Assembly (NCBI RefSeq): GCF_014199915.1
Contig: NZ_JACHOO010000003.1
Span: 387,690-451,689, forward strand
DNA from: Prosthecomicrobium pneumaticum
GTDB lineage: Bacteria; Pseudomonadota; Alphaproteobacteria; Rhizobiales; Kaistiaceae
DNA: 64,000 nucleotides
Direction of reading: 5' to 3'
Part shown: piece after piece, positions 1 through 64,000 of the stretch
Position numbering within the stretch: the stretch's first letter is position 1
How the letters are laid out: each line of letters opens with the position of its first letter
Notes under the pieces: generated by a model
The model's database searches: none
Seen by the model: the letters and a program-made list of their open reading frames with translations, nothing else
What the model was told of the DNA's origin: nothing
Made by a program: the position numbers and the translations under genes

Positions 1-154
1 GGCCGTTCGGATTGAGGGCGCGGTATTCCGGCGTGTCGACCACGCCGTGCACGCCGCCGGCCTCGATCCGCTCATAGGCGAGGCCGAGTTCCTCGGCGGC
101 CCAGAGCGCCTTCTTCACATTGGTCGAGTTGGTGCGACCCCAGATCTTGAGCAT
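1..154 (-). CDS. Glutathione S-transferase, N-terminal part (cut by window edge)
   Basis: Translating the reverse strand from the ATG at 154 gives about 51 residues beginning MLKIWGRTNSTNVKKALWA, then an open frame to base 1. This is the thioredoxin-fold N-terminus of a glutathione S-transferase: a beta strand (LKIWGR), then T/N/S residues at the usual glutathione-activating position, the helix NVKKALWAAEELGL, and a strand leading to LNPNG, the common GST signature 'NPxG'. A purine-rich GAGGAGAGGG lies just upstream of the ATG. The C-terminal helical domain, and therefore the subfamily and substrate, are outside the window. Family confidence is good; the reaction cannot be told. Confidence 0.8.
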   Translation of the reverse strand, partial: MLKIWGRTNSTNVKKALWAAEELGLAYERIEAGGVHGVVDTPEYRALNPNG

Positions 155-179
155 GTCGGCCCTCTCCTCTGTCGTCCCG

Positions 180-1838
180 CTATAACCCCGGGGCGGCCGG
201 CGCGCGAGCGGATTCGGGCGCATCCTCCGAGGCCGAGAAGCCGCCGAGGAGACGCGCCCGCATGCCCTCCATCGGCTCGGCGGGACGCGCCGGATCGGGC
301 AGCAGCCCGGCGCCCCAGCCCCAGCGGGCGGCGGTCGCTAGTACGGACGGATCGGCGGCGATCAGATGGACCGGGACGTCGCGGCTCGCATCGGCACCGG
401 TGACGAGCGGCGCCGGCTGATGGTCGCCGAGTACCAGGAGGACGAGATTCGGATCGCCCTTCGCGGCGACATAGGAGGCGAGTGTCGAAAGGGAATACTC
501 GATCGACAGCCGGTATTGCAGGCGGACCCGTTCGGGGTCGCGCCAGACGATCTCCGGCGCATCGCCCGCCTTCGCCTGATCGTCGAAGACGGACCCGTCG
601 CCGACCGCCTGCCAGGGGACGAGCGAAGGGATCGGCGTCCAGGGTGCATGGCTCGAGATCAGCGCCATCTCGGCGAAGACCGGTGGACGCGGTCCTTTCG
701 TCCGCTCGGCGCGATCGAAGGCGGCGAGCGTGAACTGGTCGGGCATCGTCACCCAGTTGAAGGGGAGGCCGCGATAGCCGAGCGTGCCGGCGTCATAGAG
801 CCGGTCGTAGCCGAAGAAGGCCCCCTCCGGCCAGGCGCGGGCGATCGCCGGCATGACCGCGACGGCGCGCCAGCCGGCGCGGCGGAAATCCCCGACGAGG
901 GTGGCGCGTTGCGAGCCAACGAGGGCGAGATAGCGGCGCTGGTTGTCGATCCGCACGCCCGAGAGCAGCGTCCCGTGCGCGAGCCAGCTCTGGCCGCCGA
1001 CGGTGGGCGAGCGAAGGTAGGCGCTGCGGGCGGAGAAGCCGGCGCCGGCGAGCGTCGCCTCGGCCTGGCGCAGCACGGCATCGACCGCCGGGGCATAGCG
1101 CGGATCCTCGATCGCGCTGCGGCCATAGGATTCGACGAAGACGAGGAGCACGTCCTTGCCGGCGAGGCGGGCGAGCAGCCGGTCCGGGGCGAGGCCGGCG
1201 AACGGATCGACCGCGGCCTCGGCCTCGAAGGCGGCACGGTCGCCGAGGCTCGCGACCGCGCCCGCGACATGGCGGGCGGCATAAGGGGCGGCGTCGGCCG
1301 CGGCGATCGGCAGGCCGGCGAGCCGCAGCGCCCCCCAGGCGACGAGGAGGAGGACCGCGACCCCGGCGAGCGGCCCCCGCCGCCGCCCGGCGAGCGCGGC
1401 GAGCCGCTGCAGCGCGAGGACGAGGATCGCCGGAAGGATGGCGACCGCCGCGAGCGCCGCGATCGCCGCCGCGATCGCCGCCGGCCGGCCGACCGCGCCG
1501 ACGAGCAGCTCATAGGCGGGCGGGAAGAGCGCGCTGTCGAGCACCGGGTCGAACGCCCGGCCGAGCGCTTCGGCGACCGCCATGTCGGCGAGTTTCAGCA
1601 TCAGCACGAGGGCGAACGCGAGGCCGAGCAGCACGGCGAGCGGCCGCCGAAGCCGGCCGAGCGGCAGGGTGAGCAGGAGCAGAAGAAGCGGCAGCTCGAG
1701 CGGCAGGCGAAGAACGGTCTGCGCCGTCAGGCGTTCGGTGCGGTCGGGCAACAGCAGCGGGAGAAGGACGAGCAGGAGAGCGAGCCCGGCCGTCCAGGCG
1801 CGTCGGCGCGGCCCTCCCGGGGCGGCGGTCGCGCTCAT
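180..1838 (-). CDS. Membrane sulfatase-fold protein (phosphoglycerol/phosphoethanolamine-transferase-like)
   Basis: The 552-residue product has about five hydrophobic segments in the first ~200 residues (Leu/Ala runs) followed by an alkaline-phosphatase/sulfatase-fold domain. Visible pieces are DVLLVFVESYGRS (first metal-binding strand), GGQSWLAHGTLLSG (region of the Ser/Thr nucleophile), ISSHAPWTP and VLGDHQPAP (Asp-His metal ligands). The layout matches LtaS/OpgB/EptA-like enzymes that transfer phosphoglycerol or phosphoethanolamine to envelope glycans or lipids in the periplasm. The ATG at 1838 overlaps the stop of the FkbM gene (ATGA), so I use it rather than the in-frame start 99 bases upstream. 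It is the last gene of a three-gene operon. The exact donor and acceptor cannot be read from the sequence. Confidence 0.75.
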   Translation of the reverse strand: MSATAAPGGPRRRAWTAGLALLLVLLPLLLPDRTERLTAQTVLRLPLELPLLLLLLTLPLGRLRRPLAVLLGLAFALVLMLKLADMAVAEALGRAFDPVLDSALFPPAYELLVGAVGRPAAIAAAIAALAAVAILPAILVLALQRLAALAGRRRGPLAGVAVLLLVAWGALRLAGLPIAAADAAPYAARHVAGAVASLGDRAAFEAEAAVDPFAGLAPDRLLARLAGKDVLLVFVESYGRSAIEDPRYAPAVDAVLRQAEATLAGAGFSARSAYLRSPTVGGQSWLAHGTLLSGVRIDNQRRYLALVGSQRATLVGDFRRAGWRAVAVMPAIARAWPEGAFFGYDRLYDAGTLGYRGLPFNWVTMPDQFTLAAFDRAERTKGPRPPVFAEMALISSHAPWTPIPSLVPWQAVGDGSVFDDQAKAGDAPEIVWRDPERVRLQYRLSIEYSLSTLASYVAAKGDPNLVLLVLGDHQPAPLVTGADASRDVPVHLIAADPSVLATAARWGWGAGLLPDPARPAEPMEGMRARLLGGFSASEDAPESARAPAAPGL

Positions 1839-2593
1839 GCGCCGCCGTCCTGCGCCGGCCGGGCATAGATATCGCCCGAGCGGGCGTCGGCCGGCAGTGC
1901 GGCGAGGGTGGCGCGCATCGTCGCGGCGCTCACCCAACCCGGCGTAGCAAAACGCTGGCGCTCACCTTCGACGCGGTTGAAGAGATAGGGGCCCAGCGTG
2001 CCGAGCCGGTCGATCGCGGCGAGCGCCGGCCCGGCGACGGCCGGCAGATATTCGAATGAGAGCGCGGCGACGGGCCGCGACAGGCCGGCGAGGATCGCCG
2101 GCTCCATGCCTTCCACGTCGATCTTGACGAAGGAGGGCGTGCCGTATTCCGCGATCAGCCGGTCGAGTGTCGTCACCGGCACGTCCACCGCCCGGTCCCA
2201 GGCGACGGCGCGGAAGCCGGCGCTGCGGCCGGCGGCGGCGACCCAGTCCGGCGCACCCGACGAGACGGTCGGATGGCGGCGGGAGATGGCGAGGGTGAGC
2301 ATCCCCGGGGTCGCGCCGACCGCTTCGGCGCGCAGCACGATGCCCTCCGAAGGCAGCGTGCGGGCGAGGAAGCCGGCGAGAGTCGGGTTCGGTTCGAGCG
2401 CGACGACGCGGGCGCCGAGGCTCCGGAAGATGCGGCTGCGGCTGCCGACATGGGCGCCGATGTCGAAGACGAGATCGCCCGGCCGGATCAGCCCGGCATA
2501 GAAGCGGCGCATCGCGCGGCGCTTCCAGGGCTGGCCGTAATAGAGGGCGAGCGAGCGGGCGACACCGAGCGCCTCGGCCGGGTCGAGGCTCAC
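1835..2593 (-). CDS. FkbM-family SAM-dependent methyltransferase
   Basis: The 252-residue product contains the FkbM signature: GDLVFDIGAHVGS (SAM-binding motif I, around residue 40), VVALEPNP (acidic loop after beta 2), then TLDRLI followed by PSFVKIDVEGMEP, the hallmark IDVEG motif. FkbM enzymes O-methylate sugars, polyketides or lipids. The GTG start at 2593 is chosen because it overlaps the upstream gene's stop as GTGA and puts the protein at normal family length; the frame stays open further upstream only through the neighbouring gene. It sits between a CDP-alcohol transferase and a sulfatase-fold transferase, suggesting methylation of a lipid headgroup or surface glycan. The substrate is unknown. 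Confidence 0.85.
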   Translation of the reverse strand: MSLDPAEALGVARSLALYYGQPWKRRAMRRFYAGLIRPGDLVFDIGAHVGSRSRIFRSLGARVVALEPNPTLAGFLARTLPSEGIVLRAEAVGATPGMLTLAISRRHPTVSSGAPDWVAAAGRSAGFRAVAWDRAVDVPVTTLDRLIAEYGTPSFVKIDVEGMEPAILAGLSRPVAALSFEYLPAVAGPALAAIDRLGTLGPYLFNRVEGERQRFATPGWVSAATMRATLAALPADARSGDIYARPAQDGGA

Positions 2594-3351
2594 CGTCCGC
2601 CCCGGCGACCGGCGAGCCAGAGCGTGTCGACGGCGAAGGACCACACGAGCAGCGCGAGGGAGGCGGCGGCGAGGCCCGCGCTCGCCGGTGCCGGGAAGGA
2701 CGGGGCGGCGATCGCCACCAGCGTTCCGGCCTGCACGACGCAGACGAGCTTGCGCCGGAAGGAGGGCGGCAGCGGCGCGGCCATCCAGGGAAAGACGAAG
2801 GCGGCGGCGACGAAGAGATAGCGCAGCAGGCCCGCGAGAAGCATCCACCAGCCGGCCTTGCCGGCGAGCGGGGCGAACGCCGACAGGATGAGGATGAGGA
2901 GCGCGTCGACCTCCATGTCGAAGCGCGCCCCGAAGGCCGAGGCGAGGCCCTGCCGGCGTGCGAGCCAGCCATCGGCCCCATCGAGCAACAGCGCGACCCC
3001 GGCGAGGAGCGCAACCCACCAGGCGAGCGGCTCCGAGACGCCGTCGAGCGCCGCATCGACGGTCGCGCCGGCGACCAGCGCCGTCAGTCCGGCCCGCAGC
3101 AGCGTGACTTCGTTGGCGAGACCGAGCGCCGCATGGCGATGGTCGAGGCCGATGCGGCCTGCGGCGACGACGATCACCGTGAGGAAGACCACGGCGGCTG
3201 CCGCGTGATGAGACGGCCCGAGGGAGAGGGCTGGTCCGGTGGCGAGGGCGACCGTCCCGAACGTTACCGCGACCAACGCGGCAGCCGCGAGGAAACGCTG
3301 ACGGAGCGCGCCGGGATCGAAGTCTGCGGACGGTGCGGCAGGTGCGGACAT
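2590..3351 (-). CDS. CDP-alcohol phosphatidyltransferase family membrane protein
   Basis: The 253-residue product is very hydrophobic (about six transmembrane helices) and carries the complete catalytic signature DGxxAR-x8-G-x3-D-x3-D: it reads DGWLARRQG and ends FDMEVD, with all three Asp residues and the Gly present. These enzymes transfer a phosphatidyl or similar group from a CDP-alcohol to a second alcohol, as in PgsA, PssA and phosphatidylinositol synthase. It is the first gene of the reverse operon with the FkbM methyltransferase and sulfatase-fold gene (GTGA and ATGA couplings). Without PgsA- or PssA-specific residues I would not assign a product; a rare lipid is likely given the neighbours. 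Confidence 0.85.
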   Translation of the reverse strand: MSAPAAPSADFDPGALRQRFLAAAALVAVTFGTVALATGPALSLGPSHHAAAAVVFLTVIVVAAGRIGLDHRHAALGLANEVTLLRAGLTALVAGATVDAALDGVSEPLAWWVALLAGVALLLDGADGWLARRQGLASAFGARFDMEVDALLILILSAFAPLAGKAGWWMLLAGLLRYLFVAAAFVFPWMAAPLPPSFRRKLVCVVQAGTLVAIAAPSFPAPASAGLAAASLALLVWSFAVDTLWLAGRRGGR

Positions 3352-3488
3352 GGCCCCGGAGGGTGGAGAGCGGGAGGAGGGGCGGAAAGACGGGCGACGC
3401 GGCAGGAAGCTAGCGGGTTTGCCGGCAAAGAGGAGGGGCGCCTGCTGCGCTCCCGGAAACGTGATCGACCTCCCCCGCCACCCGAGCG

Positions 3489-3510
3489 CGATATCCGTGT
3501 TGTGATATCG
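3489..3510. promoter_or_regulatory. 7-bp inverted repeat, possible operator
   Basis: CGATATC and GATATCG form perfect 7-bp arms around an 8-base spacer. The site lies between the CDP-alcohol transferase gene (reverse, starting at 3351) and the putative small RNA (forward, from about 3513), so a bound protein could act on one or both. The TGATATCGT just before the RNA could also be part of its -10 region. No regulator is identified. Confidence 0.4.
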
Positions 3511-3512
3511 TG

Positions 3513-3700
3513 ACTCCCCGCGGCGACGGCGGAAACCGGCGCCGGAAAAAAACCGGCAGAAAGTACGGATGCCCGTGGAACCGACTGCTCGGCGGGGAGT
3601 TTGATGGTTCGATTGAGATCGTGACGGGAGACCAAGCCCCCCGGCCCCCCAACCCGTCGCGAGGGAGGACCCGCAGCACCGCTGCGGGTCCTCTCATTTT
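3513..3700 (+). ncRNA. Putative structured small RNA ending in an intrinsic terminator
   Basis: This 580-base gap between genes has no convincing reading frame, but the forward strand folds well. ACTCCCCGC (3513-3521) pairs with GCGGGGAGT (3592-3600), enclosing GCCGG-A7-CCGGC (3541-3557). GACGGG (3623-3628) pairs with CCCGTC (3653-3658), with a C-rich loop. A 12-bp terminator hairpin closes the unit. The order P1 closed stem, internal hairpin, second hairpin, terminator is what an independently transcribed trans-acting RNA looks like. I could not match it to 6S, SRP, tmRNA, RNase P or a known riboswitch. The C-rich loop CCCCCCGGCCCCCC could pair with G-rich ribosome-binding sites. The stems are read directly; the RNA call is inference. 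Confidence 0.45.
3665..3700 (+). terminator. Rho-independent terminator
   Basis: GAGGACCCGCAG and CTGCGGGTCCTC form a perfect 12-bp stem with the loop CACCG, followed by TCATTTT. It faces the 3' end of the reverse fucU gene and ends the putative small RNA. No forward-strand protein gene lies upstream for it to serve, which supports the RNA call. Confidence 0.8.
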
Positions 3701-3935
3701 ATGGCGAACGAAGAGTAGCCCTGATCGTCCGATACGGCCTCTGCGATCGCTCGGATCAGCGAACTCACCAAAAAAATACGTGCACGGTCACGGCCGCGGC
3801 GCCGGACGGCTCAGGCCCGTTGGCGGCATGCTTGAACGCTCGTAAGAGAGAGGGCCGGCGCGGTGGGGGAGCCGTGTGAGCCCGCCGGGCGACGGTCCGG
3901 GCTCTCAGGACACCCCCGGATCCGCCGGCGCCCGT
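3701..3935. other. Gene-free stretch after the RNA terminator
   Basis: Between the terminator and the 3' end of fucU I see no gene, no clear hairpin with a T-run and no repeat seen elsewhere in the window. Confidence 0.5.
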
Positions 3936-4391
3936 TCAGGCCCCGGGAGGCGGGAACACGCCCTTCTTCAGGATGATGCAGCCGTAGAAGCGCGGCTCGT
4001 TGGTCTGGATGATGCAGAAGGCGCGCTGCGCCCGCTCGTAGAAGGCGAAGCGCTCGACCCCGACGAGCGGCCAGGACTTGCCCTCCGCCGCGTCGATCAC
4101 CGCCTGCGCCTCCGCCTGCACCGGCTCGAGCCGGGTCGGATCGCCGACCACTTCCATGCGGCAGGCGGCATCCTCGACGAAACTGTCGAGCGGCATGACC
4201 GAGAGCACGGCGCGGACCGCCTCGCCCGTCGTGCGCGTGTCGATGCGCAAGAGACGGCCGAGCGTCGACCGGCGGGCGATCGTCTCGCCCGGGAAATTGG
4301 CGTCGACGACGGCGAGCTCGTCGCCATGGCCCATGGCGCGCAGGGCATAGAGGACGTCCGCGTTGAGCAGCGGATCGATGTTCTTGAGCAT
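3936..4391 (-). CDS. fucU: L-fucose mutarotase-like protein (RbsD/FucU family)
   Basis: The 151-residue product begins MLKNIDPLLNADVLYALRAM, has GHGDELAVVDANFP in the N-terminal third and RFAFYERAQRAFCIIQT near the end, closing with ILKKGVFP. These are the FucU features known from E. coli, including the catalytic His/Asp region and the Tyr-containing FAFYERA segment. RbsD/FucU enzymes interconvert alpha and beta sugar anomers in the cytoplasm. The ATG at 4391 follows GGGAGAG at good spacing, and longer in-frame starts lack one. No fucose operon surrounds it; it is followed on the same strand by only the putative RNA region. It might supply anomer conversion for the rhamnose-type locus 15 kb away, which lacks rhaU (inference). 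Confidence 0.85.
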   Translation of the reverse strand: MLKNIDPLLNADVLYALRAMGHGDELAVVDANFPGETIARRSTLGRLLRIDTRTTGEAVRAVLSVMPLDSFVEDAACRMEVVGDPTRLEPVQAEAQAVIDAAEGKSWPLVGVERFAFYERAQRAFCIIQTNEPRFYGCIILKKGVFPPPGA

Positions 4392-4450
4392 GGTTCTCTC
4401 CCTGTCCGGAATGTCCGGCCCGCGGATGAGAGGGAGGCCGCCCGCCCCTG

Positions 4451-5686
4451 TCAAGCGCCGGCGGCTTCGCCCGGCCGGCGCCGGAGCGCCAGCCAGAAGC
4501 CGGCCTGCGCGATCAGGCCGGCCGCGGCGAGCACGGCGGCCGCGGCGAGCGCGGGATCGGCGCCGAGCCCGGCGAGCGCGGCGCAGAGCGCGCCGATCGC
4601 CATCTGCGCCGCCCCGTAGAGGCCGGAGGCGGAGCCGACGATGCGCGGATCGACGACACTCACGGCCTGCGCGAGCGCGACCGGCGCGGAGATCCCGACA
4701 CCGATATTGAAGACGATCATCGCGCCGAGCACCAGCGGCACGGAAAGCGCGCCGGCGAGCGCCGCGGCGAGGAAGACGAAGGCGGCGACGACGCTCGCCG
4801 CGTTCGCGGCCACGGCGAGGCGGCCGAGCGGAATGCGGCCGATCAGCCGGCTCGCCGCGACGCTGCCGAACCAGACGCCGAGCATCATCCCCGCGAGATA
4901 GAGGCCGACCTCGTAGTCCGGCCGGCCGAGCTGATGCACGAAGATGAAGGGTGCGGCGGCAACGAAGGCATACATCGACGTGGTCGCGCAGCTGCCGCCG
5001 ACGGCGAAGCCGAGAAAGGCGGGCGAGCGCAACAGGCCGAGATAATCCCGCATCAGCGCGCCGCGGGCGCGCCGCGGCCCGGCGATGCCGGTCTCCGGCA
5101 GCAGGCCCCAGGCGAGGGCGAGGTTGACGAGGCCGAACAGCGCCGTGACGAGGAAGATCGAGCGCCAGCCGACCGTCGCCGAAAGGAATCCGCCGAGCAC
5201 CGGGGCGACGCCGGGACCGACCATCACCATCAGATTCATGAGCGCGAGGCGCCGCGCCGCATCGGTCGGCGCGGAGGTGTCGCGCACCACGGCGCGGCTG
5301 ATGACGAGCCCGGCGCAGCCGCCGAGCGCCTGGAACAGCCGCGCCGCGACGAGCGCCTCGACGCTCGTTGCCAGAAGCGCCGAGCCGCCGGCGAGGGCGT
5401 AGAGCACCAGCCCGCCGATCAGCGCGGGGCGGCGCCCGAAGCGGTCGGCGATCGGGCCGTAGATCAGCTGGCCGAAGGCGAGCCCGAGAATGTAGAGGCT
5501 CACCGTCATCTGCATCGCGGCGGGCGAGGCGGCGAGCGCCGCGCCGGCGGCGGGCAGGGCCGGCACGAAGATGTGCATCGCCACCGTGCCGCTGAAGACG
5601 AACAGCGCGAGCAGCCAGAGCGGCACGGGCGGCCGCGGCGGCACCGGCGCGTCGATCGCGAGCGCCGGCGAGACGTGCTGGTTCAT
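4451..5686 (-). CDS. Bcr/CflA-family drug-resistance MFS transporter
   Basis: The 411-residue product has 12 predicted membrane helices. The MFS signature DRFGRRPALIGG follows helix 2 (around residue 75), and RLFQALGG with AVVRDTSAPTDAARR around residues 110-135 is typical of the Bcr/CflA branch (DHA1, 12 helices), which exports drugs such as bicyclomycin or small metabolites by proton antiport. Its ATG overlaps the MarR stop (ATGA), so the two are translated as a unit, a standard arrangement for a MarR-controlled efflux pump. The fucU gene starts 60 bases beyond its stop. Confidence 0.9.
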   Translation of the reverse strand: MNQHVSPALAIDAPVPPRPPVPLWLLALFVFSGTVAMHIFVPALPAAGAALAASPAAMQMTVSLYILGLAFGQLIYGPIADRFGRRPALIGGLVLYALAGGSALLATSVEALVAARLFQALGGCAGLVISRAVVRDTSAPTDAARRLALMNLMVMVGPGVAPVLGGFLSATVGWRSIFLVTALFGLVNLALAWGLLPETGIAGPRRARGALMRDYLGLLRSPAFLGFAVGGSCATTSMYAFVAAAPFIFVHQLGRPDYEVGLYLAGMMLGVWFGSVAASRLIGRIPLGRLAVAANAASVVAAFVFLAAALAGALSVPLVLGAMIVFNIGVGISAPVALAQAVSVVDPRIVGSASGLYGAAQMAIGALCAALAGLGADPALAAAAVLAAAGLIAQAGFWLALRRRPGEAAGA

Positions 5687-6156
5687 GCCGCCTCCTCCTC
5701 GCCCCGCTCGAGAACGCGGTTGATCCGCTCGAGCGTCCGGGCGGCCGCGGCGAGGTCTTCGTCGGGGATGTCGGCGAGCAGCGTGCGGCGGACGCGCGCC
5801 GCCACGGCTTCCACCGGCGCGACGGTTTCGCGGCCCGCCGCCGTCAGCACGATCGTCCTGGCGCGGCGGTCCTCCTCGTCCTCGCGGCGTTCGACGAGGC
5901 CGGCGGCGGCGAGCGCGTCGATCAGCCGGACGACCGAAGAACCGTCGAGCGACAGCGAGGCGGCGAGATCCTTCTGGCGCATCGGGCGGGCGGCGCGCGA
6001 CAGCCGCAGCAGCGGCAGCCAGGTCGCCTCGGTGAGGCCGAAGGGCTGCAGCTCGCGGTCGACGGCGCGGCGCCAGAGCCTTGCGGTCTGGGCGACCAGC
6101 GCTCCGAAGCCGGCCTGGAGCGCCCTTTCGGTTTCGGTGGCTTCGGGCGGCGACAT
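5683..6156 (-). CDS. MarR-family transcriptional regulator
   Basis: The 157-residue product has the MarR winged-helix core: LTEATWLPLLRLSRA (helices 2-3), MRQKDLAASLSLDGSSVVRLIDALAAAGLVERR (recognition helix and turn), then the wing EDEEDRRARTIVLTAAG with the conserved DRR. It likely represses itself and the overlapping Bcr/CflA pump, releasing DNA when a toxic ligand binds. It may also control the divergent DoxX gene across the shared 137-base intergenic region, where an ATATC-ATC-GATAT palindrome lies. The start has a weak Shine-Dalgarno (GGAAGGATC region). Confidence 0.9.
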   Translation of the reverse strand: MSPPEATETERALQAGFGALVAQTARLWRRAVDRELQPFGLTEATWLPLLRLSRAARPMRQKDLAASLSLDGSSVVRLIDALAAAGLVERREDEEDRRARTIVLTAAGRETVAPVEAVAARVRRTLLADIPDEDLAAAARTLERINRVLERGEEEAA

Positions 6157-6195
6157 GGGATCCGGGCCTGGAAGGATGACAGCCCATTAGATGGG

Positions 6196-6208
6196 ATATC
6201 ATCGATAT
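6196..6208. promoter_or_regulatory. Small palindrome between marR and doxX, candidate MarR operator
   Basis: ATATC-ATC-GATAT lies in the 137-base region between the divergent MarR and DoxX genes, close to where promoters for both are expected. MarR proteins bind 12-20-bp AT-rich palindromes overlapping their own promoter. Position and symmetry fit, but the arms are only 5 bp. Confidence 0.4.
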
Positions 6209-6293
6209 GGATGCAACATGAGTTTGCGGCAGCGCAAGGCGCCGCGCCGCGGCAAGCCCTAACGATCGGCGTCCCCCGAACAGGAGCCGCATC

Positions 6294-6872
6294 ATGAGCC
6301 ATCTCGATCTCGCCGAATCCCGCCCCCGTCTCTTCATTCCGCCGCTCGGCCGGCTCTATGCCGGCTTCGCGCAGCCCGCCTCCTGGCTGGCGCTGCGCCT
6401 CGTCGTCGGCGGTGCGCTCGCTCTCGAAGGCTGGCCGAAGATCGTCGCGCCGCTCGCCCAGACCGGTTTCGTCGAGAGCATCGGCTTCCATCCCGGCTGG
6501 CTCTGGTCGCCGCTCCTCGCCGCCATGCAGTTCTTCGGCGGCATCGCCATCGCGCTCGGCCTGTTCACCCGTCCGATCGCGCTCGCCAATGCGGTGATGC
6601 TCGCCATCACCTACTGGTTCCACGTCACCCATCCCTATGGCGACGCCTTCCTGACGCCGGCCGGCATCGAGGCGCTCGGCGCGGCGGGTCAGACGCTCTT
6701 CACGCCCGCCGGCCTCGCCCGCCTCGCCGATGGCGGCGCCGGCTTCCTCGCCCAGGTGCAGGACAAGGCGAACATGCTGTCGGCGATCTGGACGGTCGCG
6801 ACCCTCGTCTTCGCCGGTTATGGCGGCGGGCCGCTGTCGCTCGACCGGCTGCTCGTCAAGCGCGAGTTCTGA
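6294..6872 (+). CDS. DoxX-family membrane protein
   Basis: The 192-residue product has four hydrophobic helices. The DoxX pattern is visible: LRLVVGGALALEGWPKI early, then FFGGIAIALGLFTRPIALANAVML. DoxX-like proteins are often linked to redox stress or to quinone or thiosulfate metabolism, but the function of this branch is unknown. It is transcribed away from marR and may be induced together with the efflux pump. The ATG at 6294 follows AACAGGAGCCGC, which contains a good AGGAG. Confidence 0.85.
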   Translation: MSHLDLAESRPRLFIPPLGRLYAGFAQPASWLALRLVVGGALALEGWPKIVAPLAQTGFVESIGFHPGWLWSPLLAAMQFFGGIAIALGLFTRPIALANAVMLAITYWFHVTHPYGDAFLTPAGIEALGAAGQTLFTPAGLARLADGGAGFLAQVQDKANMLSAIWTVATLVFAGYGGGPLSLDRLLVKREF

Positions 6873-6895
6873 GGCGTCGCGCTGGGCGCGTCGGC

Positions 6896-7636
6896 TCAGC
6901 CGCCATAGCGTTCCGTGCGGATGACCGGGGCGGGGATGCCCGCCTCCATCAGCGCCGCCGTCGCCGCCTCGACGAAGGGGTTCGAGCCGCAGACATAGGC
7001 GACGCGCGGCGGCGCCGGCAGCCGGGCGAGCGCGGCCATCGCCGCCGCGCCGTCGATGCGGCGGCCGAAATCGGCCTCGCGCCGCGCCGGCTCGCGGGTG
7101 AGGGCGAGCGCGAGCGAGAAGCCGTCGCCGCGCGCTTCGAGATCGAGCAGCTCGTCGCGGAAGATCACCTCGTCCCAGTGCCGGGCCGAGAAGAAGAGCA
7201 GCATCGGCACGTCAGCCCGCTGCGCCGCGCGGTGACGGGCCATGCCCATCAGCGGCACGACGCCCGAGCCGCCGCCGACGAGCAGAACCGGGCCACCTTC
7301 GGCGACGCGCCAGACGAAATGGCCGCCGATCGGGCCGCGGATTTCGAGCGTGTCGCCCGGCTCGACGACCTCGTGGAAGAAGGGCGACACCTCGCCGCCT
7401 TCCAGAAGCTCGACCGTCAGTTCGACGAGCGGCGCCGTTTCGGGCGCCGAGGCGATCGAATAGGACCGTTCGGTGCTGTAGCCGTCCGGCGCGGTGAGCC
7501 GGACGTCGACGTGCTGGCCGGCGCGATAGGCGAAGGGCTCGGCCGGTTCGAGAAAGAAGCTCTTCACCGTCGGCGTCTTCGTCTCGACCCGCCGGACGGT
7601 CGCCGCCTGCCAGTCGAGGCGGCGGCGCAGGGGCAT
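6896..7636 (-). CDS. Ferredoxin-NADP+ reductase-like flavoprotein (partner of the sulfite-oxidase-like enzyme)
   Basis: The 246-residue product has the FAD domain (RSYSIAS, the RxYS flavin motif; GGEVSPFFH) and an NAD(P)-binding domain (VLLVGGGSGVVPLMGM, then YVCGSNPFVEA near the C-terminus). There is no ferredoxin domain, so it should pass NAD(P)H electrons through FAD to a partner, or run in reverse. The partner is probably the molybdopterin protein encoded just upstream: a GTG at 7654 would overlap that gene's stop, and the ATG at 7636 lies just beyond. I use the ATG because homologues commonly start near MPLRRRLDW. The pairing resembles cytosolic YuiH-like sulfite-oxidase-family systems. 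Confidence 0.85.
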   Translation of the reverse strand: MPLRRRLDWQAATVRRVETKTPTVKSFFLEPAEPFAYRAGQHVDVRLTAPDGYSTERSYSIASAPETAPLVELTVELLEGGEVSPFFHEVVEPGDTLEIRGPIGGHFVWRVAEGGPVLLVGGGSGVVPLMGMARHRAAQRADVPMLLFFSARHWDEVIFRDELLDLEARGDGFSLALALTREPARREADFGRRIDGAAAMAALARLPAPPRVAYVCGSNPFVEAATAALMEAGIPAPVIRTERYGG

Positions 7637-7646
7637 TGCGAGCGGC

Positions 7647-8252
7647 TCAGTCACCGGTGAAGCGCTGCTCCTTCCAGGGGTCGCCATACATGTGATAGCC
7701 GCGCAGCTCCCAGAAGCCGCCCTCGTCGCGCTCGGTGAACTGCAGCCCGTTCAGCCATTTGGCCGATTTCCAGAAATAGAGGTGCGGCACCAGCAGCCGC
7801 GCCGGCCCGCCGTGATCGGCGGTCAGCGGCGCCCCCTCGTAGCGCAGCGCCACCATCGCCTTGCCGCCGACGAGATCGGCGGTCGGCACATTGGTGTCAT
7901 AGCCGTCATAGGCATGGGCGAGCGTGTAGCCGGTCGGCGGCTCGATGCCGGCATCGGCGAGGATGTCGTCGACGAGCACGCCCTCCCAGGCCGTGTTGAG
8001 CTTCGTCCATTTCGTCACGCAATGGATGTCGCGCGTCATCTTGCCGATCGGCAGGGCGTTGAACTCGTCCCAGTTCCAGCGCTTCACCGGCCGCGGCCCG
8101 ACCTTCAGCGTGAACGACCAGTCCTCGGTGCGGACATGCGGCGTCGGTCCGGCGGAGAGGACGGGAAAACCTTCCTCGAGATACTGGCCGGGGGGGATCC
8201 GGTCCGCCAGTTCCGGCGGCGTCCGCCGCCCGAAGAAGCCGCGCGTGGCCAT
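7647..8252 (-). CDS. Sulfite-oxidase-like molybdopterin oxidoreductase (YuiH type)
   Basis: The 201-residue product is a single sulfite-oxidase-fold molybdopterin domain. Key pieces are DIHCVTKW (the Cys that ligates molybdenum, around residue 78), then DHGGPARLLVPHLYFWKSAKW, the conserved cofactor-binding segment, and a short C-terminal tail GYHMYGDPW. It lacks a signal peptide, heme domain and dimerisation domain, so it is likely cytoplasmic and depends on the FAD reductase encoded immediately downstream. The substrate of this branch is not established; sulfite or methionine sulfoxide are possibilities. A GAGGAGACTCC region upstream gives an acceptable ribosome site. Confidence 0.85.
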   Translation of the reverse strand: MATRGFFGRRTPPELADRIPPGQYLEEGFPVLSAGPTPHVRTEDWSFTLKVGPRPVKRWNWDEFNALPIGKMTRDIHCVTKWTKLNTAWEGVLVDDILADAGIEPPTGYTLAHAYDGYDTNVPTADLVGGKAMVALRYEGAPLTADHGGPARLLVPHLYFWKSAKWLNGLQFTERDEGGFWELRGYHMYGDPWKEQRFTGD

Positions 8253-8346
8253 GAGGAGACTCCTCTCTCGTTCGCATCCGCACCATAGAGAGGAAGCGGC
8301 GCCACGGGAAGGAGGCGCGCGCTGCCGGGATCCGCGAACCGGCGGC

Positions 8347-9339
8347 TCACCGGCCGCGGGAGGAGGCCGGCAGCCGCACGCCCGGCGCCGGGCGTTCGAG
8401 CAGCACCTCGCGGCGGAAGCGGACGAGCCGCGCCGGCCGGCCGCCGGTCTCGGCCGTCGTGTCGCCGGTCTCCTCGACGAGGCGCTGCTGCTCGACGAGG
8501 CGGCGGAAATTCTGCTTGTGCAGCCGGATGCCGGACAGCGCCTCGACCGTCCGCTGCAACTGCAGCAGGGTGAAGGCCGGCGGCATCAGTTCGAACACCA
8601 CCGGGCGGTATTTGATCTTGCCGCGCAGCCGCGCGATGCCGAGCGCCAGCATGCGCCGGTGGTCGGCCGCCATCTCGACACCGGGCACGGTCTCGCCGCC
8701 GCGTTCGGGCGCGCCCTCGCGCAGGGCCTCGGGCACCAGCCCCGCCTCATAGAGCAGCTCGTAGCGTTCGAGCACGCGCTCCTCGTTCCAGGCGGCACCG
8801 ATCTGCGGGCCGAAGCCGAAGGCGAGCGACAGCCGCTCGCGCCGCATCTCGGCAGCGCGCGCATCGGGCGCCGCGCCGGCCCAGAGGCGGAGCGCGCCGG
8901 CGAGACGATCGAGCACGGCGGGCGGTCCGTCGCGCCGGTCCTCCCAGGGGAAATAGCGGTACCAGCCCTGCCATGCGGCGTCCGCATCGCCCGCCGGACG
9001 CGCCTCCCGCACCAGCGCGAGATAGGCGACCGAGAGCGAGCGCCGGCCGGCGGGGCCCGTCTCGCGCCGGTCGCGGTCGCCGAAGGTGTAGAGCTGCTCG
9101 ACATGGCCGAGCGTCTGGTGGGTCTGCCGCTCGACCCAGGCGCGCAGGCCCGCCTCGAGCGTTCGGTGTTCCGGCTCCAGCGGGCCGGAGGGCAGGCCGT
9201 CGAGCGCATGGCGGCGCACCGCGAGCACTTTCGGATCCCCCCCCGTCACCGCGACGATGACGGCGCTCAGCCCGATCGAGATCGCATGCGCGCCGGCGGG
9301 CGGCGGCGGAGCGGGGCTCGTCTCGGGGCGTTCGGCCAT
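8347..9339 (-). CDS. NUDIX-domain transcriptional regulator (alphaproteobacterial NAD regulator, NadQ/NrtR-like)
   Basis: The 330-residue product has an N-terminal NUDIX-like domain (SIGLSAVIVAVTGGDPKVLAVRR, then LEPEHRTLEAGLRAWVERQT where the NUDIX helix lies) and a C-terminal winged-helix segment (FTLLQLQRTVEALSGIRLHKQNFRRLV). The catalytic NUDIX box is degenerate, as in NrtR/NadQ regulators that bind an NAD-derived ligand instead of hydrolysing it. In alphaproteobacteria such proteins repress NAD biosynthesis genes. No nad gene lies nearby, so this would be a regulator acting elsewhere. I choose the ATG at 9339, which starts the protein just before the domain; longer starts add low-complexity sequence. 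Assignment to NadQ itself is uncertain. Confidence 0.65.
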   Translation of the reverse strand: MAERPETSPAPPPPAGAHAISIGLSAVIVAVTGGDPKVLAVRRHALDGLPSGPLEPEHRTLEAGLRAWVERQTHQTLGHVEQLYTFGDRDRRETGPAGRRSLSVAYLALVREARPAGDADAAWQGWYRYFPWEDRRDGPPAVLDRLAGALRLWAGAAPDARAAEMRRERLSLAFGFGPQIGAAWNEERVLERYELLYEAGLVPEALREGAPERGGETVPGVEMAADHRRMLALGIARLRGKIKYRPVVFELMPPAFTLLQLQRTVEALSGIRLHKQNFRRLVEQQRLVEETGDTTAETGGRPARLVRFRREVLLERPAPGVRLPASSRGR

Positions 9340-9442
9340 GGCGTCTCGTGCGTTGCGACGCCCTGTTCTCCCCGATTTCCGCCGCGACGGCAAACGCTGC
9401 CCGGCGGAGCCGTCGGCCCCGTCCTCGGCGCCCGGAGCGTGC

Positions 9443-11254
9443 TCAGGCGGATACGGCCGGCCCGCCATAGACCGGCGTCGCGATCCCTTCCATCCGCGCC
9501 TTCAATTGCAGCGCGAGGAACTTCGAATAGAAGCGCGAGAGAGCGAGATTGCCGCCGTGGAACCACAGGCCCTGCTGCGCGGTCGGCTTGTAGAGATTGC
9601 GGATTTCGCCTTCCCAGGGGCCGGGATCGCCGCGCACGCCGGAGCCGATGCCCCAGCACGGGCCGACCTTGTCCGCCACCTCGCGCGAGATCAGGATCGC
9701 CGCATTCTCGTGCATCGACTGGAAGCCGGTCGACAGGATGATGGCGTCGGCCTCGATCTCCGTCCCGTCGGCGAAGCGGATGCCGGCCGGCGTCAGCGTC
9801 TCGATCGGCACGCCGCTCTTCACCTTGATCGAGCCGTCGAGGATCAGTGCGGTGGCGCCGACATCGACGTAATAGCCCGAGCCGGTGCGATAGGCCTTCA
9901 TCATCAGGCCGGTCTCGTCCGGCCCGAAATCGATCGCGAAGCCGGATTGTTCGAGCCTTGCATAATAGTCGGCGTCATGCGCGCGGATGCGGTCGTAGAG
10001 CGCTTTCTGCCCCTCCGGCTGCAGCGCGAACGGGGTGGCGGCGGCGATCATGTCCGCCTCCTCGACGCCGATCCCCCTCTCGACCGCCGCCTCCGAATAG
10101 ATGTCGAAGGCCATCTCCACCAGTGTCTCGGAACGCACCACCGTGGTCGGCGAGCGCTGTACCATCGTCACGTCGGCTCCGGCCTCCCAGAGATCGACGG
10201 AGACGTCGTGGCCCGAGCTCGCCGCGCCGATCACCACGACCTTCTTGCCGGCATAGAGCCTTCCGTCCGAATAGCGGCTCGAATGCAGGATCTCGCCCGC
10301 GAACCGATCGGCGCCCGGGAGGTCGATCATCCGCGGCGGCCCATAGGCGCCGGTCGCGAGCACGAGCTGCTTCGGCTTCAGCGTCACCGTCGCGCCGTCG
10401 CGGCGCAGCGTCACCGTCCAGGCCTCGTCCGCCGCGTCATAGGCGGCGGAGACGCATTCCGTGCCGCCCCAATAGGGCAGGTCCATCACCTTCACATACA
10501 TTTCGAGCCAGTCGCCCATCTGGTCCTTGGGCGTGAACACCGGCCAGTGCTCGGGGAAGGGAAGGTAGGGCAGGTGGTCGTACCAGACCGGATCGTGCAG
10601 CACGAGCGAGCGGTAGCGGTTGCGCCAGGAATCGCCGGGGCGGGCGTTCTTCTCGACGATGAGCGCCGGCACGCCGAGCTGTTTGAGGCGGGCGGCGAGC
10701 ATGATGCCGCCCTGGCCGCCGCCGACGATCAGGCAATAGGGCTGCGTCTCGCTGCCGAGCGCCGCCGCCTCGCGCGCCCGCCGCTCGCTCCAGGTCTCCC
10801 GGTTCGGGTCGGCGCGGTGGACGACGCCGAGCGGCCGGCTCTCCCGCCGCTGTTCCTCGAAGCCCTTCAGCTCGGTCATGGTGGTGAGCAGCGTCCGGCA
10901 GAGCCCATCCGCGAAGCGGGCTATGCCCTCGCCGCGCGCCACCGCGGTCTCGAAGGTGAACCACACGCCGTATTCGGTGCCGAACTTCGCCTCCGTGCGC
11001 GCGATGCGGAAGCGGGCCGGCGCGGTGCGGTCGAGCGTCTCGGCGAGCATCGCCGCGATCGCCGGCCGGCCCTCCATCGTCTTGACGTTCCAGGTGAAGG
11101 CGACGAGGTCGCGCCAGTAGCAGTCCTCGGCGAAGAGCGCTGTGACGGCGCCGATGTCGCGCGCCTCGAGCGCATCCGCGAACGAAGCGAGCCAGGCGGT
11201 AGCCTCGATGGCGGCCGGTGGTGCCGTCCGGGTGTCGGGGGCGTTGTCGAGCAT
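9443..11254 (-). CDS. Flavin-dependent monooxygenase with N-terminal NTF2-like domain
   Basis: The 603-residue product starts with an NTF2/SnoaL-like domain (roughly residues 15-140, with ALFAEDCYWRDLVAFTW) fused to a flavin monooxygenase. The FAD motif VGGGQGG is at about residue 178, the Baeyer-Villiger/FMO-like segment GDSWRNRYRSLVLHDP follows, and the second Rossmann motif VVVIGAASSGHD is at about 345. Near the end, IILSTGFQSMHEN matches the FMO/BVMO C-terminal ATG motif (here STG). Such enzymes oxygenate nitrogen, sulfur or ketone groups using NADPH and O2. It is divergent from a NitT/TauT-type ABC importer and so probably acts on the imported compound. Substrate not recognised. Confidence 0.85.
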   Translation of the reverse strand: MLDNAPDTRTAPPAAIEATAWLASFADALEARDIGAVTALFAEDCYWRDLVAFTWNVKTMEGRPAIAAMLAETLDRTAPARFRIARTEAKFGTEYGVWFTFETAVARGEGIARFADGLCRTLLTTMTELKGFEEQRRESRPLGVVHRADPNRETWSERRAREAAALGSETQPYCLIVGGGQGGIMLAARLKQLGVPALIVEKNARPGDSWRNRYRSLVLHDPVWYDHLPYLPFPEHWPVFTPKDQMGDWLEMYVKVMDLPYWGGTECVSAAYDAADEAWTVTLRRDGATVTLKPKQLVLATGAYGPPRMIDLPGADRFAGEILHSSRYSDGRLYAGKKVVVIGAASSGHDVSVDLWEAGADVTMVQRSPTTVVRSETLVEMAFDIYSEAAVERGIGVEEADMIAAATPFALQPEGQKALYDRIRAHDADYYARLEQSGFAIDFGPDETGLMMKAYRTGSGYYVDVGATALILDGSIKVKSGVPIETLTPAGIRFADGTEIEADAIILSTGFQSMHENAAILISREVADKVGPCWGIGSGVRGDPGPWEGEIRNLYKPTAQQGLWFHGGNLALSRFYSKFLALQLKARMEGIATPVYGGPAVSA

Positions 11255-11551
11255 CGGAGCGTCGCGGTCCCTTGCTGGTCGCCGGCGTTCGCTGCGGCCG
11301 CGGTCGGGCGCGCGGCGCGCCGCGGCCTTCAGCGGCCGGGGCCGGTCTGGACGGTCAGAATGACGGAAACTTTCATAACTTTCAAGTTGCGCTCCACCAT
11401 CGGAATTCTTTCGCATCCTTGCCAAAAAGGAATCCAAGCTCTGCCTATATTTCGGTCGCTTGACAGCGATGTAGGATAGTTACAGTCTCTGCGGCGGCCC
11501 GGAGCCAACCGGGACGAGCGCGCCCGCGGGCGACCATGACGAGGGGACGGG
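11255..11551. promoter_or_regulatory. Divergent control region between monooxygenase and ABC importer
   Basis: This 297-base gap has no gene. It holds a direct repeat ACTTTCA (11369-11375 and 11378-11384), the second copy forming the palindrome AACTT-TC-AAGTT (11377-11388), a candidate operator. A TTGACA (11460-11465) lies 15 bases before TACAGT (11481-11486), a plausible but short-spaced forward promoter. The sequence is markedly more AT-rich than the flanking genes. Confidence 0.45.
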
Positions 11552-12388
11552 ATGGACGCGGTGGACGACCCGAATGCCAAGCTGACGGTCCGTCAGGCCA
11601 CCAAGATCTACCGCACCGCTTCCGGCGATCTCGTCGCCATCGACCGCTGCAATCTCGACGTCCGCGCGCGCGAGATCGTCTCGATCGTCGGGCCGTCCGG
11701 CTGCGGCAAGACCACGCTCCTGTGGTCGATGTCGGGCCTGCACGGGCTCACGGCCGGCGAGGTTCGGCTCGACGGCAAGCCGATCACCGGCCCCAATCCC
11801 GAGATCGGCATGGTCTTCCAGGACGCCAATCTCCTGCCCTGGCGCAATCTCGATTCGAACATCGCCTTTCCCTTCGAGATCAAGGGCGGCAAGCCGGATC
11901 GCGCCTGGGTCGATCATCTGATGCACCGGGTCGGGCTCGACGGTTTCGGTGCGAAAATGCCCCGCGAACTCTCGGGCGGCATGCAGCAGCGCGCCGCGCT
12001 CGTCCGCGCGCTCTCCTTCAAGCCTTCGGTGCTCCTGATGGACGAGCCGTTCGGCGCGCTCGATTCCTTTACCCGCGAGGAGATGAACCGGCTCGTCGAG
12101 GAGATCTGGATGGAGACGCCGACGACGATCGTGCTGATCACCCATTCGATCGAGGAGGCGGTTTTCCTCTCGGACCGCGTGGTGGTGATGTCGCCGCGGC
12201 CCGGCCGGGTGGCGAGCATCCATCCCGTGCCCTTCCCGCGGCCGCGCTCGATCGAGATCATGACGACGCGCGAGGTGTTCGACCTGATGACGACGATCAA
12301 GCTCGAGATCGTCGGCGAGCGGAAGAGCCTCTCCGCGCCCAAGCCCGCCGCGCCGCCTTCCGCCGCGCTCGACCGCGCCGCCTCCTGA
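11552..12388 (+). CDS. ABC transporter ATP-binding protein, NitT/TauT (SsuB-like) family
   Basis: The 278-residue product has all ABC ATPase motifs: Walker A GPSGCGKTT (around residue 50), Q-loop VFQDANLLPW, signature LSGGMQQRAA, Walker B VLLMDEPFGALD and H-loop ITHSIEEAV. The LPWRN and DEPFGALDSFTR forms are typical of the nitrate/sulfonate/taurine/hydroxymethylpyrimidine importers. The next two genes supply permease and binding protein, so all parts of an importer are present. The start follows GAGGGGACGGG. C-terminal Ala/Pro-rich extension of about 20 residues is unusual but probably not functional. Confidence 0.92.
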   Translation: MDAVDDPNAKLTVRQATKIYRTASGDLVAIDRCNLDVRAREIVSIVGPSGCGKTTLLWSMSGLHGLTAGEVRLDGKPITGPNPEIGMVFQDANLLPWRNLDSNIAFPFEIKGGKPDRAWVDHLMHRVGLDGFGAKMPRELSGGMQQRAALVRALSFKPSVLLMDEPFGALDSFTREEMNRLVEEIWMETPTTIVLITHSIEEAVFLSDRVVVMSPRPGRVASIHPVPFPRPRSIEIMTTREVFDLMTTIKLEIVGERKSLSAPKPAAPPSAALDRAAS

Positions 12389-12397
12389 GGATCCGCC

Positions 12398-13246
12398 GTG
12401 AGCCAATCCGACACGATCCCGCAATTCTCGAAGTCGAAGTCCGGCGACGGCCAGTCGGTGGACCTGACCAATCTCGCCGCCTTCTCCGGCGGCGTCGGCA
12501 TCAAGTCGGCCCGCGAGGTGGCGGCGATCCTGCTCGTCGCCGTGCTGATCGTCGGCGGCTGCGAGCTGCTGCTGCGGATCTATGCGGTGCCGGAATACGT
12601 CATGCCGCTGCCCTCCTCGATCGCGGTGGCGCTCGTCACCGAGTTCCACCTGATCGCGCCGCATCTCGGCTACACGCTCGTCGAGCTCCTCTCCGGCTTC
12701 GCCATCGGCGCGGTGGTCGGCCTCGTGATGGCGGCGGTGGTCACCCAGTTCCCCTTCGTCGAGAAGATCGTCGCACCCTATATCCTGGTGCTCGTCACGA
12801 CGCCGATGCTGGCGCTCGTGCCGCTCCTCATCCTGCGCTTCGGCTTCGGCTATACACCGCGCATCATCGCGGTGGCGCTCGCCGCCGGACCGATGGTGAT
12901 GATCAATGCGGCGACGGGCTTCCGTCGCGTCGATGCCGGCAAGATCGCGCTCGCCCGCTCCTATGGCGCCTCGACGCTGCAGATCTTCTGGAAGATCCGC
13001 GCCCCGATGGCGCTGCCGATGATCCTCGTCGGGCTGATGATCGGCGCAATCTTCGGCCTGCTCACCGCGGTGGGCGCCGAGATGGTCGGCGGCGGCTTCG
13101 GCCTCGGCAACCGGCTGACGAGCTATTCCTCGATGATCCAGATGCCGCAATTCTTTGCGGTGGTGCTGCTCCTCTCCGTGCTCGGCATCCTGATCTACGT
13201 GATCTTCTTCCTGATCGGGAAGAAATGGGCGAGCTGGGAGGCCTGA
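12398..13246 (+). CDS. ABC transporter permease, NitT/TauT family
   Basis: The 282-residue product has about six membrane helices after a hydrophilic N-terminus of roughly 35 residues. The permease coupling (EAA) loop is visible around residues 180-210 as INAATGFRRVDAGKIALARSYGAS, followed by LQIFWKIRAPMALPMIL. This is the form used by SsuC/TauC-type permeases. It starts 9 bases after the ATPase stop, in the same operon, and 76 bases before the binding-protein gene. Confidence 0.92.
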   Translation: MSQSDTIPQFSKSKSGDGQSVDLTNLAAFSGGVGIKSAREVAAILLVAVLIVGGCELLLRIYAVPEYVMPLPSSIAVALVTEFHLIAPHLGYTLVELLSGFAIGAVVGLVMAAVVTQFPFVEKIVAPYILVLVTTPMLALVPLLILRFGFGYTPRIIAVALAAGPMVMINAATGFRRVDAGKIALARSYGASTLQIFWKIRAPMALPMILVGLMIGAIFGLLTAVGAEMVGGGFGLGNRLTSYSSMIQMPQFFAVVLLLSVLGILIYVIFFLIGKKWASWEA

Positions 13247-13322
13247 CCGGCGCTTCGACCGGCGCCGGGCAAGGCGGACGACAGGGACGTTCGACCGACA
13301 ACAACCAACAGAGGGTAGGGTC

Positions 13323-14489
13323 ATGATCGGGAGTAAGACGGGATTGGGGATGAGCCGCCGCACCTTCCTGCAGGTGAGCGCGAGCGGTGTCGTGACGGCG
13401 ACCGTGCTCGGCGGCTCCGGCCTCAGGGCGCAGGCGACCCCCTATGAGAAGTTCACCTGGATTTCGCCGCGCGGGTCGCTCGAGGTGCTCGACGACTTTC
13501 CGTTCTGGGCCGGCAAGAAGATGGGCTATTTCGGCGATCTCAACGTCGACATGCAGCCCGGCCCCTCCGACGGCACGGCGACCGTGAAGTTCGTCGATGT
13601 CGGCCAGGCCGATATGGGCTTCCCCTCGCCGGGCGTGTTCTCCTTCGGCCTCAAGAACGGCATGAAGCTGAAGTCCGCCTTCCATATGGGCGCGCGGGAC
13701 ACCTTCTCGATCGCCTTCAGGAAGGGCGAGGGCTTCAACGATCTGAAGAAGCTCGAAGGCAAGACCGTGCTGCTCGGCTCCGCCGCCTGGCAGTCGATCG
13801 TCGATCCGATGCTCGGCGTGCAGGGCGTCGACATCACCAAGGTGAAGTATGTCGAGGCCGGCTGGCCGACCTGGGCGACGGCGCTGAAGGCCGGGCAGGG
13901 CGATGCCGCGCTCGGCTGGGAAGGGCTGCGCGCCGAGTGGATCGCGAGCGGGCTCGACTTCGAATACTGGCTCGGCGTGCAGAAGTCGCCGCTCTTCGCC
14001 AACACTTTCGTGGTGCGCGCCGCCGACACCGAGGATCCCGACAAGAAGGCCTTCCTCGAGAAATATCTGCGCGGCTGGGCGATGGGCCTCGAATTCGGCT
14101 ATCAGAACCCGCGCGCCGCGGTGGAGGCGGTGTTCGAGCAGTTCCCGACGCTCGCCAGCAATCTCGGGCCGGAGCTCGGCACCACGTCGATCCTGCAGCA
14201 GATCAACGTCTTCCGCGGCGACATGGACAAGCGCGGCGGCTGGGGCTGGCACGACATCGCGGCGTGGCAGACCTTCTTCGACAAGATCCACGAGCTGAAG
14301 CAGATCGACCAGCCGATCAAGGCCGAGGATGTCGTGACCAACGAGTTCATCGGGCCGGCGAACGATTTCGACAAGGCGAAGGTGAAGGCCGACGCCGATG
14401 GCTATACGCTGTCCGATCCGTTCAAGGCGGTCGATGTCGCGGCGATCACCGCGCACATGTTCGATCAGGCGGTTCCCGCCGACCGCTGA
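13323..14489 (+). CDS. ABC transporter substrate-binding protein, NitT/TauT family, Tat-exported
   Basis: The 388-residue product has a twin-arginine signal: MSRRTFLQVSASG followed by a hydrophobic run and GLRAQA, a likely cleavage site. The mature part opens with FTWISPRGSLEVLDDFPFWAGKKMGYF, as in NMT1/SsuA-like proteins, and contains WGDAALGWEG-type hinge segments. Tat export suggests folding before export. I start at the ATG at 13323 after GAGGGTAGGGTC; an ATG at 13350, directly before SRRTF, is an alternative. Ligand unknown; aromatic-rich site residues (FEYWLG, WHDIAAWQTFF) hint at an organic rather than inorganic ligand (inference). Confidence 0.88.
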   Translation: MIGSKTGLGMSRRTFLQVSASGVVTATVLGGSGLRAQATPYEKFTWISPRGSLEVLDDFPFWAGKKMGYFGDLNVDMQPGPSDGTATVKFVDVGQADMGFPSPGVFSFGLKNGMKLKSAFHMGARDTFSIAFRKGEGFNDLKKLEGKTVLLGSAAWQSIVDPMLGVQGVDITKVKYVEAGWPTWATALKAGQGDAALGWEGLRAEWIASGLDFEYWLGVQKSPLFANTFVVRAADTEDPDKKAFLEKYLRGWAMGLEFGYQNPRAAVEAVFEQFPTLASNLGPELGTTSILQQINVFRGDMDKRGGWGWHDIAAWQTFFDKIHELKQIDQPIKAEDVVTNEFIGPANDFDKAKVKADADGYTLSDPFKAVDVAAITAHMFDQAVPADR

Positions 14490-14508
14490 TCGGCGGCCCC
14501 GCGTGAAG

Positions 14509-14533
14509 GACGGGCGGCCGCGCGCCGCCCGTC
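14509..14533 (+). other. Strong mRNA hairpin after the binding-protein gene
   Basis: GACGGGCGGC and GCCGCCCGTC form a perfect 10-bp stem with a 5-base loop, 20 bases after the stop and before the next gene. There is no T-run, so it is more likely an mRNA-stabilising or partial-attenuation element than a full terminator. Confidence 0.55.
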
Positions 14534-14566
14534 GTCGTGCAAGAAGCAGGAAAGAGGGAGGGTGCG

Positions 14567-15658
14567 ATGGCCGATCCGGTCAAGGTTCTGGTGGTGGGTC
14601 TCGGCAATATGGGCGCCTCGCATGCGAGCGCCTATCACCGCAATCCCGGCTTCGAGATCGTCGGCCTGATGAGCCGCAGCATCAAGTCGAAGCCGGTCCC
14701 GGAGGAACTCGCGGGCTATCCGCTGTTCGAGGACTATGACGAGGCGCTCGCGACCGCGAAGCCCGACGCGGTCTCGATCAATTCATGGCCGAACAGCCAT
14801 GCCGAATATGCCATCAAGGCGATCGAGGCCGGCGCGCACGTCTTCATGGAGAAGCCGATCGCGACCAATATCGAGGATGCCGAGGCCGTCGTCGCCGCCG
14901 CCCGCGCCCACAACAGGAAGCTGGTGCTCGGCTATATCCTGCGCGTCCACCCCTCCTGGATCAAGTTCATCGAGGTCGGCAAGACGCTCGGCAAGCCGCT
15001 CGTCATGCGCATGAATCTCAACCAGCAGTCGAGCGGGCCGGCCTGGTTCTGGCACAAGAACCTGATCGACTCGCTGATCCCGATCGTCGATTGCGGCGTG
15101 CACTATGTCGATGTGATGTGCCAGCTGACCGGCGCCAAACCGGTCCGCGTGCACGGCATCGGCGCCAAGCTGTGGGCCGAGGCCGCGCAGCAGAATTACG
15201 GCCATCTCCACGTCACCTTCGACGACGGCTCGGTCGGTTGGTACGAGGCCGGCTGGGGCCCGATGATGAGCGAGATCGCCTATTTCGTGAAGGACGTCGT
15301 CGGGCCGAACGGCTCCGTTTCGATCGTCGCGCAGCAGGGAGACGGCGAGGACGACAAGACCGCCAAGCTCTCCGATTCCGCCGACATCGATCAGCATACG
15401 AAGACCGATGCGCTGAAGGTTCACTACGCCGCCGTCGACCCGCAGACCCGTCACTTCACCCGGAAGGACGAGATCATGAGCATGTCGGAGGAGCCGGGCC
15501 ATCAGGACCTCTGCGATCGCGAGCAGGCCTATTTCCTGAAGGCGATCCTCGAGGACATCGATCTGTCCGATTCGATGGACGCCGCGGTCGACAGCCTCAG
15601 GATCGTGCTCGCCGCCGAGCAGAGCATCAAGGAAGGCCGGGCGATCGACCTCGCCTGA
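14567..15658 (+). CDS. Gfo/Idh/MocA-family oxidoreductase
   Basis: The 363-residue product has the NAD(P)-binding Rossmann start VKVLVVGLGNMGASHA and the family's EKPIATN motif (around residue 98), followed by the C-terminal alpha/beta domain with DCGVHYVDVM, containing the catalytic-region His. Family members oxidise or reduce sugars, inositols and other polyols. The ATG at 14567 follows GAGGGAGGGTGCG; an in-frame ATG 30 bases upstream lacks a site. It lies 77 bases after the importer binding protein and may act on what that system brings in. Confidence 0.9.
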   Translation: MADPVKVLVVGLGNMGASHASAYHRNPGFEIVGLMSRSIKSKPVPEELAGYPLFEDYDEALATAKPDAVSINSWPNSHAEYAIKAIEAGAHVFMEKPIATNIEDAEAVVAAARAHNRKLVLGYILRVHPSWIKFIEVGKTLGKPLVMRMNLNQQSSGPAWFWHKNLIDSLIPIVDCGVHYVDVMCQLTGAKPVRVHGIGAKLWAEAAQQNYGHLHVTFDDGSVGWYEAGWGPMMSEIAYFVKDVVGPNGSVSIVAQQGDGEDDKTAKLSDSADIDQHTKTDALKVHYAAVDPQTRHFTRKDEIMSMSEEPGHQDLCDREQAYFLKAILEDIDLSDSMDAAVDSLRIVLAAEQSIKEGRAIDLA

Positions 15659-15674
15659 GGCCCGCGGCACCAAC

Positions 15675-15701
15675 CGCCGCCGGGCGCCGCCCCCGGCGGC
15701 G
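15675..15701 (+). terminator. GC-rich hairpin after the Gfo/Idh gene
   Basis: CGCCGCCGGG and CCCGGCGGCG form a perfect 10-bp stem with a 7-base loop directly after the gene. No T-run follows, so termination would be inefficient or Rho-assisted. It separates the importer operon from the CoA-transferase genes. Confidence 0.5.
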
Positions 15702-15787
15702 TCCTCGCGTCGCTGCGGCGCAAAATCCCTCTGCCGCATCGCGTCCGGCCGCGCTATCGTGACAACGATTGGTGGAGGGAATGCGTG

Positions 15788-16516
15788 ATGCGCAAAGTCT
15801 GTTCCGATGCCGCCGCAGCGCTCGAGGGCCTGCTCTTCGACGGCATGACGATCATGTCGGGCGGCTTCGGCCTGTGCGGCATCCCCGAGGATCTGATCGA
15901 CGCGATCGCCGCCTCGGGCGTGAGGGACCTCACGGTCATCTCGAACAATTGCGGCGTCGACGGCATCGGCCTCGGCCGCCTGCTCGAGCGCGGCCAGATC
16001 CGCAAGATGGTCTCGTCCTATGTCGGCGAGAACAAGCTCTTCGCCCAGCAATATCTGTCCGGCGCGCTGGAGCTCGAATTCAACCCGCAGGGCACGCTCG
16101 CCGAGCGGATCCGGGCCGGCGGCGCCGGCATTCCGGCCTTCTTTACGAAGACCGGCGTCGGCACGCTGGTCGCCGAGGGCAAGGAAGTGCGCGAATTCGA
16201 CGGCGCTCTCTATGTGATGGAGCGCGGCCTCACCGCCGACCTGTCGATCGTCAAGGCCTATAGGGGCGATACGGAGGGCAATCTCGTCTTCCGCAAGACG
16301 GCGCGCAACTTCAATCCGATGATGGCGACGGCCGGCAAGGTGACGGTCGCCGAGGTCGAGCATCTCGTTGCGCCGGGCGCGATCGATCCCGATGCCGTCC
16401 ACACCCCCGGCATCTTCGTCCAGCGTGTCGTCGCGGCGAGCGGTTACGACAAGAGGATCGAGCAGCGCACCGTGCGCAAGCGGCCGGCCGAGGCCTTCGC
16501 CGGCGAGGAGGTCTGA
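15788..16516 (+). CDS. scoA: 3-oxoacid CoA-transferase subunit A (SCOT-like)
   Basis: The 242-residue product matches CoA-transferase family I subunit [24 protein letters not shown] near the start (the GGFG-x-GxP signature), [16 protein letters not shown], then [26 protein letters not shown] and GTLVAEGKE. Together with subunit B it moves CoA between succinyl-CoA and acetoacetate or a related 3-keto acid. The ATG at 15788 is chosen; a GTG three bases earlier is equally placed behind GGAGGGA. Followed after 2 bases by subunit B. Confidence 0.88.
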
Positions 16517-16518
16517 TC

Positions 16519-17187
16519 ATGCCCTGGAGCCGCGACGATCTCGCCGCCCGCGCCGCCAAGGAGCTGAAGGACGGCTTCTACGTCAATCTCGGCATCGGCA
16601 TCCCGACGCTGGTCGCCAATTTCATCCCGGCCGGAATGGAGGTGACGCTGCAGAGCGAGAACGGCATGCTCGGCATGGGACCCTTCCCCTTCGAGGGTGA
16701 GGAGGATCCCGACCTCATCAATGCCGGCAAGCAGACGATCACCGAACTCGACAAGACGAGCTACTTTTCCTCGGCCGACTCGTTCGCGATGATCCGCGGC
16801 GGCCATATCGACCTCTCGATCCTCGGCGCCATGCAGGTGTCGGAGAAGGGCGATCTCGCCAACTGGATGATCCCCGGCAAGATGGTGAAGGGGATGGGCG
16901 GGGCGATGGATCTCGTCGCCGGCGTCAAGCGCGTCGTCGTCGTCATGGAGCACAATGCGAAGGACGGCGAGAAGAAGTTCCTGCCGGCCTGCACCCTGCC
17001 GCTCACCGGCGCCGGCGTCGTCGACCTGCTGATCACCGACAAGGCGGTGTTCGACATCGACCGCACGGGCGCCCGTCCGCCGCAGCTGATCGAACTCGCC
17101 CCCGGCGTGTCGCTCGACGACATCGCGGCCTCGACCGGGGCGCAGTACACGGTTTCGCCGGAGCTCGTCGCCGCGGCCGCGGAGTAG
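16519..17187 (+). CDS. scoB: 3-oxoacid CoA-transferase subunit B
   Basis: The 222-residue product contains [12 protein letters not shown] (around residue 47), with the catalytic Glu of the SENG motif that forms the glutamyl-CoA thioester. GIGIPTLV lies near the N-terminus, and [30 protein letters not shown] is the conserved family I pattern. Sequence form ([17 protein letters not shown]) is closer to succinyl-CoA:acetoacetate transferases than to beta-ketoadipate transferases. Start codon follows GGAGGTCTG at the end of subunit A. Confidence 0.9.
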
Positions 17188-17210
17188 AGCTCCCAAGCGC
17201 TGCGCGCGGA

Positions 17211-17239
17211 AAAACCCGCCGGCCGCGCCGGCGGGTGTT
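17211..17239. terminator. Bidirectional intrinsic terminator
   Basis: AAAACCCGCCGG and CCGGCGGGTGTTTT form an 8-bp GC stem with a 5-base loop and A/T runs on both sides. It lies between the convergent scoB and SDR genes and can serve both. Confidence 0.85.
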
Positions 17240-17245
17240 TTCTTC

Positions 17246-18076
17246 TCAGCCGAGGCTCTTCTTGAACGCCTCGGCAAAATCCGGGTGCCAGCGCGACAGC
17301 GGCGGCCGGTTCTCGACGATGTCGCCGGCCGCCCAGAGGATCCGCTTCTCGTCGAGCGGCCGGTCGACCTCGTTGTCCGGGCAGAGGATGTAGAAATCGC
17401 CCCGCTCGATCGAGGCGAGCATGAAGTCGATCGTCTCTTCGGGCGTCCAGGCGCCGGCCGGCTTCTCGGTGCGGCCGCCGGCGGTGAGGCCGGTGAAGAC
17501 GAAGCCCGGGATCAGCAGATGCGCGGCGATGCGGCCGCCTTCCGTGTTGCGCAGCTCGTGCGCCAGCGCTTCGGTCAGCACCTTCACGCCGGCTTTCGAG
17601 ACATTGTAGGCGGTGTCGCCCGGCGGGGTGGTGATGCCCTGCTTCGAGCCGGTGTTGATGACGAGCCCCGCCTCGCCGCGCGCGAGCATCTCGGGCACGA
17701 AGACCTGTACACCGTGGACGACGCCCCAGAGATTGGTGCCGATCACCTTCTCCCAGCCGGCGAGATCGCCGAGCGCCGGCCCGCCCGGGCCGGTTCCGGC
17801 ATTGTTCATCAGCACGTGCACCGCGCCGAACCGGTCATAGACGGCCGTCTTGAGGGCCTCGACGGCGCCGCGGTCCGCGACATTGCAGGGGAGGGCGAGC
17901 ACCTCGCCCTTGCCGCCGAGCGTCGCGACGGCGCGGTCGAGCGCCTCCGGACGCAGATCGGCGATCGCCACCTTCATGCCGAAGGAGAGATACTTCTCCG
18001 CCGCCGCGAGACCGATGCCCGCCGCGCCGCCGGTGATCACCGCGACCTTGCCGGGCGAGAAAAGGGGATGAGCCAT
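17246..18076 (-). CDS. Short-chain dehydrogenase/reductase
   Basis: The 276-residue product is a classical SDR: TGGAAGIG (cofactor loop, around residue 15), IADLRPEAL (Asp after beta 2, favouring NAD), NNAG, the catalytic Ser in INTGSKQG and the catalytic YNVSK. It contains everything needed for an alcohol/ketone oxidoreductase. The C-terminal part (GRTEKPAGAWTPEETIDFMLASIERGDFYILCPDNEV) is typical of SDRs seen in Rhizobiales with unassigned substrate. The ATG at 18076 is used because the reverse strand has GAAGCGGAGGCTCCCC just before it. Transcribed alone and convergent to scoAB. Confidence 0.9.
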   Translation of the reverse strand: MAHPLFSPGKVAVITGGAAGIGLAAAEKYLSFGMKVAIADLRPEALDRAVATLGGKGEVLALPCNVADRGAVEALKTAVYDRFGAVHVLMNNAGTGPGGPALGDLAGWEKVIGTNLWGVVHGVQVFVPEMLARGEAGLVINTGSKQGITTPPGDTAYNVSKAGVKVLTEALAHELRNTEGGRIAAHLLIPGFVFTGLTAGGRTEKPAGAWTPEETIDFMLASIERGDFYILCPDNEVDRPLDEKRILWAAGDIVENRPPLSRWHPDFAEAFKKSLG

Positions 18077-18190
18077 TTTGGGGAGCCTCCGCTTCGAAGA
18101 GGGAGGGAAGCTAGGGTGGGGCCGCCGCGCTGGCAAGCGCGCGTCGCCGCGGCCGGCACCGCGTGGTAAGAGCGCGCGAGGAGGCGAAGG

Positions 18191-18607
18191 ATGCGGGTCA
18201 GCGACGCCATCGAGATCGACGAGAGCGAACTGGAAGAGAGCTTCGTGCGGGCGTCCGGACCGGGCGGCCAGAACGTCAACAAGGTCTCCTCCGCGGTGCA
18301 GCTCCGCTTCGACGTGCGCCGCTCGCGCGCCCTCCCCGATGCCGTCGCGGTGCGGCTGATGAAGCTCGCCGGGCGCCGGCTGACCGCCGAGGGCGTGCTC
18401 GTCATCTCCGCCGAGCGCTTCCGCGATCAGGAGCGCAACCGGGCCGACGCGCGCGAGCGGCTCGCCGCGCTGATCCGCGAGGCGGAGGTGCCCCCCAAGC
18501 CGCGCCGGGCGACCAGGCCGACCAAGGCCTCGAAGGAGCGTCGGCTCGAGGGCAAGTCGAAGCGCGGCGCGGTCAAGGCGATGCGCGGCCGGGTCGACCG
18601 GGACTGA
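18191..18607 (+). CDS. arfB: Alternative ribosome-rescue factor B (peptidyl-tRNA hydrolase)
   Basis: The 138-residue product has the release-factor catalytic motif GPGGQNVNKV (GGQ around residue 26) without the codon-recognition domains of RF1/RF2, then a Lys/Arg-rich tail from about residue 100 (KPRRATRPTKASKERRLEGKSKRG). This is the ArfB/YaeJ/ICT1 layout: the basic tail enters the empty mRNA channel of stalled ribosomes and the GGQ Gln-Gly loop hydrolyses the peptidyl-tRNA. The start follows GAGGAGGCGAAGG. Length matches E. coli ArfB (140 residues). Confidence 0.93.
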   Translation: MRVSDAIEIDESELEESFVRASGPGGQNVNKVSSAVQLRFDVRRSRALPDAVAVRLMKLAGRRLTAEGVLVISAERFRDQERNRADARERLAALIREAEVPPKPRRATRPTKASKERRLEGKSKRGAVKAMRGRVDRD

Positions 18608-18720
18608 GCGCTCCGGACGCGATCGCCCGCTGCGACCTTGCGGCCCGCTGCGGCGGCTTGCGGCCGGCCGGCGCCGCGCTAGCATCGGCGCCGCGGTCCG
18701 TCAGCGGGCAGGGGAAGGCC

Positions 18721-19362
18721 ATGGCTCTGAAGGCGACGACGACTCTGAAAGCGGTGATCTTCGTTCTGGCGGGGCTCGCCGCCGCGCCGGCTCTCGCCGG
18801 TCAGGCGGGCCGGATCGACTGCACCGGCCCCTTCGCGGCCGATGCCACGGAGGCCGATGTCGCGGCCGCCTTCGGCGCCGACAATGTCGTGTTCGGCGCC
18901 CTGCCGGGTCCCGAGGGCAGCAGCTATGACGGCACCACCGTGTTCCCGGACGATCCGGCGGCGAAACTCACCATACAATGGGCCGACGAGGAGGCCCGCA
19001 AGGGTCCGACGATCAGCATCGAGGCGCCTTCCGCCTGGGAGGCGCCGTACGGCATCCGGATCGGCATGACGCTGTCCGATCTGCGGGCGATCAACGGTGC
19101 GCCCTTCACGGTGCTCGGCTTCGGCTGGGATTATGGCGGCGCCGCCTCCTTCACGGAGGGAGCCCTGGCGCCGAAGCCGGACGGATGCGTCGTCTCCGTC
19201 ATGTTCGCGCTGCCCGATGCGGCCAACGAGGACAGCCGCTTCGACCCGCTGATGGGCGATCGCGAACTGTCCTCGGACGACGCCCTCCTCGTCTCGGCGA
19301 AGCCGGTCGTCTCGGCGGTCTATGTCGGCTGGCCGGTCGATCTCGGCGACGGCGACGAGTGA
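18721..19362 (+). CDS. Secreted protein of unknown function
   Basis: The 213-residue product begins with a Sec signal (MALKATTTLKAVIFVLAGLAAAPALA, cleavage after ALA). The mature protein has ADATEADVAAAFGADNVVFG, DGTTVFPDDPAAKLTIQWAD and GIRIGMTLSDLRAINGAPF, which resemble small periplasmic proteins of unknown function with an 'G-x-TL-x-DLxxxNG' segment. I do not recognise a catalytic motif. The ATG at 18721 follows GGGGAAGGCC. Its stop is 4 bases from the stop of the reverse small gene at 19367. Confidence 0.7.
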   Translation: MALKATTTLKAVIFVLAGLAAAPALAGQAGRIDCTGPFAADATEADVAAAFGADNVVFGALPGPEGSSYDGTTVFPDDPAAKLTIQWADEEARKGPTISIEAPSAWEAPYGIRIGMTLSDLRAINGAPFTVLGFGWDYGGAASFTEGALAPKPDGCVVSVMFALPDAANEDSRFDPLMGDRELSSDDALLVSAKPVVSAVYVGWPVDLGDGDE

Positions 19363-19366
19363 AGGG

Positions 19367-19597
19367 TCAGCCGCTCGGCTTCACGGCGATCGCCGCGCTG
19401 GCGGCCCGCTCCGCGGCATAGGCCTTCGTCTCGTCCGCGCTCAAGGCCCCGTCATCGGGGGGCGGTCCGTCGGGTTCACGGCCGGTCGCCGCGCGGTCCA
19501 GGAAGCGGCGCGCCTTCGCCTCTTCGCTCGGCTGTGTCGGGTCGGCGCGGGTGACGTCGGTGTTCTGCGGGTGGGCGGGATCTTCCGGCTTCGTCAT
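19367..19597 (-). CDS. Small hydrophilic protein of unknown function
   Basis: A 76-residue product starting MTKPEDPAHPQNTDVTRADP, rich in Asp, Glu, Pro and Ala, with a helical Ala/Glu C-terminus and no signal or membrane segment. The ATG is well placed behind GAGGAGACCCACA, which supports a real gene despite its size. It lies just downstream of rhaD on the same strand (89 bases), so it may be transcribed with it. No family recognised. Confidence 0.5.
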   Translation of the reverse strand: MTKPEDPAHPQNTDVTRADPTQPSEEAKARRFLDRAATGREPDGPPPDDGALSADETKAYAAERAASAAIAVKPSG

Positions 19598-19686
19598 TGT
19601 GGGTCTCCTCGGCATCTCGGAGGAGAACGGGAGGAGCGGGCGGGCGGTTCCGCCGGCCTCGACCGGCCGAGCCCTTCGGCCCGCTG

Positions 19687-21780
19687 CTACCGGCTGAAGC
19701 TCGCGGCGTTGCCGGCGTCGACATTGATGATGTTGCCGGTCGATTTGGCGGAGAGATCGGCGACGAGGAAATAGACCGCTTCCGCGATGTCCTCGGGGAA
19801 GACGCTGCGCTTCAGGAGCGAGCGGTTGCGGTAGAACTCTTCGAGCTCGTCCTCGCGGATCCGGTTCGAGGCGGCGCGCTGCTGGCGCCATTCGCCCTGC
19901 CAGATCTTCGAGCCGCGCAGCACCGCATCGGGATTGACCGTGTTGACCCGGATGCCGTCCGGCGCGCCTTCGAGCGCCAGGCAGCGGGCGAGGTGGATCT
20001 CCGCCGCCTTCGCCGCACAATAGGCCGAGGCGCCGGCCGAGGCCGCGAGGCCGTTCTTCGAGGCGATGAAGACGATCGCGCCGCCGAGCCCCTGCCGCTT
20101 CAGGATGCGGAAGGCCTCGCGCGAGGCGAGGAAATAGCCCGTGCCGAGGATCGCCATGTTGCGGTTCCAGGTCTCGAGCGTCGTCTCCTCGAAGGGCGCG
20201 GCGGACGAGATGCCGGCATTCGAGACGAGGATGTCGAGCCCGCCATACTCCACCATCGCCGCCGCGAAGGAGGCGATCACGGCCGCCTCGTCGGTGACGT
20301 CGGCGACGACGCCGCGCACCATGTCGGCGCCGTAACCGGCGCCGAGCTGCGCCACCGCCGCTTCGAGCGCCGCCCGGTCGATGTCGGCGAGCACGACGGC
20401 GGCGCCTTCCGAGAGAAGCCGGGTCGCGATCGCCGAGCCGATGCCGCCGGCGCCGCCGGTGACATAGGCGATCCGGCCGGCGAGGCTTCTCGGCTTCGGC
20501 ATGCGCCGAAGCTTCGCCTCCTCGAGCAGCCAGTATTCGATGTCGAACGCTTCCTGTTCGTCGAGGCCGACATAGGTCGAGACGGTCGAGGCGCCGCGCA
20601 TCACGTTGATGGCGTTGACATAGAACTCGCCGGCAATGCGCGCGGTCGCCTTGTCGCGGGCAAAGGTGATCATGCCGATGCCCGGGACCAGATAGACGAC
20701 CGGATTGGGGTCGCGCATCGCCGGGCTGTCGGGATGGCGGCAGCGCTCGTAATAGGCGGCGTAGTCGGCGCGATAGGCGGCGATCGCTTCCGGCAGACCG
20801 GCGAGCGCCGCGTCGGGATCGTCGGCCGCCGGATCGAAGGGAACCACCAGCGGCCGGATCTTGGTGCGCAGGAAATGGTCGGGACAGGACGTGCCGAGCG
20901 CGGCGAGGGCCTCGAGGTCGCGCCCGCCGACGAATTCGAGCACCGGGCCGCTGTCGTCGAAATGGCCGACCTTCTTCTCGTCCGATGCGATCAGGGCGCG
21001 GATCGCCGGCATCAGCCGCGCCGCGACGGCGCGGCGGCGGCTCGCATCGAGCGGGGCGTGGGCGACGCCGCCGAAGACCGGCTTCCCCGCCGTCTCCTCG
21101 GCGAACCAGGCGATCGCGCGGTTGATGATGCGGAGCGTCGTCTCGTAGCAGTCCTTCGCGGTGTCGCCCCAGGTGAAGAGCCCGTGGCCGCCGAGCACGA
21201 CGCCCTTGGCGGCCGGGTTCTCACGCGCGAAGCGCGACAGCCACAGGCCGAGCTCGAAGCCCGGCCGCTTCCAGGGCAGCCAACCGATCTCCCCGCCATA
21301 GATCGCCGCCGTCAGCGCCTCCGAATTCGCCGCCGCGGCGATCGCGATCACCGCGTCCGGATGCATGTGGTCGACATGGCGATAGGGCAGATAGGCGTGC
21401 AGCGGCGTGTCGATCGAGGCGGCGCGCGGATTGAGGCCGAAGGTGCAGTGCGGCAGGAGGCCGACCATCTCGTCCTCGTGTGCGACGCCGCGATAGAGCC
21501 GGGGGAGCGCGTCGAGCTTCGCCTGATAGAGCGTCGCGAAGCCGTCCTGCTTCATCGAGCCGAGATCGCCGCCCGATCCCTTGACCCAGAGCACCGTGAC
21601 CGGCTCGCCGGTGAGCGGATCGGTCTCCGCGATCTTCGCGGAGGTGTTGCCGCCGCCGAAATTGGTGATCCGCTTGTCGGCGCCGAGGAGGTTCGAGCGG
21701 TAGAGCAGGCGCCCGGCCTCGCTCATCGCGGCGGCCTTCGCATCGTCCCAGCGGTTCTCGATGAGGGTGGCGGGTGACAT
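19687..21780 (-). CDS. rhaD: Bifunctional rhamnulose-1-phosphate aldolase / short-chain dehydrogenase
   Basis: The 697-residue fusion has a class II aldolase half (residues ~1-420, GGNTSAKI near 47, metal His residues in HMHPDAVIAIA and GGHGLFTWGD) and a C-terminal SDR half (AYVTGGAGGIGSAIATRL around 430, NAG, catalytic Tyr in YCAAKAAE). This architecture is RhaD of Rhizobium: it cleaves rhamnulose-1-phosphate to dihydroxyacetone phosphate and lactaldehyde and oxidises the lactaldehyde. It is divergent from rhaR across operator repeats. In Rhizobium rhaI follows rhaD; here only two unrelated small genes follow. Very long relative to a plain aldolase, as expected for the fusion. Confidence 0.92.
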   Translation of the reverse strand: MSPATLIENRWDDAKAAAMSEAGRLLYRSNLLGADKRITNFGGGNTSAKIAETDPLTGEPVTVLWVKGSGGDLGSMKQDGFATLYQAKLDALPRLYRGVAHEDEMVGLLPHCTFGLNPRAASIDTPLHAYLPYRHVDHMHPDAVIAIAAAANSEALTAAIYGGEIGWLPWKRPGFELGLWLSRFARENPAAKGVVLGGHGLFTWGDTAKDCYETTLRIINRAIAWFAEETAGKPVFGGVAHAPLDASRRRAVAARLMPAIRALIASDEKKVGHFDDSGPVLEFVGGRDLEALAALGTSCPDHFLRTKIRPLVVPFDPAADDPDAALAGLPEAIAAYRADYAAYYERCRHPDSPAMRDPNPVVYLVPGIGMITFARDKATARIAGEFYVNAINVMRGASTVSTYVGLDEQEAFDIEYWLLEEAKLRRMPKPRSLAGRIAYVTGGAGGIGSAIATRLLSEGAAVVLADIDRAALEAAVAQLGAGYGADMVRGVVADVTDEAAVIASFAAAMVEYGGLDILVSNAGISSAAPFEETTLETWNRNMAILGTGYFLASREAFRILKRQGLGGAIVFIASKNGLAASAGASAYCAAKAAEIHLARCLALEGAPDGIRVNTVNPDAVLRGSKIWQGEWRQQRAASNRIREDELEEFYRNRSLLKRSVFPEDIAEAVYFLVADLSAKSTGNIINVDAGNAASFSR

Positions 21781-21915
21781 GATCGGTCTCGACGGCTGAA
21801 AAGCGGGGGCGCAGCTTCGACGACGGCCCGGACGGCGGAGCGCGCCGACCGCAGCACGTCATCCTGTGTCAGGCGACCCCTCGGCTGTCAATCATTTCAG
21901 ATCACAGTCCGTCAT

Positions 21916-21970
21916 ATTGCATCGCATCCTTGCGGCGTGCGGTCTATTGCAGCGCAATACTGCGATGCAA
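21916..21970. promoter_or_regulatory. Operator repeats for RhaR between rhaD and rhaR
   Basis: ATTGCATCGCA (21916-21926) recurs 30 bases later as ATTGCAGCGCA (21946-21956), within the palindrome ATTGC-AGC-GCAAT (21946-21958). The inverted form TGCGATGCAA follows at 21961-21970. Three related half-sites spaced by about three helical turns fit a DeoR-family repressor binding as a higher oligomer. A TTGACA at 21996 may be the rhaR -35. Confidence in the repeats is high; their regulator is inferred from position. Confidence 0.65.
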
Positions 21971-22042
21971 AACGATCGACTTTGACCGATTGTGATTGAC
22001 ACCCGCGGCAAAGCTTGGATGATCCGCTGCGGGAGGGGTTTC

Positions 22043-22873
22043 ATGCACGAGATCGAGCGGCACAGGATCATCCTCGGCGAGATCGCCCGCCGGCCGGTCG
22101 CGACGATCGGGCGGCTCGTCGAGCTCACCGGCGCCTCCGAGGCGACGATCCGGCGCGACATCAACACGCTCGATATCGAGGGCCGCATCCGCAAGGTGCG
22201 CGGCGGTGCCGGCGCGCTCACGCGGCCGCAGGAGCGGCTCGATCCGCTCGCCACCCCGGCCTTCGAGGCGACCCGCTTCGTCCATCTCGCCGCCAAGCGG
22301 GCGATCGCCCGGCGCGCCGCCGAACTCGTCGCCGACGGCGAGCCGGTGATCGTCAATGGCGGCACCACGACCTATTGCCTCGGGCCCTTCTTTGCCGACC
22401 GCTCGCTCGACGTGCTCACCAATTCGCTCGATCTCGCGCTCTATCTGATCGCCAACAGCGCGTGCCGGGTCGTGCTGCCGGGCGGCGACGTCCATCGCAA
22501 GCAGCGGATGATCGTCAGCCCCTACGAGTCCGATACCGCGATCGAGCATTTCTACGCGACGAAGTTCCTGCTCGGCGCGCACGCCATCCGGCCGCAGGGC
22601 CTGATCGAGGGCGACCCGACGCTGATCAAGGCCGAGCAGAAGATGCTGAAACAGGCCGACGAGGTGATCGCGCTGGTCGACGGCTCGAAATTCGAGCCGC
22701 GCGGCAGTCTGATCCTCTGCCCGCTCGCCGAGCTCGACCGGGTGATCACCGACCGATCCGCGCCGGCGGACGCGATCGCGATGCTCGAGGACGCCGGCGT
22801 CACGGTCGACGTGGTCGATGCGGAGGAGCGTGCCGACGAACGCTCCGAGCAGCGTCTGGCCGCAACGGGCTGA
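22043..22873 (+). CDS. rhaR: DeoR-family regulator of the rhamnose-type operon
   Basis: The 276-residue product has the N-terminal DeoR helix-turn-helix (HEIERHRIILGEIARRPVATIGRLVELTGASEATIRRDINTL) and the DeoR sugar-phosphate-sensing domain with VIVNGGTTTYCLG (conserved GGTT) and KAEQKMLKQADEVIALVDGSKF. Such proteins release DNA when bound to a phosphorylated sugar intermediate. Rhizobium RhaR is of this type and represses rhaD and the transport operon. The ATG at 22043 follows GGGAGGGGTTTC; upstream in-frame ATGs lack a site. Eleven bases separate it from rhaT. Confidence 0.88.
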   Translation: MHEIERHRIILGEIARRPVATIGRLVELTGASEATIRRDINTLDIEGRIRKVRGGAGALTRPQERLDPLATPAFEATRFVHLAAKRAIARRAAELVADGEPVIVNGGTTTYCLGPFFADRSLDVLTNSLDLALYLIANSACRVVLPGGDVHRKQRMIVSPYESDTAIEHFYATKFLLGAHAIRPQGLIEGDPTLIKAEQKMLKQADEVIALVDGSKFEPRGSLILCPLAELDRVITDRSAPADAIAMLEDAGVTVDVVDAEERADERSEQRLAATG

Positions 22874-22883
22874 GGGGAGGGGA

Positions 22884-24395
22884 ATGACCGAGCCGATCCT
22901 CGCCCTTTCCGATATCGCCAAGTCCTTCGGCGGCGTGCAGGCGCTGAAGGGCGTCTCCTTCGACGTCCGCCCCGGCGAGGTGCACGCCCTGCTCGGAGAG
23001 AACGGCGCCGGCAAGTCGACGCTGATCAAGGTGATCGCCGGCATCCACCGGCCCGATGCCGGCGAGATGCGCGTGGCGGGCGATCGGGTCCACTTCGCCT
23101 CGCCGCGCGATGCGGCCGCCGCCGGCGTCGCGGTCGTGCACCAGGAATTGCTGCTCTTCCCCGATCTGACCGTCGCCGAAAACATCTTCCTCGGCCATGC
23201 GCCGCGCACCCGGCTCGGCACGATCGACTGGGGCCGCATGCGCGCCGAGGCACGCCGCCTGCTCGACGAGCTCGACAGCCCCGATCTGGACGTCGACCGG
23301 CGGATCGGCTCGCTCTCGGTCGCCAACCGGCAGCGCGTCGAGATCGCCAAGGCGCTGTCGCAGAACGCCCGGGTGCTCGTCATGGACGAGCCGACCGCCG
23401 CGCTGTCGGACGCGGATGCGCGGCGCCTGCTCGACGTCGTCCGCCGGCTGCGCGACCGCGGCGTGGCGATCGTCTATGTCAGCCACCGCATGGCGGAGAT
23501 CTTCGCGCTCTCGAACCGCGTCACGGTGCTGCGCGACGGCGCCTATGTCGGCACGCGCGACACCGCCGCGATCACCGAGGCGGGCCTCGTCGAGATGATG
23601 GTCGGCCGCTCGATCGACCAGCTCTTCCCGAAGACCGATGTGCCGATCGGGGCGCCGGTGCTCGAGGTCCGGGGCCTGTCCTATCGCGACGTCGTCACCG
23701 ACATCTCCTTCACGCTGCACGCCGGCGAGATTCTCGGCATCGCCGGTCTGGTCGGCTCCGGGCGCACCGAGACGGCGCTGACGATCTTCGGCATCACCCC
23801 GGCGACCGCGGGCGAGATTCTGCTCGACGGCAAGCCCGTCGCGATCACCAGTCCCGGCCAGGCGCGCGATCTCGGCATCGCCTATGTGCCGGAGGACCGC
23901 GGCCAGCAGGGTCTCGTCCGGCCGCAGACGATCCGCGAGAACCTCTCGCTCGCCATTCTCGGCCGCATCGCCAGGGGCGGGTTCATCGACACGGCGCGCG
24001 AGAAATCGCTCGCCCACGACCTCTTCGCCCGCTTCGGCGTGCGCGCCCGCGGCATCGAGCAGCGCGTCCGCCAGCTCTCCGGCGGCAACCAGCAGAAGGT
24101 CGTGCTCGCCAAATGGGTGGCGACCGAGCCGCGCGTCCTGATCATGGACGAGCCGACGCGCGGCATCGATGTCGGCGCCAAGGCCGAGATCCACGCCCTG
24201 ATGAGCCGGCTCGCCGGCCAGGGCCTCGCCATCCTGATGATCTCGAGCGAACTGCCGGAGGTGCTCGGCATGAGCGACCGCGTCCTCGTCATGAGCGGCG
24301 GCCGGATCGTCGCGCGCTTCGATCGCGACGGCGCCGATCCGAAAGTGGTCGGCGCGGCGATGACCGGCTCCGCCGGCGGCGAGGCCGCGGCATGA
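22884..24395 (+). CDS. rhaT: Sugar ABC importer ATPase with two ATP-binding domains
   Basis: The 503-residue product is a tandem ABC ATPase of the ribose/xylose/rhamnose class. Domain 1: Walker A GENGAGKST (around residue 40), LSVANRQRVEI (degenerate signature), LVMDEPTAALSD. Domain 2: LVGSGRTETAL (degenerate Walker A, as in RbsA), LSGGNQQKVVLAKW (intact signature) and LIMDEPTRGIDVGAK. Start follows GAGGGGAGGGGA. It overlaps rhaP by ATGA. Together with two permeases and RhaS it forms the Rhizobium-type rhamnose importer. Confidence 0.92.
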   Translation: MTEPILALSDIAKSFGGVQALKGVSFDVRPGEVHALLGENGAGKSTLIKVIAGIHRPDAGEMRVAGDRVHFASPRDAAAAGVAVVHQELLLFPDLTVAENIFLGHAPRTRLGTIDWGRMRAEARRLLDELDSPDLDVDRRIGSLSVANRQRVEIAKALSQNARVLVMDEPTAALSDADARRLLDVVRRLRDRGVAIVYVSHRMAEIFALSNRVTVLRDGAYVGTRDTAAITEAGLVEMMVGRSIDQLFPKTDVPIGAPVLEVRGLSYRDVVTDISFTLHAGEILGIAGLVGSGRTETALTIFGITPATAGEILLDGKPVAITSPGQARDLGIAYVPEDRGQQGLVRPQTIRENLSLAILGRIARGGFIDTAREKSLAHDLFARFGVRARGIEQRVRQLSGGNQQKVVLAKWVATEPRVLIMDEPTRGIDVGAKAEIHALMSRLAGQGLAILMISSELPEVLGMSDRVLVMSGGRIVARFDRDGADPKVVGAAMTGSAGGEAAA

Positions 24396-25372
24396 GCGCG
24401 GCGGCGGCCCCTGTTCCCGCCCGCAGCTCGGCGCTCCGCCGGCTCGTCTCGGGCTACGGCCAGGAGCTGATCATCCTCGCCGCGATCGTCGCGCTGATGA
24501 TCGTCGTCGGGCTCTACAATCCCCGCTTCATGTCGCAATCGAACCTGACATCGATCTTCGCCGGCAACGCCTATATCGCGGTCGCCGCGATCGGCATGTC
24601 GATGGTGATCATCTCCGGCAATATCGACGTCGCGGTCGGCTCGCTGATCGGCGTGCTCGCCGTGCTGTCCGGGACGCTCGCCGTCGGCGGCTATCCGATC
24701 TGGGTGGCCTGGGCGGCGCCGGTCGTCGTCGGCATCCTCGTCAATGCCGGGGTCGGCGCGCTCGTCGCCTATGCCCGCATCCCCTCGATCGTCGTCACGC
24801 TCGGCATGCTGTCGATCCTGAAGGGCGGCCTCATCTCGGTCACCGCCGGCGCCTGGATCACGGGTCTGCCGGAGGGCTATGCGATCGCGCAGGCGCGGCT
24901 CTTCGGCGTACCGGCGCCGGTCTGGTTCATGGTCGTGCTGACCATCGCCGCCGCCTGGTGGATGCGCAATTCCGGCTTCGGCCGCACCATCTATGCGATC
25001 GGCGGCAATCCGGAAGCCGCGCGCGCCTCCGGCATCCGTATCGAGCGCTCGATCGTCGCCGTCTTCGCGATCCACGGCTTCTTCGTCGGCATCGCCGCCG
25101 TGCTCTTCGCCACCCAGCTGCAGGTCATCCAGTCGACCGTGCCGCCCAATCTCGAACTGACCGTGATCACCGCGTCCGTCGTCGGCGGCGTGTCGATCCT
25201 CGGCGGCACCGGCACGGTGATCGGCTCGACGCTCGCGGCGATCCTCTTCGCGGCGATCGGCTCCTCGCTCATCTTCTTGAATGTCTCCGCCTACTGGCTG
25301 CGCGCCGTGCAGGGTCTGCTGATCCTCGCCACCGTGCTCGCCGACATGGCGCGGCGCCACCGGATCCGCTGA
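24392..25372 (+). CDS. rhaP: Sugar ABC importer permease (first)
   Basis: The 326-residue product has about eight to ten membrane helices and the CUT2 permease motif IISGNIDVAVGSLIGVLAVL (around residue 75), followed by VVGGVSILGGTGTVIGSTLAAI (around 265), which are conserved in RbsC/AraH-type permeases. Overlaps rhaT by ATGA and precedes the second permease by 10 bases, so translation of all three is coupled. Confidence 0.92.
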   Translation: MSAAAAPVPARSSALRRLVSGYGQELIILAAIVALMIVVGLYNPRFMSQSNLTSIFAGNAYIAVAAIGMSMVIISGNIDVAVGSLIGVLAVLSGTLAVGGYPIWVAWAAPVVVGILVNAGVGALVAYARIPSIVVTLGMLSILKGGLISVTAGAWITGLPEGYAIAQARLFGVPAPVWFMVVLTIAAAWWMRNSGFGRTIYAIGGNPEAARASGIRIERSIVAVFAIHGFFVGIAAVLFATQLQVIQSTVPPNLELTVITASVVGGVSILGGTGTVIGSTLAAILFAAIGSSLIFLNVSAYWLRAVQGLLILATVLADMARRHRIR

Positions 25373-25382
25373 GGAGGCGAGC

Positions 25383-26330
25383 ATGACCGCAGCGCTCCGC
25401 CCGTTCCTGCGTCACGAGGCGATCCTCTTCGTCCTGCTCGTCGCCGCGCTCTTCGTGCTCGCCGGCCAGTCGGACCGCTTCTTCACGATCGCCAACCTGC
25501 TCAATCAGGGCCGGCTGATGACCGAGATCGGCCTCGTCGCGCTCGCCATGACCTTCGTCATCGTGACCGGCGGCATCGATCTCTCGGTCGGCTCGATCCT
25601 CGGGCTGTGCGCCATCCTGCTCGGCGTGTTCTGGCAGAATCTCGGCCTGCCGCTGCCCCTCGCCATGGGGCTCGCGGTGCTCGTCGGCGGCGTCGCCGGC
25701 CTCGTCAACGGGCTGATCATCACCCGTTTCCGGGTGCCGCCGCTGATCGCCACGCTCGCCACCCTCGCGCTCTATCGCGGCCTCGCCGAAGGCATCAGCC
25801 AGGCCCGCTCGGTGCGCGGCTATCCCGACTGGTTCTTCGTGCTCGGCCAGGGCGACCTCGCCGGCGTGCCGACCCAGCTGTGGATCCTCGGCCTCCTGAC
25901 CCTCGTCGCCGGTGTCGTGCTCGGCATGACCGCCTTCGGCCGGGCGACCTATGCGATCGGCGCCAACGAGACCGCGGCGCGCTTCTCCGGCGTGCCGGTC
26001 GACCGGGTCAAGATCGCCATCTACACCGCCTCCGGCCTCGTCGCCGGGCTCGCCGCCGTGATCTTCGTGTCGCGCGTCTCGACCACCCGCTCCGACATGG
26101 GCACCGGGGTCGAGCTCGATGTGATCACCGCCGTGGTACTCGGCGGCACGTCGATCTTCGGCGGCCGCGGCACCATCATCGGCACGGCGATCGGCCTCGT
26201 GCTCATCCAGGCGCTGAAGAACGGGCTCGCGCTCGCCGGCGTCAAGGGCGACGGCACGATCGTCGTCATCGGCCTCGTGCTCATCCTCGCGATTCTCGCG
26301 AGCAATCTCTTCAGCCGGGAGGACGGCTGA
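25383..26330 (+). CDS. rhaQ: Sugar ABC importer permease (second)
   Basis: The 315-residue product is a second CUT2 permease: VTGGIDLSVGSILGLCAILLG (around residue 60) and VLGGTSIFGGRGTIIGTAIGL (around 255). Only about 35-40% similar by eye to the first, consistent with a heterodimeric channel as in the Rhizobium rhaP/rhaQ pair. Start follows TGAGGAGGCGAGC, an excellent ribosome site. Followed by a 75-base gap then rhaS. Confidence 0.92.
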   Translation: MTAALRPFLRHEAILFVLLVAALFVLAGQSDRFFTIANLLNQGRLMTEIGLVALAMTFVIVTGGIDLSVGSILGLCAILLGVFWQNLGLPLPLAMGLAVLVGGVAGLVNGLIITRFRVPPLIATLATLALYRGLAEGISQARSVRGYPDWFFVLGQGDLAGVPTQLWILGLLTLVAGVVLGMTAFGRATYAIGANETAARFSGVPVDRVKIAIYTASGLVAGLAAVIFVSRVSTTRSDMGTGVELDVITAVVLGGTSIFGGRGTIIGTAIGLVLIQALKNGLALAGVKGDGTIVVIGLVLILAILASNLFSREDG

Positions 26331-26405
26331 GCAGACGGCGACGCCCGCGGGAGGCGGGCGGCGCCGGGGGAACGGCAACGCGACGAAGACGTGGAGGAGA
26401 AGACC

Positions 26406-27512
26406 ATGCTGAAGAAGACACTCGCTTTCGCCCTCGGCCTCGGCCTGATGAGCGGCGCGGCCTATGCGCAGTCGGCCTGGACCGGCGGCGACGACCTGCC
26501 GACCAATCCGCTCGCCTGCGACGGCACGCCGGCCGCGGTCGCGTCGAAGCCCTATGACGGCGGCAGCCCGACCAATGCGCCGGACCGCAAGGGCAAGCCG
26601 CTCAATGTCGTCGATGTGCCGAAGCTGATCGGCATCGGCTATTTCAACGCCACCTCGAAGGGCATCGCCGACGCCGCGGCCGAGCTCGGCAATGTGACGG
26701 CGAAGACAGACGGCCCGACCCAGGCCAATATCGACCAGCAGATCTCGTTCATCGACAACTACATCACCTCGGGCGTCGACGGCATCCTGTTCGCCGCCAA
26801 CGATCCGGTGGCGATCGCCCCGGTGCTCAAGAAGGCGCTCGCCGCCGGCATCAACGTCGTCGGCTACGACGCCAACTCTCAGCCCGACGCCCGCCAGTGG
26901 TTCGTCAACCAGGCCGAGTTCAACGGCATCGCCAAGGCGATGATCGATTCGCTCGCCAAGGAGTCCGGCGAGGACGCTTCGTTCGCCATCGTCACCTCGA
27001 CCTTCACCACGCCGAACCAGGCGCGCTGGATCGCCGAGATGGGGGCCTATGCCGCCAAGTGCCATCCGAACCTGAAGTGGCTCGAGACGGTCGAGGCGCA
27101 GGAGGACAATGTGCTGTCCTTCAACCAGGCGACGACGCTGATCAACAAGTATGGCGACGAGCTGAAGGGCATTCTCGGCATGACCTCGGTCGCCACCCCG
27201 GCCTCGGCCGAAGCGGTGACCCAGGCCGGCAAGTGCGGCTCGATCGCGGTCGTCGGCCTTGCGACGCCGAACGCCATGAAGCCCTATGTCGAGAAGGACT
27301 GCGTCAAGTCGGTCGTGCTGTGGAACCCGGTCGATCTCGGCTATGCGGCGATGTACGTGCTGCGCGCCGTCGCCGACGGCACGCTCGAGCCCGGCGCCAC
27401 CTCCGTCAAGGCCGGCAAGCTCGGCGAGCTGCAGGTGATCAACGGCTCGGAAATCCTGCTCGGCGCGCCCTTCGTCTTCACGAAGGAAAACATCGGCAAT
27501 TTCGACTTCTGA
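26406..27512 (+). CDS. rhaS: Periplasmic sugar-binding protein of the importer
   Basis: The 368-residue product has a Sec signal (MLKKTLAFALGLGLMSGAAYAQ) and a Peripla_BP_4 fold: KLIGIGYFNATSKGI at the start of domain 1, FIDNYITSGVDGILFAANDPVAI (sugar-binding loop) and INVVGYDANSQPDARQWFVNQ. It resembles the rhamnose binding proteins of rhizobia more than ribose or xylose binders. An unusual 45-residue insertion containing Cys-Asp (NPLACDGTP) follows the signal. Start follows GGAGGAGAAGACC. Ligand identity is inferred from the locus. Confidence 0.88.
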   Translation: MLKKTLAFALGLGLMSGAAYAQSAWTGGDDLPTNPLACDGTPAAVASKPYDGGSPTNAPDRKGKPLNVVDVPKLIGIGYFNATSKGIADAAAELGNVTAKTDGPTQANIDQQISFIDNYITSGVDGILFAANDPVAIAPVLKKALAAGINVVGYDANSQPDARQWFVNQAEFNGIAKAMIDSLAKESGEDASFAIVTSTFTTPNQARWIAEMGAYAAKCHPNLKWLETVEAQEDNVLSFNQATTLINKYGDELKGILGMTSVATPASAEAVTQAGKCGSIAVVGLATPNAMKPYVEKDCVKSVVLWNPVDLGYAAMYVLRAVADGTLEPGATSVKAGKLGELQVINGSEILLGAPFVFTKENIGNFDF

Positions 27513-27515
27513 GCC

Positions 27516-27961
27516 CGTTTCCCCTCTCCCGCCTGCGGGGGCAAGAGCAGTTCCCCTCTCCCGCTCGCGGGAGAGGGCTTCGCCTCTTGGTGAGCGAAGC
27601 GAACCTGGATGCGAAGGGTGAGGGTGTTCCGCTTCGTCGGCGGAAGAGAAGACCCTCACCCCGACCCTCTGCCGCGCAGCGGGAGAGGGGGTGGAAACGG
27701 CCTTCTACCGCGAGCGGGAGAGGGGCCTCATCCGCTGCGCTCTTCCGCCCGACCGGTGGTCGGCCGCAGTTCTGCACAGTCCGTGCCGCCCCCTCTCCCG
27801 CGCGCGGGAGAGGGCTTCGCCTCTTGGTGAGCGAAGCGAACCTAGATGCGAAGGGTGAGGGTGTTCTCCTTCGTCGACGGAAGAGAAGACCCTCACCCCG
27901 ACCCTCTCCCGCGCGGCGGGAGAGGGGGTGGAAGCGGCTTTCTACCGCGAAGCGGCAGAGG
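27516..27961. repeat. Tandem pair of ~172-bp GC-rich interspersed repeats
   Basis: Two copies (about 27553-27725 and 27790-27961, 237 bases apart) share the same order: CCCTCTCCCGC...GCGGGAGAGGG hairpin, CTTCGCCTCTTGGTGAGCGA, GATGCGAAGGGTGAGGGTGTT, then ACCCTCACCCCGACCCTCT and a second CGGGAGAGGGG end. A third copy, partly inverted, lies after rhaK. The block fills the 528 bases between rhaS and rhaK with no gene. GCGGGAGAGGG-type hairpins are widespread in intergenic DNA of alphaproteobacteria (established); any activity here is unknown. Confidence 0.85.
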
Positions 27962-28040
27962 GCACGAAGGGCCGTTCGATCTCTGGAGACGTGATGCCGA
28001 TCGTCGCCCCGTCGACCGCCGGAAGAGGCTGAGGCGCGCC

Positions 28041-29417
28041 GTGCCGCGGAGCGCCGTCGCCGTCCTCGACATCGGCAAGACCAATGCGAAGCTCGCCCTT
28101 GTCGACCGGGAGAGCGGCGCGCTCGTCGATCGCATCGCGACACCGAACACGGTCGTGCGCGGCGACGTCTATCCGCATTATGACGTCGAGCGCCTCGCCG
28201 CCTTCCTGTTCGACGGGCTCGCCGCCTTCGCCCGAAACGCGACGATCGAGGTGATCTCGACGACGACGCATGGGGCGGCGGTCGCGCTCCTCGACGCCGA
28301 GGGGCTGGTCCTGCCCATCCTCGATTACGAGCATCCGGGTCCCGATGCGGTCGCGCAGGCCTATCGGAGCCTGCGCGGCGACTTCTGGGAGACCTTTTCG
28401 CCAGACCTTCCGGCCGGGCTCAATGTCGGCCGGCAGCTCTACTGGCTCGAGGAGACCTTTCCCGCCGCCTTCGACCGGGCGAGCGCGATCCTTCTCTATC
28501 CGCAATACTGGGTCTGGCGGCTCTGCGGGGCGCTGGTCTGCGAGCCGACCTCGCTCGGTTGCCACACCGACCTGTGGAACCCGCGGGCGGGCGGCTTCTC
28601 GCGTCTCGCCGTCGATCGCGGCTGGGCGCGGCGGATCCCGCCGCTCGTCCATCCCTCCGATACCGCCGGGCCGATCCGCCCGGAGCTCGCCGACCGGCTC
28701 GGCCTGCCGCGCGGCTGCCGCGTCGTCGCCGGCATCCACGATTCGAATGCCAGCCTGCTGCCGCACATCGTCGCCCGACGGCCGCCCTTCGCGGTGCTCT
28801 CCTCCGGCACATGGCTGATTCATTTCGCGGTCGGCGGCTCGATCGAGGGGCTCGACCCGGCGCGCGACTGCCTCGCCAACACCGATGCCTTCGGCCGCCC
28901 CGTGCCCTCGGCGCGCTATATGGCGGGGCGCGAATACGACATTCTGACCGGCGGCCTGCGGGGCGAGCCGACGCCGGCCGAGATCGCCCGCGTCGTTGCG
29001 GCCGGCATCATGGCGCTGCCGTCATTCGCCGGCCGGACCGGGCCGTTCGGCCTCGGCGAGGGCCGCTGGACGGTCGATCCGGCGACGCTGTCGGCGGGCG
29101 AGCGGATCGCCGCGGCGAGCCTCTACTCCGCGCTCGTCTCGACGACCTGTCTTGCGCTCACCGGGGCGGACGGACCTTCGATCGTCGAGGGGCCGGTCTC
29201 GCGGAACGCCGTCTACCTCGCCGCGCTCGCCCGCCTGACCGGCCGGCCGGTGATCGCCCGGCCCGACGCGACCGGCACCACGGAGGGCGCCGCCCTGCTC
29301 GCCGCCGGCCCGCGGGCGGCACCGCCCCCGCTCGACGACCCCGCCCCGGTCGCGCCCCTGCCGATCGACCTGTCCGCCTATGCGGCGGCGTGGCGAAGGG
29401 CGGCGGAGGAGGGGTAG
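28041..29417 (+). CDS. rhaK: FGGY-family sugar kinase of the rhamnose-type locus
   Basis: The 458-residue product has the ATP-binding start AVLDIGKTNAKLALVD (phosphate 1 motif), TTTHGAAVALLDAEG, CHTDLWNP and the FGGY segments VAGIHDSNAS and LSSGTWLIHF, typical of the rhamnulokinase-related FGGY kinases of rhizobia. It phosphorylates the ketose from rhamnose. In Rhizobium leguminosarum RhaK is also required for transporter activity. I use the GTG at 28041 because it lies right before the domain; no ATG upstream is in frame. Repeats on both sides separate it from rhaS, so it may be expressed at a different level. Confidence 0.85.
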   Translation: MPRSAVAVLDIGKTNAKLALVDRESGALVDRIATPNTVVRGDVYPHYDVERLAAFLFDGLAAFARNATIEVISTTTHGAAVALLDAEGLVLPILDYEHPGPDAVAQAYRSLRGDFWETFSPDLPAGLNVGRQLYWLEETFPAAFDRASAILLYPQYWVWRLCGALVCEPTSLGCHTDLWNPRAGGFSRLAVDRGWARRIPPLVHPSDTAGPIRPELADRLGLPRGCRVVAGIHDSNASLLPHIVARRPPFAVLSSGTWLIHFAVGGSIEGLDPARDCLANTDAFGRPVPSARYMAGREYDILTGGLRGEPTPAEIARVVAAGIMALPSFAGRTGPFGLGEGRWTVDPATLSAGERIAAASLYSALVSTTCLALTGADGPSIVEGPVSRNAVYLAALARLTGRPVIARPDATGTTEGAALLAAGPRAAPPPLDDPAPVAPLPIDLSAYAAAWRRAAEEG

Positions 29418-29483
29418 GGCCACGCCACCGGTTACCTTCCCGCGCGCTGTTGCCCCCTCTTCCGCAAGAACCACGGCCGGGCC

Positions 29484-29783
29484 CGCCCTCTCCCGCCGGC
29501 GAAGTCGGCTGTTGCCGACTTCGCCTTTTCCGCGCTCGGCTCGGCAACAGCCGAGCCGAGTGGGGAGAGGGCGGGGGTGAGGGCTTTTCTTCGGTCGGCT
29601 GAAGAAGAGCACCCTCACCCTTCGCATCTAACCTCGCTTCGCTCGCTAAGATGCGAAGCCCTCTCCCGCGGGGCGGGAGAGGGGCCGGCCGGCCCCTCTC
29701 TGGAGCAGAGGCGGCCCGCCTAGGGGGCGAGGCGCACCCGTTGGACCTCCTCTCCCGCCCCGCGGGAGAGGGTCGGGGTGATG
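29484..29783. repeat. Further GC-rich repeats, one inverted, between rhaK and rpiR
   Basis: This gap without genes contains CCCTCTCCCGCC ends, two hairpins with unusual loops (AAGTCGG...CCGACTT and CGGCTCGG-CAAC-AG-CCGAGCCG around 29502-29560), and at 29609-29670 an inverted copy of the core found twice before rhaK (reading GATGCGAAG...GCGGGAGAGGG on the reverse strand with changes). It ends with CTCTCCCGCCCCGCGGGAGAGGG. The elements may act as a terminator pair between the convergent rhaK and rpiR. Confidence 0.75.
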
Positions 29784-29807
29784 GACTTCCTCGGGTTGAA
29801 GTGCCCT

Positions 29808-30653
29808 CTACGCCTCGCCGCGCAGCCGCTCGAGCGCGGCGAGGCGGTCGCGGGCCGCTTCGCCGCGCTCCGCCACCACGGCGGCGACGAGCGCCTCGGC
29901 GACCGCCATCAGCGCCGCGGAGGAATCCCACACCGAGGGCACGACGACATGCGCCGGCAGCACGTGTTTCGCGACCTTGGAGATCGGCGACAGCCACTGG
30001 TCGGTCATCAGCACGATCGATGCGCCGCGCTCCGCCGCCCGCTCGGCGAGGGCGAGGAGGTCGCGCGAATAGCGGCGGATGTCGAAGATCAACAGCACGT
30101 CGCGGCGGCCGACATCGAGCAGCCGGTCGCGCCAGGCCTCCGGCTGGCCGGTCATGCGGCGGACCTGCGGCCGCAGCACGCGCAGATGCGCGGCCATATA
30201 TTCGGCGAGCGGGTCCGTGAAGCGGCCCCCGAGCAGGTGCAGCGGCCGCCGCGGATCGGCGAGGAGATGCGCCGCGGCGGCGAATTCGGCGCGCGGCAGA
30301 TTGGCCATCGTCTCGGCCAGATTGGCGGCGGCCGCCGCGGTAAAGGCCGCGAGCAGGTCGTCGCCGGCCGCCGCGCCGGCGAGCCCCTTGGTGAGCGGCG
30401 GCGCGGCCCGCGCGGCGAGTTCCGCCTTCAGCGCATCCTGGAAGGCGCCATAGCTCGGGAAACCGAGCTTCGCCACCATGCGCAGGACGGTCGGGGCGGA
30501 GACGCCCGCCGCCTCGCCGAAGCGGGCGGTCGTGTCGAGCCCGGCGAGCGGATAATCGGCAAGCAGACGATGCGCCGCGCGCCGCTCGTTCGGTGTCATC
30601 CGGTCGAGCGCGCGGCGAAGGCTGTCCGCGACCGAGGCCGTCCCGCTCGTCAT
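29808..30653 (-). CDS. MurR/RpiR-family transcriptional regulator
   Basis: The 281-residue product has an N-terminal RpiR helix-turn-helix (MTPNERRAAHRLLADYP, then TTARFGEAAGVSAPTVLRMVAKLGFPSYGAFQDALKAEL) and a SIS sugar-isomerase-like domain from about residue 120 (HLLGGRFTDPLAEYMAAHL, LLIFDIRRYSRDLLALAERAAERGASIVLMTDQWLSPI). It normally senses a small phosphorylated or charged ligand. It is divergent from the amidohydrolase-TRAP-ligase operon, with a near-perfect 23-bp palindrome between them, so it probably controls that operon. Confidence 0.9.
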   Translation of the reverse strand: MTSGTASVADSLRRALDRMTPNERRAAHRLLADYPLAGLDTTARFGEAAGVSAPTVLRMVAKLGFPSYGAFQDALKAELAARAAPPLTKGLAGAAAGDDLLAAFTAAAAANLAETMANLPRAEFAAAAHLLADPRRPLHLLGGRFTDPLAEYMAAHLRVLRPQVRRMTGQPEAWRDRLLDVGRRDVLLIFDIRRYSRDLLALAERAAERGASIVLMTDQWLSPISKVAKHVLPAHVVVPSVWDSSAALMAVAEALVAAVVAERGEAARDRLAALERLRGEA

Positions 30654-30686
30654 CCATGCCTCCTGCCCAATCGGTATGCGTGTGAT

Positions 30687-30709
30687 GCCGTCATTTCAGA
30701 ATTGACGGC
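30687..30709. promoter_or_regulatory. 23-bp near-perfect palindrome, candidate RpiR operator
   Basis: GCCGTCA-T-TTC-A-GAA-T-TGACGGC: ten of eleven base pairs are symmetric. It overlaps a TTGACG (30702-30707) that could be the forward -35, and lies 34 bases before the rpiR start. Position, length and symmetry all suit a regulator of both genes. Regulator identity is inferred. Confidence 0.6.
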
Positions 30710-30794
30710 CTCGGCGCTTATTGTAACGTCTATTCCAGAGCGGCGCACAAGATCGGAAAGCGATCGGCGCCGCGGGAATGCGGGGAAATCGGAC

Positions 30795-31589
30795 GTGACG
30801 TCTGGACTTCTGGCCGAGGGTGAGGCGTCGCCCGTCGAGCGGATCGACGGGACCGGCGGCGCTTATGTCTTCGTCTGCGAACATGCCTCGAACCGGCTGC
30901 CGGCGTCGCTCGGCGATCTCGGCCTGCCGGCCGAGGCGCTGCGCGCGCACATCGCCTGGGACCCCGGCGCCGCGGCGATGACGCGCCGTCTCGCCGCGCA
31001 TTTCTCGGGCGACGCGGTGCTGCAGCGATATTCCCGTCTGGTGGTCGACTGCAACCGCGATCCGGACAGGCCGGACGCGATCAGCACCCTTTCCGAGACG
31101 ACGCCGATCCCCGGCAATGCCGGCCTCTCCGAGGCGGCGCGCGCCGCGCGCATCGCCGGCTGCTGGACGCCCTTCCACGCCGCGGTGGAGGCGCTCGTGA
31201 CCGGGCGGCTCGAGGCCGGGCGGCCGACCGCGCTCGTCACGGTGCACTCCTTCACGCCGGTGTTCCGCGGCGTCGCACGGCCCTGGCATGTCGGCCTGAT
31301 CACGACCGAGGACCGCCGCCTCGCCGATCCGATGCGCGTCGCGCTCGCCGCCGATCCCGCGCTCGTCGTCGGCGACAACGAGCCTTACTCGGCGAAGGAC
31401 CATGTCGACTACACGATCCGCCGGCACGGTCTCCTGCGCGGCATTCCGCACGTCATGATCGAGGTCCGCAACGACCTCGTCGCCGATGCGGCGGGCGTCG
31501 AGGCCTGGGCCGACCGGCTCGCGCGGGCGATCGAGGTCTTCGTCATGCCGGAGGCGGCGATGCAGAACCGGAGCGAGCGGCATGCCTGA
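30795..31589 (+). CDS. N-formylglutamate amidohydrolase-like enzyme
   Basis: The 264-residue product opens after a short tail with AYVFVCEHASNRLPASLG, the family's CEHASN metal-binding signature, then AWDPGAAAM and VVDCNRDPDRPDAI, and later LVTVHSFTPVF (second conserved His region). The known members hydrolyse N-formylglutamate to glutamate and formate (HutG); distant members are used on other glutamyl amides. No hut genes are near. The GTG start at 30795 follows GGGGAAATCGGAC; an ATG in another frame upstream is not usable. Overlaps dctQ by 8 bases. In this operon I suspect it frees glutamate from a gamma-glutamyl product (inference). Confidence 0.82.
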   Translation: MTSGLLAEGEASPVERIDGTGGAYVFVCEHASNRLPASLGDLGLPAEALRAHIAWDPGAAAMTRRLAAHFSGDAVLQRYSRLVVDCNRDPDRPDAISTLSETTPIPGNAGLSEAARAARIAGCWTPFHAAVEALVTGRLEAGRPTALVTVHSFTPVFRGVARPWHVGLITTEDRRLADPMRVALAADPALVVGDNEPYSAKDHVDYTIRRHGLLRGIPHVMIEVRNDLVADAAGVEAWADRLARAIEVFVMPEAAMQNRSERHA

Positions 31590-32094
31590 ACCGATCAAGG
31601 CCTTCGTGCGCGCCGTCGACCGGATCAATCTGGCGGTCGGCCGCTTCGCGATGGGGCTGTTCTTCGTGCTCGCGGCGATCCTGCTGTGGTCGACATTGTC
31701 GCGCGTCGTGCTCGGCGTGCCGGTCAACTGGGCACTCGAAGCCTCGCAATTCGTGCTCTCGGCCTATTACCTGCTCGGCGGCGCCTATTCCTTCCAGCAG
31801 GGCGCGCATGTCCGGATGGATCTCTTCTACGACCGGCTGTCGGCGCGCCGGCGTGCCGTGACCGATGCGATCACCATCCTCTTCGTCATCGCCTTCCTCG
31901 TTGTGCTCCTCGCCGGCGGCATTTCGAGCACGCATTACGCCTTCACCTTCGGGCAGAAGAACTACACCGCCTGGGCGCCGCCGCTCTGGCCGATCAAGCT
32001 CGTCATGACGATCGGCGTGCTGCTCATGCTCCTGCAGGCGATCGCCAGCTTCTTCAAGGATCTCGCGATCGCGCGGGGGAGGCCCTTCGCATGA
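31582..32094 (+). CDS. dctQ: TRAP transporter small permease (DctQ)
   Basis: The 170-residue product has four membrane helices in the DctQ pattern: FAMGLFFVLAAILLWSTLSRVVLG, NWALEASQFVLSAYYLLGGAYSFQQGAHVRMDLFYDRL (family motif GA-H-RMDLFY), and two more. It pairs with the large permease. Start ATG overlaps the amidohydrolase stop, coupling translation. It ends overlapping dctM (ATGA). Confidence 0.93.
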   Translation: MPEPIKAFVRAVDRINLAVGRFAMGLFFVLAAILLWSTLSRVVLGVPVNWALEASQFVLSAYYLLGGAYSFQQGAHVRMDLFYDRLSARRRAVTDAITILFVIAFLVVLLAGGISSTHYAFTFGQKNYTAWAPPLWPIKLVMTIGVLLMLLQAIASFFKDLAIARGRPFA

Positions 32095-33416
32095 GTTCGG
32101 AGCTCATAACGCTCTTCATGTTCGCGACGATGATGCTGCTGCTCGCGACCGGGCAGCGTGTCTTCGGCGTGATCGGCTTCGTCGGCACGATCGCCGCGCT
32201 CTGGCTGTGGGGCGACGGCGCCTTCGAGATGCCGTTCAACGCCACCTTCCAGGTGCTCAACTGGTATCCGCTGATCACCGTGCCCTTCTTCGTCTTCATG
32301 GGCTATGTGCTGTCGGAATCGGGCATCGCCGGCAATCTCTACCGGATGTTCCATGTCTGGTTCGGGCCGGTGCGCGGCGGCCTGGCGCTCGGCACGATCG
32401 GCCTGATGGTGGTGATTTCCTGCATGAACGGCCTGTCGGTCGCCGGCATGGCGATCGGCGCCACCGTGGCGCTGCCGGAACTGCTGCGCCGCCGCTACGA
32501 CAAGGTGCTGATCACCGGCGTGATCCAGGGCGGCTCCTCGCTCGGCATCCTCATTCCTCCGAGCGTCGTCCTCGTTCTCTATGCGATGATCGCCCGCCAG
32601 CCCGTGCTGCAATTGTGGCTCGCCGGTATCCTGCCGGGCCTGCTCATGGCGGGCTTGTTCGCCCTCTATATCTACATACGCTGTCGCATCAATCCGGCCC
32701 TCGGTCCGGCGCTCTCAGCCGAAGAACAGGCGCAGATCAGCTGGCGGCAGAGGCTCTCGCTGCTGCGCGAGGGGCTGCTGCCGCTCGCCGTGTTCGGCGT
32801 CATGATGGGGCTGTTCCTCACCGGCGTGACGAGCCTTGTCGAGAGCTCGGCGGTCGGCGCGCTGCTCGCCACGCTCGCTGCGGCGGTCGAGCGGCGGCTG
32901 ACGTGGAAGGTGCTCGAAATCTCGACCCGGAACACGCTGACGATCAGCTGCATGTTCCTCTGGATCATTCTCGGCGCGCTCTGCTTTTCCTCCGTCTATG
33001 ACGGGCTCGGCGCGGTCAAGGCGATCGGCAATCTGCTTCTGAACAGCTGGGATCTGTCGCCCTGGACGATCCTCGTGCTGATGCTGCTCTCCTTCATCGT
33101 GATGGGGATGTTCCTCGACGATACGGCGATGCTCGTCATCGTCGCGCCGCTCTACATCCCGCTCGTCCGGCAGCTCGGCTTCGATGCGATCTGGTTCGGC
33201 ATCCTCTACACGATCACCTGCCAGATCGCCTACATCACCCCGCCCTTCGGCTATAACCTCTTCCTGATGCGCGCGCTGGCGCCGCCCGAGATCACGCTGG
33301 GCGACATCTATCGGTCGATCGTTCCTTTCGCCCTGCTGATGGTTCTCACCATTGTCATTCTGATGATCTTTCCGCAGATCGCGCTCTGGCTGCCGCATCT
33401 CTATTCCGGCCGGTGA
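32091..33416 (+). CDS. dctM: TRAP transporter large permease (DctM)
   Basis: The 441-residue product has about 12 membrane helices and the DctM landmarks VPFFVFMGYVLSESGIA (around residue 65), GLALGTIGLMVV, GGSSLGILIPPSVVLVLYA (around 150) and FIVMGMFLDDTAMLVIVAPLYIPL (around 345). With DctQ and DctP it imports an organic anion or polar compound using the sodium or proton gradient. Confidence 0.94.
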   Translation: MSSELITLFMFATMMLLLATGQRVFGVIGFVGTIAALWLWGDGAFEMPFNATFQVLNWYPLITVPFFVFMGYVLSESGIAGNLYRMFHVWFGPVRGGLALGTIGLMVVISCMNGLSVAGMAIGATVALPELLRRRYDKVLITGVIQGGSSLGILIPPSVVLVLYAMIARQPVLQLWLAGILPGLLMAGLFALYIYIRCRINPALGPALSAEEQAQISWRQRLSLLREGLLPLAVFGVMMGLFLTGVTSLVESSAVGALLATLAAAVERRLTWKVLEISTRNTLTISCMFLWIILGALCFSSVYDGLGAVKAIGNLLLNSWDLSPWTILVLMLLSFIVMGMFLDDTAMLVIVAPLYIPLVRQLGFDAIWFGILYTITCQIAYITPPFGYNLFLMRALAPPEITLGDIYRSIVPFALLMVLTIVILMIFPQIALWLPHLYSGR

Positions 33417-33521
33417 GCCACCAGAGGAGACCTCGAGCGTCGAGTTACTTCCATTTTTTCTACCGGCGGGACGGGGCCTCCGCATCCCGCCGAGGCGACG
33501 ACAACAAAGGAGACAGGGAAG

Positions 33522-34598
33522 ATGAACAGCGACGGCCCCTCGAAGAAGCTGAACAAGCGTGAGTTCCTGAAGTCCGCCGGCCTCGTCACCGCCACCGCGG
33601 CGGGTGCGACGACGCTCGCCGCGCCCTATGTCAAGGCGCAGTCGCCGATCACCTGGCGGCTGCAGACCTATGCCGGCCCGGCGCTCGCCGAACACGTCAT
33701 CAAGCCGTCGATCGACGCCTTCAACAAGGCGGCGAACGGCGAGATGACGATCGAGCTGTTCACGGCCGACCAGCTCGTGCCGCAGGGCGAGCTGTTTCGC
33801 GCCGTCCAGTCCGGCACGATCGACGCGGCGCAGAGCGACGACGATTCGATGGCTTCGCCGGTCGATGTGGCGATCTTCGGCGCGTATTTCCCTTTCGCCT
33901 CGCGTTATTCGCTCGACGTGCCGGTGCTGTGGAACTGGTATGGCCTGAAGGAGATCTGGCAGGAGGCCTATGGCGAGGTCCAGGGTGTCACCTGGCTGTC
34001 GGCCGGCGCCTGGGACCCTTGCAACTTCGTCACCACGAAGCCGATCCGCAGCGTCGCGGATCTGAAGGGCCTGCGCGTCTTTACCTTCCCGACCGGCGGA
34101 CGCTTCCTGACCCGCTTCGGCGTCGTGCCGGTGACGCTGCCCTGGGAAGACATCGAGGTAGCGATCCAGACCGGCGAACTCGACGGCGTCGCCTGGTGCG
34201 GCGCGACCGAGGCTTATACGGTCGGCTGGGCCGACGTGAACAAGTACTACCTCACCAACAACATCAATGGCGCCTGGGCCGGCTCCTATTTCGCCAACAC
34301 CGAGAAGTGGAATGCGCTGCCCGAGCATCTGAAGACGCTGTTCAATCTCGCCATGGACAGCTCGCACTATTACCGGCAGCACTGGTACTGGTGGGGTGAG
34401 GCGCACTACCGGACGACCGGCGGCAAGCTCGAACTGACCACCATTCCCGAGGCGGAGTGGAAGACGGTCGAGGACGAGGCGCTCAAGTTCTGGGACGAGA
34501 TCGCCGCGACCGGCGAGCGCAACAAGAAGGTGGTCGACATCCTGAAGAATTACGCCGAGACCATGCGCAAGGCCGGTGCGCCCTATCGCTACGGCTGA
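33522..34598 (+). CDS. dctP: TRAP transporter substrate-binding protein (DctP)
   Basis: The 358-residue product starts with a Tat-like signal (NKREFLKSAGLVTATAAGATTLAAPYVKAQ; Lys-Arg instead of Arg-Arg). The mature part has ITWRLQTYAGPALAEHVIKP, ADQLVPQGELFRAVQSGTIDAAQSDDD, LKGLRVFTFPTGGRFL and the conserved Arg region of DctP proteins that binds a carboxylate. Its ligand may be a zwitterionic amine or an acid. A 105-base gap with an imperfect hairpin (GGCGGGA...TCCCGCC, about 33460) precedes it. Start follows AAAGGAGACAGGGAAG. Confidence 0.92.
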   Translation: MNSDGPSKKLNKREFLKSAGLVTATAAGATTLAAPYVKAQSPITWRLQTYAGPALAEHVIKPSIDAFNKAANGEMTIELFTADQLVPQGELFRAVQSGTIDAAQSDDDSMASPVDVAIFGAYFPFASRYSLDVPVLWNWYGLKEIWQEAYGEVQGVTWLSAGAWDPCNFVTTKPIRSVADLKGLRVFTFPTGGRFLTRFGVVPVTLPWEDIEVAIQTGELDGVAWCGATEAYTVGWADVNKYYLTNNINGAWAGSYFANTEKWNALPEHLKTLFNLAMDSSHYYRQHWYWWGEAHYRTTGGKLELTTIPEAEWKTVEDEALKFWDEIAATGERNKKVVDILKNYAETMRKAGAPYRYG

Positions 34599-34606
34599 GG
34601 ACGACG

Positions 34607-34631
34607 GGAGGGAGGGCGTCGCCCTCCCTCC
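34607..34631 (+). other. Strong mRNA hairpin after dctP
   Basis: GGAGGGAGGGC and GCCCTCCCTCC form a perfect 11-bp stem with a GTC loop, 8 bases after the dctP stop. There is no T-run, so it is likely an mRNA-stability or processing element that raises the binding protein above the downstream enzymes. Confidence 0.6.
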
Positions 34632-34688
34632 GCCCGACGACGACAGGAAGCCCGCCCGGCACGAACCAGGCGGCACGGGGAGTGACCC

Positions 34689-36053
34689 ATGAAGGGTGGT
34701 CTGACGCTCGAGGATCTGGCCCGCGCCGTCGACGGCGGTGCGATCGACACCGTCGTGGTGTGCTTTCCCGACATGCAGGGCCGGCTGGTCGGCAAGCGCT
34801 TCACCGGGCGCTTCTTCCTCGACGGCGCGCTCGAGGAGACGCACGCCTGCAACTACCTGCTGACCGTCGACATCGACATGGAGCCGGTGCCGGGCTATGC
34901 GGCGGCGAGCTGGGCGAAAGGCTATGGCGATTTCGTGCTGAAGCCCGATCTCGCCACCCTGCGCCGCGTGCCGTGGCTCGAGGGCACCGCGCTCGTCCTC
35001 GCCGATGTCTGCGACCATCACGGCGAGGAATTGCCGCACGCGCCGCGCACGGTCCTCAAGCGGCAGCTGAAGCGGCTCGCCGAACGCGGCATGAAGGCCT
35101 ATTTCGCCTCGGAGCTCGAATTCTACGCCTTCGACGAGACCTATGAATCGGCCGACGCCAAGCATTGGCGGCAGCTGAAGACGATGGGCACCTATATCGA
35201 GGACTACAACGTCTTCCAGACGACGAAGAACGAGCCGCTGCTCAGGGCGATGCGCAACGGCCTCGCCGCCGCCGGCATTCCGGTCGAGAACTCGAAGGGC
35301 GAGTGGGGGCCCGGCCAGGAAGAGCTGAACGTGCGCTATGCCGAGGCGCTCGACATGGCCGACCGGCACGTCTTCATCAAGAATGCGATGAAGGAGATCG
35401 CCCATCTGCAGGGCCGCGCGATCACCTTCATGGCGAAATGGCGCTACGACCTCGCCGGCTCGTCCTGCCACATCCATTCCTCGCTGTGGGATGAGGCGGG
35501 CGAGACGGCGCTCTTCCGCGATGCGGCCGATCCGGACGGCATGTCGGCGCTGATGCGCGCCTATCTCGCGGGCCAGCTCGCACTCTCCTCCGATCTCACC
35601 CTCTTCCTCGCGCCCTACATCAATTCCTACAAGCGCTTCCAGGCCGGCACGTTCGCCCCCACCAAGGCGATCTGGTCGATGGACAACCGCACCGCCGGCT
35701 ATCGCGTCGTCGGCGAGGGCAAGGCGATCCGCACCGAATGCCGGATCGGCGGCGCCGATCTGAACCCTTATCTCGCCTTCGCGGCGCTGCTCGCGGCGGG
35801 GTTGCACGGCATCGAAGGGGCGCTGCCGCTCGAGCCGGCCTTCGTCGGCGACGCCTATGGCGGCGCGGCGCTCAAGGAGATCCCGAAGACGCTGCGCGAC
35901 GCGATCGCCGCGCTCGATGCCTCCGCCCCGCTGCGCGCCGCGCTCGGCGACGATGTCGTCGACCATTATCTGCACACCGCCCGCTGGGAGCAGTTCGAAT
36001 ATGACCGCCGCATCACCGATTGGGAGCTGCAGCGCGGCTTCGAACGGTATTGA
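34689..36053 (+). CDS. Glutamine-synthetase-family ligase (gamma-glutamylamine synthetase-like)
   Basis: The 454-residue product has the GS catalytic fold: FASELEFYAFDE (first metal-binding Glu strand, around residue 138), ENSKGEWGPGQEELNV (second metal site), FMAKWRYDLAGSSCHIHSSLWD (His of GS motif KP/HxH replaced as HIHSSL), and NRTAGYRVVGEGKAIRTECRIGGADLNPYLAFAALLAAGLHG (ATP and Arg region with NPY). The divergence from GlnA and the company of amine-type oxidoreductases match PuuA/IpuC/GlnA4-like enzymes that ligate glutamate to an amine. Start follows GGGGAGTGACCC. No GlnB or adenylylation Tyr is evident. Confidence 0.85.
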   Translation: MKGGLTLEDLARAVDGGAIDTVVVCFPDMQGRLVGKRFTGRFFLDGALEETHACNYLLTVDIDMEPVPGYAAASWAKGYGDFVLKPDLATLRRVPWLEGTALVLADVCDHHGEELPHAPRTVLKRQLKRLAERGMKAYFASELEFYAFDETYESADAKHWRQLKTMGTYIEDYNVFQTTKNEPLLRAMRNGLAAAGIPVENSKGEWGPGQEELNVRYAEALDMADRHVFIKNAMKEIAHLQGRAITFMAKWRYDLAGSSCHIHSSLWDEAGETALFRDAADPDGMSALMRAYLAGQLALSSDLTLFLAPYINSYKRFQAGTFAPTKAIWSMDNRTAGYRVVGEGKAIRTECRIGGADLNPYLAFAALLAAGLHGIEGALPLEPAFVGDAYGGAALKEIPKTLRDAIAALDASAPLRAALGDDVVDHYLHTARWEQFEYDRRITDWELQRGFERY

Positions 36054-36096
36054 CGGACGCCCTGTGTCGATCGGGGAGAAGGTGCGAAACCGTTGC

Positions 36097-36116
36097 GCCA
36101 CCGGGACGCCGGTGGC
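36097..36116 (+). other. Hairpin between the ligase and aldehyde dehydrogenase genes
   Basis: GCCACCGG and CCGGTGGC form a perfect 8-bp stem with a GACG tetraloop. No T-run follows. It may be a second processing or attenuation point in the operon. Confidence 0.45.
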
Positions 36117-36182
36117 ACTCCCCGCCTCATTCTCGACATCGCGCGCCGGCCATGTCCGCGCTCGCCTGCTGAAAGGGAGATC

Positions 36183-37586
36183 ATGAACGCGCCCGTGCTC
36201 CGAATCGTCACGCCGGTCGACGGCTCCGTCTATGCCGAGCGGCCGCTCGCCGGCCCCGCCGAGGCGATCGCCACGCTCGAACGGGCCCGTGCCGCGCAGC
36301 GCGACTGGCGCTCCGTGCCGCTCGCCGAGCGGCTCGTCGTCGCAACCGCCTTCGTCGATGCCATGCTCGCGGAGAAGGAGAAGGTGGGCGAGCTGATCAC
36401 CTGGCAGATGGGCCGGCCCGCCCGCTATGCGCAGGGCGAGATGCGCGGCTTCGAGGAGCGCGCCCGCTACATGATCGCGATCGCGGAAGAAGCGCTCGCC
36501 GATGTCGTGCCGAGCCCGCGCGAGGGCTTCAGGCGCTATCTGAAGCGCGAGCCGCTCGGCGTCTGCCTCAACCTGCCGGCCTGGAACTATCCCTATATGA
36601 CGGCCCTCAATGCCGTCCTGCCCGCCGTCATCGCCGGCAATGCGGTGGTGATGAAGCATTCGAGCCAGACCGCGCTGGTCGGCGAGCATTTCGCGTCGGC
36701 TTTCGCCAGAGCCGGTCTGCCGGACGGGGTGTTCCAGTATCTCCACATGGACCACGCCACCACCGAGACGGCGATCGCCTCCGGCCTCGTCGATCAGGTC
36801 GGCTTCACCGGCTCCGTCGCCGGCGGGCGGGCGGTGATGGCCGCGGTCGCCCGCGCGCCGAACTTCCCCGCGACGACGCTCGAGCTCGGCGGCAAGGATC
36901 CCGCCTATGTCCGCGCCGACGCCGACCTTGCCTATGCGATCGAGAACATCGTCGACGGCGGCTTCTTCAATTCCGGCCAGTGCTGCTGCGCCATGGAGCG
37001 GGTCTATGTCGACGCCGCGGTCTATGACGATTTCGTCGCCGGCGTTGTCGAGACGGTCTACGGCTACCGGCTCGGCGATCCGACCGACCCGGAGACCACG
37101 CTCGGGCCGCTGGTGCGCGCCTCGGCGGCGGATTTCGTCCGCGACCAGGTCGAGGAGGCCGTGCGCGCGGGCGCGACGCCGCTGATCGACGCGGCCCGCT
37201 TCCCGCAGGCGAGGGCGGGCACGCCCTATCTGGCACCGCAGGTGCTCGTCGGGGTCGATCATTCGATGCGGCTGATGACCGAGGAGACCTTCGGCCCGGC
37301 GCTCGGTATCATGAAGGTCCATTCGGACGAGGAGGCGGTCCGGCTGATGAACGACAGCCCCTATGGCCTGACCGCGGCGATATGGACCGAGGATGTCGCG
37401 GCGGCGGAGCGGATCGGCGATGCGATCGAGACCGGCACGGTGTTCATGAACCGCTGCGACTATGTCGATCCGGGCCTTGCCTGGACCGGGGTGAAGCAGA
37501 CCGGGCGCGGCGCCTCGCTGTCGCGCGTCGGCTACGAGCACCTCACCCGGCCGAAGAGCTTTCACCTCAAGACGAGCACCGTCTGA
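36183..37586 (+). CDS. NAD(P)-dependent aldehyde dehydrogenase
   Basis: The 467-residue product has LNLPAWNYPYMTALNAVLPA (cofactor pocket, with catalytic Asn), FTGSVAGGRAVM, LELGGKDPAYV (catalytic Glu) and FFNSGQCCCAMERVYVD (catalytic Cys around residue 282). It is of ordinary family length. Aldehyde specificity is not readable, but its place between a glutamyl ligase and an alcohol dehydrogenase suits oxidation of an aldehyde derived from an amino alcohol. I start at the ATG at 36183 behind GAAAGGGAGATC; upstream frame is open but unsupported. Confidence 0.92.
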   Translation: MNAPVLRIVTPVDGSVYAERPLAGPAEAIATLERARAAQRDWRSVPLAERLVVATAFVDAMLAEKEKVGELITWQMGRPARYAQGEMRGFEERARYMIAIAEEALADVVPSPREGFRRYLKREPLGVCLNLPAWNYPYMTALNAVLPAVIAGNAVVMKHSSQTALVGEHFASAFARAGLPDGVFQYLHMDHATTETAIASGLVDQVGFTGSVAGGRAVMAAVARAPNFPATTLELGGKDPAYVRADADLAYAIENIVDGGFFNSGQCCCAMERVYVDAAVYDDFVAGVVETVYGYRLGDPTDPETTLGPLVRASAADFVRDQVEEAVRAGATPLIDAARFPQARAGTPYLAPQVLVGVDHSMRLMTEETFGPALGIMKVHSDEEAVRLMNDSPYGLTAAIWTEDVAAAERIGDAIETGTVFMNRCDYVDPGLAWTGVKQTGRGASLSRVGYEHLTRPKSFHLKTSTV

Positions 37587-37624
37587 CGGCGGCGGCGCCG
37601 AAGACGGAGAGAACAGGACCGATC

Positions 37625-38800
37625 ATGCTCGACCGCTATCCTTCCCTGACCGCCAACTGGTCCTACCCGACCGCCGTCCGTTTCGGCCCGGGGCGCATCG
37701 CGATGCTGCCGGAGGCACTCGCGAGCGCCGGCATCGCGAAGCCGCTCTTCGTCACCGATCCGGGCCTCGCCGCCCTGCCGATCGTCGGGAAGGCGCTCGC
37801 CATCCTCGCCGGCTCAGGCGTCGCGACGGCGGTGTTCTCGAAGGTCGACGGCAATCCGACGCTCGCCAATCTCGAGGACGGGCTCGCCGCCTATCGCGCC
37901 GGCGGCCATGACGGCGTGATCGCCTTCGGCGGCGGCTCCGCTATGGATGTCGGCAAGACGATCGCCTTCATGAGCGGCCAGACCCGGCCGGTCTGGGACT
38001 TCGAGGATCGCGAGGACTGGTGGACGCGCGCCGATCCCGCCGGCATCGCGCCGATCGTCGCCGTGCCGACGACGGCCGGCACGGGCTCCGAGGTCGGCCG
38101 CGCCGCGGTGATCACCGATCCGGCCGACCATACGAAGAAGATCATCTTCCATCCGCTGATGCTGCCGAAAGTGGTCATTTCCGACCCCGAGCTGATGCTC
38201 GACCTGCCGGCGAAGATCACCGCCTGGACCGGCATGGACGCGCTCTCCCATGCGCTCGAGGCCTATTCGAGCCCGTTCTTCCATCCGATGAGCCAGGGCA
38301 TCGCGCTCGAGGCGATGCGCCTCGTCAAGGAATGGCTGCCGGTCGCGGTGAAGGACGGCCGCGCGGTCGAGGCGCGCGCCTTCATGCTCGTCGCCTCCTC
38401 GATGGGCGCGGTCGCCTTCCAGAAGGGGCTCGGCGCGATGCACGCGATGAGCCATCCCTGTTCGAGCCTGCGGGGCACGCATCACGGGCTCACCAACGCG
38501 GTGGTGATGCCCTATGTGCTCGCCTTCAATGCGCCGGCGATCGGCGACAAGCTTTCCGCGCTCGCCCGCTATCTCGACCTGCCGGGCTCCGGAGCGCCGG
38601 CCGTGATCGACTGGGTGCTGCGGCTGCGCTCCGATCTCGGCATCCCCTCGACGCTGAAGGAGATCGGCGTCGATCTCGACGTTCTGCCCGAGGCGGCGCG
38701 GATGGCGGAGCACGATCCCTCGACCGGCGGCAATCCGGTCGCGGTGACGGCGAAGGACTACGAAATCCTTTTCCGCGACGCGATCGAGGGCCGGCTCTGA
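37625..38800 (+). CDS. Iron-containing alcohol dehydrogenase (group III)
   Basis: The 391-residue product has the NAD loop GGGSAMDVGKTIAF (around residue 103), TTAGTGSEVGRAAVI and the iron ligands: Asp and His in TGMDALSHALEAY and the His residues in GLGAMHAMSHPCSSLRGTHHGLTNA (around 275-295). It oxidises an alcohol to an aldehyde. Its place at the end of the operon, directly after the aldehyde dehydrogenase, gives a two-step alcohol to acid route. It starts behind GGAGAGAACAGGACCGATC. Confidence 0.92.
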   Translation: MLDRYPSLTANWSYPTAVRFGPGRIAMLPEALASAGIAKPLFVTDPGLAALPIVGKALAILAGSGVATAVFSKVDGNPTLANLEDGLAAYRAGGHDGVIAFGGGSAMDVGKTIAFMSGQTRPVWDFEDREDWWTRADPAGIAPIVAVPTTAGTGSEVGRAAVITDPADHTKKIIFHPLMLPKVVISDPELMLDLPAKITAWTGMDALSHALEAYSSPFFHPMSQGIALEAMRLVKEWLPVAVKDGRAVEARAFMLVASSMGAVAFQKGLGAMHAMSHPCSSLRGTHHGLTNAVVMPYVLAFNAPAIGDKLSALARYLDLPGSGAPAVIDWVLRLRSDLGIPSTLKEIGVDLDVLPEAARMAEHDPSTGGNPVAVTAKDYEILFRDAIEGRL

Positions 38801-38909
38801 TCGGGCCGGGCGGGCCGGATCGGCCTGCCCAATCTTTCCGCAGCGGGGGCGTCGCGCCGCGCCGCCTTCCGCTTTACCGCGCCGGCCCGGTCGGCTAACC
38901 CCGTCGCCG

Positions 38910-39806
38910 ATGTTCCAGCTCGCCCATCTCTCGGACCCGCATCTCGGGCCGCTGCCGAAGCCGAAGACCCTCGAACTCGCCTCCAAGCGCTTCTTCGGCT
39001 ACGTCAACTGGCAGCGCAACCGCATCAAGGCGCTCGCCGGCCCGATCCTCGCCGACCTGATCGAGGACATGCGCGGTCAGGCGCCCGACCATGTCGCCGT
39101 GACCGGCGATCTCGTCAACATCGCGCTGCCTCAGGAGATCGCTGCCGCCGCCCTCTGGCTCGAGGCGCTCGGTCCGCCGCATCACGTGAGCGTGGTGCCG
39201 GGCAATCACGACGCCTATGTGCCGGGCGCCCTCAAGGCGGCCTGTCGCGCCTGGCGGCCCTATCTGCTCGGAGACGAGGGCGCGCTGCACGAGCGCGTCA
39301 CCTTCCCCTTCGTGCGCCGCCGGGGACCCGTGGGGCTCGTCTGCCTTTCGACCGCGCAGGCCTCCGCGCCGCTGATGGCGACCGGCACGGTGCCGCCGAC
39401 CGAGCTCGATCTCGCGGGGGAAGCGCTCGCCCGGCTGCGCGCCGAAGGCCTGTTCCGCGTCGTGCTGATCCATCATCCGCCCTTCAAGGACGCCACCGCC
39501 TGGCACAAGCGCCTGATCGGCTCGGGCCGGGTGCGGGCGATGCTGCGGCAGCACGGCGCCGAGCTGGTCCTGCACGGCCATACCCATCTCGACACCTTCG
39601 TGCGCATCGACGGGCCGGACGGGCCGATCCCCGTCGTCGGCGTGCCCTCCGCATCCAATGCGCCGGGCGGCGAGAAGCCGGCGGCGCGCTACAATCTGTT
39701 CCGGATCGAGGGGGAGCCGGGTGCCTGGCGCTGCCTGCAGGTCGAGCGCGGCTATGGCGACGAGGGCGCCGCTATCGGCACGGTGCGCGAGCGGCGGGTC
39801 GCGTGA
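38910..39806 (+). CDS. Metallophosphoesterase (CpdA-like)
   Basis: The 298-residue product shows all calcineurin-like motifs: LSDPHLG (DxH), VAVTGDLVN (GDxxN), VPGNHDAYV (GNHD), VLIHHPPF and LHGHTHLDTF (GHxH). Family members hydrolyse phosphodiesters such as cAMP or lipid-linked substrates; the substrate is not determinable here. It is transcribed alone 109 bases after the alcohol dehydrogenase. The start is ATG at 38910 without a strong Shine-Dalgarno. Confidence 0.85.
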   Translation: MFQLAHLSDPHLGPLPKPKTLELASKRFFGYVNWQRNRIKALAGPILADLIEDMRGQAPDHVAVTGDLVNIALPQEIAAAALWLEALGPPHHVSVVPGNHDAYVPGALKAACRAWRPYLLGDEGALHERVTFPFVRRRGPVGLVCLSTAQASAPLMATGTVPPTELDLAGEALARLRAEGLFRVVLIHHPPFKDATAWHKRLIGSGRVRAMLRQHGAELVLHGHTHLDTFVRIDGPDGPIPVVGVPSASNAPGGEKPAARYNLFRIEGEPGAWRCLQVERGYGDEGAAIGTVRERRVA

Positions 39807-39825
39807 GGCGCGGGTTCAGGTGGCC

Positions 39826-40431
39826 TCAGACCCGCATCCAGGCATAGGCGAAGAGGCCGAGAATGCCGATCAGCGCACCGCCGAGAAAGGCCGCCAGGAG
39901 GGCCGCGGTCGCCGCCCGCGGCGCGGGCGCCGGGGCGGGCTGCGTGGCGTGCAGGTCGAGCGTGCGGCGCGGCTTCGGCGCTTCCTCGGCCCGGGCGATC
40001 CGCTTGACCAGCCAGTCGCCCTCGATCGCCCGTTCGCGCTCGATCACCCGCTCGGCGATGTATTGCGTCACGCAGTCGGCCATGTCGTCGAGATGGGCGG
40101 TCTCGAGGATCACGGTACGGCCGAGCCGCGTGTCCTTGACGAAGCGATAGGTGCGCCGGTCGCGCGCCATCATCACGAAGCTCGTCACGTCGATCCACAG
40201 GCGCGGCTGCATGCCCTGCGCCATCTCGAACAGGAACTGCTCGTCCTCGGCCGGCACCTCGGCGAACACGCCGCGCAACTCGTCGGCCAGCATGTCGAGC
40301 CGGGCCCGCTCGGTCTCGCGCAATTCGACCACCACGTCGCTGCGCTCGGTCTCGGCGACGCGGACCTTGCGGATCGCCTCGTTGAGCTTGCGGACATTCG
40401 AGGGTCCGGCGCGGTCCGGCGTCTCCGTCAT
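39826..40431 (-). CDS. Conserved tail-anchored membrane protein of unknown function
   Basis: The 201-residue product has a hydrophilic N-terminal part (MTETPDRAGPSNVRKLNEAIRKVR...) then DVTSFVMMARDRRTYRFVKDTRLGRTVILE, an acidic-basic helical segment, a Pro/Ala linker, and a single C-terminal membrane helix (TAALLAAFLGGALIGILGLFAYAW). I recognise no named domain. It is convergent to the metallophosphoesterase (about 20 bases between stops) and starts well, behind GAAGGAGATTTCC on the reverse strand. Confidence 0.65.
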   Translation of the reverse strand: MTETPDRAGPSNVRKLNEAIRKVRVAETERSDVVVELRETERARLDMLADELRGVFAEVPAEDEQFLFEMAQGMQPRLWIDVTSFVMMARDRRTYRFVKDTRLGRTVILETAHLDDMADCVTQYIAERVIERERAIEGDWLVKRIARAEEAPKPRRTLDLHATQPAPAPAPRAATAALLAAFLGGALIGILGLFAYAWMRV

Positions 40432-40551
40432 GGAAATCTCCTTCGGGCGGCGACAGAGCGAAGATTTGCATTTCGTTTATCAAATTCCGATGCAACATGC
40501 ACCCCTGCCGGACCATGGGCCGGCGTCACTCCCCAATCCGGAGGCCGGCCG

Positions 40552-41028
40552 ATGAGCGAGAAGAGCGATGCCCTCGGGCGGGTGCGCAAGGCCGCCGAGG
40601 CGCTCGGCCTCGTCGTCGAACCCGTCGTCATGCCGGCCGAGACGCGCTCGGCCGAGGATGCGGCGCGCGCTTGCGGCTGCGTCGTCGGCCGGATCGTCAA
40701 ATCGCTCGTCTTCCGCGGTGCCGAGAGCGGCCGGCCGGTGCTTCTGCTCGTCTCCGGCGCCAACCGGGTCGACGAGAAGGTCGCTTCCGCTCTGCTCGGG
40801 GAGCCGATCGTCCGGCCCGACGCCGCCTTCGTGCGGGCCGAGACGGGCTTTGCGATCGGCGGCATCCCGCCCTTCGGTCACTCCCGTGCCTTGCCGACCT
40901 TCATCGATCGCGACCTTCTCACCCATCAGACGGTCTGGGCGGCGGCCGGCACGCCGAAGGCCGTCTTCGAAGTCGACCCGTGCCGCCTCGCCGCGGCGAC
41001 GGGGGCGGCGATCGTCGCGATGGTCTGA
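40552..41028 (+). CDS. YbaK/EbsC-type aminoacyl-tRNA deacylase
   Basis: The 158-residue product has the YbaK fold: GRIVKSLVFRG (conserved Lys), PVLLLVSGANRVDEKV, ALLGEPIVRPDAAFVRAETGFAIGGIPPFGH (GGxxPxGH, the hallmark) and the ending DPCRLAAATGA. It removes amino acids wrongly attached to tRNA in trans. Start follows GGAGGCCGGCCG. Single gene. Confidence 0.9.
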   Translation: MSEKSDALGRVRKAAEALGLVVEPVVMPAETRSAEDAARACGCVVGRIVKSLVFRGAESGRPVLLLVSGANRVDEKVASALLGEPIVRPDAAFVRAETGFAIGGIPPFGHSRALPTFIDRDLLTHQTVWAAAGTPKAVFEVDPCRLAAATGAAIVAMV

Positions 41029-41084
41029 TCTCGGTTCGCGACGCCCTCCGGCCCGACACCCGCCCCCGTCAGGAGTTGCCCTCC

Positions 41085-42653
41085 ATGCGTTCCGCCGCGT
41101 TCCTCGCCCTCGTCGCCGCGCTCGCCATGGCGACGCCGGCCCTCGCCGCGGAGGAGGGACCGCTCATCCGCCGCGGCGTGACGGCGGAGCCCGCGACATT
41201 CGACCCCCAGAAAGCGTCGAGTTTCGTCGAGACGGCCATCCTGTCCGATCTGTTCGAAGGCCTGACGACGTTCGACGCGCTCGGCCGCGCCGTTCCGGGC
41301 GCCGCCTCGGAATGGACGGTCTCGCCCGACGGGCTCACCTACACTTTCACGCTCCGCGATGGCCTGCGATGGTCGAACAATGACCGGCTGCAGGCGGCCG
41401 ATTTCGTCGCCGGCTTCAGACGGCTGTTCGCAGCGGATACGGATTCGGCCGGGGCCGGTCCGCTCCTCGTCATCCGCAATGCCGATGCGGTGCGGCGCGG
41501 CACGGCGAAGCCCGATACGCTCGGCGTCACGGCGCTGGACGAGACGACGCTCGAAATCGTGCTCGAGCGGCCGACGCCCACCCTGCCGATGCGGCTCGCC
41601 GCGCCGGCGGCGATGCCGGTCGATGCCGCGGCCCTGAAGAAGCTCGGCGCGGCCTCCTGGGAGCCGGGCAAGCTCGTCTCGAACGGCCCGTTCCGCCTCG
41701 CCGGAAAGGGCAAGGACGGCGCGCTCCAGCTCGTCCGCAATCCGCGCTATCGGGCGGCGGACACGGTCGGGCCGCGCGGCGTGACCTATCGGTTCTTCGA
41801 GACCGGCGAGGCCTGCGGCGAGGCCTTCGCGGCGGGGGAGGTCGAGCTCTGCGCCGATGCGCCCGTCGAGGATTTCGCCGCGACCCGCGCGCGCTTCGGC
41901 GCGGCGCTCCGCGTCTCGCCCTATCTCGGCACCTATTACTACGCCTTCGACACGCGTCGGCCGCCCCTCTCGGATGTGCGGGTGAGGCGGGCCCTGTCGC
42001 TCGCGATCGACCGGCCGGCGCTCGCCGCCGATGTCTGGCAGGGAGGCATGCTGCCGGCCGAGGATTTCCTGCCGCCCGGCCTCGCGCCCGGTTCCGGACC
42101 CGAGGCTCCGATCGCCGCGCGGCGCCAGCGGGCCCGTACTCTGCTCGCCGCCGCGGGCTTCGGCCCGGGGAAGCCGCTCGCCGTCACCATCCGCGTCGGT
42201 ACCGGCAAGGCGCACGAGGAGACGGCGGCCGCCGTAGCGGCGCAATGGCGCACGATCGGCGTCGACGCGAAGGTCGAGAGCGAGGCGAACCGCCGCCATT
42301 TCGAACGGCTCGCCGCGGGCGAGCCTTATGAGGTGGCGCGGACCGGCTGGATCGCCGCGGAACCGGACGGCGTCGCGATGCTCGATGCGCTGCGGCCCGA
42401 TGACGAAGCGGTCAACGTCAGCCACTGGAAGAGCACGGCCTTCCGCCAGCTGCTCGGCCTTGCCGCGCGGACCGGCGATCCGCAGCAGCGGGCGCAGCGG
42501 ATCCGCCGGGCCGCCGAAGCCGTGGCAAACGAGGCGCCGGTGATTCCGCTCCTGCGCTACTCCGCGCTCGCGCTCGTCGCGCCGCAGCTCGAGGGCTGGC
42601 ACGCGACCCTCACCGACCTCCACCCCTCGCGTTATCTCCGGCTGGCGCCATAG
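41085..42653 (+). CDS. Extracellular solute-binding protein family 5 (oligopeptide-type)
   Basis: The 522-residue product has a Sec signal (MRSAAFLALVAALAMATPALA) and the SBP_bac_5 landmarks RGVTAEPATFDPQKASSFVETAILSDLFEGL, WTVSPDGLTYTFTLRDGLRWSNNDRLQAADFVAGFRRL and DVRVRRALSLAIDRPALA. No permease or ATPase genes are near, so it is an orphan binding protein using a transporter elsewhere. Start follows AGGAGTTGCCCTCC. Ends just before a strong terminator. Confidence 0.88.
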   Translation: MRSAAFLALVAALAMATPALAAEEGPLIRRGVTAEPATFDPQKASSFVETAILSDLFEGLTTFDALGRAVPGAASEWTVSPDGLTYTFTLRDGLRWSNNDRLQAADFVAGFRRLFAADTDSAGAGPLLVIRNADAVRRGTAKPDTLGVTALDETTLEIVLERPTPTLPMRLAAPAAMPVDAAALKKLGAASWEPGKLVSNGPFRLAGKGKDGALQLVRNPRYRAADTVGPRGVTYRFFETGEACGEAFAAGEVELCADAPVEDFAATRARFGAALRVSPYLGTYYYAFDTRRPPLSDVRVRRALSLAIDRPALAADVWQGGMLPAEDFLPPGLAPGSGPEAPIAARRQRARTLLAAAGFGPGKPLAVTIRVGTGKAHEETAAAVAAQWRTIGVDAKVESEANRRHFERLAAGEPYEVARTGWIAAEPDGVAMLDALRPDDEAVNVSHWKSTAFRQLLGLAARTGDPQQRAQRIRRAAEAVANEAPVIPLLRYSALALVAPQLEGWHATLTDLHPSRYLRLAP

Positions 42654-42713
42654 ACCGGAGTGGCCGGTGCGCCCGCACACGACGGCCTGCGCAGCGTCGG
42701 GCCCGCCCAAAAG

Positions 42714-42748
42714 AAAACGGCCGGTGCGAGGCACCGGCCGTTTTCCAA
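42714..42748. terminator. Bidirectional intrinsic terminator
   Basis: AAAACGGCCGGTGC and GCACCGGCCGTTTT form a perfect 14-bp stem with a GAG loop, between the convergent binding-protein and lipoprotein genes. A/T ends on both sides allow use by both. Confidence 0.92.
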
Positions 42749-42761
42749 AGTCTCCCGGCGC

Positions 42762-43022
42762 TCAGCGGCAGCGGGTGTAAACGCGCTCGCCGTAGCGATT
42801 GCGGTAGTAGCAGCGGCCGGTCGAGTCGGCGATGATGGCGCCCGCGACGGCACCCACGCCCGCGCCGACCAGCGCGCCACCGGTGCTGCCGGTCGCGACC
42901 GCACCGACGGCCGCGCCCGTGGCACCACCGATCAGCGCGCCGTCTCCGGTGCGCGAGCCGGTGCAGCCGGCGAGCAGGCCACCGGCGACGAGAGCAGCCG
43001 CGACGATTGCGAACTTCTTCAT
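42762..43022 (-). CDS. Glycine-zipper lipoprotein
   Basis: The 86-residue product has a lipoprotein signal (MKKFAIVAAALVAGGLLAGC, lipobox LLAGC) followed by a glycine-zipper region (GGATGAAVGAVATGSTGGALVGAGVGAVAGAI) and a short aromatic/basic tail (CYYRNRYGERVYTRC). It resembles OsmB/YMGG-family outer-membrane lipoproteins. A GAGG-GGAATG site precedes two ATGs; I use the second for spacing. Confidence 0.8.
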   Translation of the reverse strand: MKKFAIVAAALVAGGLLAGCTGSRTGDGALIGGATGAAVGAVATGSTGGALVGAGVGAVAGAIIADSTGRCYYRNRYGERVYTRCR

Positions 43023-43154
43023 CATTCCCTCCTGTGAGGCCCCCCTGGGGCTCCTAACCGCGATCGCCTGAGGCGACGTGCCGACAACACGGCTCTGCGG
43101 ATTAGGTTCCCCGCCCGTTCGGTGCACCTGCAGAGCGCAGGCGATTTCCGTCGA

Positions 43155-43370
43155 TCAGTGCGCCGTTGCGGCGCCGATCGCCGCGCCGGCCGCCGCACCG
43201 ACGCCGCCGCCGATCAGCGCGCCGCCGACATTGCCGGAGACCGCGGCGCCGACGACGGTGCCCGAGATGCCGCCGATCAGCGCGCCGGCCGCGGCGCGAT
43301 CCTTCTGCGCCGTGCTGCAGCCCGCGACACCGAGCGCGAGCACACCCACAACGACGATGTTCTTCAGCAT
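43155..43370 (-). CDS. Small glycine-zipper lipoprotein
   Basis: The 71-residue product has lipobox LGVAGC and a glycine-zipper (GALIGGISGTVVGAAVSGNVGGALIGGGVGAAAGAA) like the previous gene, but lacks the aromatic tail. The start at 43370 follows GAGGGAAATCCC. The two genes are independent (132 bases apart) and look like paralogues. Confidence 0.78.
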   Translation of the reverse strand: MLKNIVVVGVLALGVAGCSTAQKDRAAAGALIGGISGTVVGAAVSGNVGGALIGGGVGAAAGAAIGAATAH

Positions 43371-43494
43371 GGGATTTCCCTCCGTCCCCAGATAGCCGGG
43401 GGAGGCGATGCGCCTCCTGGCGGAGAGAATAGTGCGGCGGCCTCGGGGCGGAAAGAGGGCGCTGTGAAGGCGATCACAGCGCCCGCTCGGGGGC

Positions 43495-44508
43495 TCAGGC
43501 GGCGGGAACGGGGGCCGCCGCGTCGACGAGGCCTTCGGCCTTGAGATCCGACCACAGGCCGACGGGCACCGGCGTGTTCCACCAGCCGAGCACCTGCTCG
43601 AACTCGGCGACGGTGCGCGGCCCCGGGATGATGCTCGTGACGAGCGGGTGGGCGAGCGGGAAGGCGAGCGCCGCCGCCGGCAGCGGCACGTTGTGCGCGT
43701 CGCAGACGCGGCCGAGCGCCTTCGCCCGGTCGAGCACCGCCTGCGGCGCGCGGGAATAGTTCCAGCTGTCGCGGCCGACCAGCACGCCGGAGTTGAACGG
43801 GCCGCCGACGATGATCGTCATGCCCATCTTCTCGGCCGCGGGGAAGAGCGTGTGGAGCGGATCCTGCTCGAGGAGCGTGTAGCGCCCGGCGAGCAGCGAG
43901 ATGTCCCACTCTCCGTGCTTGAGCGCCTCCGCGATCACTTCCCATTCGTTGACGCCGAGGCCGATCGCCTTGACGGCGCCCGACGAACGCAGCTCGGCCA
44001 TCGCCTTGTAGCCGCCGTCCATGGCGATCTTGAAATGGCGGGCGTTCCCTTCCTCGCCATGGGTGACCGGGCCGATGTCGTGCATCAGCAGCACGTCGAT
44101 GTGGTCGAGCCCGAGACGGTGCAGGCTCGCCTCGAAGGACCGCATGATGCCGTCATAGGAATAGTCGTAGACCGGGTCGAAGGGCAGCGGCTCCTTCCAC
44201 TGGCCGTTCGGGTCCCAGGGCGTGTGGCGCGGAACGAGCACGCGGCCGGCCTTGGTCGAGAGCAGCCAGCCCTCCTTGCCGCGCAGCACGTCGCCGACGA
44301 CGCGCTCCGCCTTGCCGTGGCCGTAGAAGGGCGCGGTGTCGACATAGCGGATGCCGGCCGACCAGGCCGCCTCGACGATGCCGCGCGCCTCGGCCTCGGG
44401 AATCGCTTCCGGGGCGCCGCCGAGGGTCGCGGTGCCGAGGCCGAAGGACGGCAGCATGAAGCCGGTACGGCCGACCTGGCGCATTTCAATGGACGTCGCT
44501 TCGGGCAT
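43495..44508 (-). CDS. Aldo/keto reductase (aldose-1-dehydrogenase-like)
   Basis: The 337-residue product has the TIM-barrel pieces GIRYVDTAPFYGHGKAERVVG (catalytic Asp and Tyr), STKAGRVL (catalytic Lys), HIDVLLMHDIGPV (catalytic His) and IIPGPRTVAEFEQVL (NADP loop). It resembles L-fucose/galactose dehydrogenases (D-threo-aldose 1-dehydrogenase) of rhizobia. Substrate is inferred only from similarity. The ATG at 44508 sits behind GGAGGCGACG. Confidence 0.85.
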   Translation of the reverse strand: MPEATSIEMRQVGRTGFMLPSFGLGTATLGGAPEAIPEAEARGIVEAAWSAGIRYVDTAPFYGHGKAERVVGDVLRGKEGWLLSTKAGRVLVPRHTPWDPNGQWKEPLPFDPVYDYSYDGIMRSFEASLHRLGLDHIDVLLMHDIGPVTHGEEGNARHFKIAMDGGYKAMAELRSSGAVKAIGLGVNEWEVIAEALKHGEWDISLLAGRYTLLEQDPLHTLFPAAEKMGMTIIVGGPFNSGVLVGRDSWNYSRAPQAVLDRAKALGRVCDAHNVPLPAAALAFPLAHPLVTSIIPGPRTVAEFEQVLGWWNTPVPVGLWSDLKAEGLVDAAAPVPAA

Positions 44509-44621
44509 CGTCGCCTCCCTCCCGCCGGGCGGGTTGTTCTGTCTGTCATGGAACGTCGCCCGGACGGGCGACGGCGCAGACCCTATCGCCAGCCCGGCGA
44601 GCCTGACAAGCCGGGCCGGCG

Positions 44622-45743
44622 TCAGACGCGCTGCATGTGATTGTCGAATTTCACCGGAGCGCGCCCGGCGTCGACATCCTCGGCCGCGTCGATCCGCAGC
44701 AATGCGCCGCCGCCCGACGAGGCGAGGAAGGCGCTTGCCGTCGCCCCGGCGACGCCGCAGCCATCGGCGAGCGGCGCCGCGCGGAGATAGGTGCCGGTCG
44801 CCGCGTCGAAGAGGAGGATCGCCCCGCCGCGCGGCGCCGAGGCCGCGATCAGCCGTCCGTCGCGGCTCGCGGCGAGCCCACCGATATAGTTGCGGGCGCC
44901 GACGAGATCCTCGTCCGCCATCGGCAGCAGCGTCGCGGCGCCGGATGGGTCGAGCCGGCCGACGAGCAGCGGCGGCTCGTAGGGGTCGCCCTCCCACTGG
45001 CAGCCGAACCACAGCGCACCCTCGGCATCGTGCACCGCATGACGGATCGAGAGCCGCTGCAGCGACCGGTCGAGCCGGGTCTGATGGACGAGATCGCCGG
45101 TTTCCCGGTCGATCCGCACCAGCGACGAGTTCATCGCCTCGAGATCGATCTTTTCGCGGCCGTAGTCCGGGTGGGTGACGATGCCGCCATTCGCCACGAC
45201 GAGCGTGCGGCCATCGGGGGCGAGGATGACCTCGTGCGCGTCGACGCCGTGCGTGGCGAACTCGCCGAGCCGGGCGAAGCCGCCCGAGGCGTCGTAGACG
45301 GCGACGACGCCGCGCGCCCCGCCGCCGGAAAAATCGTTCTCCGTCGCGTAGAGCAGCCTTCCGTCCGGCGAGAAGACGCCGTGGCCGAAGAAGTGCCGTT
45401 CGGCGGGCGGCACGATCACGGAGACCGGCGCGTGCGCCGCGAGGTCGATGACGACCGCGAAACGGCCGGGACGGCGGGCGAACACGACGACGCGGCGGCG
45501 TTCGGGGTCGATCGCCACGTCGTGCGCCCGTGCCTCGAGCGGGATGGTGGCGAGGATCGTCCCGTCCTCGGAGACCAGAAGGGCGGCGTAGGCGTCGGGG
45601 CCGACCGCCGCGGCGGTGACGAACACCGCGCCGCCCTCGGCCTTCACCGCGGCCTGCGCGAAACGGGCCGGCGCGACGAGGCCGGCGAGCGCACCGGCGC
45701 CGAGGCCGAGCAGGCGGCGGCGGTCAATCGCCATCGAGCGCAT
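44622..45743 (-). CDS. DUF1513 beta-propeller protein, Tat-exported
   Basis: The 373-residue product has a twin-arginine signal (DRRRLLGLGAGALAGLVAP) and repeated blades like HDVAIDPERRRVVVFARRPG, GHGVFSPDGRLLYATENDF, AHEVILAPDGRTLVVANGGI and GARNYIGGLAASRDGRLIAAS. The DUF1513 family regularly ends imelysin iron-uptake operons. It overlaps the preceding imelysin gene by about 20 bases. Role in iron uptake is unknown. I start at 45743 because GGGG spacing suits it. Confidence 0.85.
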   Translation of the reverse strand: MRSMAIDRRRLLGLGAGALAGLVAPARFAQAAVKAEGGAVFVTAAAVGPDAYAALLVSEDGTILATIPLEARAHDVAIDPERRRVVVFARRPGRFAVVIDLAAHAPVSVIVPPAERHFFGHGVFSPDGRLLYATENDFSGGGARGVVAVYDASGGFARLGEFATHGVDAHEVILAPDGRTLVVANGGIVTHPDYGREKIDLEAMNSSLVRIDRETGDLVHQTRLDRSLQRLSIRHAVHDAEGALWFGCQWEGDPYEPPLLVGRLDPSGAATLLPMADEDLVGARNYIGGLAASRDGRLIAASAPRGGAILLFDAATGTYLRAAPLADGCGVAGATASAFLASSGGGALLRIDAAEDVDAGRAPVKFDNHMQRV

Positions 45744-46824
45744 TGAACCCCGGCGAGAGACCCGCCGCCCCTGCGAACTGCACCTGATAGAGTTCCTCGA
45801 GCCCCTTGAGCACCACGCGGGCGTATTCGAGCTTGCCGCGTGCCTTCGGCTCGGTCAGCGCCGTATCGAGCGCCGGCGCCGTCTCGAACACCTCGACGAC
45901 ATTGCCGGTTTCGAAATGCGCTGCGTTCGGCAGCGTCTTCCAGGCCGGCGGGGCGAGGCCGAGCAGGCCGGATTGCTGCGCCAGCCGGTCGATCGCCGCG
46001 GTCGAGGCGGCGAGATAGGCGAGCGTCGCGCCCGAGCGGCCATAGGGCGCACGGGACGGCTTGGCGGATGCGGCGTCGGCGCCGAGCGCCGGGGTGAGCC
46101 GCTGGTCGCGCACCTGTTCGAGGCCGAGCAGGACCGCCTTCAGGATCTCGGTCACCGGCTCGAGCGGATCGCGATAGACCCGGTTGTCCGGCCCCGGCGC
46201 GGTCATCACGGCGGCGAAGCCGTCCGGTCCCTGCCAGCCGGCGACGGCCTCGGCGGCGATCGTCTCGAGATTGCCGGCGACGGCGACCGCGAGATCGCAG
46301 CGGAAACGCGCCTTCGGCTCCGTCCCGCCGATCGGTCCGTCGCCCGCGAAGAGCAGGCCTTCGAGCGCCGGCAGGCCCTGCACGGCCGCGCTCTGGCGGG
46401 CGAGCGCGCCGGGCGCGAGCAGCGCCGGATCGGGATCGGCGAGCATGCGGCGGAGCTGCCGCGTGCCGGTGCCGTGCGGGTCGGGCCAGAAGGCGAAGCG
46501 CTCCAGCCGGCCGTTCTCCGCCATCGGTCCGAAGCGCAGGAAGTCGACGGCCGCCCAGGCGGCGAGAAGGTCGCGGAAGGTCGCCGCGAAGACCGCGGGC
46601 TGGTCGGCCGAGGGTGCGGTGCATTCCGCGCCGATCGTCCGCGCCGCCTCCTTCGCCGCCGCGTCGAGCGCCGCATAGCCGGGCAGGATGTAGCCGTCGA
46701 CGGCCCGCGCCGCGACCGCGCGCAGCGCCGCCGCGTCGGGCGGCGGGGGCGGCGGTCCGCCCTCCTGCGCGCGCGCCGGCAGGGCGGCGAGGACGAGGAC
46801 GGCGGCAAGGGCGAGACGGCGCAT
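45724..46824 (-). CDS. Imelysin-family periplasmic protein (second copy)
   Basis: The 366-residue product has a signal (MRRLALAAVLVLAALPARA), then the imelysin fold: DFLRFGPMAENGRLERFAFWPDPHGTGTRQL with the GxHxxE-like region changed here (WPDPHG), then QGLPALEGLLFAGD (near the conserved GPAxxG region). This is the shorter imelysin that commonly follows the di-heme cytochrome. Overlaps the cytochrome stop (TGATG). Confidence 0.82.
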   Translation of the reverse strand: MRRLALAAVLVLAALPARAQEGGPPPPPPDAAALRAVAARAVDGYILPGYAALDAAAKEAARTIGAECTAPSADQPAVFAATFRDLLAAWAAVDFLRFGPMAENGRLERFAFWPDPHGTGTRQLRRMLADPDPALLAPGALARQSAAVQGLPALEGLLFAGDGPIGGTEPKARFRCDLAVAVAGNLETIAAEAVAGWQGPDGFAAVMTAPGPDNRVYRDPLEPVTEILKAVLLGLEQVRDQRLTPALGADAASAKPSRAPYGRSGATLAYLAASTAAIDRLAQQSGLLGLAPPAWKTLPNAAHFETGNVVEVFETAPALDTALTEPKARGKLEYARVVLKGLEELYQVQFAGAAGLSPGFNALDGD

Positions 46825-48044
46825 CACAGGCCCTCCACGAAGCGGGCGAGCGCGGCGCGGTCGGCCGCGGAGAGGTCTAGATAGCGCGAACGGGCCGCTT
46901 CGGCTTCGCCGCCATGGGCGCGGATTGCCGCATCGGCGTCGGCCGCCCGACCGTCGTGCAGCAGACGGCCACCGCCGGCGAGACGCGCCGAGAGGGCGAT
47001 GAGCGGGGCCGTGCGCCATTCCGCGGCGGCGGCGCCCGGTTCGCCTACGCCGTCATTGAGACCAGCGCCGAGGTGGTGGAGCAGGAGGTCGGAGTAGATG
47101 AGAACCGGACCGTCCTTCGACGGCATCGCCGGCACGTGACAGGCGCTGCAGCCGGTCGACGCGAAGAGCGCCGCGCCGGCCGCGTCCGGCCTCGGCGCGG
47201 GTGGCTTCAGCCCGGCGACATAGGCCGAGACGAGGCGCAGCATCTCGGCCGAGATCTCCCGCCCGTCGAAGGCGGCGCTCTCCCCGGTCGGGGCGGCGAG
47301 GCAATCGGGCTCGGCCGCCGTGCAGTCGCCGTGCGGCAGCGGCGCGCGGGGGCTCGACAGGCCCATGTCGAAGGCGAAGGCGTCGGCGATCTGTCCGTCG
47401 AGATCGGCGAAGGCCGCCTTCCAGCCGAACCGGCCGGCGCGGCCGTCGGCGGTCTCGCGTACCCGGCCGGCGATGCCGTCGCCGTCGCGGTCGTGCGGGT
47501 CGGCATGGGCGCGGATCGCCGCCTCGTCGACCGCGGCGATCGCCGCTGCGGTGCGCAGCGAGGGCGCCTGCCGCAGCCCGACATGGATCGCCGGCGCGAG
47601 AGGCCCGCGCGCCGGCTCGAAATCGACCGCGATCGGGCCGGCGCCATCGGCCGTCAGCGTCACGCGGCCTTCCGAGCGGACACCCTGCACGGCGCGCGGC
47701 TGGATCTGCCGGCCATAGACCGGATCGGTCGCGCCATTGCCGTCGCCGAGCCGCAGGATGAAGCCGCGCATATGCGTCGCGCCGTTCGGCCCGGCGACGA
47801 GACGCGCCGCCTCGGCCGGCCCCGAATGGCAGGCGGCGCAGCTCCGTTCGGCGAAGAGCGGGCCGAGCCCGTCGGCGGCATCCGTCGAGGCGGGGGCGGC
47901 GACCCAGTTGCGCTCGAACAGCGCCTTGCCGAGCGCATGCTCGAGCCCGTCCGCGGCGGCGGGGACGGCGGCGAGGGCGAGGAGGAGGGCGGCGAGCCGG
48001 CCCGCGGAATTGCGCCGGCGGCCGGCCTCAGGCGACCCGGACAT
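46824..48044 (-). CDS. Di-heme c-type cytochrome oxidoreductase (DHOR/DUF1111)
   Basis: The 406-residue product has a signal sequence and two heme motifs CAACH (around residue 70, in ERSCAACHSG) and CSACH (around 300, TGCSACHVP). It is the large 'thiol oxidoreductase' di-heme protein that is the standard neighbour of imelysin in iron operons. It may oxidise or reduce iron in the periplasm (inference). It overlaps the multicopper oxidase gene by 17 bases. Confidence 0.88.
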   Translation of the reverse strand: MSGSPEAGRRRNSAGRLAALLLALAAVPAAADGLEHALGKALFERNWVAAPASTDAADGLGPLFAERSCAACHSGPAEAARLVAGPNGATHMRGFILRLGDGNGATDPVYGRQIQPRAVQGVRSEGRVTLTADGAGPIAVDFEPARGPLAPAIHVGLRQAPSLRTAAAIAAVDEAAIRAHADPHDRDGDGIAGRVRETADGRAGRFGWKAAFADLDGQIADAFAFDMGLSSPRAPLPHGDCTAAEPDCLAAPTGESAAFDGREISAEMLRLVSAYVAGLKPPAPRPDAAGAALFASTGCSACHVPAMPSKDGPVLIYSDLLLHHLGAGLNDGVGEPGAAAAEWRTAPLIALSARLAGGGRLLHDGRAADADAAIRAHGGEAEAARSRYLDLSAADRAALARFVEGL

Positions 48045-49482
48045 AGCCCATCATGCCGGTCTCCTGATGCTCGATGATGTGGCAGTGGAACATCCAGGCG
48101 CCGGGATTGTCGGCGACGAAGGCGACGTCGAGCCGCTCCTTGGGCAGGAGGAGCACGGTGTCGGCGATGTGCGGCGGCAGGCTGCGCTTGTTGGAGCCGA
48201 GCACGGTGAAGGAATGGCCGTGAATGTGGATCGGGTGCATGCGCGGCGTGACGTTCTGCAGTTCGAAGCGGTAGGTGCGGCCGCGCTCGAGCAGGGCGAG
48301 CGGCGGCGGCAGGCGGGTGTGGCCGTCGGCCGGCCAGGCCTGCTTGTTGATCGCCCAGAACGAGCCGGCGGAGAGGCAGAGCGAGCCGAGCGGCGGACCG
48401 TCCGGATCGTCGGCGAGCGCGGCCACCGCGGCGCCCGTCGCGGTCGCCGAGAAGACGAAGGGCAGCCGCTCGGCGCCCTCGAGCACGGGCGGCGCGATCG
48501 CGGCCCGGCGGAGCGGCGCGGGGTCGAAAGCGCCCGTCCGCCGGTCCGGCCCGCCCGCTACCAGCCGGGCGAGCGGCACGGGGGCGGCCGAGAAATAATC
48601 GACGAGCGTCGCCGCACCGCCATCCCGCGGGGTGCGGACGACGAGATCGGCCCGCATCGCCGGGCCCATCCGCCAGGAGCGCAAGGGGAAGGGCGGGCAG
48701 GCGAGGCCGTCGATCGCCACCACGGCGGCTTCGGCGCCCTCGATGCCGATCTCGACGATCCGGGTGGGGTCGATGTTCAGCACCCGCAGCCGCACATCGG
48801 CGGAGGCCGGAACGGCGATGTCCGGGTCGGCGGCGCCGTTGACGCTGCGGATCGTGCCGAAGCTGCCCGCCTTGCCGGCGCCCTCGGGCGTCAGGAAGGG
48901 CAGGAAGGAGCCGTCGTCGGCGATCCGCCAGTCGCGCAGCGCGACGATCTCGTCGGCGTCATAGGGCTCCGTCTCGTCGCCCTCGACGATCAGGATGCCG
49001 GCGAGGCCGCGGCCGAGCTGTTCGACCGTGTTGCAATGGGTGTGGAAGAAGAAGGTGCCGGTGTCGGGCGGCACGAAGGAATAGCTGTGGTCGCCGCCCG
49101 GTTCGATCGGCTGCTGGGTCAGGTAGGGGACGCCGTCCTGGTCGTTCGGCAGGCGGATGCCGTGCCAGTGGATCGAGATGTGCTCACCGGGCCGGGTGAG
49201 CCGGTTCGAGACATGGGCGACGAGGCGCTCGCCGCGCCGCAGCCGGATCACCGAATCCTCCGGCCGCGGCCCGAAGGTCCACAGCGGCAGGGATCGGCCG
49301 GGCAGGCAGGGCAGGGTGCCGGGCCGTTCGGCGGCGACGAGGGTGCGCTCGACGATACGCTCGGCGACCGGAGCAACGGGCGGCGGCAGCTCCGCCGGCG
49401 CCGCCGGCGCGGGCCGGCCGAAGGCGGCCGCCCCGCCGAGAGCGGCCGCCGCGCCGAGCAGCGCGCGGCGGGTGAGGCTCAC
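48028..49482 (-). CDS. Multicopper oxidase, Tat-exported
   Basis: The 484-residue product has a Tat-like signal (SLTRRALLGAAAALGG) and all copper sites: HWHGIR (T2/T3), FFHTHCNT (T3), HPIHIHGHSF (T1/T2/T3) and MFHCHIIEHQETGMMG (T1/T3, with axial Met). It is a laccase-like enzyme, possibly a ferroxidase given its place in the iron operon between imelysin and the di-heme protein. Copper-rich Met segments of CueO are absent. Confidence 0.92.
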   Translation of the reverse strand: MSLTRRALLGAAAALGGAAAFGRPAPAAPAELPPPVAPVAERIVERTLVAAERPGTLPCLPGRSLPLWTFGPRPEDSVIRLRRGERLVAHVSNRLTRPGEHISIHWHGIRLPNDQDGVPYLTQQPIEPGGDHSYSFVPPDTGTFFFHTHCNTVEQLGRGLAGILIVEGDETEPYDADEIVALRDWRIADDGSFLPFLTPEGAGKAGSFGTIRSVNGAADPDIAVPASADVRLRVLNIDPTRIVEIGIEGAEAAVVAIDGLACPPFPLRSWRMGPAMRADLVVRTPRDGGAATLVDYFSAAPVPLARLVAGGPDRRTGAFDPAPLRRAAIAPPVLEGAERLPFVFSATATGAAVAALADDPDGPPLGSLCLSAGSFWAINKQAWPADGHTRLPPPLALLERGRTYRFELQNVTPRMHPIHIHGHSFTVLGSNKRSLPPHIADTVLLLPKERLDVAFVADNPGAWMFHCHIIEHQETGMMGYVRVA

Positions 49483-49493
49483 AATGCCCGTCG

Positions 49494-50774
49494 TTACGGC
49501 GCGCCGACGGCGGCCGGATTGTCGAGGCTGTCGGAGCCCTCGACGGTGATCTCGACACCGAGCGAGGCGACCACCGCCTCGATGGCGCGGGTCTGCCCGA
49601 CCAGACCGTCGATGACGTCCTCGACCACCTTGTTGCCCTCCGGATTGTCGGGTCCGATCATCTGATCATAGGCCTCGACGCCGGAATCGGCACGGTCCTT
49701 CATGACCTGCGCCTTGGCGAGGGTGGCGGCGATCGCCGCGTCGACGCGCTTCGCCGCCGCCTCGTCCTTCGCCGCGGCATAGGCGGCGATCGACGGCCCT
49801 TCGAGCACCGTGCCGTCGGCGCGGGTGTATTTGCCGTGCCAGATCTCCGACATGCCGACGATGTCGTAATAGTGGCTGTTGTGGGTGTTGTCGGAGAAGC
49901 AGTCGTGCTCCTCCTCGGGATCGTGCAGCAGGAGACCGAGCTTCATGCGCTCGCCGCCGAGCTCGCCATAGGAGAGCGAGCCGAGGCCGGTCAGGATCGT
50001 GGCGATGCCGCCGTCCTCGCCCTTCTCGGCGAGCTGCGCGCGCGCCGCGCCGTCCTTCTGCCAATTGCCGACCATCTCCTCGAGATCGGCGACGAGGAGG
50101 TCGGTCGCCGCCTTCAGATAGGCGCCGCGGCGGTCGCAATTGCCGTTCGTGCAGTTCGCCGTGTCGTAATCGGTATAGGGCCGGTTGCCGGCGCCCGGCC
50201 CGGTGCCGTTGAGATCCTGGCCCCAGAGCAGGAATTCGATGGCGTGATAGCCGATCGCGACATTGCTCTCGACGTCCTGTGCCTCCTGCAGCCGGTCGCG
50301 GATGAGCGCGACGTCGATCGTCGAGGCGTCGACCGTGTCGGGGCCGATCTGCAGCGTTTTCGACGCGATGACGTTCGCCGCATAGAGCGGATTCTCGTCC
50401 GAGGCGTCGCCATAGCTCGCCGTGTCGACATAATCGATCAGGCCTTCGTCGAGCGGCCAGGCGTTCACCCGGCCCTCCCAATCGTCGACGATCGCATTGC
50501 CGAACCGGAAACCCTCGGTCTGCTGATAGGCGGGGCGGGCGTCGATCCAGGCCTTGCGGGCGGCGGCGAGCGTCGCTTCCGAAGGCGTGGCGATCAGCGC
50601 GCCGACCGCGGCGTCGAGCGTCTTCGCCCCGGCGAGCGCGTCGCTGTACATGGCGAGCGCGATGTCGCCATACTGCGTCACGACCTCCGAGGCGGTGGGG
50701 CCGGCGGCGAAAGCGGGCGTCGCCGCAGTGAGGGCCGCGACGGCCGCGGCGGCGAGAAGGCGGGTGCGGGTCAT
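49494..50774 (-). CDS. Imelysin-family iron-uptake protein (IrpA-like)
   Basis: The 426-residue product has a signal (MTRTRLLAAAAVAALTAATPAFA) and the full imelysin pattern: GYHAIEFLLWGQDLNG (the conserved GxHxxE site, around residue 168), NCTNGNCDRRGAYL and GSLSYGELGGERMKLGLLLHDPEEEHDCFSDNTHNSHY. Homologues are periplasmic proteins required for iron acquisition. The ATG at 50774 starts a normal signal peptide; an earlier ATG at 50804 does not. Confidence 0.9.
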   Translation of the reverse strand: MTRTRLLAAAAVAALTAATPAFAAGPTASEVVTQYGDIALAMYSDALAGAKTLDAAVGALIATPSEATLAAARKAWIDARPAYQQTEGFRFGNAIVDDWEGRVNAWPLDEGLIDYVDTASYGDASDENPLYAANVIASKTLQIGPDTVDASTIDVALIRDRLQEAQDVESNVAIGYHAIEFLLWGQDLNGTGPGAGNRPYTDYDTANCTNGNCDRRGAYLKAATDLLVADLEEMVGNWQKDGAARAQLAEKGEDGGIATILTGLGSLSYGELGGERMKLGLLLHDPEEEHDCFSDNTHNSHYYDIVGMSEIWHGKYTRADGTVLEGPSIAAYAAAKDEAAAKRVDAAIAATLAKAQVMKDRADSGVEAYDQMIGPDNPEGNKVVEDVIDGLVGQTRAIEAVVASLGVEITVEGSDSLDNPAAVGAP

Positions 50775-50803
50775 CGGACTCTCCAGGCGGTCGGTAGAAG
50801 GCA

Positions 50804-51304
50804 TCAATGGAAGCGTTCGCGGCCGGGCCGGCTGGCGATGTCGCCGATCACGGCGGCCGGAACGGGGATGAGGAAATGGCCGCTCTCGGCGAGCGCCGCG
50901 GCGAAGTCTTTCGCCGCTGCGCGGACCGCGGCGACGCCCTCCGGCCGGACGAGGCCGGCGAGGGCGGCCTCGAGGCTCGCCGCATCGCGGCTCTGGCAGG
51001 CGGCGATCATCGAGACGGCGAAGCACTCGTCGCGGCAGAGCCGCGGGCAGCCGAAGGTCGAGAGCGTCGCCGGCCGGTCCATGTGGCTGCGCAGCGCGCC
51101 GATCCAGCGGGCGAGCGCGGCGACGATGCGCGGGCTGTCGGACGCGCCGATCTCCTCGACATAGAGCTCGGCGGCGAGTTCCCAGCAGGTCGCCGATTCG
51201 CGGTCATAGCCGGTCATGAAACGGCGGAAGCCCTCGATCACGAGCTTTTCCGGCCCGCGGTCGAGATAACGGCAGGCCATGCCGCAGGCACGCTGCGCCG
51301 TCAT
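50804..51304 (-). CDS. Cys-rich protein of unknown function heading the imelysin operon
   Basis: The 166-residue product has seven or more Cys residues (RACGMACRYL, ATCWEL, FGCPRLCRDECFAVS, AACQS), a pattern suited to a metal or Fe-S site, and is mostly helical without a signal peptide. I do not recognise a family. It is the first gene of the reverse imelysin operon, 30 bases before the IrpA start, so it may be an intracellular iron-handling or regulatory protein (inference). Confidence 0.7.
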   Translation of the reverse strand: MTAQRACGMACRYLDRGPEKLVIEGFRRFMTGYDRESATCWELAAELYVEEIGASDSPRIVAALARWIGALRSHMDRPATLSTFGCPRLCRDECFAVSMIAACQSRDAASLEAALAGLVRPEGVAAVRAAAKDFAAALAESGHFLIPVPAAVIGDIASRPGRERFH

Positions 51305-51470
51305 CGGACGATCCCGCCGCGGCAGGGAGAAACAACAGGGCTCATCGGTGGCTCCGCTCGGCGAGGTTCAAGGTCCCGCCGTCCAAATCCGGCCGTCCAG
51401 GAGCGCGGTGCCACCGCGCATCGCGTCACTCTTCGGTTCTGCCGACCCTTGAGTCAAGCCGCCGGCTGCA

Positions 51471-51494
51471 CCTTGAAATTATTCTATTTCAAGG
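51471..51494. promoter_or_regulatory. Perfect inverted repeat, iron-responsive (Irr/ICE-like) site candidate
   Basis: CCTTGAAAT-TATTCT-ATTTCAAGG has perfect 9-bp arms. Its core TTGAAATTATTCTATT agrees at 12 of 16 positions with the ICE form TTAGAATTATTCTAAA bound by Irr in rhizobia. It lies upstream of the reverse imelysin operon, near a TTGACT (51457-51452 on the reverse strand). A weaker palindrome CTTGA-G-TCAAG is at 51448-51458. Confidence 0.5.
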
Positions 51495-51607
51495 GCTTAC
51501 CGCTATGTCCTTCGACTTCTCCGCTTTTCGGCGGAACCGGGACCCCGGACGGCCGCGGCCGAATGTCCGGGCCGCCGGTCATGGCGCATTCCCGGCTTGC
51601 ACTCTTC

Positions 51608-51625
51608 GAAATGATATAACATAAC
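51608..51625 (+). promoter_or_regulatory. Zur-box-like operator over the znu promoter
   Basis: GAAATGATATAACATAAC matches at about 14 of 18 positions the alphaproteobacterial Zur form GAAATGTTATAACATTTC, 26 bases before the His-rich gene. TTGCAC (51597-51602) and CATAAC (51620-51625) at 17-base spacing make a plausible promoter inside it, so zinc-bound Zur would block transcription of the zinc importer. Otherwise this 346-base gap holds only the repeat above. Confidence 0.6.
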
Positions 51626-51650
51626 ACCGGCAACGAAGACGGAGCGGCCG

Positions 51651-51992
51651 ATGCCGGGCGGACCAGAACAGAACGAGCGGGACCGGCGGGGCGGCGGGAC
51701 GGCAGGGCAGGGCGTACACCTCCATGCCGAAACACACACTCATGCCCATGCCCATGCCCATGCCCATGTTCACGCCCACGGCCCGGCCGGGCGCTCCGCG
51801 CAGGCGGGTGCGGCGGCGCATGCGCATGCCGGCTCGCAGGATGCCGCGCACGTCCTGTCGGGACCGGGCGCCGCGGCGGCACGCGAACGGCCCGGCCTTT
51901 CGGCCTTCGCGGCCTCGGCGCTCGATCGCATGGCGGTGGCCGCGGTGCTCGTCGGCCTCGTCTGGATCGCCATTCTCTGGGCGGTGGGCTGA
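51651..51992 (+). CDS. His-rich single-pass membrane protein heading the zinc operon
   Basis: The 113-residue product has an N-terminal His-Ala run (HLHAETHTHAHAHAHAHVHAHG and AAHAHAG) and one C-terminal membrane helix (MAVAAVLVGLVWIAILWAVG), with no other domain. The His cluster suggests zinc binding at the membrane beside ZnuCB. The His run is encoded by a CATGCC hexamer repeat. It starts the operon under the Zur-like box, with znuC 1 base after its stop. Function is unproven and I know no close family. Confidence 0.75.
   Translation: MPGGPEQNERDRRGGGTAGQGVHLHAETHTHAHAHAHAHVHAHGPAGRSAQAGAAAHAHAGSQDAAHVLSGPGAAAARERPGLSAFAASALDRMAVAAVLVGLVWIAILWAVG
51741..51768 (+). repeat. CATGCC hexamer tandem repeat inside the His-rich gene
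   Basis: Four perfect CATGCC units and a fifth partial (CATGTT) encode His-Ala pairs. Slippage would change the number of His residues without altering frame. Confidence 0.85.
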
Positions 51993-51993
51993 G

Positions 51994-52740
51994 ATGAACG
52001 AGGCGCCATCCATCCGGCTCGACAATGTCACGCTCGCCTACCGGCGGCATCCGGCCGTGCATCATCTCTCGGGGACCTTCCGGCCCGGCTCGTTCACGGC
52101 GATCGTCGGGCCGAACGGCGCCGGCAAGTCGACGCTCCTGAAGGGTATCACCGGCGAGATCCGTGTCGAGGACGGCCGCATCGAGCTCGCCGGCATCGAC
52201 CGGCGCGACGTCGCCTATCTCCCGCAGGCGAGCGAACTCGACCGCTCGTTCCCGATCACCGTCGCCGATCTGGTCGCGACCGGGTTGTGGCGCCGCGTCG
52301 GCGCCTTCCGCCGGATCGGCCGGGAGGGCCGGGCCGAGGCCGAGGCGGCGATCGCCGCGGTGGGCCTGTCGGGCTTCGAGGGGCGGGCGATCGGCACGCT
52401 GTCGGGCGGCCAGATGCAGCGCGCGCTGTTCGCCCGCATGCTGGTGCAGGACGCGCGGCTGCTGCTGCTCGACGAACCCTTCACCGCGATCGACGCGAAG
52501 ACGACGGCGGACCTTCTGGCGCTCGTCCACCGCTGGCACGGCGAGGGCCGCACCCTCGTCGCGGTCCTGCACGATTTCGATCTCGTCCGCGCCCATATCC
52601 CGGAGACGCTGCTGATCGCCCGCGAGCCGGTCGCCTGGGGGCCGACCGCCGAGGCGCTGTCGCCCGACAATCTCGTCCGCGCCCGTGCCATGCACGAGGC
52701 CTTCATGGACGACGCCCTCGCCTGCGGGAGGGCGGCATGA
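51994..52740 (+). CDS. znuC: Zinc ABC importer ATPase
   Basis: The 248-residue product has Walker A GPNGAGKSTLLK (around residue 40), LSGGQMQRALFARMLVQ (signature), LLLLDEPFTAID (Walker B) and VLHDFDLV (H-loop). The form fits the zinc/manganese (cation) importer ATPases. Start is 1 base after the His-rich gene and it overlaps znuB by ATGA. Assignment to zinc comes from the His-rich ZnuA and Zur-like box. Confidence 0.92.
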   Translation: MNEAPSIRLDNVTLAYRRHPAVHHLSGTFRPGSFTAIVGPNGAGKSTLLKGITGEIRVEDGRIELAGIDRRDVAYLPQASELDRSFPITVADLVATGLWRRVGAFRRIGREGRAEAEAAIAAVGLSGFEGRAIGTLSGGQMQRALFARMLVQDARLLLLDEPFTAIDAKTTADLLALVHRWHGEGRTLVAVLHDFDLVRAHIPETLLIAREPVAWGPTAEALSPDNLVRARAMHEAFMDDALACGRAA

Positions 52741-53609
52741 GCCTTCCGGATCTCCTCTTCGGCCCCTTCGTCGAGTTCGGCTTCATGCGGCGGGCGCTCG
52801 CCGGGTGTCTCGCCCTCGCGCTCTCCGGCGCGCCGATCGGCACCTTCCTGATCCTGCGGCGGATGAGCCTGATGGGCGACGTGATGGCGCACGCCATCCT
52901 GCCGGGCGCGGCGATCGGCTTCCTGCTCTCCGGCTTCTCGCTCGTCGCGATGACGATCGGCGGCACGATCGCCGGGCTCGCCGTCGCGCTCGGTGCCGGC
53001 GTGATCGCCCGGGCGACGCCGCTGCGCGAGGATGCGAGCCTCGCCGCCTTCTATCTCGTCTCGCTGGCGCTCGGCGTCGCCATCGTCTCGACGCGCGGCT
53101 CGAATGTCGACCTGCTGCACGTGCTGTTCGGCAATGTGCTCGCGCTCGACGACGCGGCGCTCTATCTCGTCGGGGGGATCGCGACGGTCACGCTCCTCTC
53201 GGTCGCCGCCGTCTATCGCGCGCTCGTCGTCGAGTGTTTCAACCCGGCCTTTCTGCGCGCGGTCGGCGGGGGCGGCGGCATCGTCCACCTCCTCTTCCTG
53301 ACGCTCGTCGTGCTCAATCTCGTCGGCGGCTTCAACGCGCTCGGCACGCTGATGGTGGTCGGGCTGATCGTCCTGCCGGCGGCGGCCGCGACCTTCTGGG
53401 CCGAGTCCATCGCCGGCCGGATCGCCGCTTCGGCACTGCTCGGCCTCGCCGCCTCCTATGCCGGCCTCGTCGTTTCCTACCATGCCGGCCTGCCCGCCTC
53501 GCCCTCGATCATCCTCGTCGCCGGCGGGCTCTACGTCCTGTCGATCCTCTTCGGCCGCTTCGGAGGGCTCGTCCCCCGCGCCCTCCGTCTGCGGCATCTC
53601 GAAGCCTGA
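52737..53609 (+). CDS. znuB: Zinc ABC importer permease
   Basis: The 290-residue product has eight or nine membrane helices and the ABC-3 permease pieces MGDVMAHAILPGAAIGF (around residue 46), STRGSNVDLLHVLFGNVLAL and NLVGGFNALGTLMVVGLIVLPAAAATFWA (around 200). It overlaps znuC and precedes znuA by 25 bases. Confidence 0.93.
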   Translation: MSLPDLLFGPFVEFGFMRRALAGCLALALSGAPIGTFLILRRMSLMGDVMAHAILPGAAIGFLLSGFSLVAMTIGGTIAGLAVALGAGVIARATPLREDASLAAFYLVSLALGVAIVSTRGSNVDLLHVLFGNVLALDDAALYLVGGIATVTLLSVAAVYRALVVECFNPAFLRAVGGGGGIVHLLFLTLVVLNLVGGFNALGTLMVVGLIVLPAAAATFWAESIAGRIAASALLGLAASYAGLVVSYHAGLPASPSIILVAGGLYVLSILFGRFGGLVPRALRLRHLEA

Positions 53610-53634
53610 AGTCCTCCAGAACAAGGATTCTGCC

Positions 53635-54630
53635 ATGCTGAAGACGGCATTCCGGCGGTCTCTCCTCGCCGCCGCGCTCGTGCTCACGCCGCTCGCCGCG
53701 CAGGCGGCCGAGAAGCCGAAAGTGGTGGCGAGCTTCTCGATCCTCGGCGATCTCGTGCACCAGATCGCCGGCGACGACGTCGACCTCACCGTGCTCGTCG
53801 GCCCCGACGGCGACGCGCACACCTATGAGCCGACGCCTGCGGATGCGAAGGCGCTCGGCGCGGCCGATGTGGTGGTGGTCAACGGCCTCGGTCTCGAGGG
53901 TTTCATGCCGCGCCTCCTCTCGGCCTCGGGCTTCAAGGGCCGCGAGATCGTCGCCTCGGAAGGCGTGACGCCGCGCCTCTTCACCCCCGAGGAGGCGGCG
54001 CACGAAGAGGCCGAGGAAGCCGAGGCGGGCCACGACCACGCGGATCACGATCATGACCATGATCACGACGCCGCGCATGCCGGCCACGATCACGGCCCGC
54101 AGGATCCGCACGCCTGGCAGAGCCTCTCGAACGGCGTGATCTACGCCCGCAACATCCTCGCCGGCCTGTCGGCCGCCGATCCCGACCATGCCGCCGAGTA
54201 CAAGACGCGGGCGGACGCGCTGATCGCGACGATGGAGACGCTCGACAAGACGCTGAAGGCCGAGTTCGCGGCGATCCCTGAGGAGCGCCGCCGGATCGTC
54301 ACCTCGCACGACGCCTTCGGCTATTTCGGCCAGGCCTATGGCATCGAATTCATCGCCCCGCAGGGCATGAGCACGGAATCGGAGGCCTCCGCCGCCGATG
54401 TCGCGGCGATCGTCCGGCAGATCCGCGACGAGCACATTTCGGCTCTGTTCGTCGAGAACATCACCGATCCGCGGCTGATCGAGCAGATCGCCCGCGAGAC
54501 CGGGCTGAAGGCCGGCGGCGAGCTGTTCTCCGACGCGCTGTCGCCGCCCTCGGGCCCGGCGGCAACCTATATCGCGATGTTCGAGAACAATTCGAAGAAA
54601 CTCCTCGCCGCGCTCGCCGCGACGAACTGA
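53635..54630 (+). CDS. znuA: Periplasmic zinc-binding protein
   Basis: The 331-residue product has a signal (MLKTAFRRSLLAAALVLTPLAAQA), the metal His residues in GDAHTYEPTP, DPHAWQSLSN and SHDAFGYFG, and an acidic/His-rich loop (GHDHADHDHDHDHDAAHAGHDHG) around residues 128-155. This loop is diagnostic of zinc rather than manganese binders. Placing znuA last in one operon with the ATPase and permease differs from the divergent znuA of E. coli. Confidence 0.93.
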   Translation: MLKTAFRRSLLAAALVLTPLAAQAAEKPKVVASFSILGDLVHQIAGDDVDLTVLVGPDGDAHTYEPTPADAKALGAADVVVVNGLGLEGFMPRLLSASGFKGREIVASEGVTPRLFTPEEAAHEEAEEAEAGHDHADHDHDHDHDAAHAGHDHGPQDPHAWQSLSNGVIYARNILAGLSAADPDHAAEYKTRADALIATMETLDKTLKAEFAAIPEERRRIVTSHDAFGYFGQAYGIEFIAPQGMSTESEASAADVAAIVRQIRDEHISALFVENITDPRLIEQIARETGLKAGGELFSDALSPPSGPAATYIAMFENNSKKLLAALAATN

Positions 54631-54636
54631 GAGCGA

Positions 54637-54710
54637 CGGGACGGTCCGGCAACGGGCCGTCCCGCCTGCCCCGAGCAAACGTCGCCCCGGCCTCCGTGCC
54701 CGGGGCGTTT
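54637..54710. terminator. Two terminator-like hairpins between znuA and kdgK
   Basis: GGGACGG...CCGTCCC (54638-54663, with inner wobble pairs) is followed by CGCCCCGG...CCGGGGCG (54683-54707), flanked by AAACG and TTT. The second has short A/T ends on both sides and can serve the convergent kdgK. Confidence 0.6.
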
Positions 54711-54743
54711 CCGACCGGGGCGACCGGCGAACCCTCTCCGGCC

Positions 54744-54768
54744 GTCATCCCCGCGAAGGCGGGATCCA
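54744..54768. repeat. Intergenic palindromic repeat of the GTCATCCCCGCGAA type
   Basis: GTCATCCCCGCGAAGGCGGGATCCA contains CCCGC-GAAG-GCGGG. This form is common as an interspersed element in proteobacterial genomes (established). Only one copy is in the window. Confidence 0.55.
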
Positions 54769-54788
54769 TGCACCATGAGACATCGCGC

Positions 54789-55715
54789 TTACGAAGAGCC
54801 CCGCGCGAGCGCGGCGAGCACCCATTCGCGCCGCGGCATCGGCGCCACCGCGCCATAGCCCTCGGTCGACAGGCCGGCGGCGGCATTGGCGTAGCGGGCC
54901 GCGGCGAAGGGGTCGCCGCCCGCCAGATACTCCGCCATGAAGGCGCCGTCGAAGGTGTCGCCGGCGCCGGTCGCATCGAGCGGCTTCACCCGGATCGCCG
55001 GCACCGTCTCGCGCCGCCTGGCGGTCGCGACGAGCGCGCCGTCCGGCCCCATCGTCACGATGGCGATCGAGGGGCCGAGGCGCAGGTAGAAATCGACGAT
55101 CTCCTCCGGCCGCTCGAGCCCGGTCAGATCGCGCGCATCCTCGATCGAGGTCTTGACGATGGTCGACATCGCCACCGCCGCGTGGATCGTCGCCCGTGCC
55201 CGGTCGATCGGCCAGAGCCGCAGCCGCAGATTGGTGTCGTAGAACACGCCGACCCCGGCGCTCCGCGCGACGCGGAGCGCGGCGAAGACGAGATCGGCGG
55301 CGCCCGACGAAATCGCCTGGCTGATGCCCGAGGTGTGCAGCATCTTCGCGCCGCGGATATAGGCCTCGGGCAGATCGGCCGGGCCGAGCCGGCTCGCCGC
55401 CGACCCGGCGCGGCGATAGGAGAAGACGTGGCCGCTCTCGTCGTGGCTGACGAAATAGAGGCCGGTATAGGCGCCGCCGTCGCGCTTCACCGTCGAGGTG
55501 TCGATGCCCTCGCGCGCCCAGAGATCGAGGAAGGACTGGCCGAACGGATCGGCGCCGACCGCCGTGAAATAGCCGACCGAGGCGCCCTGGCGGGCGGCCG
55601 CGATGGCGCAGTTCGAGGTGTCGCCGCCATGGCCGGGCAGGAAGGCCTCGGAGCCCTTCGCCTGGTTGAGCTCGAAGAGCGGCTCGCCGATCGAGACGAT
55701 GTCGGGCTGCGCCAT
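54789..55715 (-). CDS. kdgK: 2-keto-3-deoxygluconate kinase (PfkB family)
   Basis: The 308-residue product has SIGEPLFELNQ (start), GGDTSNCAIAAARQGASVGY (substrate Gly-Gly region), NLRLRLWP (KDG binding) and the catalytic TGAGDTFDGAF (Asp around residue 248). It phosphorylates 2-keto-3-deoxygluconate in hexuronate and Entner-Doudoroff metabolism. PfkB members share folds, so a related 2-keto-3-deoxy sugar is possible. It is a lone gene, opposite to the NUDIX gene. Confidence 0.88.
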   Translation of the reverse strand: MAQPDIVSIGEPLFELNQAKGSEAFLPGHGGDTSNCAIAAARQGASVGYFTAVGADPFGQSFLDLWAREGIDTSTVKRDGGAYTGLYFVSHDESGHVFSYRRAGSAASRLGPADLPEAYIRGAKMLHTSGISQAISSGAADLVFAALRVARSAGVGVFYDTNLRLRLWPIDRARATIHAAVAMSTIVKTSIEDARDLTGLERPEEIVDFYLRLGPSIAIVTMGPDGALVATARRRETVPAIRVKPLDATGAGDTFDGAFMAEYLAGGDPFAAARYANAAAGLSTEGYGAVAPMPRREWVLAALARGSS

Positions 55716-55813
55716 GCCGATTCCTCCGTTGAGGCCCCTTCATGGCCGGCCCGCCGCCGCGCTTCAAGTGTCGCGGGGCTGATCGGCGCGGCGGGACGCG
55801 CTAGCATGCCGCC

Positions 55814-56275
55814 ATGCGGCGACTCATCCGGCCCCTCGTCCTCGTCCATGCCCGGCTCACCCGGGCGATGACGCTCGGCGTGCGCGCCGCCGCCTTCGAC
55901 GCGGACGGCCGCGTCTTCCTGGTGCGCCATTCCTATGTGCCGGGCTGGTACATGCCGGGCGGCGGCGTCGAGCCGGGCGAGAGCGCGGCGACCGCGCTCG
56001 ACCGCGAGCTCGCCGAGGAGGGCGGCATCGTCCGCTCGCAGCCGGCGGAGCTGTTCGGCTTCTACTGGAACCGCCGCGAAGGGCGGGCGCGCGACCATGT
56101 CGCGCTCTATGTCTGCCGCGCCGTGCGGATCGAGCGGCCGCCGGCGATCCCCAACCGCGAGATCGTCGAGGCCGGCTTCTTCTCCCCCGACGCCCTGCCG
56201 CCCGACACGACGGCCGCGACGCGCCGCCGGCTCGACGAGGTGCTCACCGGGGCGCCGCGTTCCGACGTCTGGTGA
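55814..56275 (+). CDS. NUDIX hydrolase
   Basis: The 153-residue product has an intact NUDIX box GGGVEPGESAATALDRELAEEGGI (around residues 54-77) following MTLGVRAAAFDADGRVFLVRHSYVPGWYMPGG. The substrate is unknown. It is divergent from kdgK with 98 bases between. Confidence 0.85.
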   Translation: MRRLIRPLVLVHARLTRAMTLGVRAAAFDADGRVFLVRHSYVPGWYMPGGGVEPGESAATALDRELAEEGGIVRSQPAELFGFYWNRREGRARDHVALYVCRAVRIERPPAIPNREIVEAGFFSPDALPPDTTAATRRRLDEVLTGAPRSDVW

Positions 56276-56379
56276 GCGTGCTTTACGGCGCCCCCGCCGC
56301 GTGATAATTGCGCCGCCGGTCTTCAGCCTGGAACGGACGCATGGCGCGCCGGCTTGATCTGCGACGACGACGGGAAGGT

Positions 56380-56396
56380 CGTGACGAGACGTCACG
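56380..56396. promoter_or_regulatory. 17-bp perfect inverted repeat before the acetyltransferase
   Basis: CGTGACG-AGA-CGTCACG has perfect 7-bp arms, about 85 bases before the GNAT start. It may be an operator. No regulator is nearby. Nothing else is seen in the 205-base gap. Confidence 0.4.
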
Positions 56397-56480
56397 CGCC
56401 GTCCTTCTCGCGTTCGCACCGGCCGGCGTCTGAGGCGCATGTCGGCGGCGCACGCCCGCTCAGCCGACAGAAGCGCCATC

Positions 56481-56978
56481 ATGATCCAGCACCCCTACAA
56501 TATCCTCGCCGAGCGGCCGGTCGACGCCGCCGCGATCGACAGCCTGCACGAGCTCGCCTTCGGGCCGGGCCGCTTCGCCCGCGCCGCCTCGATCCTGCGC
56601 GAGGGGACCGCGCACGACGCGGCGCTCTCCTTCGTCGCGCTCGCCGGCGAGCGGATGATCGGCTCGGTCCGGCTGACGCCGATCCGCATCGGCGGACGGC
56701 CGGCGCTGCTGCTCGGGCCGCTCGCCGTGGTGCCGGAGTGGAAGGGGCGCGGCGCCGGCAAGGCGCTGATGCGGACTGCCGTCGCCGCGGCGGCCGCCGC
56801 CGGTCATCAGGTCATCCTGCTCGTCGGCGACGAGCCCTATTACGGGCCGTTCGGCTTCCGGCCGCTCGCGCCCTACCGGATCACCCTGCCGGCGCCCGCC
56901 GACCCGGCCCGCGTGCTCGTCTGCGGCCTCGTCGAAGGTGCTCTCGACGGGCTGTCCGGCATGGCGACCCGCGCTTAG
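56481..56978 (+). CDS. GNAT-family N-acetyltransferase
   Basis: The 165-residue product has the acetyl-CoA signature LGPLAVVPEWKGRGAGKALM (around residues 75-95, RGxGxA), then YYGPFGFRPLAPY near the end, as in YhbS-like acetyltransferases. Substrate unknown. I start at the ATG at 56481; an upstream in-frame ATG at 56439 with GAGG is an alternative. Confidence 0.8.
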   Translation: MIQHPYNILAERPVDAAAIDSLHELAFGPGRFARAASILREGTAHDAALSFVALAGERMIGSVRLTPIRIGGRPALLLGPLAVVPEWKGRGAGKALMRTAVAAAAAAGHQVILLVGDEPYYGPFGFRPLAPYRITLPAPADPARVLVCGLVEGALDGLSGMATRA

Positions 56979-57030
56979 CCGGAGCAGCGTTTTCCCTGCT
57001 GCCGCGTTGGGCGCGGCGAGGAGAAGGCGG

Positions 57031-57333
57031 ATGGCGCGGAACGACGCAAGGCGGCTGAACGAGGAGCTCGACGGGCTGATCGAGGGCCTTCCCGCATGGA
57101 TCGGCCGGCCGGTGCGGGCCCTGCGCGATCCATCCTGGCGGCTCGTTCGGCTCCCCGTCGCGATCCTGCTGATCGCGGCGGGGTTCGTCGGCTTCCTGCC
57201 GGTGCTCGGCTTCTGGATGATCCCGCTCGGCCTGATCCTCATTGCCCAGGACGTGCCGTTCCTGCAGCGGCCGATTCTTGCCGCCCTGCTCTGGGCGAAG
57301 CGGCAATGGCGACGCTGGCGCGGCGAGGGCTGA
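57031..57333 (+). CDS. Small membrane protein (PGPGW-like)
   Basis: The 100-residue product has one or two membrane helices (LVRLPVAILLIAAGFVGFLPVLGFWMIPLGLILIAQD) and basic ends (AKRQWRRWRGEG). The LPVLGFWMIPLGL segment resembles small PGPGW proteins of unknown function. Start follows GGCGAGGAGAAGGCGG. Convergent to the 57341 gene. Confidence 0.65.
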   Translation: MARNDARRLNEELDGLIEGLPAWIGRPVRALRDPSWRLVRLPVAILLIAAGFVGFLPVLGFWMIPLGLILIAQDVPFLQRPILAALLWAKRQWRRWRGEG

Positions 57334-57340
57334 AGGCCGG

Positions 57341-59422
57341 CTACCGGCCCTCGCGATACCAGGTTGCGGCCACCGCGCCGATGAGGAGGGCGAGGCCGAG
57401 GAAGCCCGAGAACAGCGGCAGCCGGTCCACGCCCTTCAGAACCGACGCCTCGGTCGTGCGGATGCCGATCCAGCCGGAGCCGGCCATGGCACGGCCGTCG
57501 CCGCGCACCGGGACCACCCTCGGCGTATCGAGCGTGCCCTCCGGCGCCATCCGGGCGAGGCCGCCGCCGGTCGCCTCGACCGCGGGGGCGAGCTTGTCCG
57601 CCGTCGAGCGGACCTCGGTGAATTCGCGCGGATCGGCGGGGCCGACATGCACGAAGGCGCGGCGCTCGCCATCCTCGGCGCGCCACAGGCCGATCTCGTC
57701 GGCCGTCACGTCCGCCCGGAAGAGGCCGGGGCCTGCCGGCGCGAGCGTCAGCGTGCGGGTGGCGCCGGACGGCGCGCGCAGCGTCACCGGCCCCACCGCG
57801 TCCTGCATGGTCTGCCGCTCGACGGTGAGCCGGTCGCCGGCCGCCCGCGCCCGCAGCGCCTCCTCCTCGAGATCGGGCTCCTTCATCAGCCAGTGCGCCA
57901 GCCGGCGCAGCAGGTCGACATGCGGGCCGCCGCCCTCGAAGCCGCGCGCCCACAGCCAGGCGTGATCCGACAGGAGGAGGGCGACACGGCCGGCACCGAC
58001 CCGGTTGAGCACGAGGAGGGGATCGTTCTCCGCACCCGACATCACCACTTCGCCGGCCGGCCGCTCGACCTCGACCTGCCGGAACCAGCGGCTCCAGCGC
58101 GGCGGGTCGGCGTCGCCGCCCTCGAGACCGCGGGTCACCGGATGGCGGCGGCCGACATCGGTGACGCGGGGCGAGAACGGCTCTTCGAGGATCCGGCCGG
58201 TCGGCGCCGCCGGCAGGACGACCGAGAGCGGCGTGTCGTAGAGGCTGCCGTCCTCGGCATAGTCCGGCCCCGAGGCGACCAGCACGGCGCCGCCGTCGCG
58301 CACATAGCGGGCGATGTTGTCGAAGTAGAGGATCGGCAGCACGCCGCGCTGTGCATAGCGGTCGAAGATGATCAGGTCGAACTGGTCGATCTTCACCGAG
58401 AACAGCTCGCGCGTCGGGAAGGCGATCAGCGACAATTCGTTGATCGGCGTGCCGTCCTGCTTCTCCGGCGGGCGCAGGATGGTGAAATGGACGAGATCGA
58501 CCGAGGCGTCGGACTTCAGGAGATTGCGCCAGATCCGCTCGCCGGCGTGCGGCTCGCCCGAAACGAGAAGCACGCGCAGATTCTCGCGGATGCCCTCGAT
58601 CGTCACGGCGGCGCGGTTGTTGACCGGGGTCAGCTCGCCCTCGAGCGGCGCGGCCTCGAATTCGAGGATGTTCGGTCCGCCATGGGCGATGTCGACGGTG
58701 AGCCGGTTGGCCTCGCCGGCGGTCACGGTCGCGGCGGCGAAGGGCTCGCCGTCGCGCATCACGGTCACGGCGACGCGGGCGCCGGGCGGCGCGCCGTCGT
58801 CGAGCACGGCGTATTCGATCGTCTGCGCCTCGCCCACGATGCCGAAGCGCGGCGCCTCGCGGATGACGATCCGCCGGTCGGTCTCGTCGCCCCGGCCCGA
58901 CAGGAGCACGTGCAGCGGCGCCCCGCCGAACAGCGCGCCGGAGGGCGCCTGCGGCACGTCGTGCACCTGGCCGTCGGTCAGCATGACGACGGCGCCGATC
59001 CGCTCGGGCGGCACATCGGCGAGGGCGGCGCGCGCCGCCTCGAAGAGCTCCGTACCATCGGTCATGGCGCCGTCCGCACGCCGGCCGGCCGGCACGACGC
59101 GCAGCTCGATATCGCGCAGGTCGCCGAAGCGCGCGGCGAGCGCGTCGCGCATCTGCGCCGTCACGGCTTCCCGCCCGTCGAGCCCCTGGCTCGGGCTCTC
59201 GTCGGTGATCACCGCGACGATGGTCGACAGGGGCGCGCGGTCCTCGCGCAGCAGCGACGGCCCGGCGAGCGCGAGGGCGAGGGCGCCGAGGGCGACCCCG
59301 CGCAGCACGCCGCCCCGCTGCCGCCGCGAGAGGGCGAGGCCGAACAGCGCCGCCGCGACGAGGGCGAGCGCCGCGACGAGCCAGAGCGGCACGAGGGGCG
59401 AGAAGGCGATCGACCAGGTCAT
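57341..59422 (-). CDS. Large membrane protein with glutamine-amidotransferase-like domain
   Basis: The 693-residue product has two N-terminal membrane helices, a VWA-like start (STIVAVITDESPSQG), a beta-rich region, a GATase1-like flavodoxin-fold region (IDQFDLIIFDRYAQRGVLPILYFDNIARYVRDGGAVLVASGPDYA) and a C-terminal membrane helix. The amidotransferase Cys is absent, so it is likely structural. It is the last gene of the MoxR operon, which in other bacteria helps maturation or stress tolerance. Confidence 0.75.
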   Translation of the reverse strand: MTWSIAFSPLVPLWLVAALALVAAALFGLALSRRQRGGVLRGVALGALALALAGPSLLREDRAPLSTIVAVITDESPSQGLDGREAVTAQMRDALAARFGDLRDIELRVVPAGRRADGAMTDGTELFEAARAALADVPPERIGAVVMLTDGQVHDVPQAPSGALFGGAPLHVLLSGRGDETDRRIVIREAPRFGIVGEAQTIEYAVLDDGAPPGARVAVTVMRDGEPFAAATVTAGEANRLTVDIAHGGPNILEFEAAPLEGELTPVNNRAAVTIEGIRENLRVLLVSGEPHAGERIWRNLLKSDASVDLVHFTILRPPEKQDGTPINELSLIAFPTRELFSVKIDQFDLIIFDRYAQRGVLPILYFDNIARYVRDGGAVLVASGPDYAEDGSLYDTPLSVVLPAAPTGRILEEPFSPRVTDVGRRHPVTRGLEGGDADPPRWSRWFRQVEVERPAGEVVMSGAENDPLLVLNRVGAGRVALLLSDHAWLWARGFEGGGPHVDLLRRLAHWLMKEPDLEEEALRARAAGDRLTVERQTMQDAVGPVTLRAPSGATRTLTLAPAGPGLFRADVTADEIGLWRAEDGERRAFVHVGPADPREFTEVRSTADKLAPAVEATGGGLARMAPEGTLDTPRVVPVRGDGRAMAGSGWIGIRTTEASVLKGVDRLPLFSGFLGLALLIGAVAATWYREGR

Positions 59423-59429
59423 CCGGGCC

Positions 59430-62246
59430 TCACTGGCCGAGCCGTTCGAGGAGGGCCGGGACGTGAACCTGGTCGGCCTTGTAATTGCCGGTGAGGGTAT
59501 ACATCACGATGTTCACGCCGGTGCGCAGCGCCATCTCGCGCTGGCGCGGGTCGGGCGGCACGGTCGGGTAGAGCCACTGCCCGGAATCGTCCATCGCCCA
59601 GGCGGCGGCGAAGTCGTTCTCGGTGATCAGCACCGAGGACACGCCGTCGCCGGGCCGGGCCGGCCGGTCGGCGGTCGCGGGGTCCGTTTCGTCGCCCGCC
59701 GAGGCCTCGACCCAGAGCGGTCCGCCCTCATAGCGGCCGGGAAAATCCCCGAGCAGATAGAAGGCCTTGGTCAGCACGTGATTGCCCGGCACCGGCTCGA
59801 GGGGCGGGATGTCGAGATCGCGCAGCATGGCCCGGAGCCGCTCCGCCGCGGGCGTGCCGGCGAAGGCGGTTCCGGCCCGGTCGATCTGGTCGCGCGTGTC
59901 GAAGAGCACCGAGCCGCCCTCCTTCATATAGGCGCCGAGCCGGGCGAGGGCGGCCGAGTCCGGCATCGGCGCCGCGGCGTCGACCGGCCAGTAGAGGAGC
60001 GGGAAGAAGGCGAGCTCGTCACGGGCGAGATCGACACCGATCGGCTCGCCCGGCTCGAGCGTGGTGCGCTCGGAGAGAACGCGCGAAAGGCCGGCAAGGC
60101 CCTGCCGGCTGATCTCGTCGACAGCCGGATCGCCGGTCATCACATAGGCGAGATGGGTGGCGTTGGCCGCCTCGACGAAGAAGGCGTCGCCGGCCGGGTC
60201 CGCCGTCTGGGCGAGGGCGGGCGGCGGCGCTGCGGCAAGCAGCAGCGCGCCGCCGAGGAGGGCCGCGGCGGCGGCGCGGCGGCGGAGCCGCAGGCCGCCC
60301 TGGAGCGCCATGACGGCGAGCGCGTCGGCGGCGAGAAGGACGAAGGCGAGGAGGAGCAGCGGCGGCGCGAGATCGCGCGGCTTGGTGGTCGGATAGGCCG
60401 CTACGGTCGCGCCCGCCAGCGCCCGCGCATCGAAAGGCGGGAAGGCGGCATCGCGGTCGAGGAGGTTGACGGCGCGGAAGCCGTCCTCGGCGCCGTAGAG
60501 GCCCGGCGGCGTCTGCCGTCCGGGCGCGATCGGGCCGGCGCCCCCGGCGAGCGGCCGGGCGTTGGGGTCGGATGTGGCGAAGCGGCCGAAGCCGTCCAGC
60601 AGCCGGAAGGGTGGCAGCAGCGCGCCGGCGGCTTCGCCCGGCGCATCGCCGCTCGGGCGGGCGGCCGAGAAGGCGATGATCCGGCGCAGCATCTCGACGA
60701 AGGTCCCGGAAAGGGGGAGGTTCGACCAGGTGGTGTCGGCGGTGACGTGGAAGAGCACGATCGAGCCGGAGCCGAGCCGGCCCGCGGTGACGAGCGGCGT
60801 GCCGTCGGCGAGCGTCGCCCAGGTGCGATCGGGCAGCGTGCCGTCGGGCTCGGCGAGCACCTGCCGGGTGACCTCGACGTCGTCCGGCACGGCAAGGCCG
60901 GCGAAGGGGCCGGCTGCGGAGAAGGCGGCGAGCTTCTGCGGCGTCTGCCAGGAGAGGCTGCCGCCGAGCACGCGGCCGCCGGCGCGCAGCCGGACCGGCA
61001 CGAGCGCGTCCGGCTCGCCGGTCGCTCCGGCGAGCCGGGGGCCGGCGAAGCGCAGCAGCGTGCCGCCGGCCCGGACGAAGGCGGCGACGCGGGCTTCGGT
61101 CTCGGGCGGCAGCGTGCCGATATCGGCCATGGCGATGACCGAGACGCCGGCATCGATCAGCTCCGGGATGGCGACCGCGGCATTCGCCTCGCGCGGGGCG
61201 ATCGGATCGGCGAAGGGCGCGACGGCGCGCTCGATGTAATAGAGCGGCGAGAGGAGGGGCTGTGCGGTATCGCTCGACGCGCCGGAGATCAGGCCGATGC
61301 GCCGCCGCCGGAAGCGCTCGTCGACGAGCTGGACGGCGCCGGCCGTCGCCTCTCCGGCCATGTCGAGGCGGACGATCTCGTTGCGCAGTTCCACCGGCAG
61401 GGTGAAGCGCGCGGTGGCGGTCGCCGCACCGGCGGGGAAGGAGAAGCCGGCCTCGCCGACGATGCGGCCCTGCAGGTCGAGCGCCCGCACGACACCCGCA
61501 TCGGCGGCGGCGGTCTGGTTGCGCAGCAGCGGCACGGCGAGCGCGTCGGCCGAGGAGTCGGGCGGCAGCAGGCCGCCGAGCCTCTCGCCGGGATCGCTGT
61601 AGACGGTCGCCGGCGCGGCGATGCGGCTGCCGAGGAAGGCGGCGAAACGCTCGGCATCGGCGCCGCCGATCCCCTCGGCGAGCCAGGCCACCCCGCCGAA
61701 CGGCGTCCGGCCCGCCGCCGCGGCAAGCGGTGCTTCGAGGGCAGCGCGGTCGCTCGCATAGGGGCGCGGCGCGAGCGCGTCGAGCCGGGCCCGCGCGGCG
61801 GCGGCATCGCCGGGCGCGAGCTCCTGGTCGGCGCCGTCGGCGCTGGCGGCGAGCGCGATCGGCCGGCCGGCGGCCTCGGCGAGCGCGACGATGCGGCGTG
61901 CCGTCTCGATCCGGCCCGCCCAGCCGGCGGCGGAGGACCAGCCATTGTCGATGACGATCAGGAGCGGGCCTTCGCCCGGCGCGGTCTCGTCGGACGGACG
62001 CCAGACCGGTCCGGCGAGCGCGAGGATGATGAAGGCGGCGAGGAGGAGCCGCAATGCGGTGAGCCACCAGGGGCTGCGCGCCGGCTCCTCCTCGCGCTTC
62101 GCGAGCTCGGCGAGGATGCGGGCGGGCGGAAAGCGCTCGAGCCGCGGCCGCGGCGGGGTGAGCCGCAACAGCCACCAGATCGCCGGCAGGAGGACGAGCG
62201 CGGCGAGCACGGCCGGGGCGGCGAAGGCGAGCGGCAGGCCGGTCAC
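59430..62246 (-). CDS. BatA-type N-terminal / DUF4159 membrane protein
   Basis: The 938-residue product has the double membrane helix N-terminal domain (LPLAFAAPAVLAALVLLPAIWWLLRLTPPRP), a degenerate VWA domain (LLIVIDNGWSSAAGW instead of DxSxS), a middle of unknown function with two further helices and a signal-like stretch (ALLLAAAPPPALAQT) about residue 700, and the C-terminal DUF4159 (HLAYVMTGDPAVDEISRQGLAGLSRVL). The GTG start at 62246 overlaps the DUF58 stop (GTGA). Belongs to the MoxR-DUF58 system. Confidence 0.85.
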   Translation of the reverse strand: MTGLPLAFAAPAVLAALVLLPAIWWLLRLTPPRPRLERFPPARILAELAKREEEPARSPWWLTALRLLLAAFIILALAGPVWRPSDETAPGEGPLLIVIDNGWSSAAGWAGRIETARRIVALAEAAGRPIALAASADGADQELAPGDAAAARARLDALAPRPYASDRAALEAPLAAAAGRTPFGGVAWLAEGIGGADAERFAAFLGSRIAAPATVYSDPGERLGGLLPPDSSADALAVPLLRNQTAAADAGVVRALDLQGRIVGEAGFSFPAGAATATARFTLPVELRNEIVRLDMAGEATAGAVQLVDERFRRRRIGLISGASSDTAQPLLSPLYYIERAVAPFADPIAPREANAAVAIPELIDAGVSVIAMADIGTLPPETEARVAAFVRAGGTLLRFAGPRLAGATGEPDALVPVRLRAGGRVLGGSLSWQTPQKLAAFSAAGPFAGLAVPDDVEVTRQVLAEPDGTLPDRTWATLADGTPLVTAGRLGSGSIVLFHVTADTTWSNLPLSGTFVEMLRRIIAFSAARPSGDAPGEAAGALLPPFRLLDGFGRFATSDPNARPLAGGAGPIAPGRQTPPGLYGAEDGFRAVNLLDRDAAFPPFDARALAGATVAAYPTTKPRDLAPPLLLLAFVLLAADALAVMALQGGLRLRRRAAAAALLGGALLLAAAPPPALAQTADPAGDAFFVEAANATHLAYVMTGDPAVDEISRQGLAGLSRVLSERTTLEPGEPIGVDLARDELAFFPLLYWPVDAAAPMPDSAALARLGAYMKEGGSVLFDTRDQIDRAGTAFAGTPAAERLRAMLRDLDIPPLEPVPGNHVLTKAFYLLGDFPGRYEGGPLWVEASAGDETDPATADRPARPGDGVSSVLITENDFAAAWAMDDSGQWLYPTVPPDPRQREMALRTGVNIVMYTLTGNYKADQVHVPALLERLGQ

Positions 62247-63166
62247 GCGGTGCCTCCGGGAGCGGCCCGTTCGGCGAGCCGGGCGTAGAGGGCGAGGAGG
62301 GGCTCGGTGGCCGGCCGGTCGGTGCGGTGGGTCATGTAGGACCAGCCGAAACGCCGGCAGAGCCCGCCGAGCCGTTCGCGCCGGGCGGCGAGACGCTGCC
62401 GGTAGTCGGCGGCGATCCGTTCGGCACGGCCGACGGTCCAGGTGAAGCCGCTCTCGGGATCGCGGAATTCTGTGCGGCCGGCGAAGGGGAAGGTCTCCTC
62501 GACCGGATCGCGCACCTCGACGAGATGGCCGGTCGCGCCCGCGCGGGCGATCGCCGTCAGCCGCGCTTCGATCTCGTCGAGCGGATCGAGGAAATCGCCG
62601 AACAGCATCACGTCGGCGAAGCGGCCGATCCGGTCGGCGGCCGGCACACCGCCGGCCAGTACCCGCTCGTCGGCATGGGCGAGGCCGGTCGCCAGCCGCT
62701 CGGCGGCGTTGCGGCCGAGGATCGGGTCGGTGAGCCCTGGAAAGCCGACCCGCTCGCCGGCCGCCGACAGCATGTCGGCCATGGCGAGGAGGAGGACGAG
62801 CGCACGGTCCCGCTTCGGCGCGGCGGCGAGCGGCGAGCGGAACTGCATCGAGGCCGAGAGGTCGGCCCACAGCCAGACGGTGTGGGTCGCCTCCCACTCC
62901 CGCTCGCGGACATAGAGATGATCGTCGCGCGCCGAACGGCGCCAGTCGATCCGGCCGGCGGCTTCGCCGGCGATGAACGGGCGGAACTGCCAGAAGGTCT
63001 CGCCCGGCCCGGCGCGGCGGCGGCCGTGCCAGCCGGTCAGCACCGTCGCCGCGACGCGGCGGGCCTCGACGAGGAGGTCGGGCAGGCTCTCGGCGAGCGT
63101 CTTCGCGGCGGTGAGCGCCGGGAGGACGGCACCGGCGAGCCCGGCTTCCGCGTCGCGCACCGCCAT
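62243..63166 (-). CDS. DUF58 domain protein
   Basis: The 307-residue product has GETFWQFRPFIAGEAAGRIDWRRSARDDHLYVREREWEATHTVWLWADLSASMQF, the DUF58 core (RxY/DWR-SAR) with a VWA-like D-x-S-x-S (DLSAS), around residues 55-110. DUF58 proteins are partners of MoxR AAA ATPases. It starts 1 base after the MoxR stop and overlaps the next gene by GTGA. Confidence 0.9.
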   Translation of the reverse strand: MAVRDAEAGLAGAVLPALTAAKTLAESLPDLLVEARRVAATVLTGWHGRRRAGPGETFWQFRPFIAGEAAGRIDWRRSARDDHLYVREREWEATHTVWLWADLSASMQFRSPLAAAPKRDRALVLLLAMADMLSAAGERVGFPGLTDPILGRNAAERLATGLAHADERVLAGGVPAADRIGRFADVMLFGDFLDPLDEIEARLTAIARAGATGHLVEVRDPVEETFPFAGRTEFRDPESGFTWTVGRAERIAADYRQRLAARRERLGGLCRRFGWSYMTHRTDRPATEPLLALYARLAERAAPGGTA

Positions 63167-63167
63167 C

Positions 63168-64000
63168 TCAGCCGAGCCTTGCCTTGAGGCTCCCGATCAC
63201 CTCCCGCACGGTGAGGCCATCCGCACGGGCGGCGAAGGAGAGGCTCATGCGGTGCTGCAGCACAGGCTCGGCGAGCGCGAGAACATCGTCGATCGACGGC
63301 GCGTAACGGCCGTCGAGCAGCGCCCGGGCGCGCACGGCGAGCATCAGCGCCTGGCTCGCACGCGGCCCGGGACCCCAGGCGATCGCGGCGCCGAGGGTCT
63401 TGTCGGCGATCGTGCCGGGCCGCGCCGAGCGGACGAGCTCGAGGATCGCCTCGACGACGCTCTCGCCGACCGGAATGCGGCGGACCAGCTGCTGCATGCG
63501 GCGCAGATCCTCGCCCGACATCACCCGCTGCGGCTTCGCCTCCTCCGCGCCGGTGGTCTCGAACAGCATCCGCCGCTCGGCCTCGCGATCGGGATAGACG
63601 ACGTCGATCTGCAGCAGGAAACGGTCGAGCTGTGCCTCGGGGAGGGGATAGGTGCCCTCCTGTTCGAGCGGGTTCTGCGTGGCGAGCACGTGGAAGGGCG
63701 CCGGCAGGTCGTGGCGCTGGCCGGCGACGGTGACATGGTATTCCTGCATCGCCTGCAGGAGGGCCGACTGGGTGCGCGGGCTCGCCCGGTTGATCTCGTC
63801 GGCCATCAGGAGCTGCGCGAACACCGGGCCGCGCACGAAGCGGAAGGCGCGCCGTCCCTCGGCATCGGTGTCCATCACTTCGGAGCCGAGAATGTCGGAG
63901 GGCATCAGGTCGGGCGTGAACTGGACGCGCCGCTCCTCGAGCCCGAGCACGATGCCGAGCGTCTCGACGAGCTTCGTCTTGGCGAGGCCCGGCACGCCGA
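63168..64000 (-). CDS. MoxR-family AAA ATPase (cut by window edge)
   Basis: At least 277 residues are in the window. Walker A (GVPGLAKTKL, the end of GxPGxxKT) is at the very edge, then MPSDILGSEVMD, QLLMADEINRASPRTQSALLQAMQEY (Walker B and the MoxR signature), VLATQNPLEQEGTYPLPEAQLDRFL (sensor 1) and the C-terminal lid. The N-terminus lies beyond base 64000. It starts the operon seen here and acts as an ATP-driven chaperone for VWA proteins. Confidence 0.93.
   Translation of the reverse strand, partial: GVPGLAKTKLVETLGIVLGLEERRVQFTPDLMPSDILGSEVMDTDAEGRRAFRFVRGPVFAQLLMADEINRASPRTQSALLQAMQEYHVTVAGQRHDLPAPFHVLATQNPLEQEGTYPLPEAQLDRFLLQIDVVYPDREAERRMLFETTGAEEAKPQRVMSGEDLRRMQQLVRRIPVGESVVEAILELVRSARPGTIADKTLGAAIAWGPGPRASQALMLAVRARALLDGRYAPSIDDVLALAEPVLQHRMSLSFAARADGLTVREVIGSLKARLG

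Follow-up and report, generated by a model that had tools for sequence, protein, structure and literature searches.

Organization of the locus

Within the window, by which we mean the whole stretch of 64,000 nucleotides of Prosthecomicrobium pneumaticum DNA that was analysed, positions 29808-38800 carry a divergent RpiR gene and seven co-directional genes on the + strand, all intact. Open reading frames and Pfam matches confirm the gene content listed in a preliminary description of this DNA, namely a formylglutamate-amidohydrolase-like enzyme, a TRAP importer, a ligase, an aldehyde dehydrogenase, an iron-containing alcohol dehydrogenase and a divergent RpiR regulator. The features are:

29808..30653, - strand: RpiR/MurR-type regulator (HTH_6 and SIS; PF01418, PF01380), counterpart of MED193_10021
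30690..30730, no strand assigned: candidate divergent promoter/operator, with ATTTCAGAATTGACG at 30693-30707
about 30795..31589, + strand: N-formylglutamate-amidohydrolase-like protein, predicted gamma-glutamylglycine amidohydrolase (GGAH) (PF05013, 1e-45)
31582..32094, + strand: TRAP small permease DctQ, EtoV type (PF04290)
32091..33416, + strand: TRAP large permease DctM, EtoW type (PF06808)
33522..34598, + strand: TRAP solute-binding protein DctP, EtoX type, predicted ethanolamine binder (PF03480, 4UAB match, pocket comparison)
34689..36053, + strand: glutamine-synthetase-like ligase, predicted ethanolamine gamma-glutamylase (ETAGA) (PF00120, 1.2e-94; 11ZS and 5DM3 matches, tree, active-site residues)
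36183..37586, + strand: aldehyde dehydrogenase, predicted gamma-glutamylacetaldehyde dehydrogenase (GAADDH) (PF00171, 5.6e-121; place in the conserved operon)
37625..38800, + strand: Fe-containing alcohol dehydrogenase, predicted gamma-glutamylethanolamide dehydrogenase (GETADH) (PF00465, PF25137; place in the conserved operon)

Because the amidohydrolase/DctQ and DctQ/DctM junctions overlap and the remaining gaps measure 38-129 bp, the arrangement of the seven + strand genes is consistent with a single transcription unit. The GGAH gene is read from a GTG start whose position is uncertain. The divergent placement of the RpiR gene is also seen in the loci of relatives. Two flanking genes were considered as operon members and rejected: an upstream FGGY kinase (28056-29417), which neighbours the operon in no relatives other than Kaistia and a Bosea-labelled metagenome-assembled genome, and a downstream metallophosphoesterase (38910-39806), which accompanies it in none of the relatives compared. 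The closest solved structure to the PF05013 amidohydrolase is 2ODF (Atu2144). As to a role as the HutG-type N-formylglutamate deformylase of the histidine pathway, the operon copy sits among ethanolamine-type genes, and within the genome a different copy scores far higher against PF05013 than the operon copy does (268 versus 157 bits).

Between the RpiR and amidohydrolase genes, the exact 15-mer ATTTCAGAATTGACG occurs once in the window, with 0 occurrences expected, and is found at the matching place in several Kaistia relatives. It overlaps a TTGAC box and, within the window, lies in a 7-bp inverted repeat, GCCGTCA-N9-TGACGGC, with TAACGT following by about 16 nt. This region is a plausible candidate promoter/operator. 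A consensus sigma-70 scan returned no promoter-like site on the + strand of the cluster, and a consensus scan for terminator-like sites gave 6 against 3.5 expected, all within genes or on the opposite strand.

The solute-binding protein

Residues 39-357 of the window DctP align with PDB 4UAB (phmmer, 503 bits, 4e-150), and in a search of solved structures 4UAB/4XF5 stand at 4e-150, with the next entry at 6e-16. 4UAB is Csal_0678 of Chromohalobacter salexigens in complex with ethanolamine, which is gripped by a platform glutamate, Glu220, and by aromatic side chains (PMC12410723). We aligned the window protein with 4UAB, the proteins of 19 loci and two TRAP paralogues, a set to which SiaP itself does not belong, taking SEQRES position 217 of 4UAB as Glu220 through an offset of 3. 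The glutamate of the G-x-T-E motif, residue 230 in the window, is present in every EtoX-type row (19 loci and 4UAB), so that the acidic platform residue contacting both amine and hydroxyl is kept as Glu230, as in an orthologue of Csal_0678. At the position of SiaP Arg147, the window protein has Phe and the EtoX-type rows have Phe or Tyr, while both paralogues have Arg.

A carboxylate-binding arginine is not expected where the ligand of a TRAP protein is a non-carboxylate (PMC4646407), and its replacement by Phe therefore fits a ligand that is positively charged rather than a carboxylate. On the missing arginine and the 4UAB match we reject an acid-binding TRAP protein, the outcome that the preliminary description had named as telling against its own reading. 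In Phaeobacter sp. MED193, recombinant EtoX binds ethanolamine in the micromolar range (Kd 7.9 uM; PMC10132767), and the window DctP is predicted to be an ethanolamine binder.

The platform-glutamate motif reads GATEA in the window EtoX, as opposed to GITE followed by a variable residue in nearly all relatives, so the pocket differs next to the platform glutamate. This Ile-to-Ala change, two residues ahead of the glutamate and absent from the other orthologues compared, could widen the pocket, and for that reason we considered that the same enzymes might act with an importer and ligase tuned to a different small amino alcohol, for instance alaninol (2-amino-1-propanol) or serinol, with gamma-glutamylalanine or gamma-glutamylserine as the product from which the free amino acid would then be released. 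The remainder of the window EtoX, however, tracks 4UAB closely, and we hold such retuning to be improbable.

The glutamine-synthetase-like ligase

Among solved structures, the ligase matches 11ZS (7e-207) and 5DM3 (4e-165, 553 bits), all other entries falling below 150 bits. We take 5DM3 to be the ligase from Chromohalobacter, encoded next to Csal_0678; a literature search found no paper describing 11ZS. A maximum-likelihood tree built from 28 sequences, IpuC not being among them, places the window ligase with Kaistia copies inside a clade of 5DM3, 11ZS and other eto-operon ligases (support 99/100), the next branch outside being a Streptomyces plasmid homologue of about 40% identity. Outside this clade, E. 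coli GlnA pairs with the GlnA of the window genome and E. coli PuuA with two other ligases of that genome; these, and the GMAS/GlnT and aniline/naphthylamine ligases, all branch separately. Several long branches leave the deep branching order unsure. The window ligase thus stands apart from true glutamine synthetases, which bears out the preliminary description on this point.

In the active site, both acids of the ammonium site are lost, D50 being replaced by Pro (in a column less certain than the others) and E327 by Phe, the residue also reported at the E327 position of GlnA4. Neither of these acids nor the grouping that marks GlnA was found, while the equivalents of the metal- and nucleotide-binding residues E129, E131, E212, E220, H269, H271, R321, R344, E357 and R359 are kept. 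The window ligase is thus predicted to be an ethanolamine gamma-glutamylase.

The ligase also bears on a possible other amino alcohol. A ligase of the same clade occurs in a Robbsia plasmid cluster that resembles biosynthesis of a serinol-containing product, which would favour such a retuning. Against this, Kaistia operons with an unrelated importer encode ligases that share 77-78% identity with that of the window, and this argues for a conserved substrate of the enzymatic core.

That the locus instead joins a glutamine synthetase or PuuA-type polyamine ligase to an acid-importing TRAP system is scarcely credible. In its favour are the PF00120 match and NCBIfam matches to gln_synth_III, GlnA and GGputSyn, each a long way under its cut-off. 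Against it are the tree position and the loss of D50 and E327, on which we reject either enzyme identity, the separate GlnA and the two further PuuA-like ligases that the genome encodes, and a DctP lacking the carboxylate arginine.

Co-conservation and importer exchange

Among 80 loci gathered by ligase similarity, several of them on incomplete contigs, an aldehyde dehydrogenase lies nearby in about 73, an Fe-alcohol dehydrogenase in 74, the amidohydrolase in 62 and an RpiR regulator in 58-59, so the co-conservation that the preliminary description had asked about is indeed found. A TRAP binding protein, by comparison, accompanies the ligase in only 18 of the 80. Where TRAP genes are missing, an APC permease usually fills the slot between amidohydrolase and ligase; it resembles a TIGR00907-like permease in 47 loci, whereas in 6 loci it resembles a protein matching TIGR00908 (ethanolamine permease) at 1e-111 and 373.8 bits, just below the curated cut-off of 381.75; a protein of this family fills the slot in some Phyllobacteriaceae.

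Of 28 genomes from the family to which the window belongs, 23 have the ligase and 6, counting the window genome, have EtoX; in the 14 genomes of one genus, apparently Kaistia judging by the named loci, the ligase is present and EtoX absent. The full operon is also carried by the Marinovum plasmid pMaD4 and by many Alphaproteobacteria. Dozens of genomes, and pMaD4 as well, repeat this gene order, and the cluster is therefore far from a chance assembly.

With the core genes in most loci, TRAP genes in few and an APC permease in their slot, what stays constant is the enzymatic core, around which importers are swapped. The exchange of TRAP, APC and ethanolamine-permease-family importers around a fixed core is a modest comparative point, and the presence of an ethanolamine-permease-family protein in the importer slot lends independent support to ethanolamine as the substrate.

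Proposed pathway and identity of the operon

In 2023, Westermann et al. described a single operon for ethanolamine in Phaeobacter sp. MED193, MED193_10021-10056 (PMC10132767), whose locus tags run RpiR, GGAH, EtoV, EtoW, EtoX, ETAGA, GAADDH, GETADH and several of whose products rise on phosphorylethanolamine (PMC10132767). The authors trace the operon to Vetting et al. 2015, in C. salexigens and A. tumefaciens (PMC10132767). A review of the GlnA4 route lists these same four families of enzymes in a table, PF05013 and PF00465 among them (PMC9397018), and the literature proposal for the operon is ethanolamine in, glycine and glutamate out (PMC10132767, PMC9397018). When the open reading frames and Pfam assignments are set against the published order and against Marinovum pMaD4, the window matches MED193 gene for gene, with RpiR divergent.

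On the observed gene content and order, orthology, pocket and active-site residues and co-conservation, we regard the locus as very probably the known gamma-glutamylation-type ethanolamine utilisation operon, its substrate, products, step order and regulation being assigned by orthology. EtoX would pick up periplasmic ethanolamine and EtoVW would carry it inward, where the ligase, using ATP, would join it to glutamate as gamma-glutamylethanolamide. The Fe-alcohol dehydrogenase and then the aldehyde dehydrogenase would oxidise the hydroxyl end to give gamma-glutamylglycine, from which the PF05013 hydrolase would release glycine and recover glutamate. RpiR, at the divergent promoter, probably regulates the operon in response to the substrate. 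The published later steps are themselves partly prediction, since the C. salexigens pathway that Westermann et al. 2023 call demonstrated (PMC10132767) was, according to Krysenko 2019, predicted in silico.

The preliminary description had proposed import of an amino alcohol, glutamylation, oxidation and hydrolysis, and this logic coincides with the literature proposal, in which ethanolamine is the substrate (PMC10132767, PMC9397018). Its claim to a new amino-alcohol pathway therefore stands as to logic and falls as to novelty (PMC10132767): known routes were said to lack the combination of TRAP importer, Fe-alcohol dehydrogenase and formylglutamate-amidohydrolase-like enzyme, yet the exact operon has been published for Phaeobacter (PMC10132767). 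A new gamma-glutamylation pathway for some imported amine, which the gene content would suit, is accordingly very hard to sustain, given that operon, order and importer are published for ethanolamine (PMC10132767) and that binding protein and ligase have close solved homologues, the Csal_0678 structure among them.

Ethanolamine is a piece of membrane lipids. It is the most likely substrate of this locus, which is real, rightly read in outline and already known. With the claim of novelty corrected, the genes can take the substrate-level names etoVWX, GGAH, ETAGA, GAADDH and GETADH in place of "glutamine synthetase", "N-formylglutamate amidohydrolase" and "dicarboxylate transporter". Such operons are probably still misnamed, because no equivalog-level NCBIfam model clears its cut-off for the ligase, the hydrolase or the binding protein.

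Comparison with known systems

The eut route (EutBC, cobalamin-dependent) handles the same substrate, ethanolamine, by other chemistry, and a search of the window genome gave no EutB match, on which we reject a B12-dependent eut route in this genome. The E. coli puuPADRCBE genes share the logic of gamma-glutamylating, oxidising and hydrolysing, but they serve putrescine, with a PuuP importer, a PuuB oxidase, a PuuD hydrolase of another family and a ligase in a clade apart.

Closer in enzymatic content is the S. coelicolor GlnA4 cluster, SCO1610-1615, which combines a gamma-glutamylethanolamide synthetase having Phe for E327 with two dehydrogenases and a formylglutamate-amidohydrolase-family enzyme (PMC6529630), and which thus also speaks against the novelty once claimed for the enzyme set. 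It differs from the window in having no TRAP importer (a permease is found in related species), and in its regulator, EpuRI (PMC6529630), and the sequences have diverged deeply, the Streptomyces plasmid homologue being about 40% identical.

Csal_0678 (4UAB/4XF5) and the Chromohalobacter pathway provide close homologues of the window DctP (503 bits) and ligase (5DM3, 553 bits); the platform glutamate is common to both binding proteins and the carboxylate arginine absent from both, whereas the motif at that glutamate is GITED in Csal_0678 and GATEA in the window. The MED193 operon has the same genes, order, predicted substrate and steps as the window, with no material difference seen, a likeness that rests on the published order and on the copy in Marinovum, a member of the Roseobacteraceae, which is 43-70% identical to the window. 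The gene combination is thus not new, and the locus is an ordinary copy of a published operon.

Importer exchange and regulatory region

The slot between the amidohydrolase and ligase genes, occupied in the window by the TRAP importer genes, holds APC-type permeases in place of the TRAP genes in Kaistia, Mesorhizobium and Phyllobacterium, and in some of these loci it is filled by a protein of the ethanolamine permease family.

Importer-slot examples
L005, 6243-7823
L015, 6408-7922
L027, 6359-7915

In two Pseudomonas loci (L061 and L078), the EtoX, EtoW and EtoV homologues are divergent and lie outside the operon, 3-6 kb from the ligase.

Mesorhizobium-type loci, L015, L059 and L072 among them, carry between the RpiR and amidohydrolase genes a conserved, partly palindromic block, TTGAC ... 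TGTAT(G/C)AAATCAT, followed by GTAACAAA. Common to many relatives and unlike the motif that the window has in common with Kaistia, this block is possibly a lineage-specific RpiR operator.

Amidohydrolase copies and a plasmid-borne ligase

The genome of the window encodes at least three PF05013 proteins: the window copy, a higher-scoring copy, which may be HutG-like, and a third at G000:C3:235420-236037 (L087).

Plasmid p1 of Robbsia andropogonis (L102, 310-7853) encodes a ligase that belongs to the clade of the window ligase and shares 61% identity with it; its neighbors are not dehydrogenases but an aminotransferase, an O-acetylhomoserine sulfhydrylase-like enzyme, a desaturase-like protein and a PuuD-like hydrolase. 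This context suggests that gamma-glutamylation of an amino alcohol serves there as a protecting step in biosynthesis. We take the gene set to resemble a rhizobitoxine-type cluster, and the product of such clusters contains serinol.
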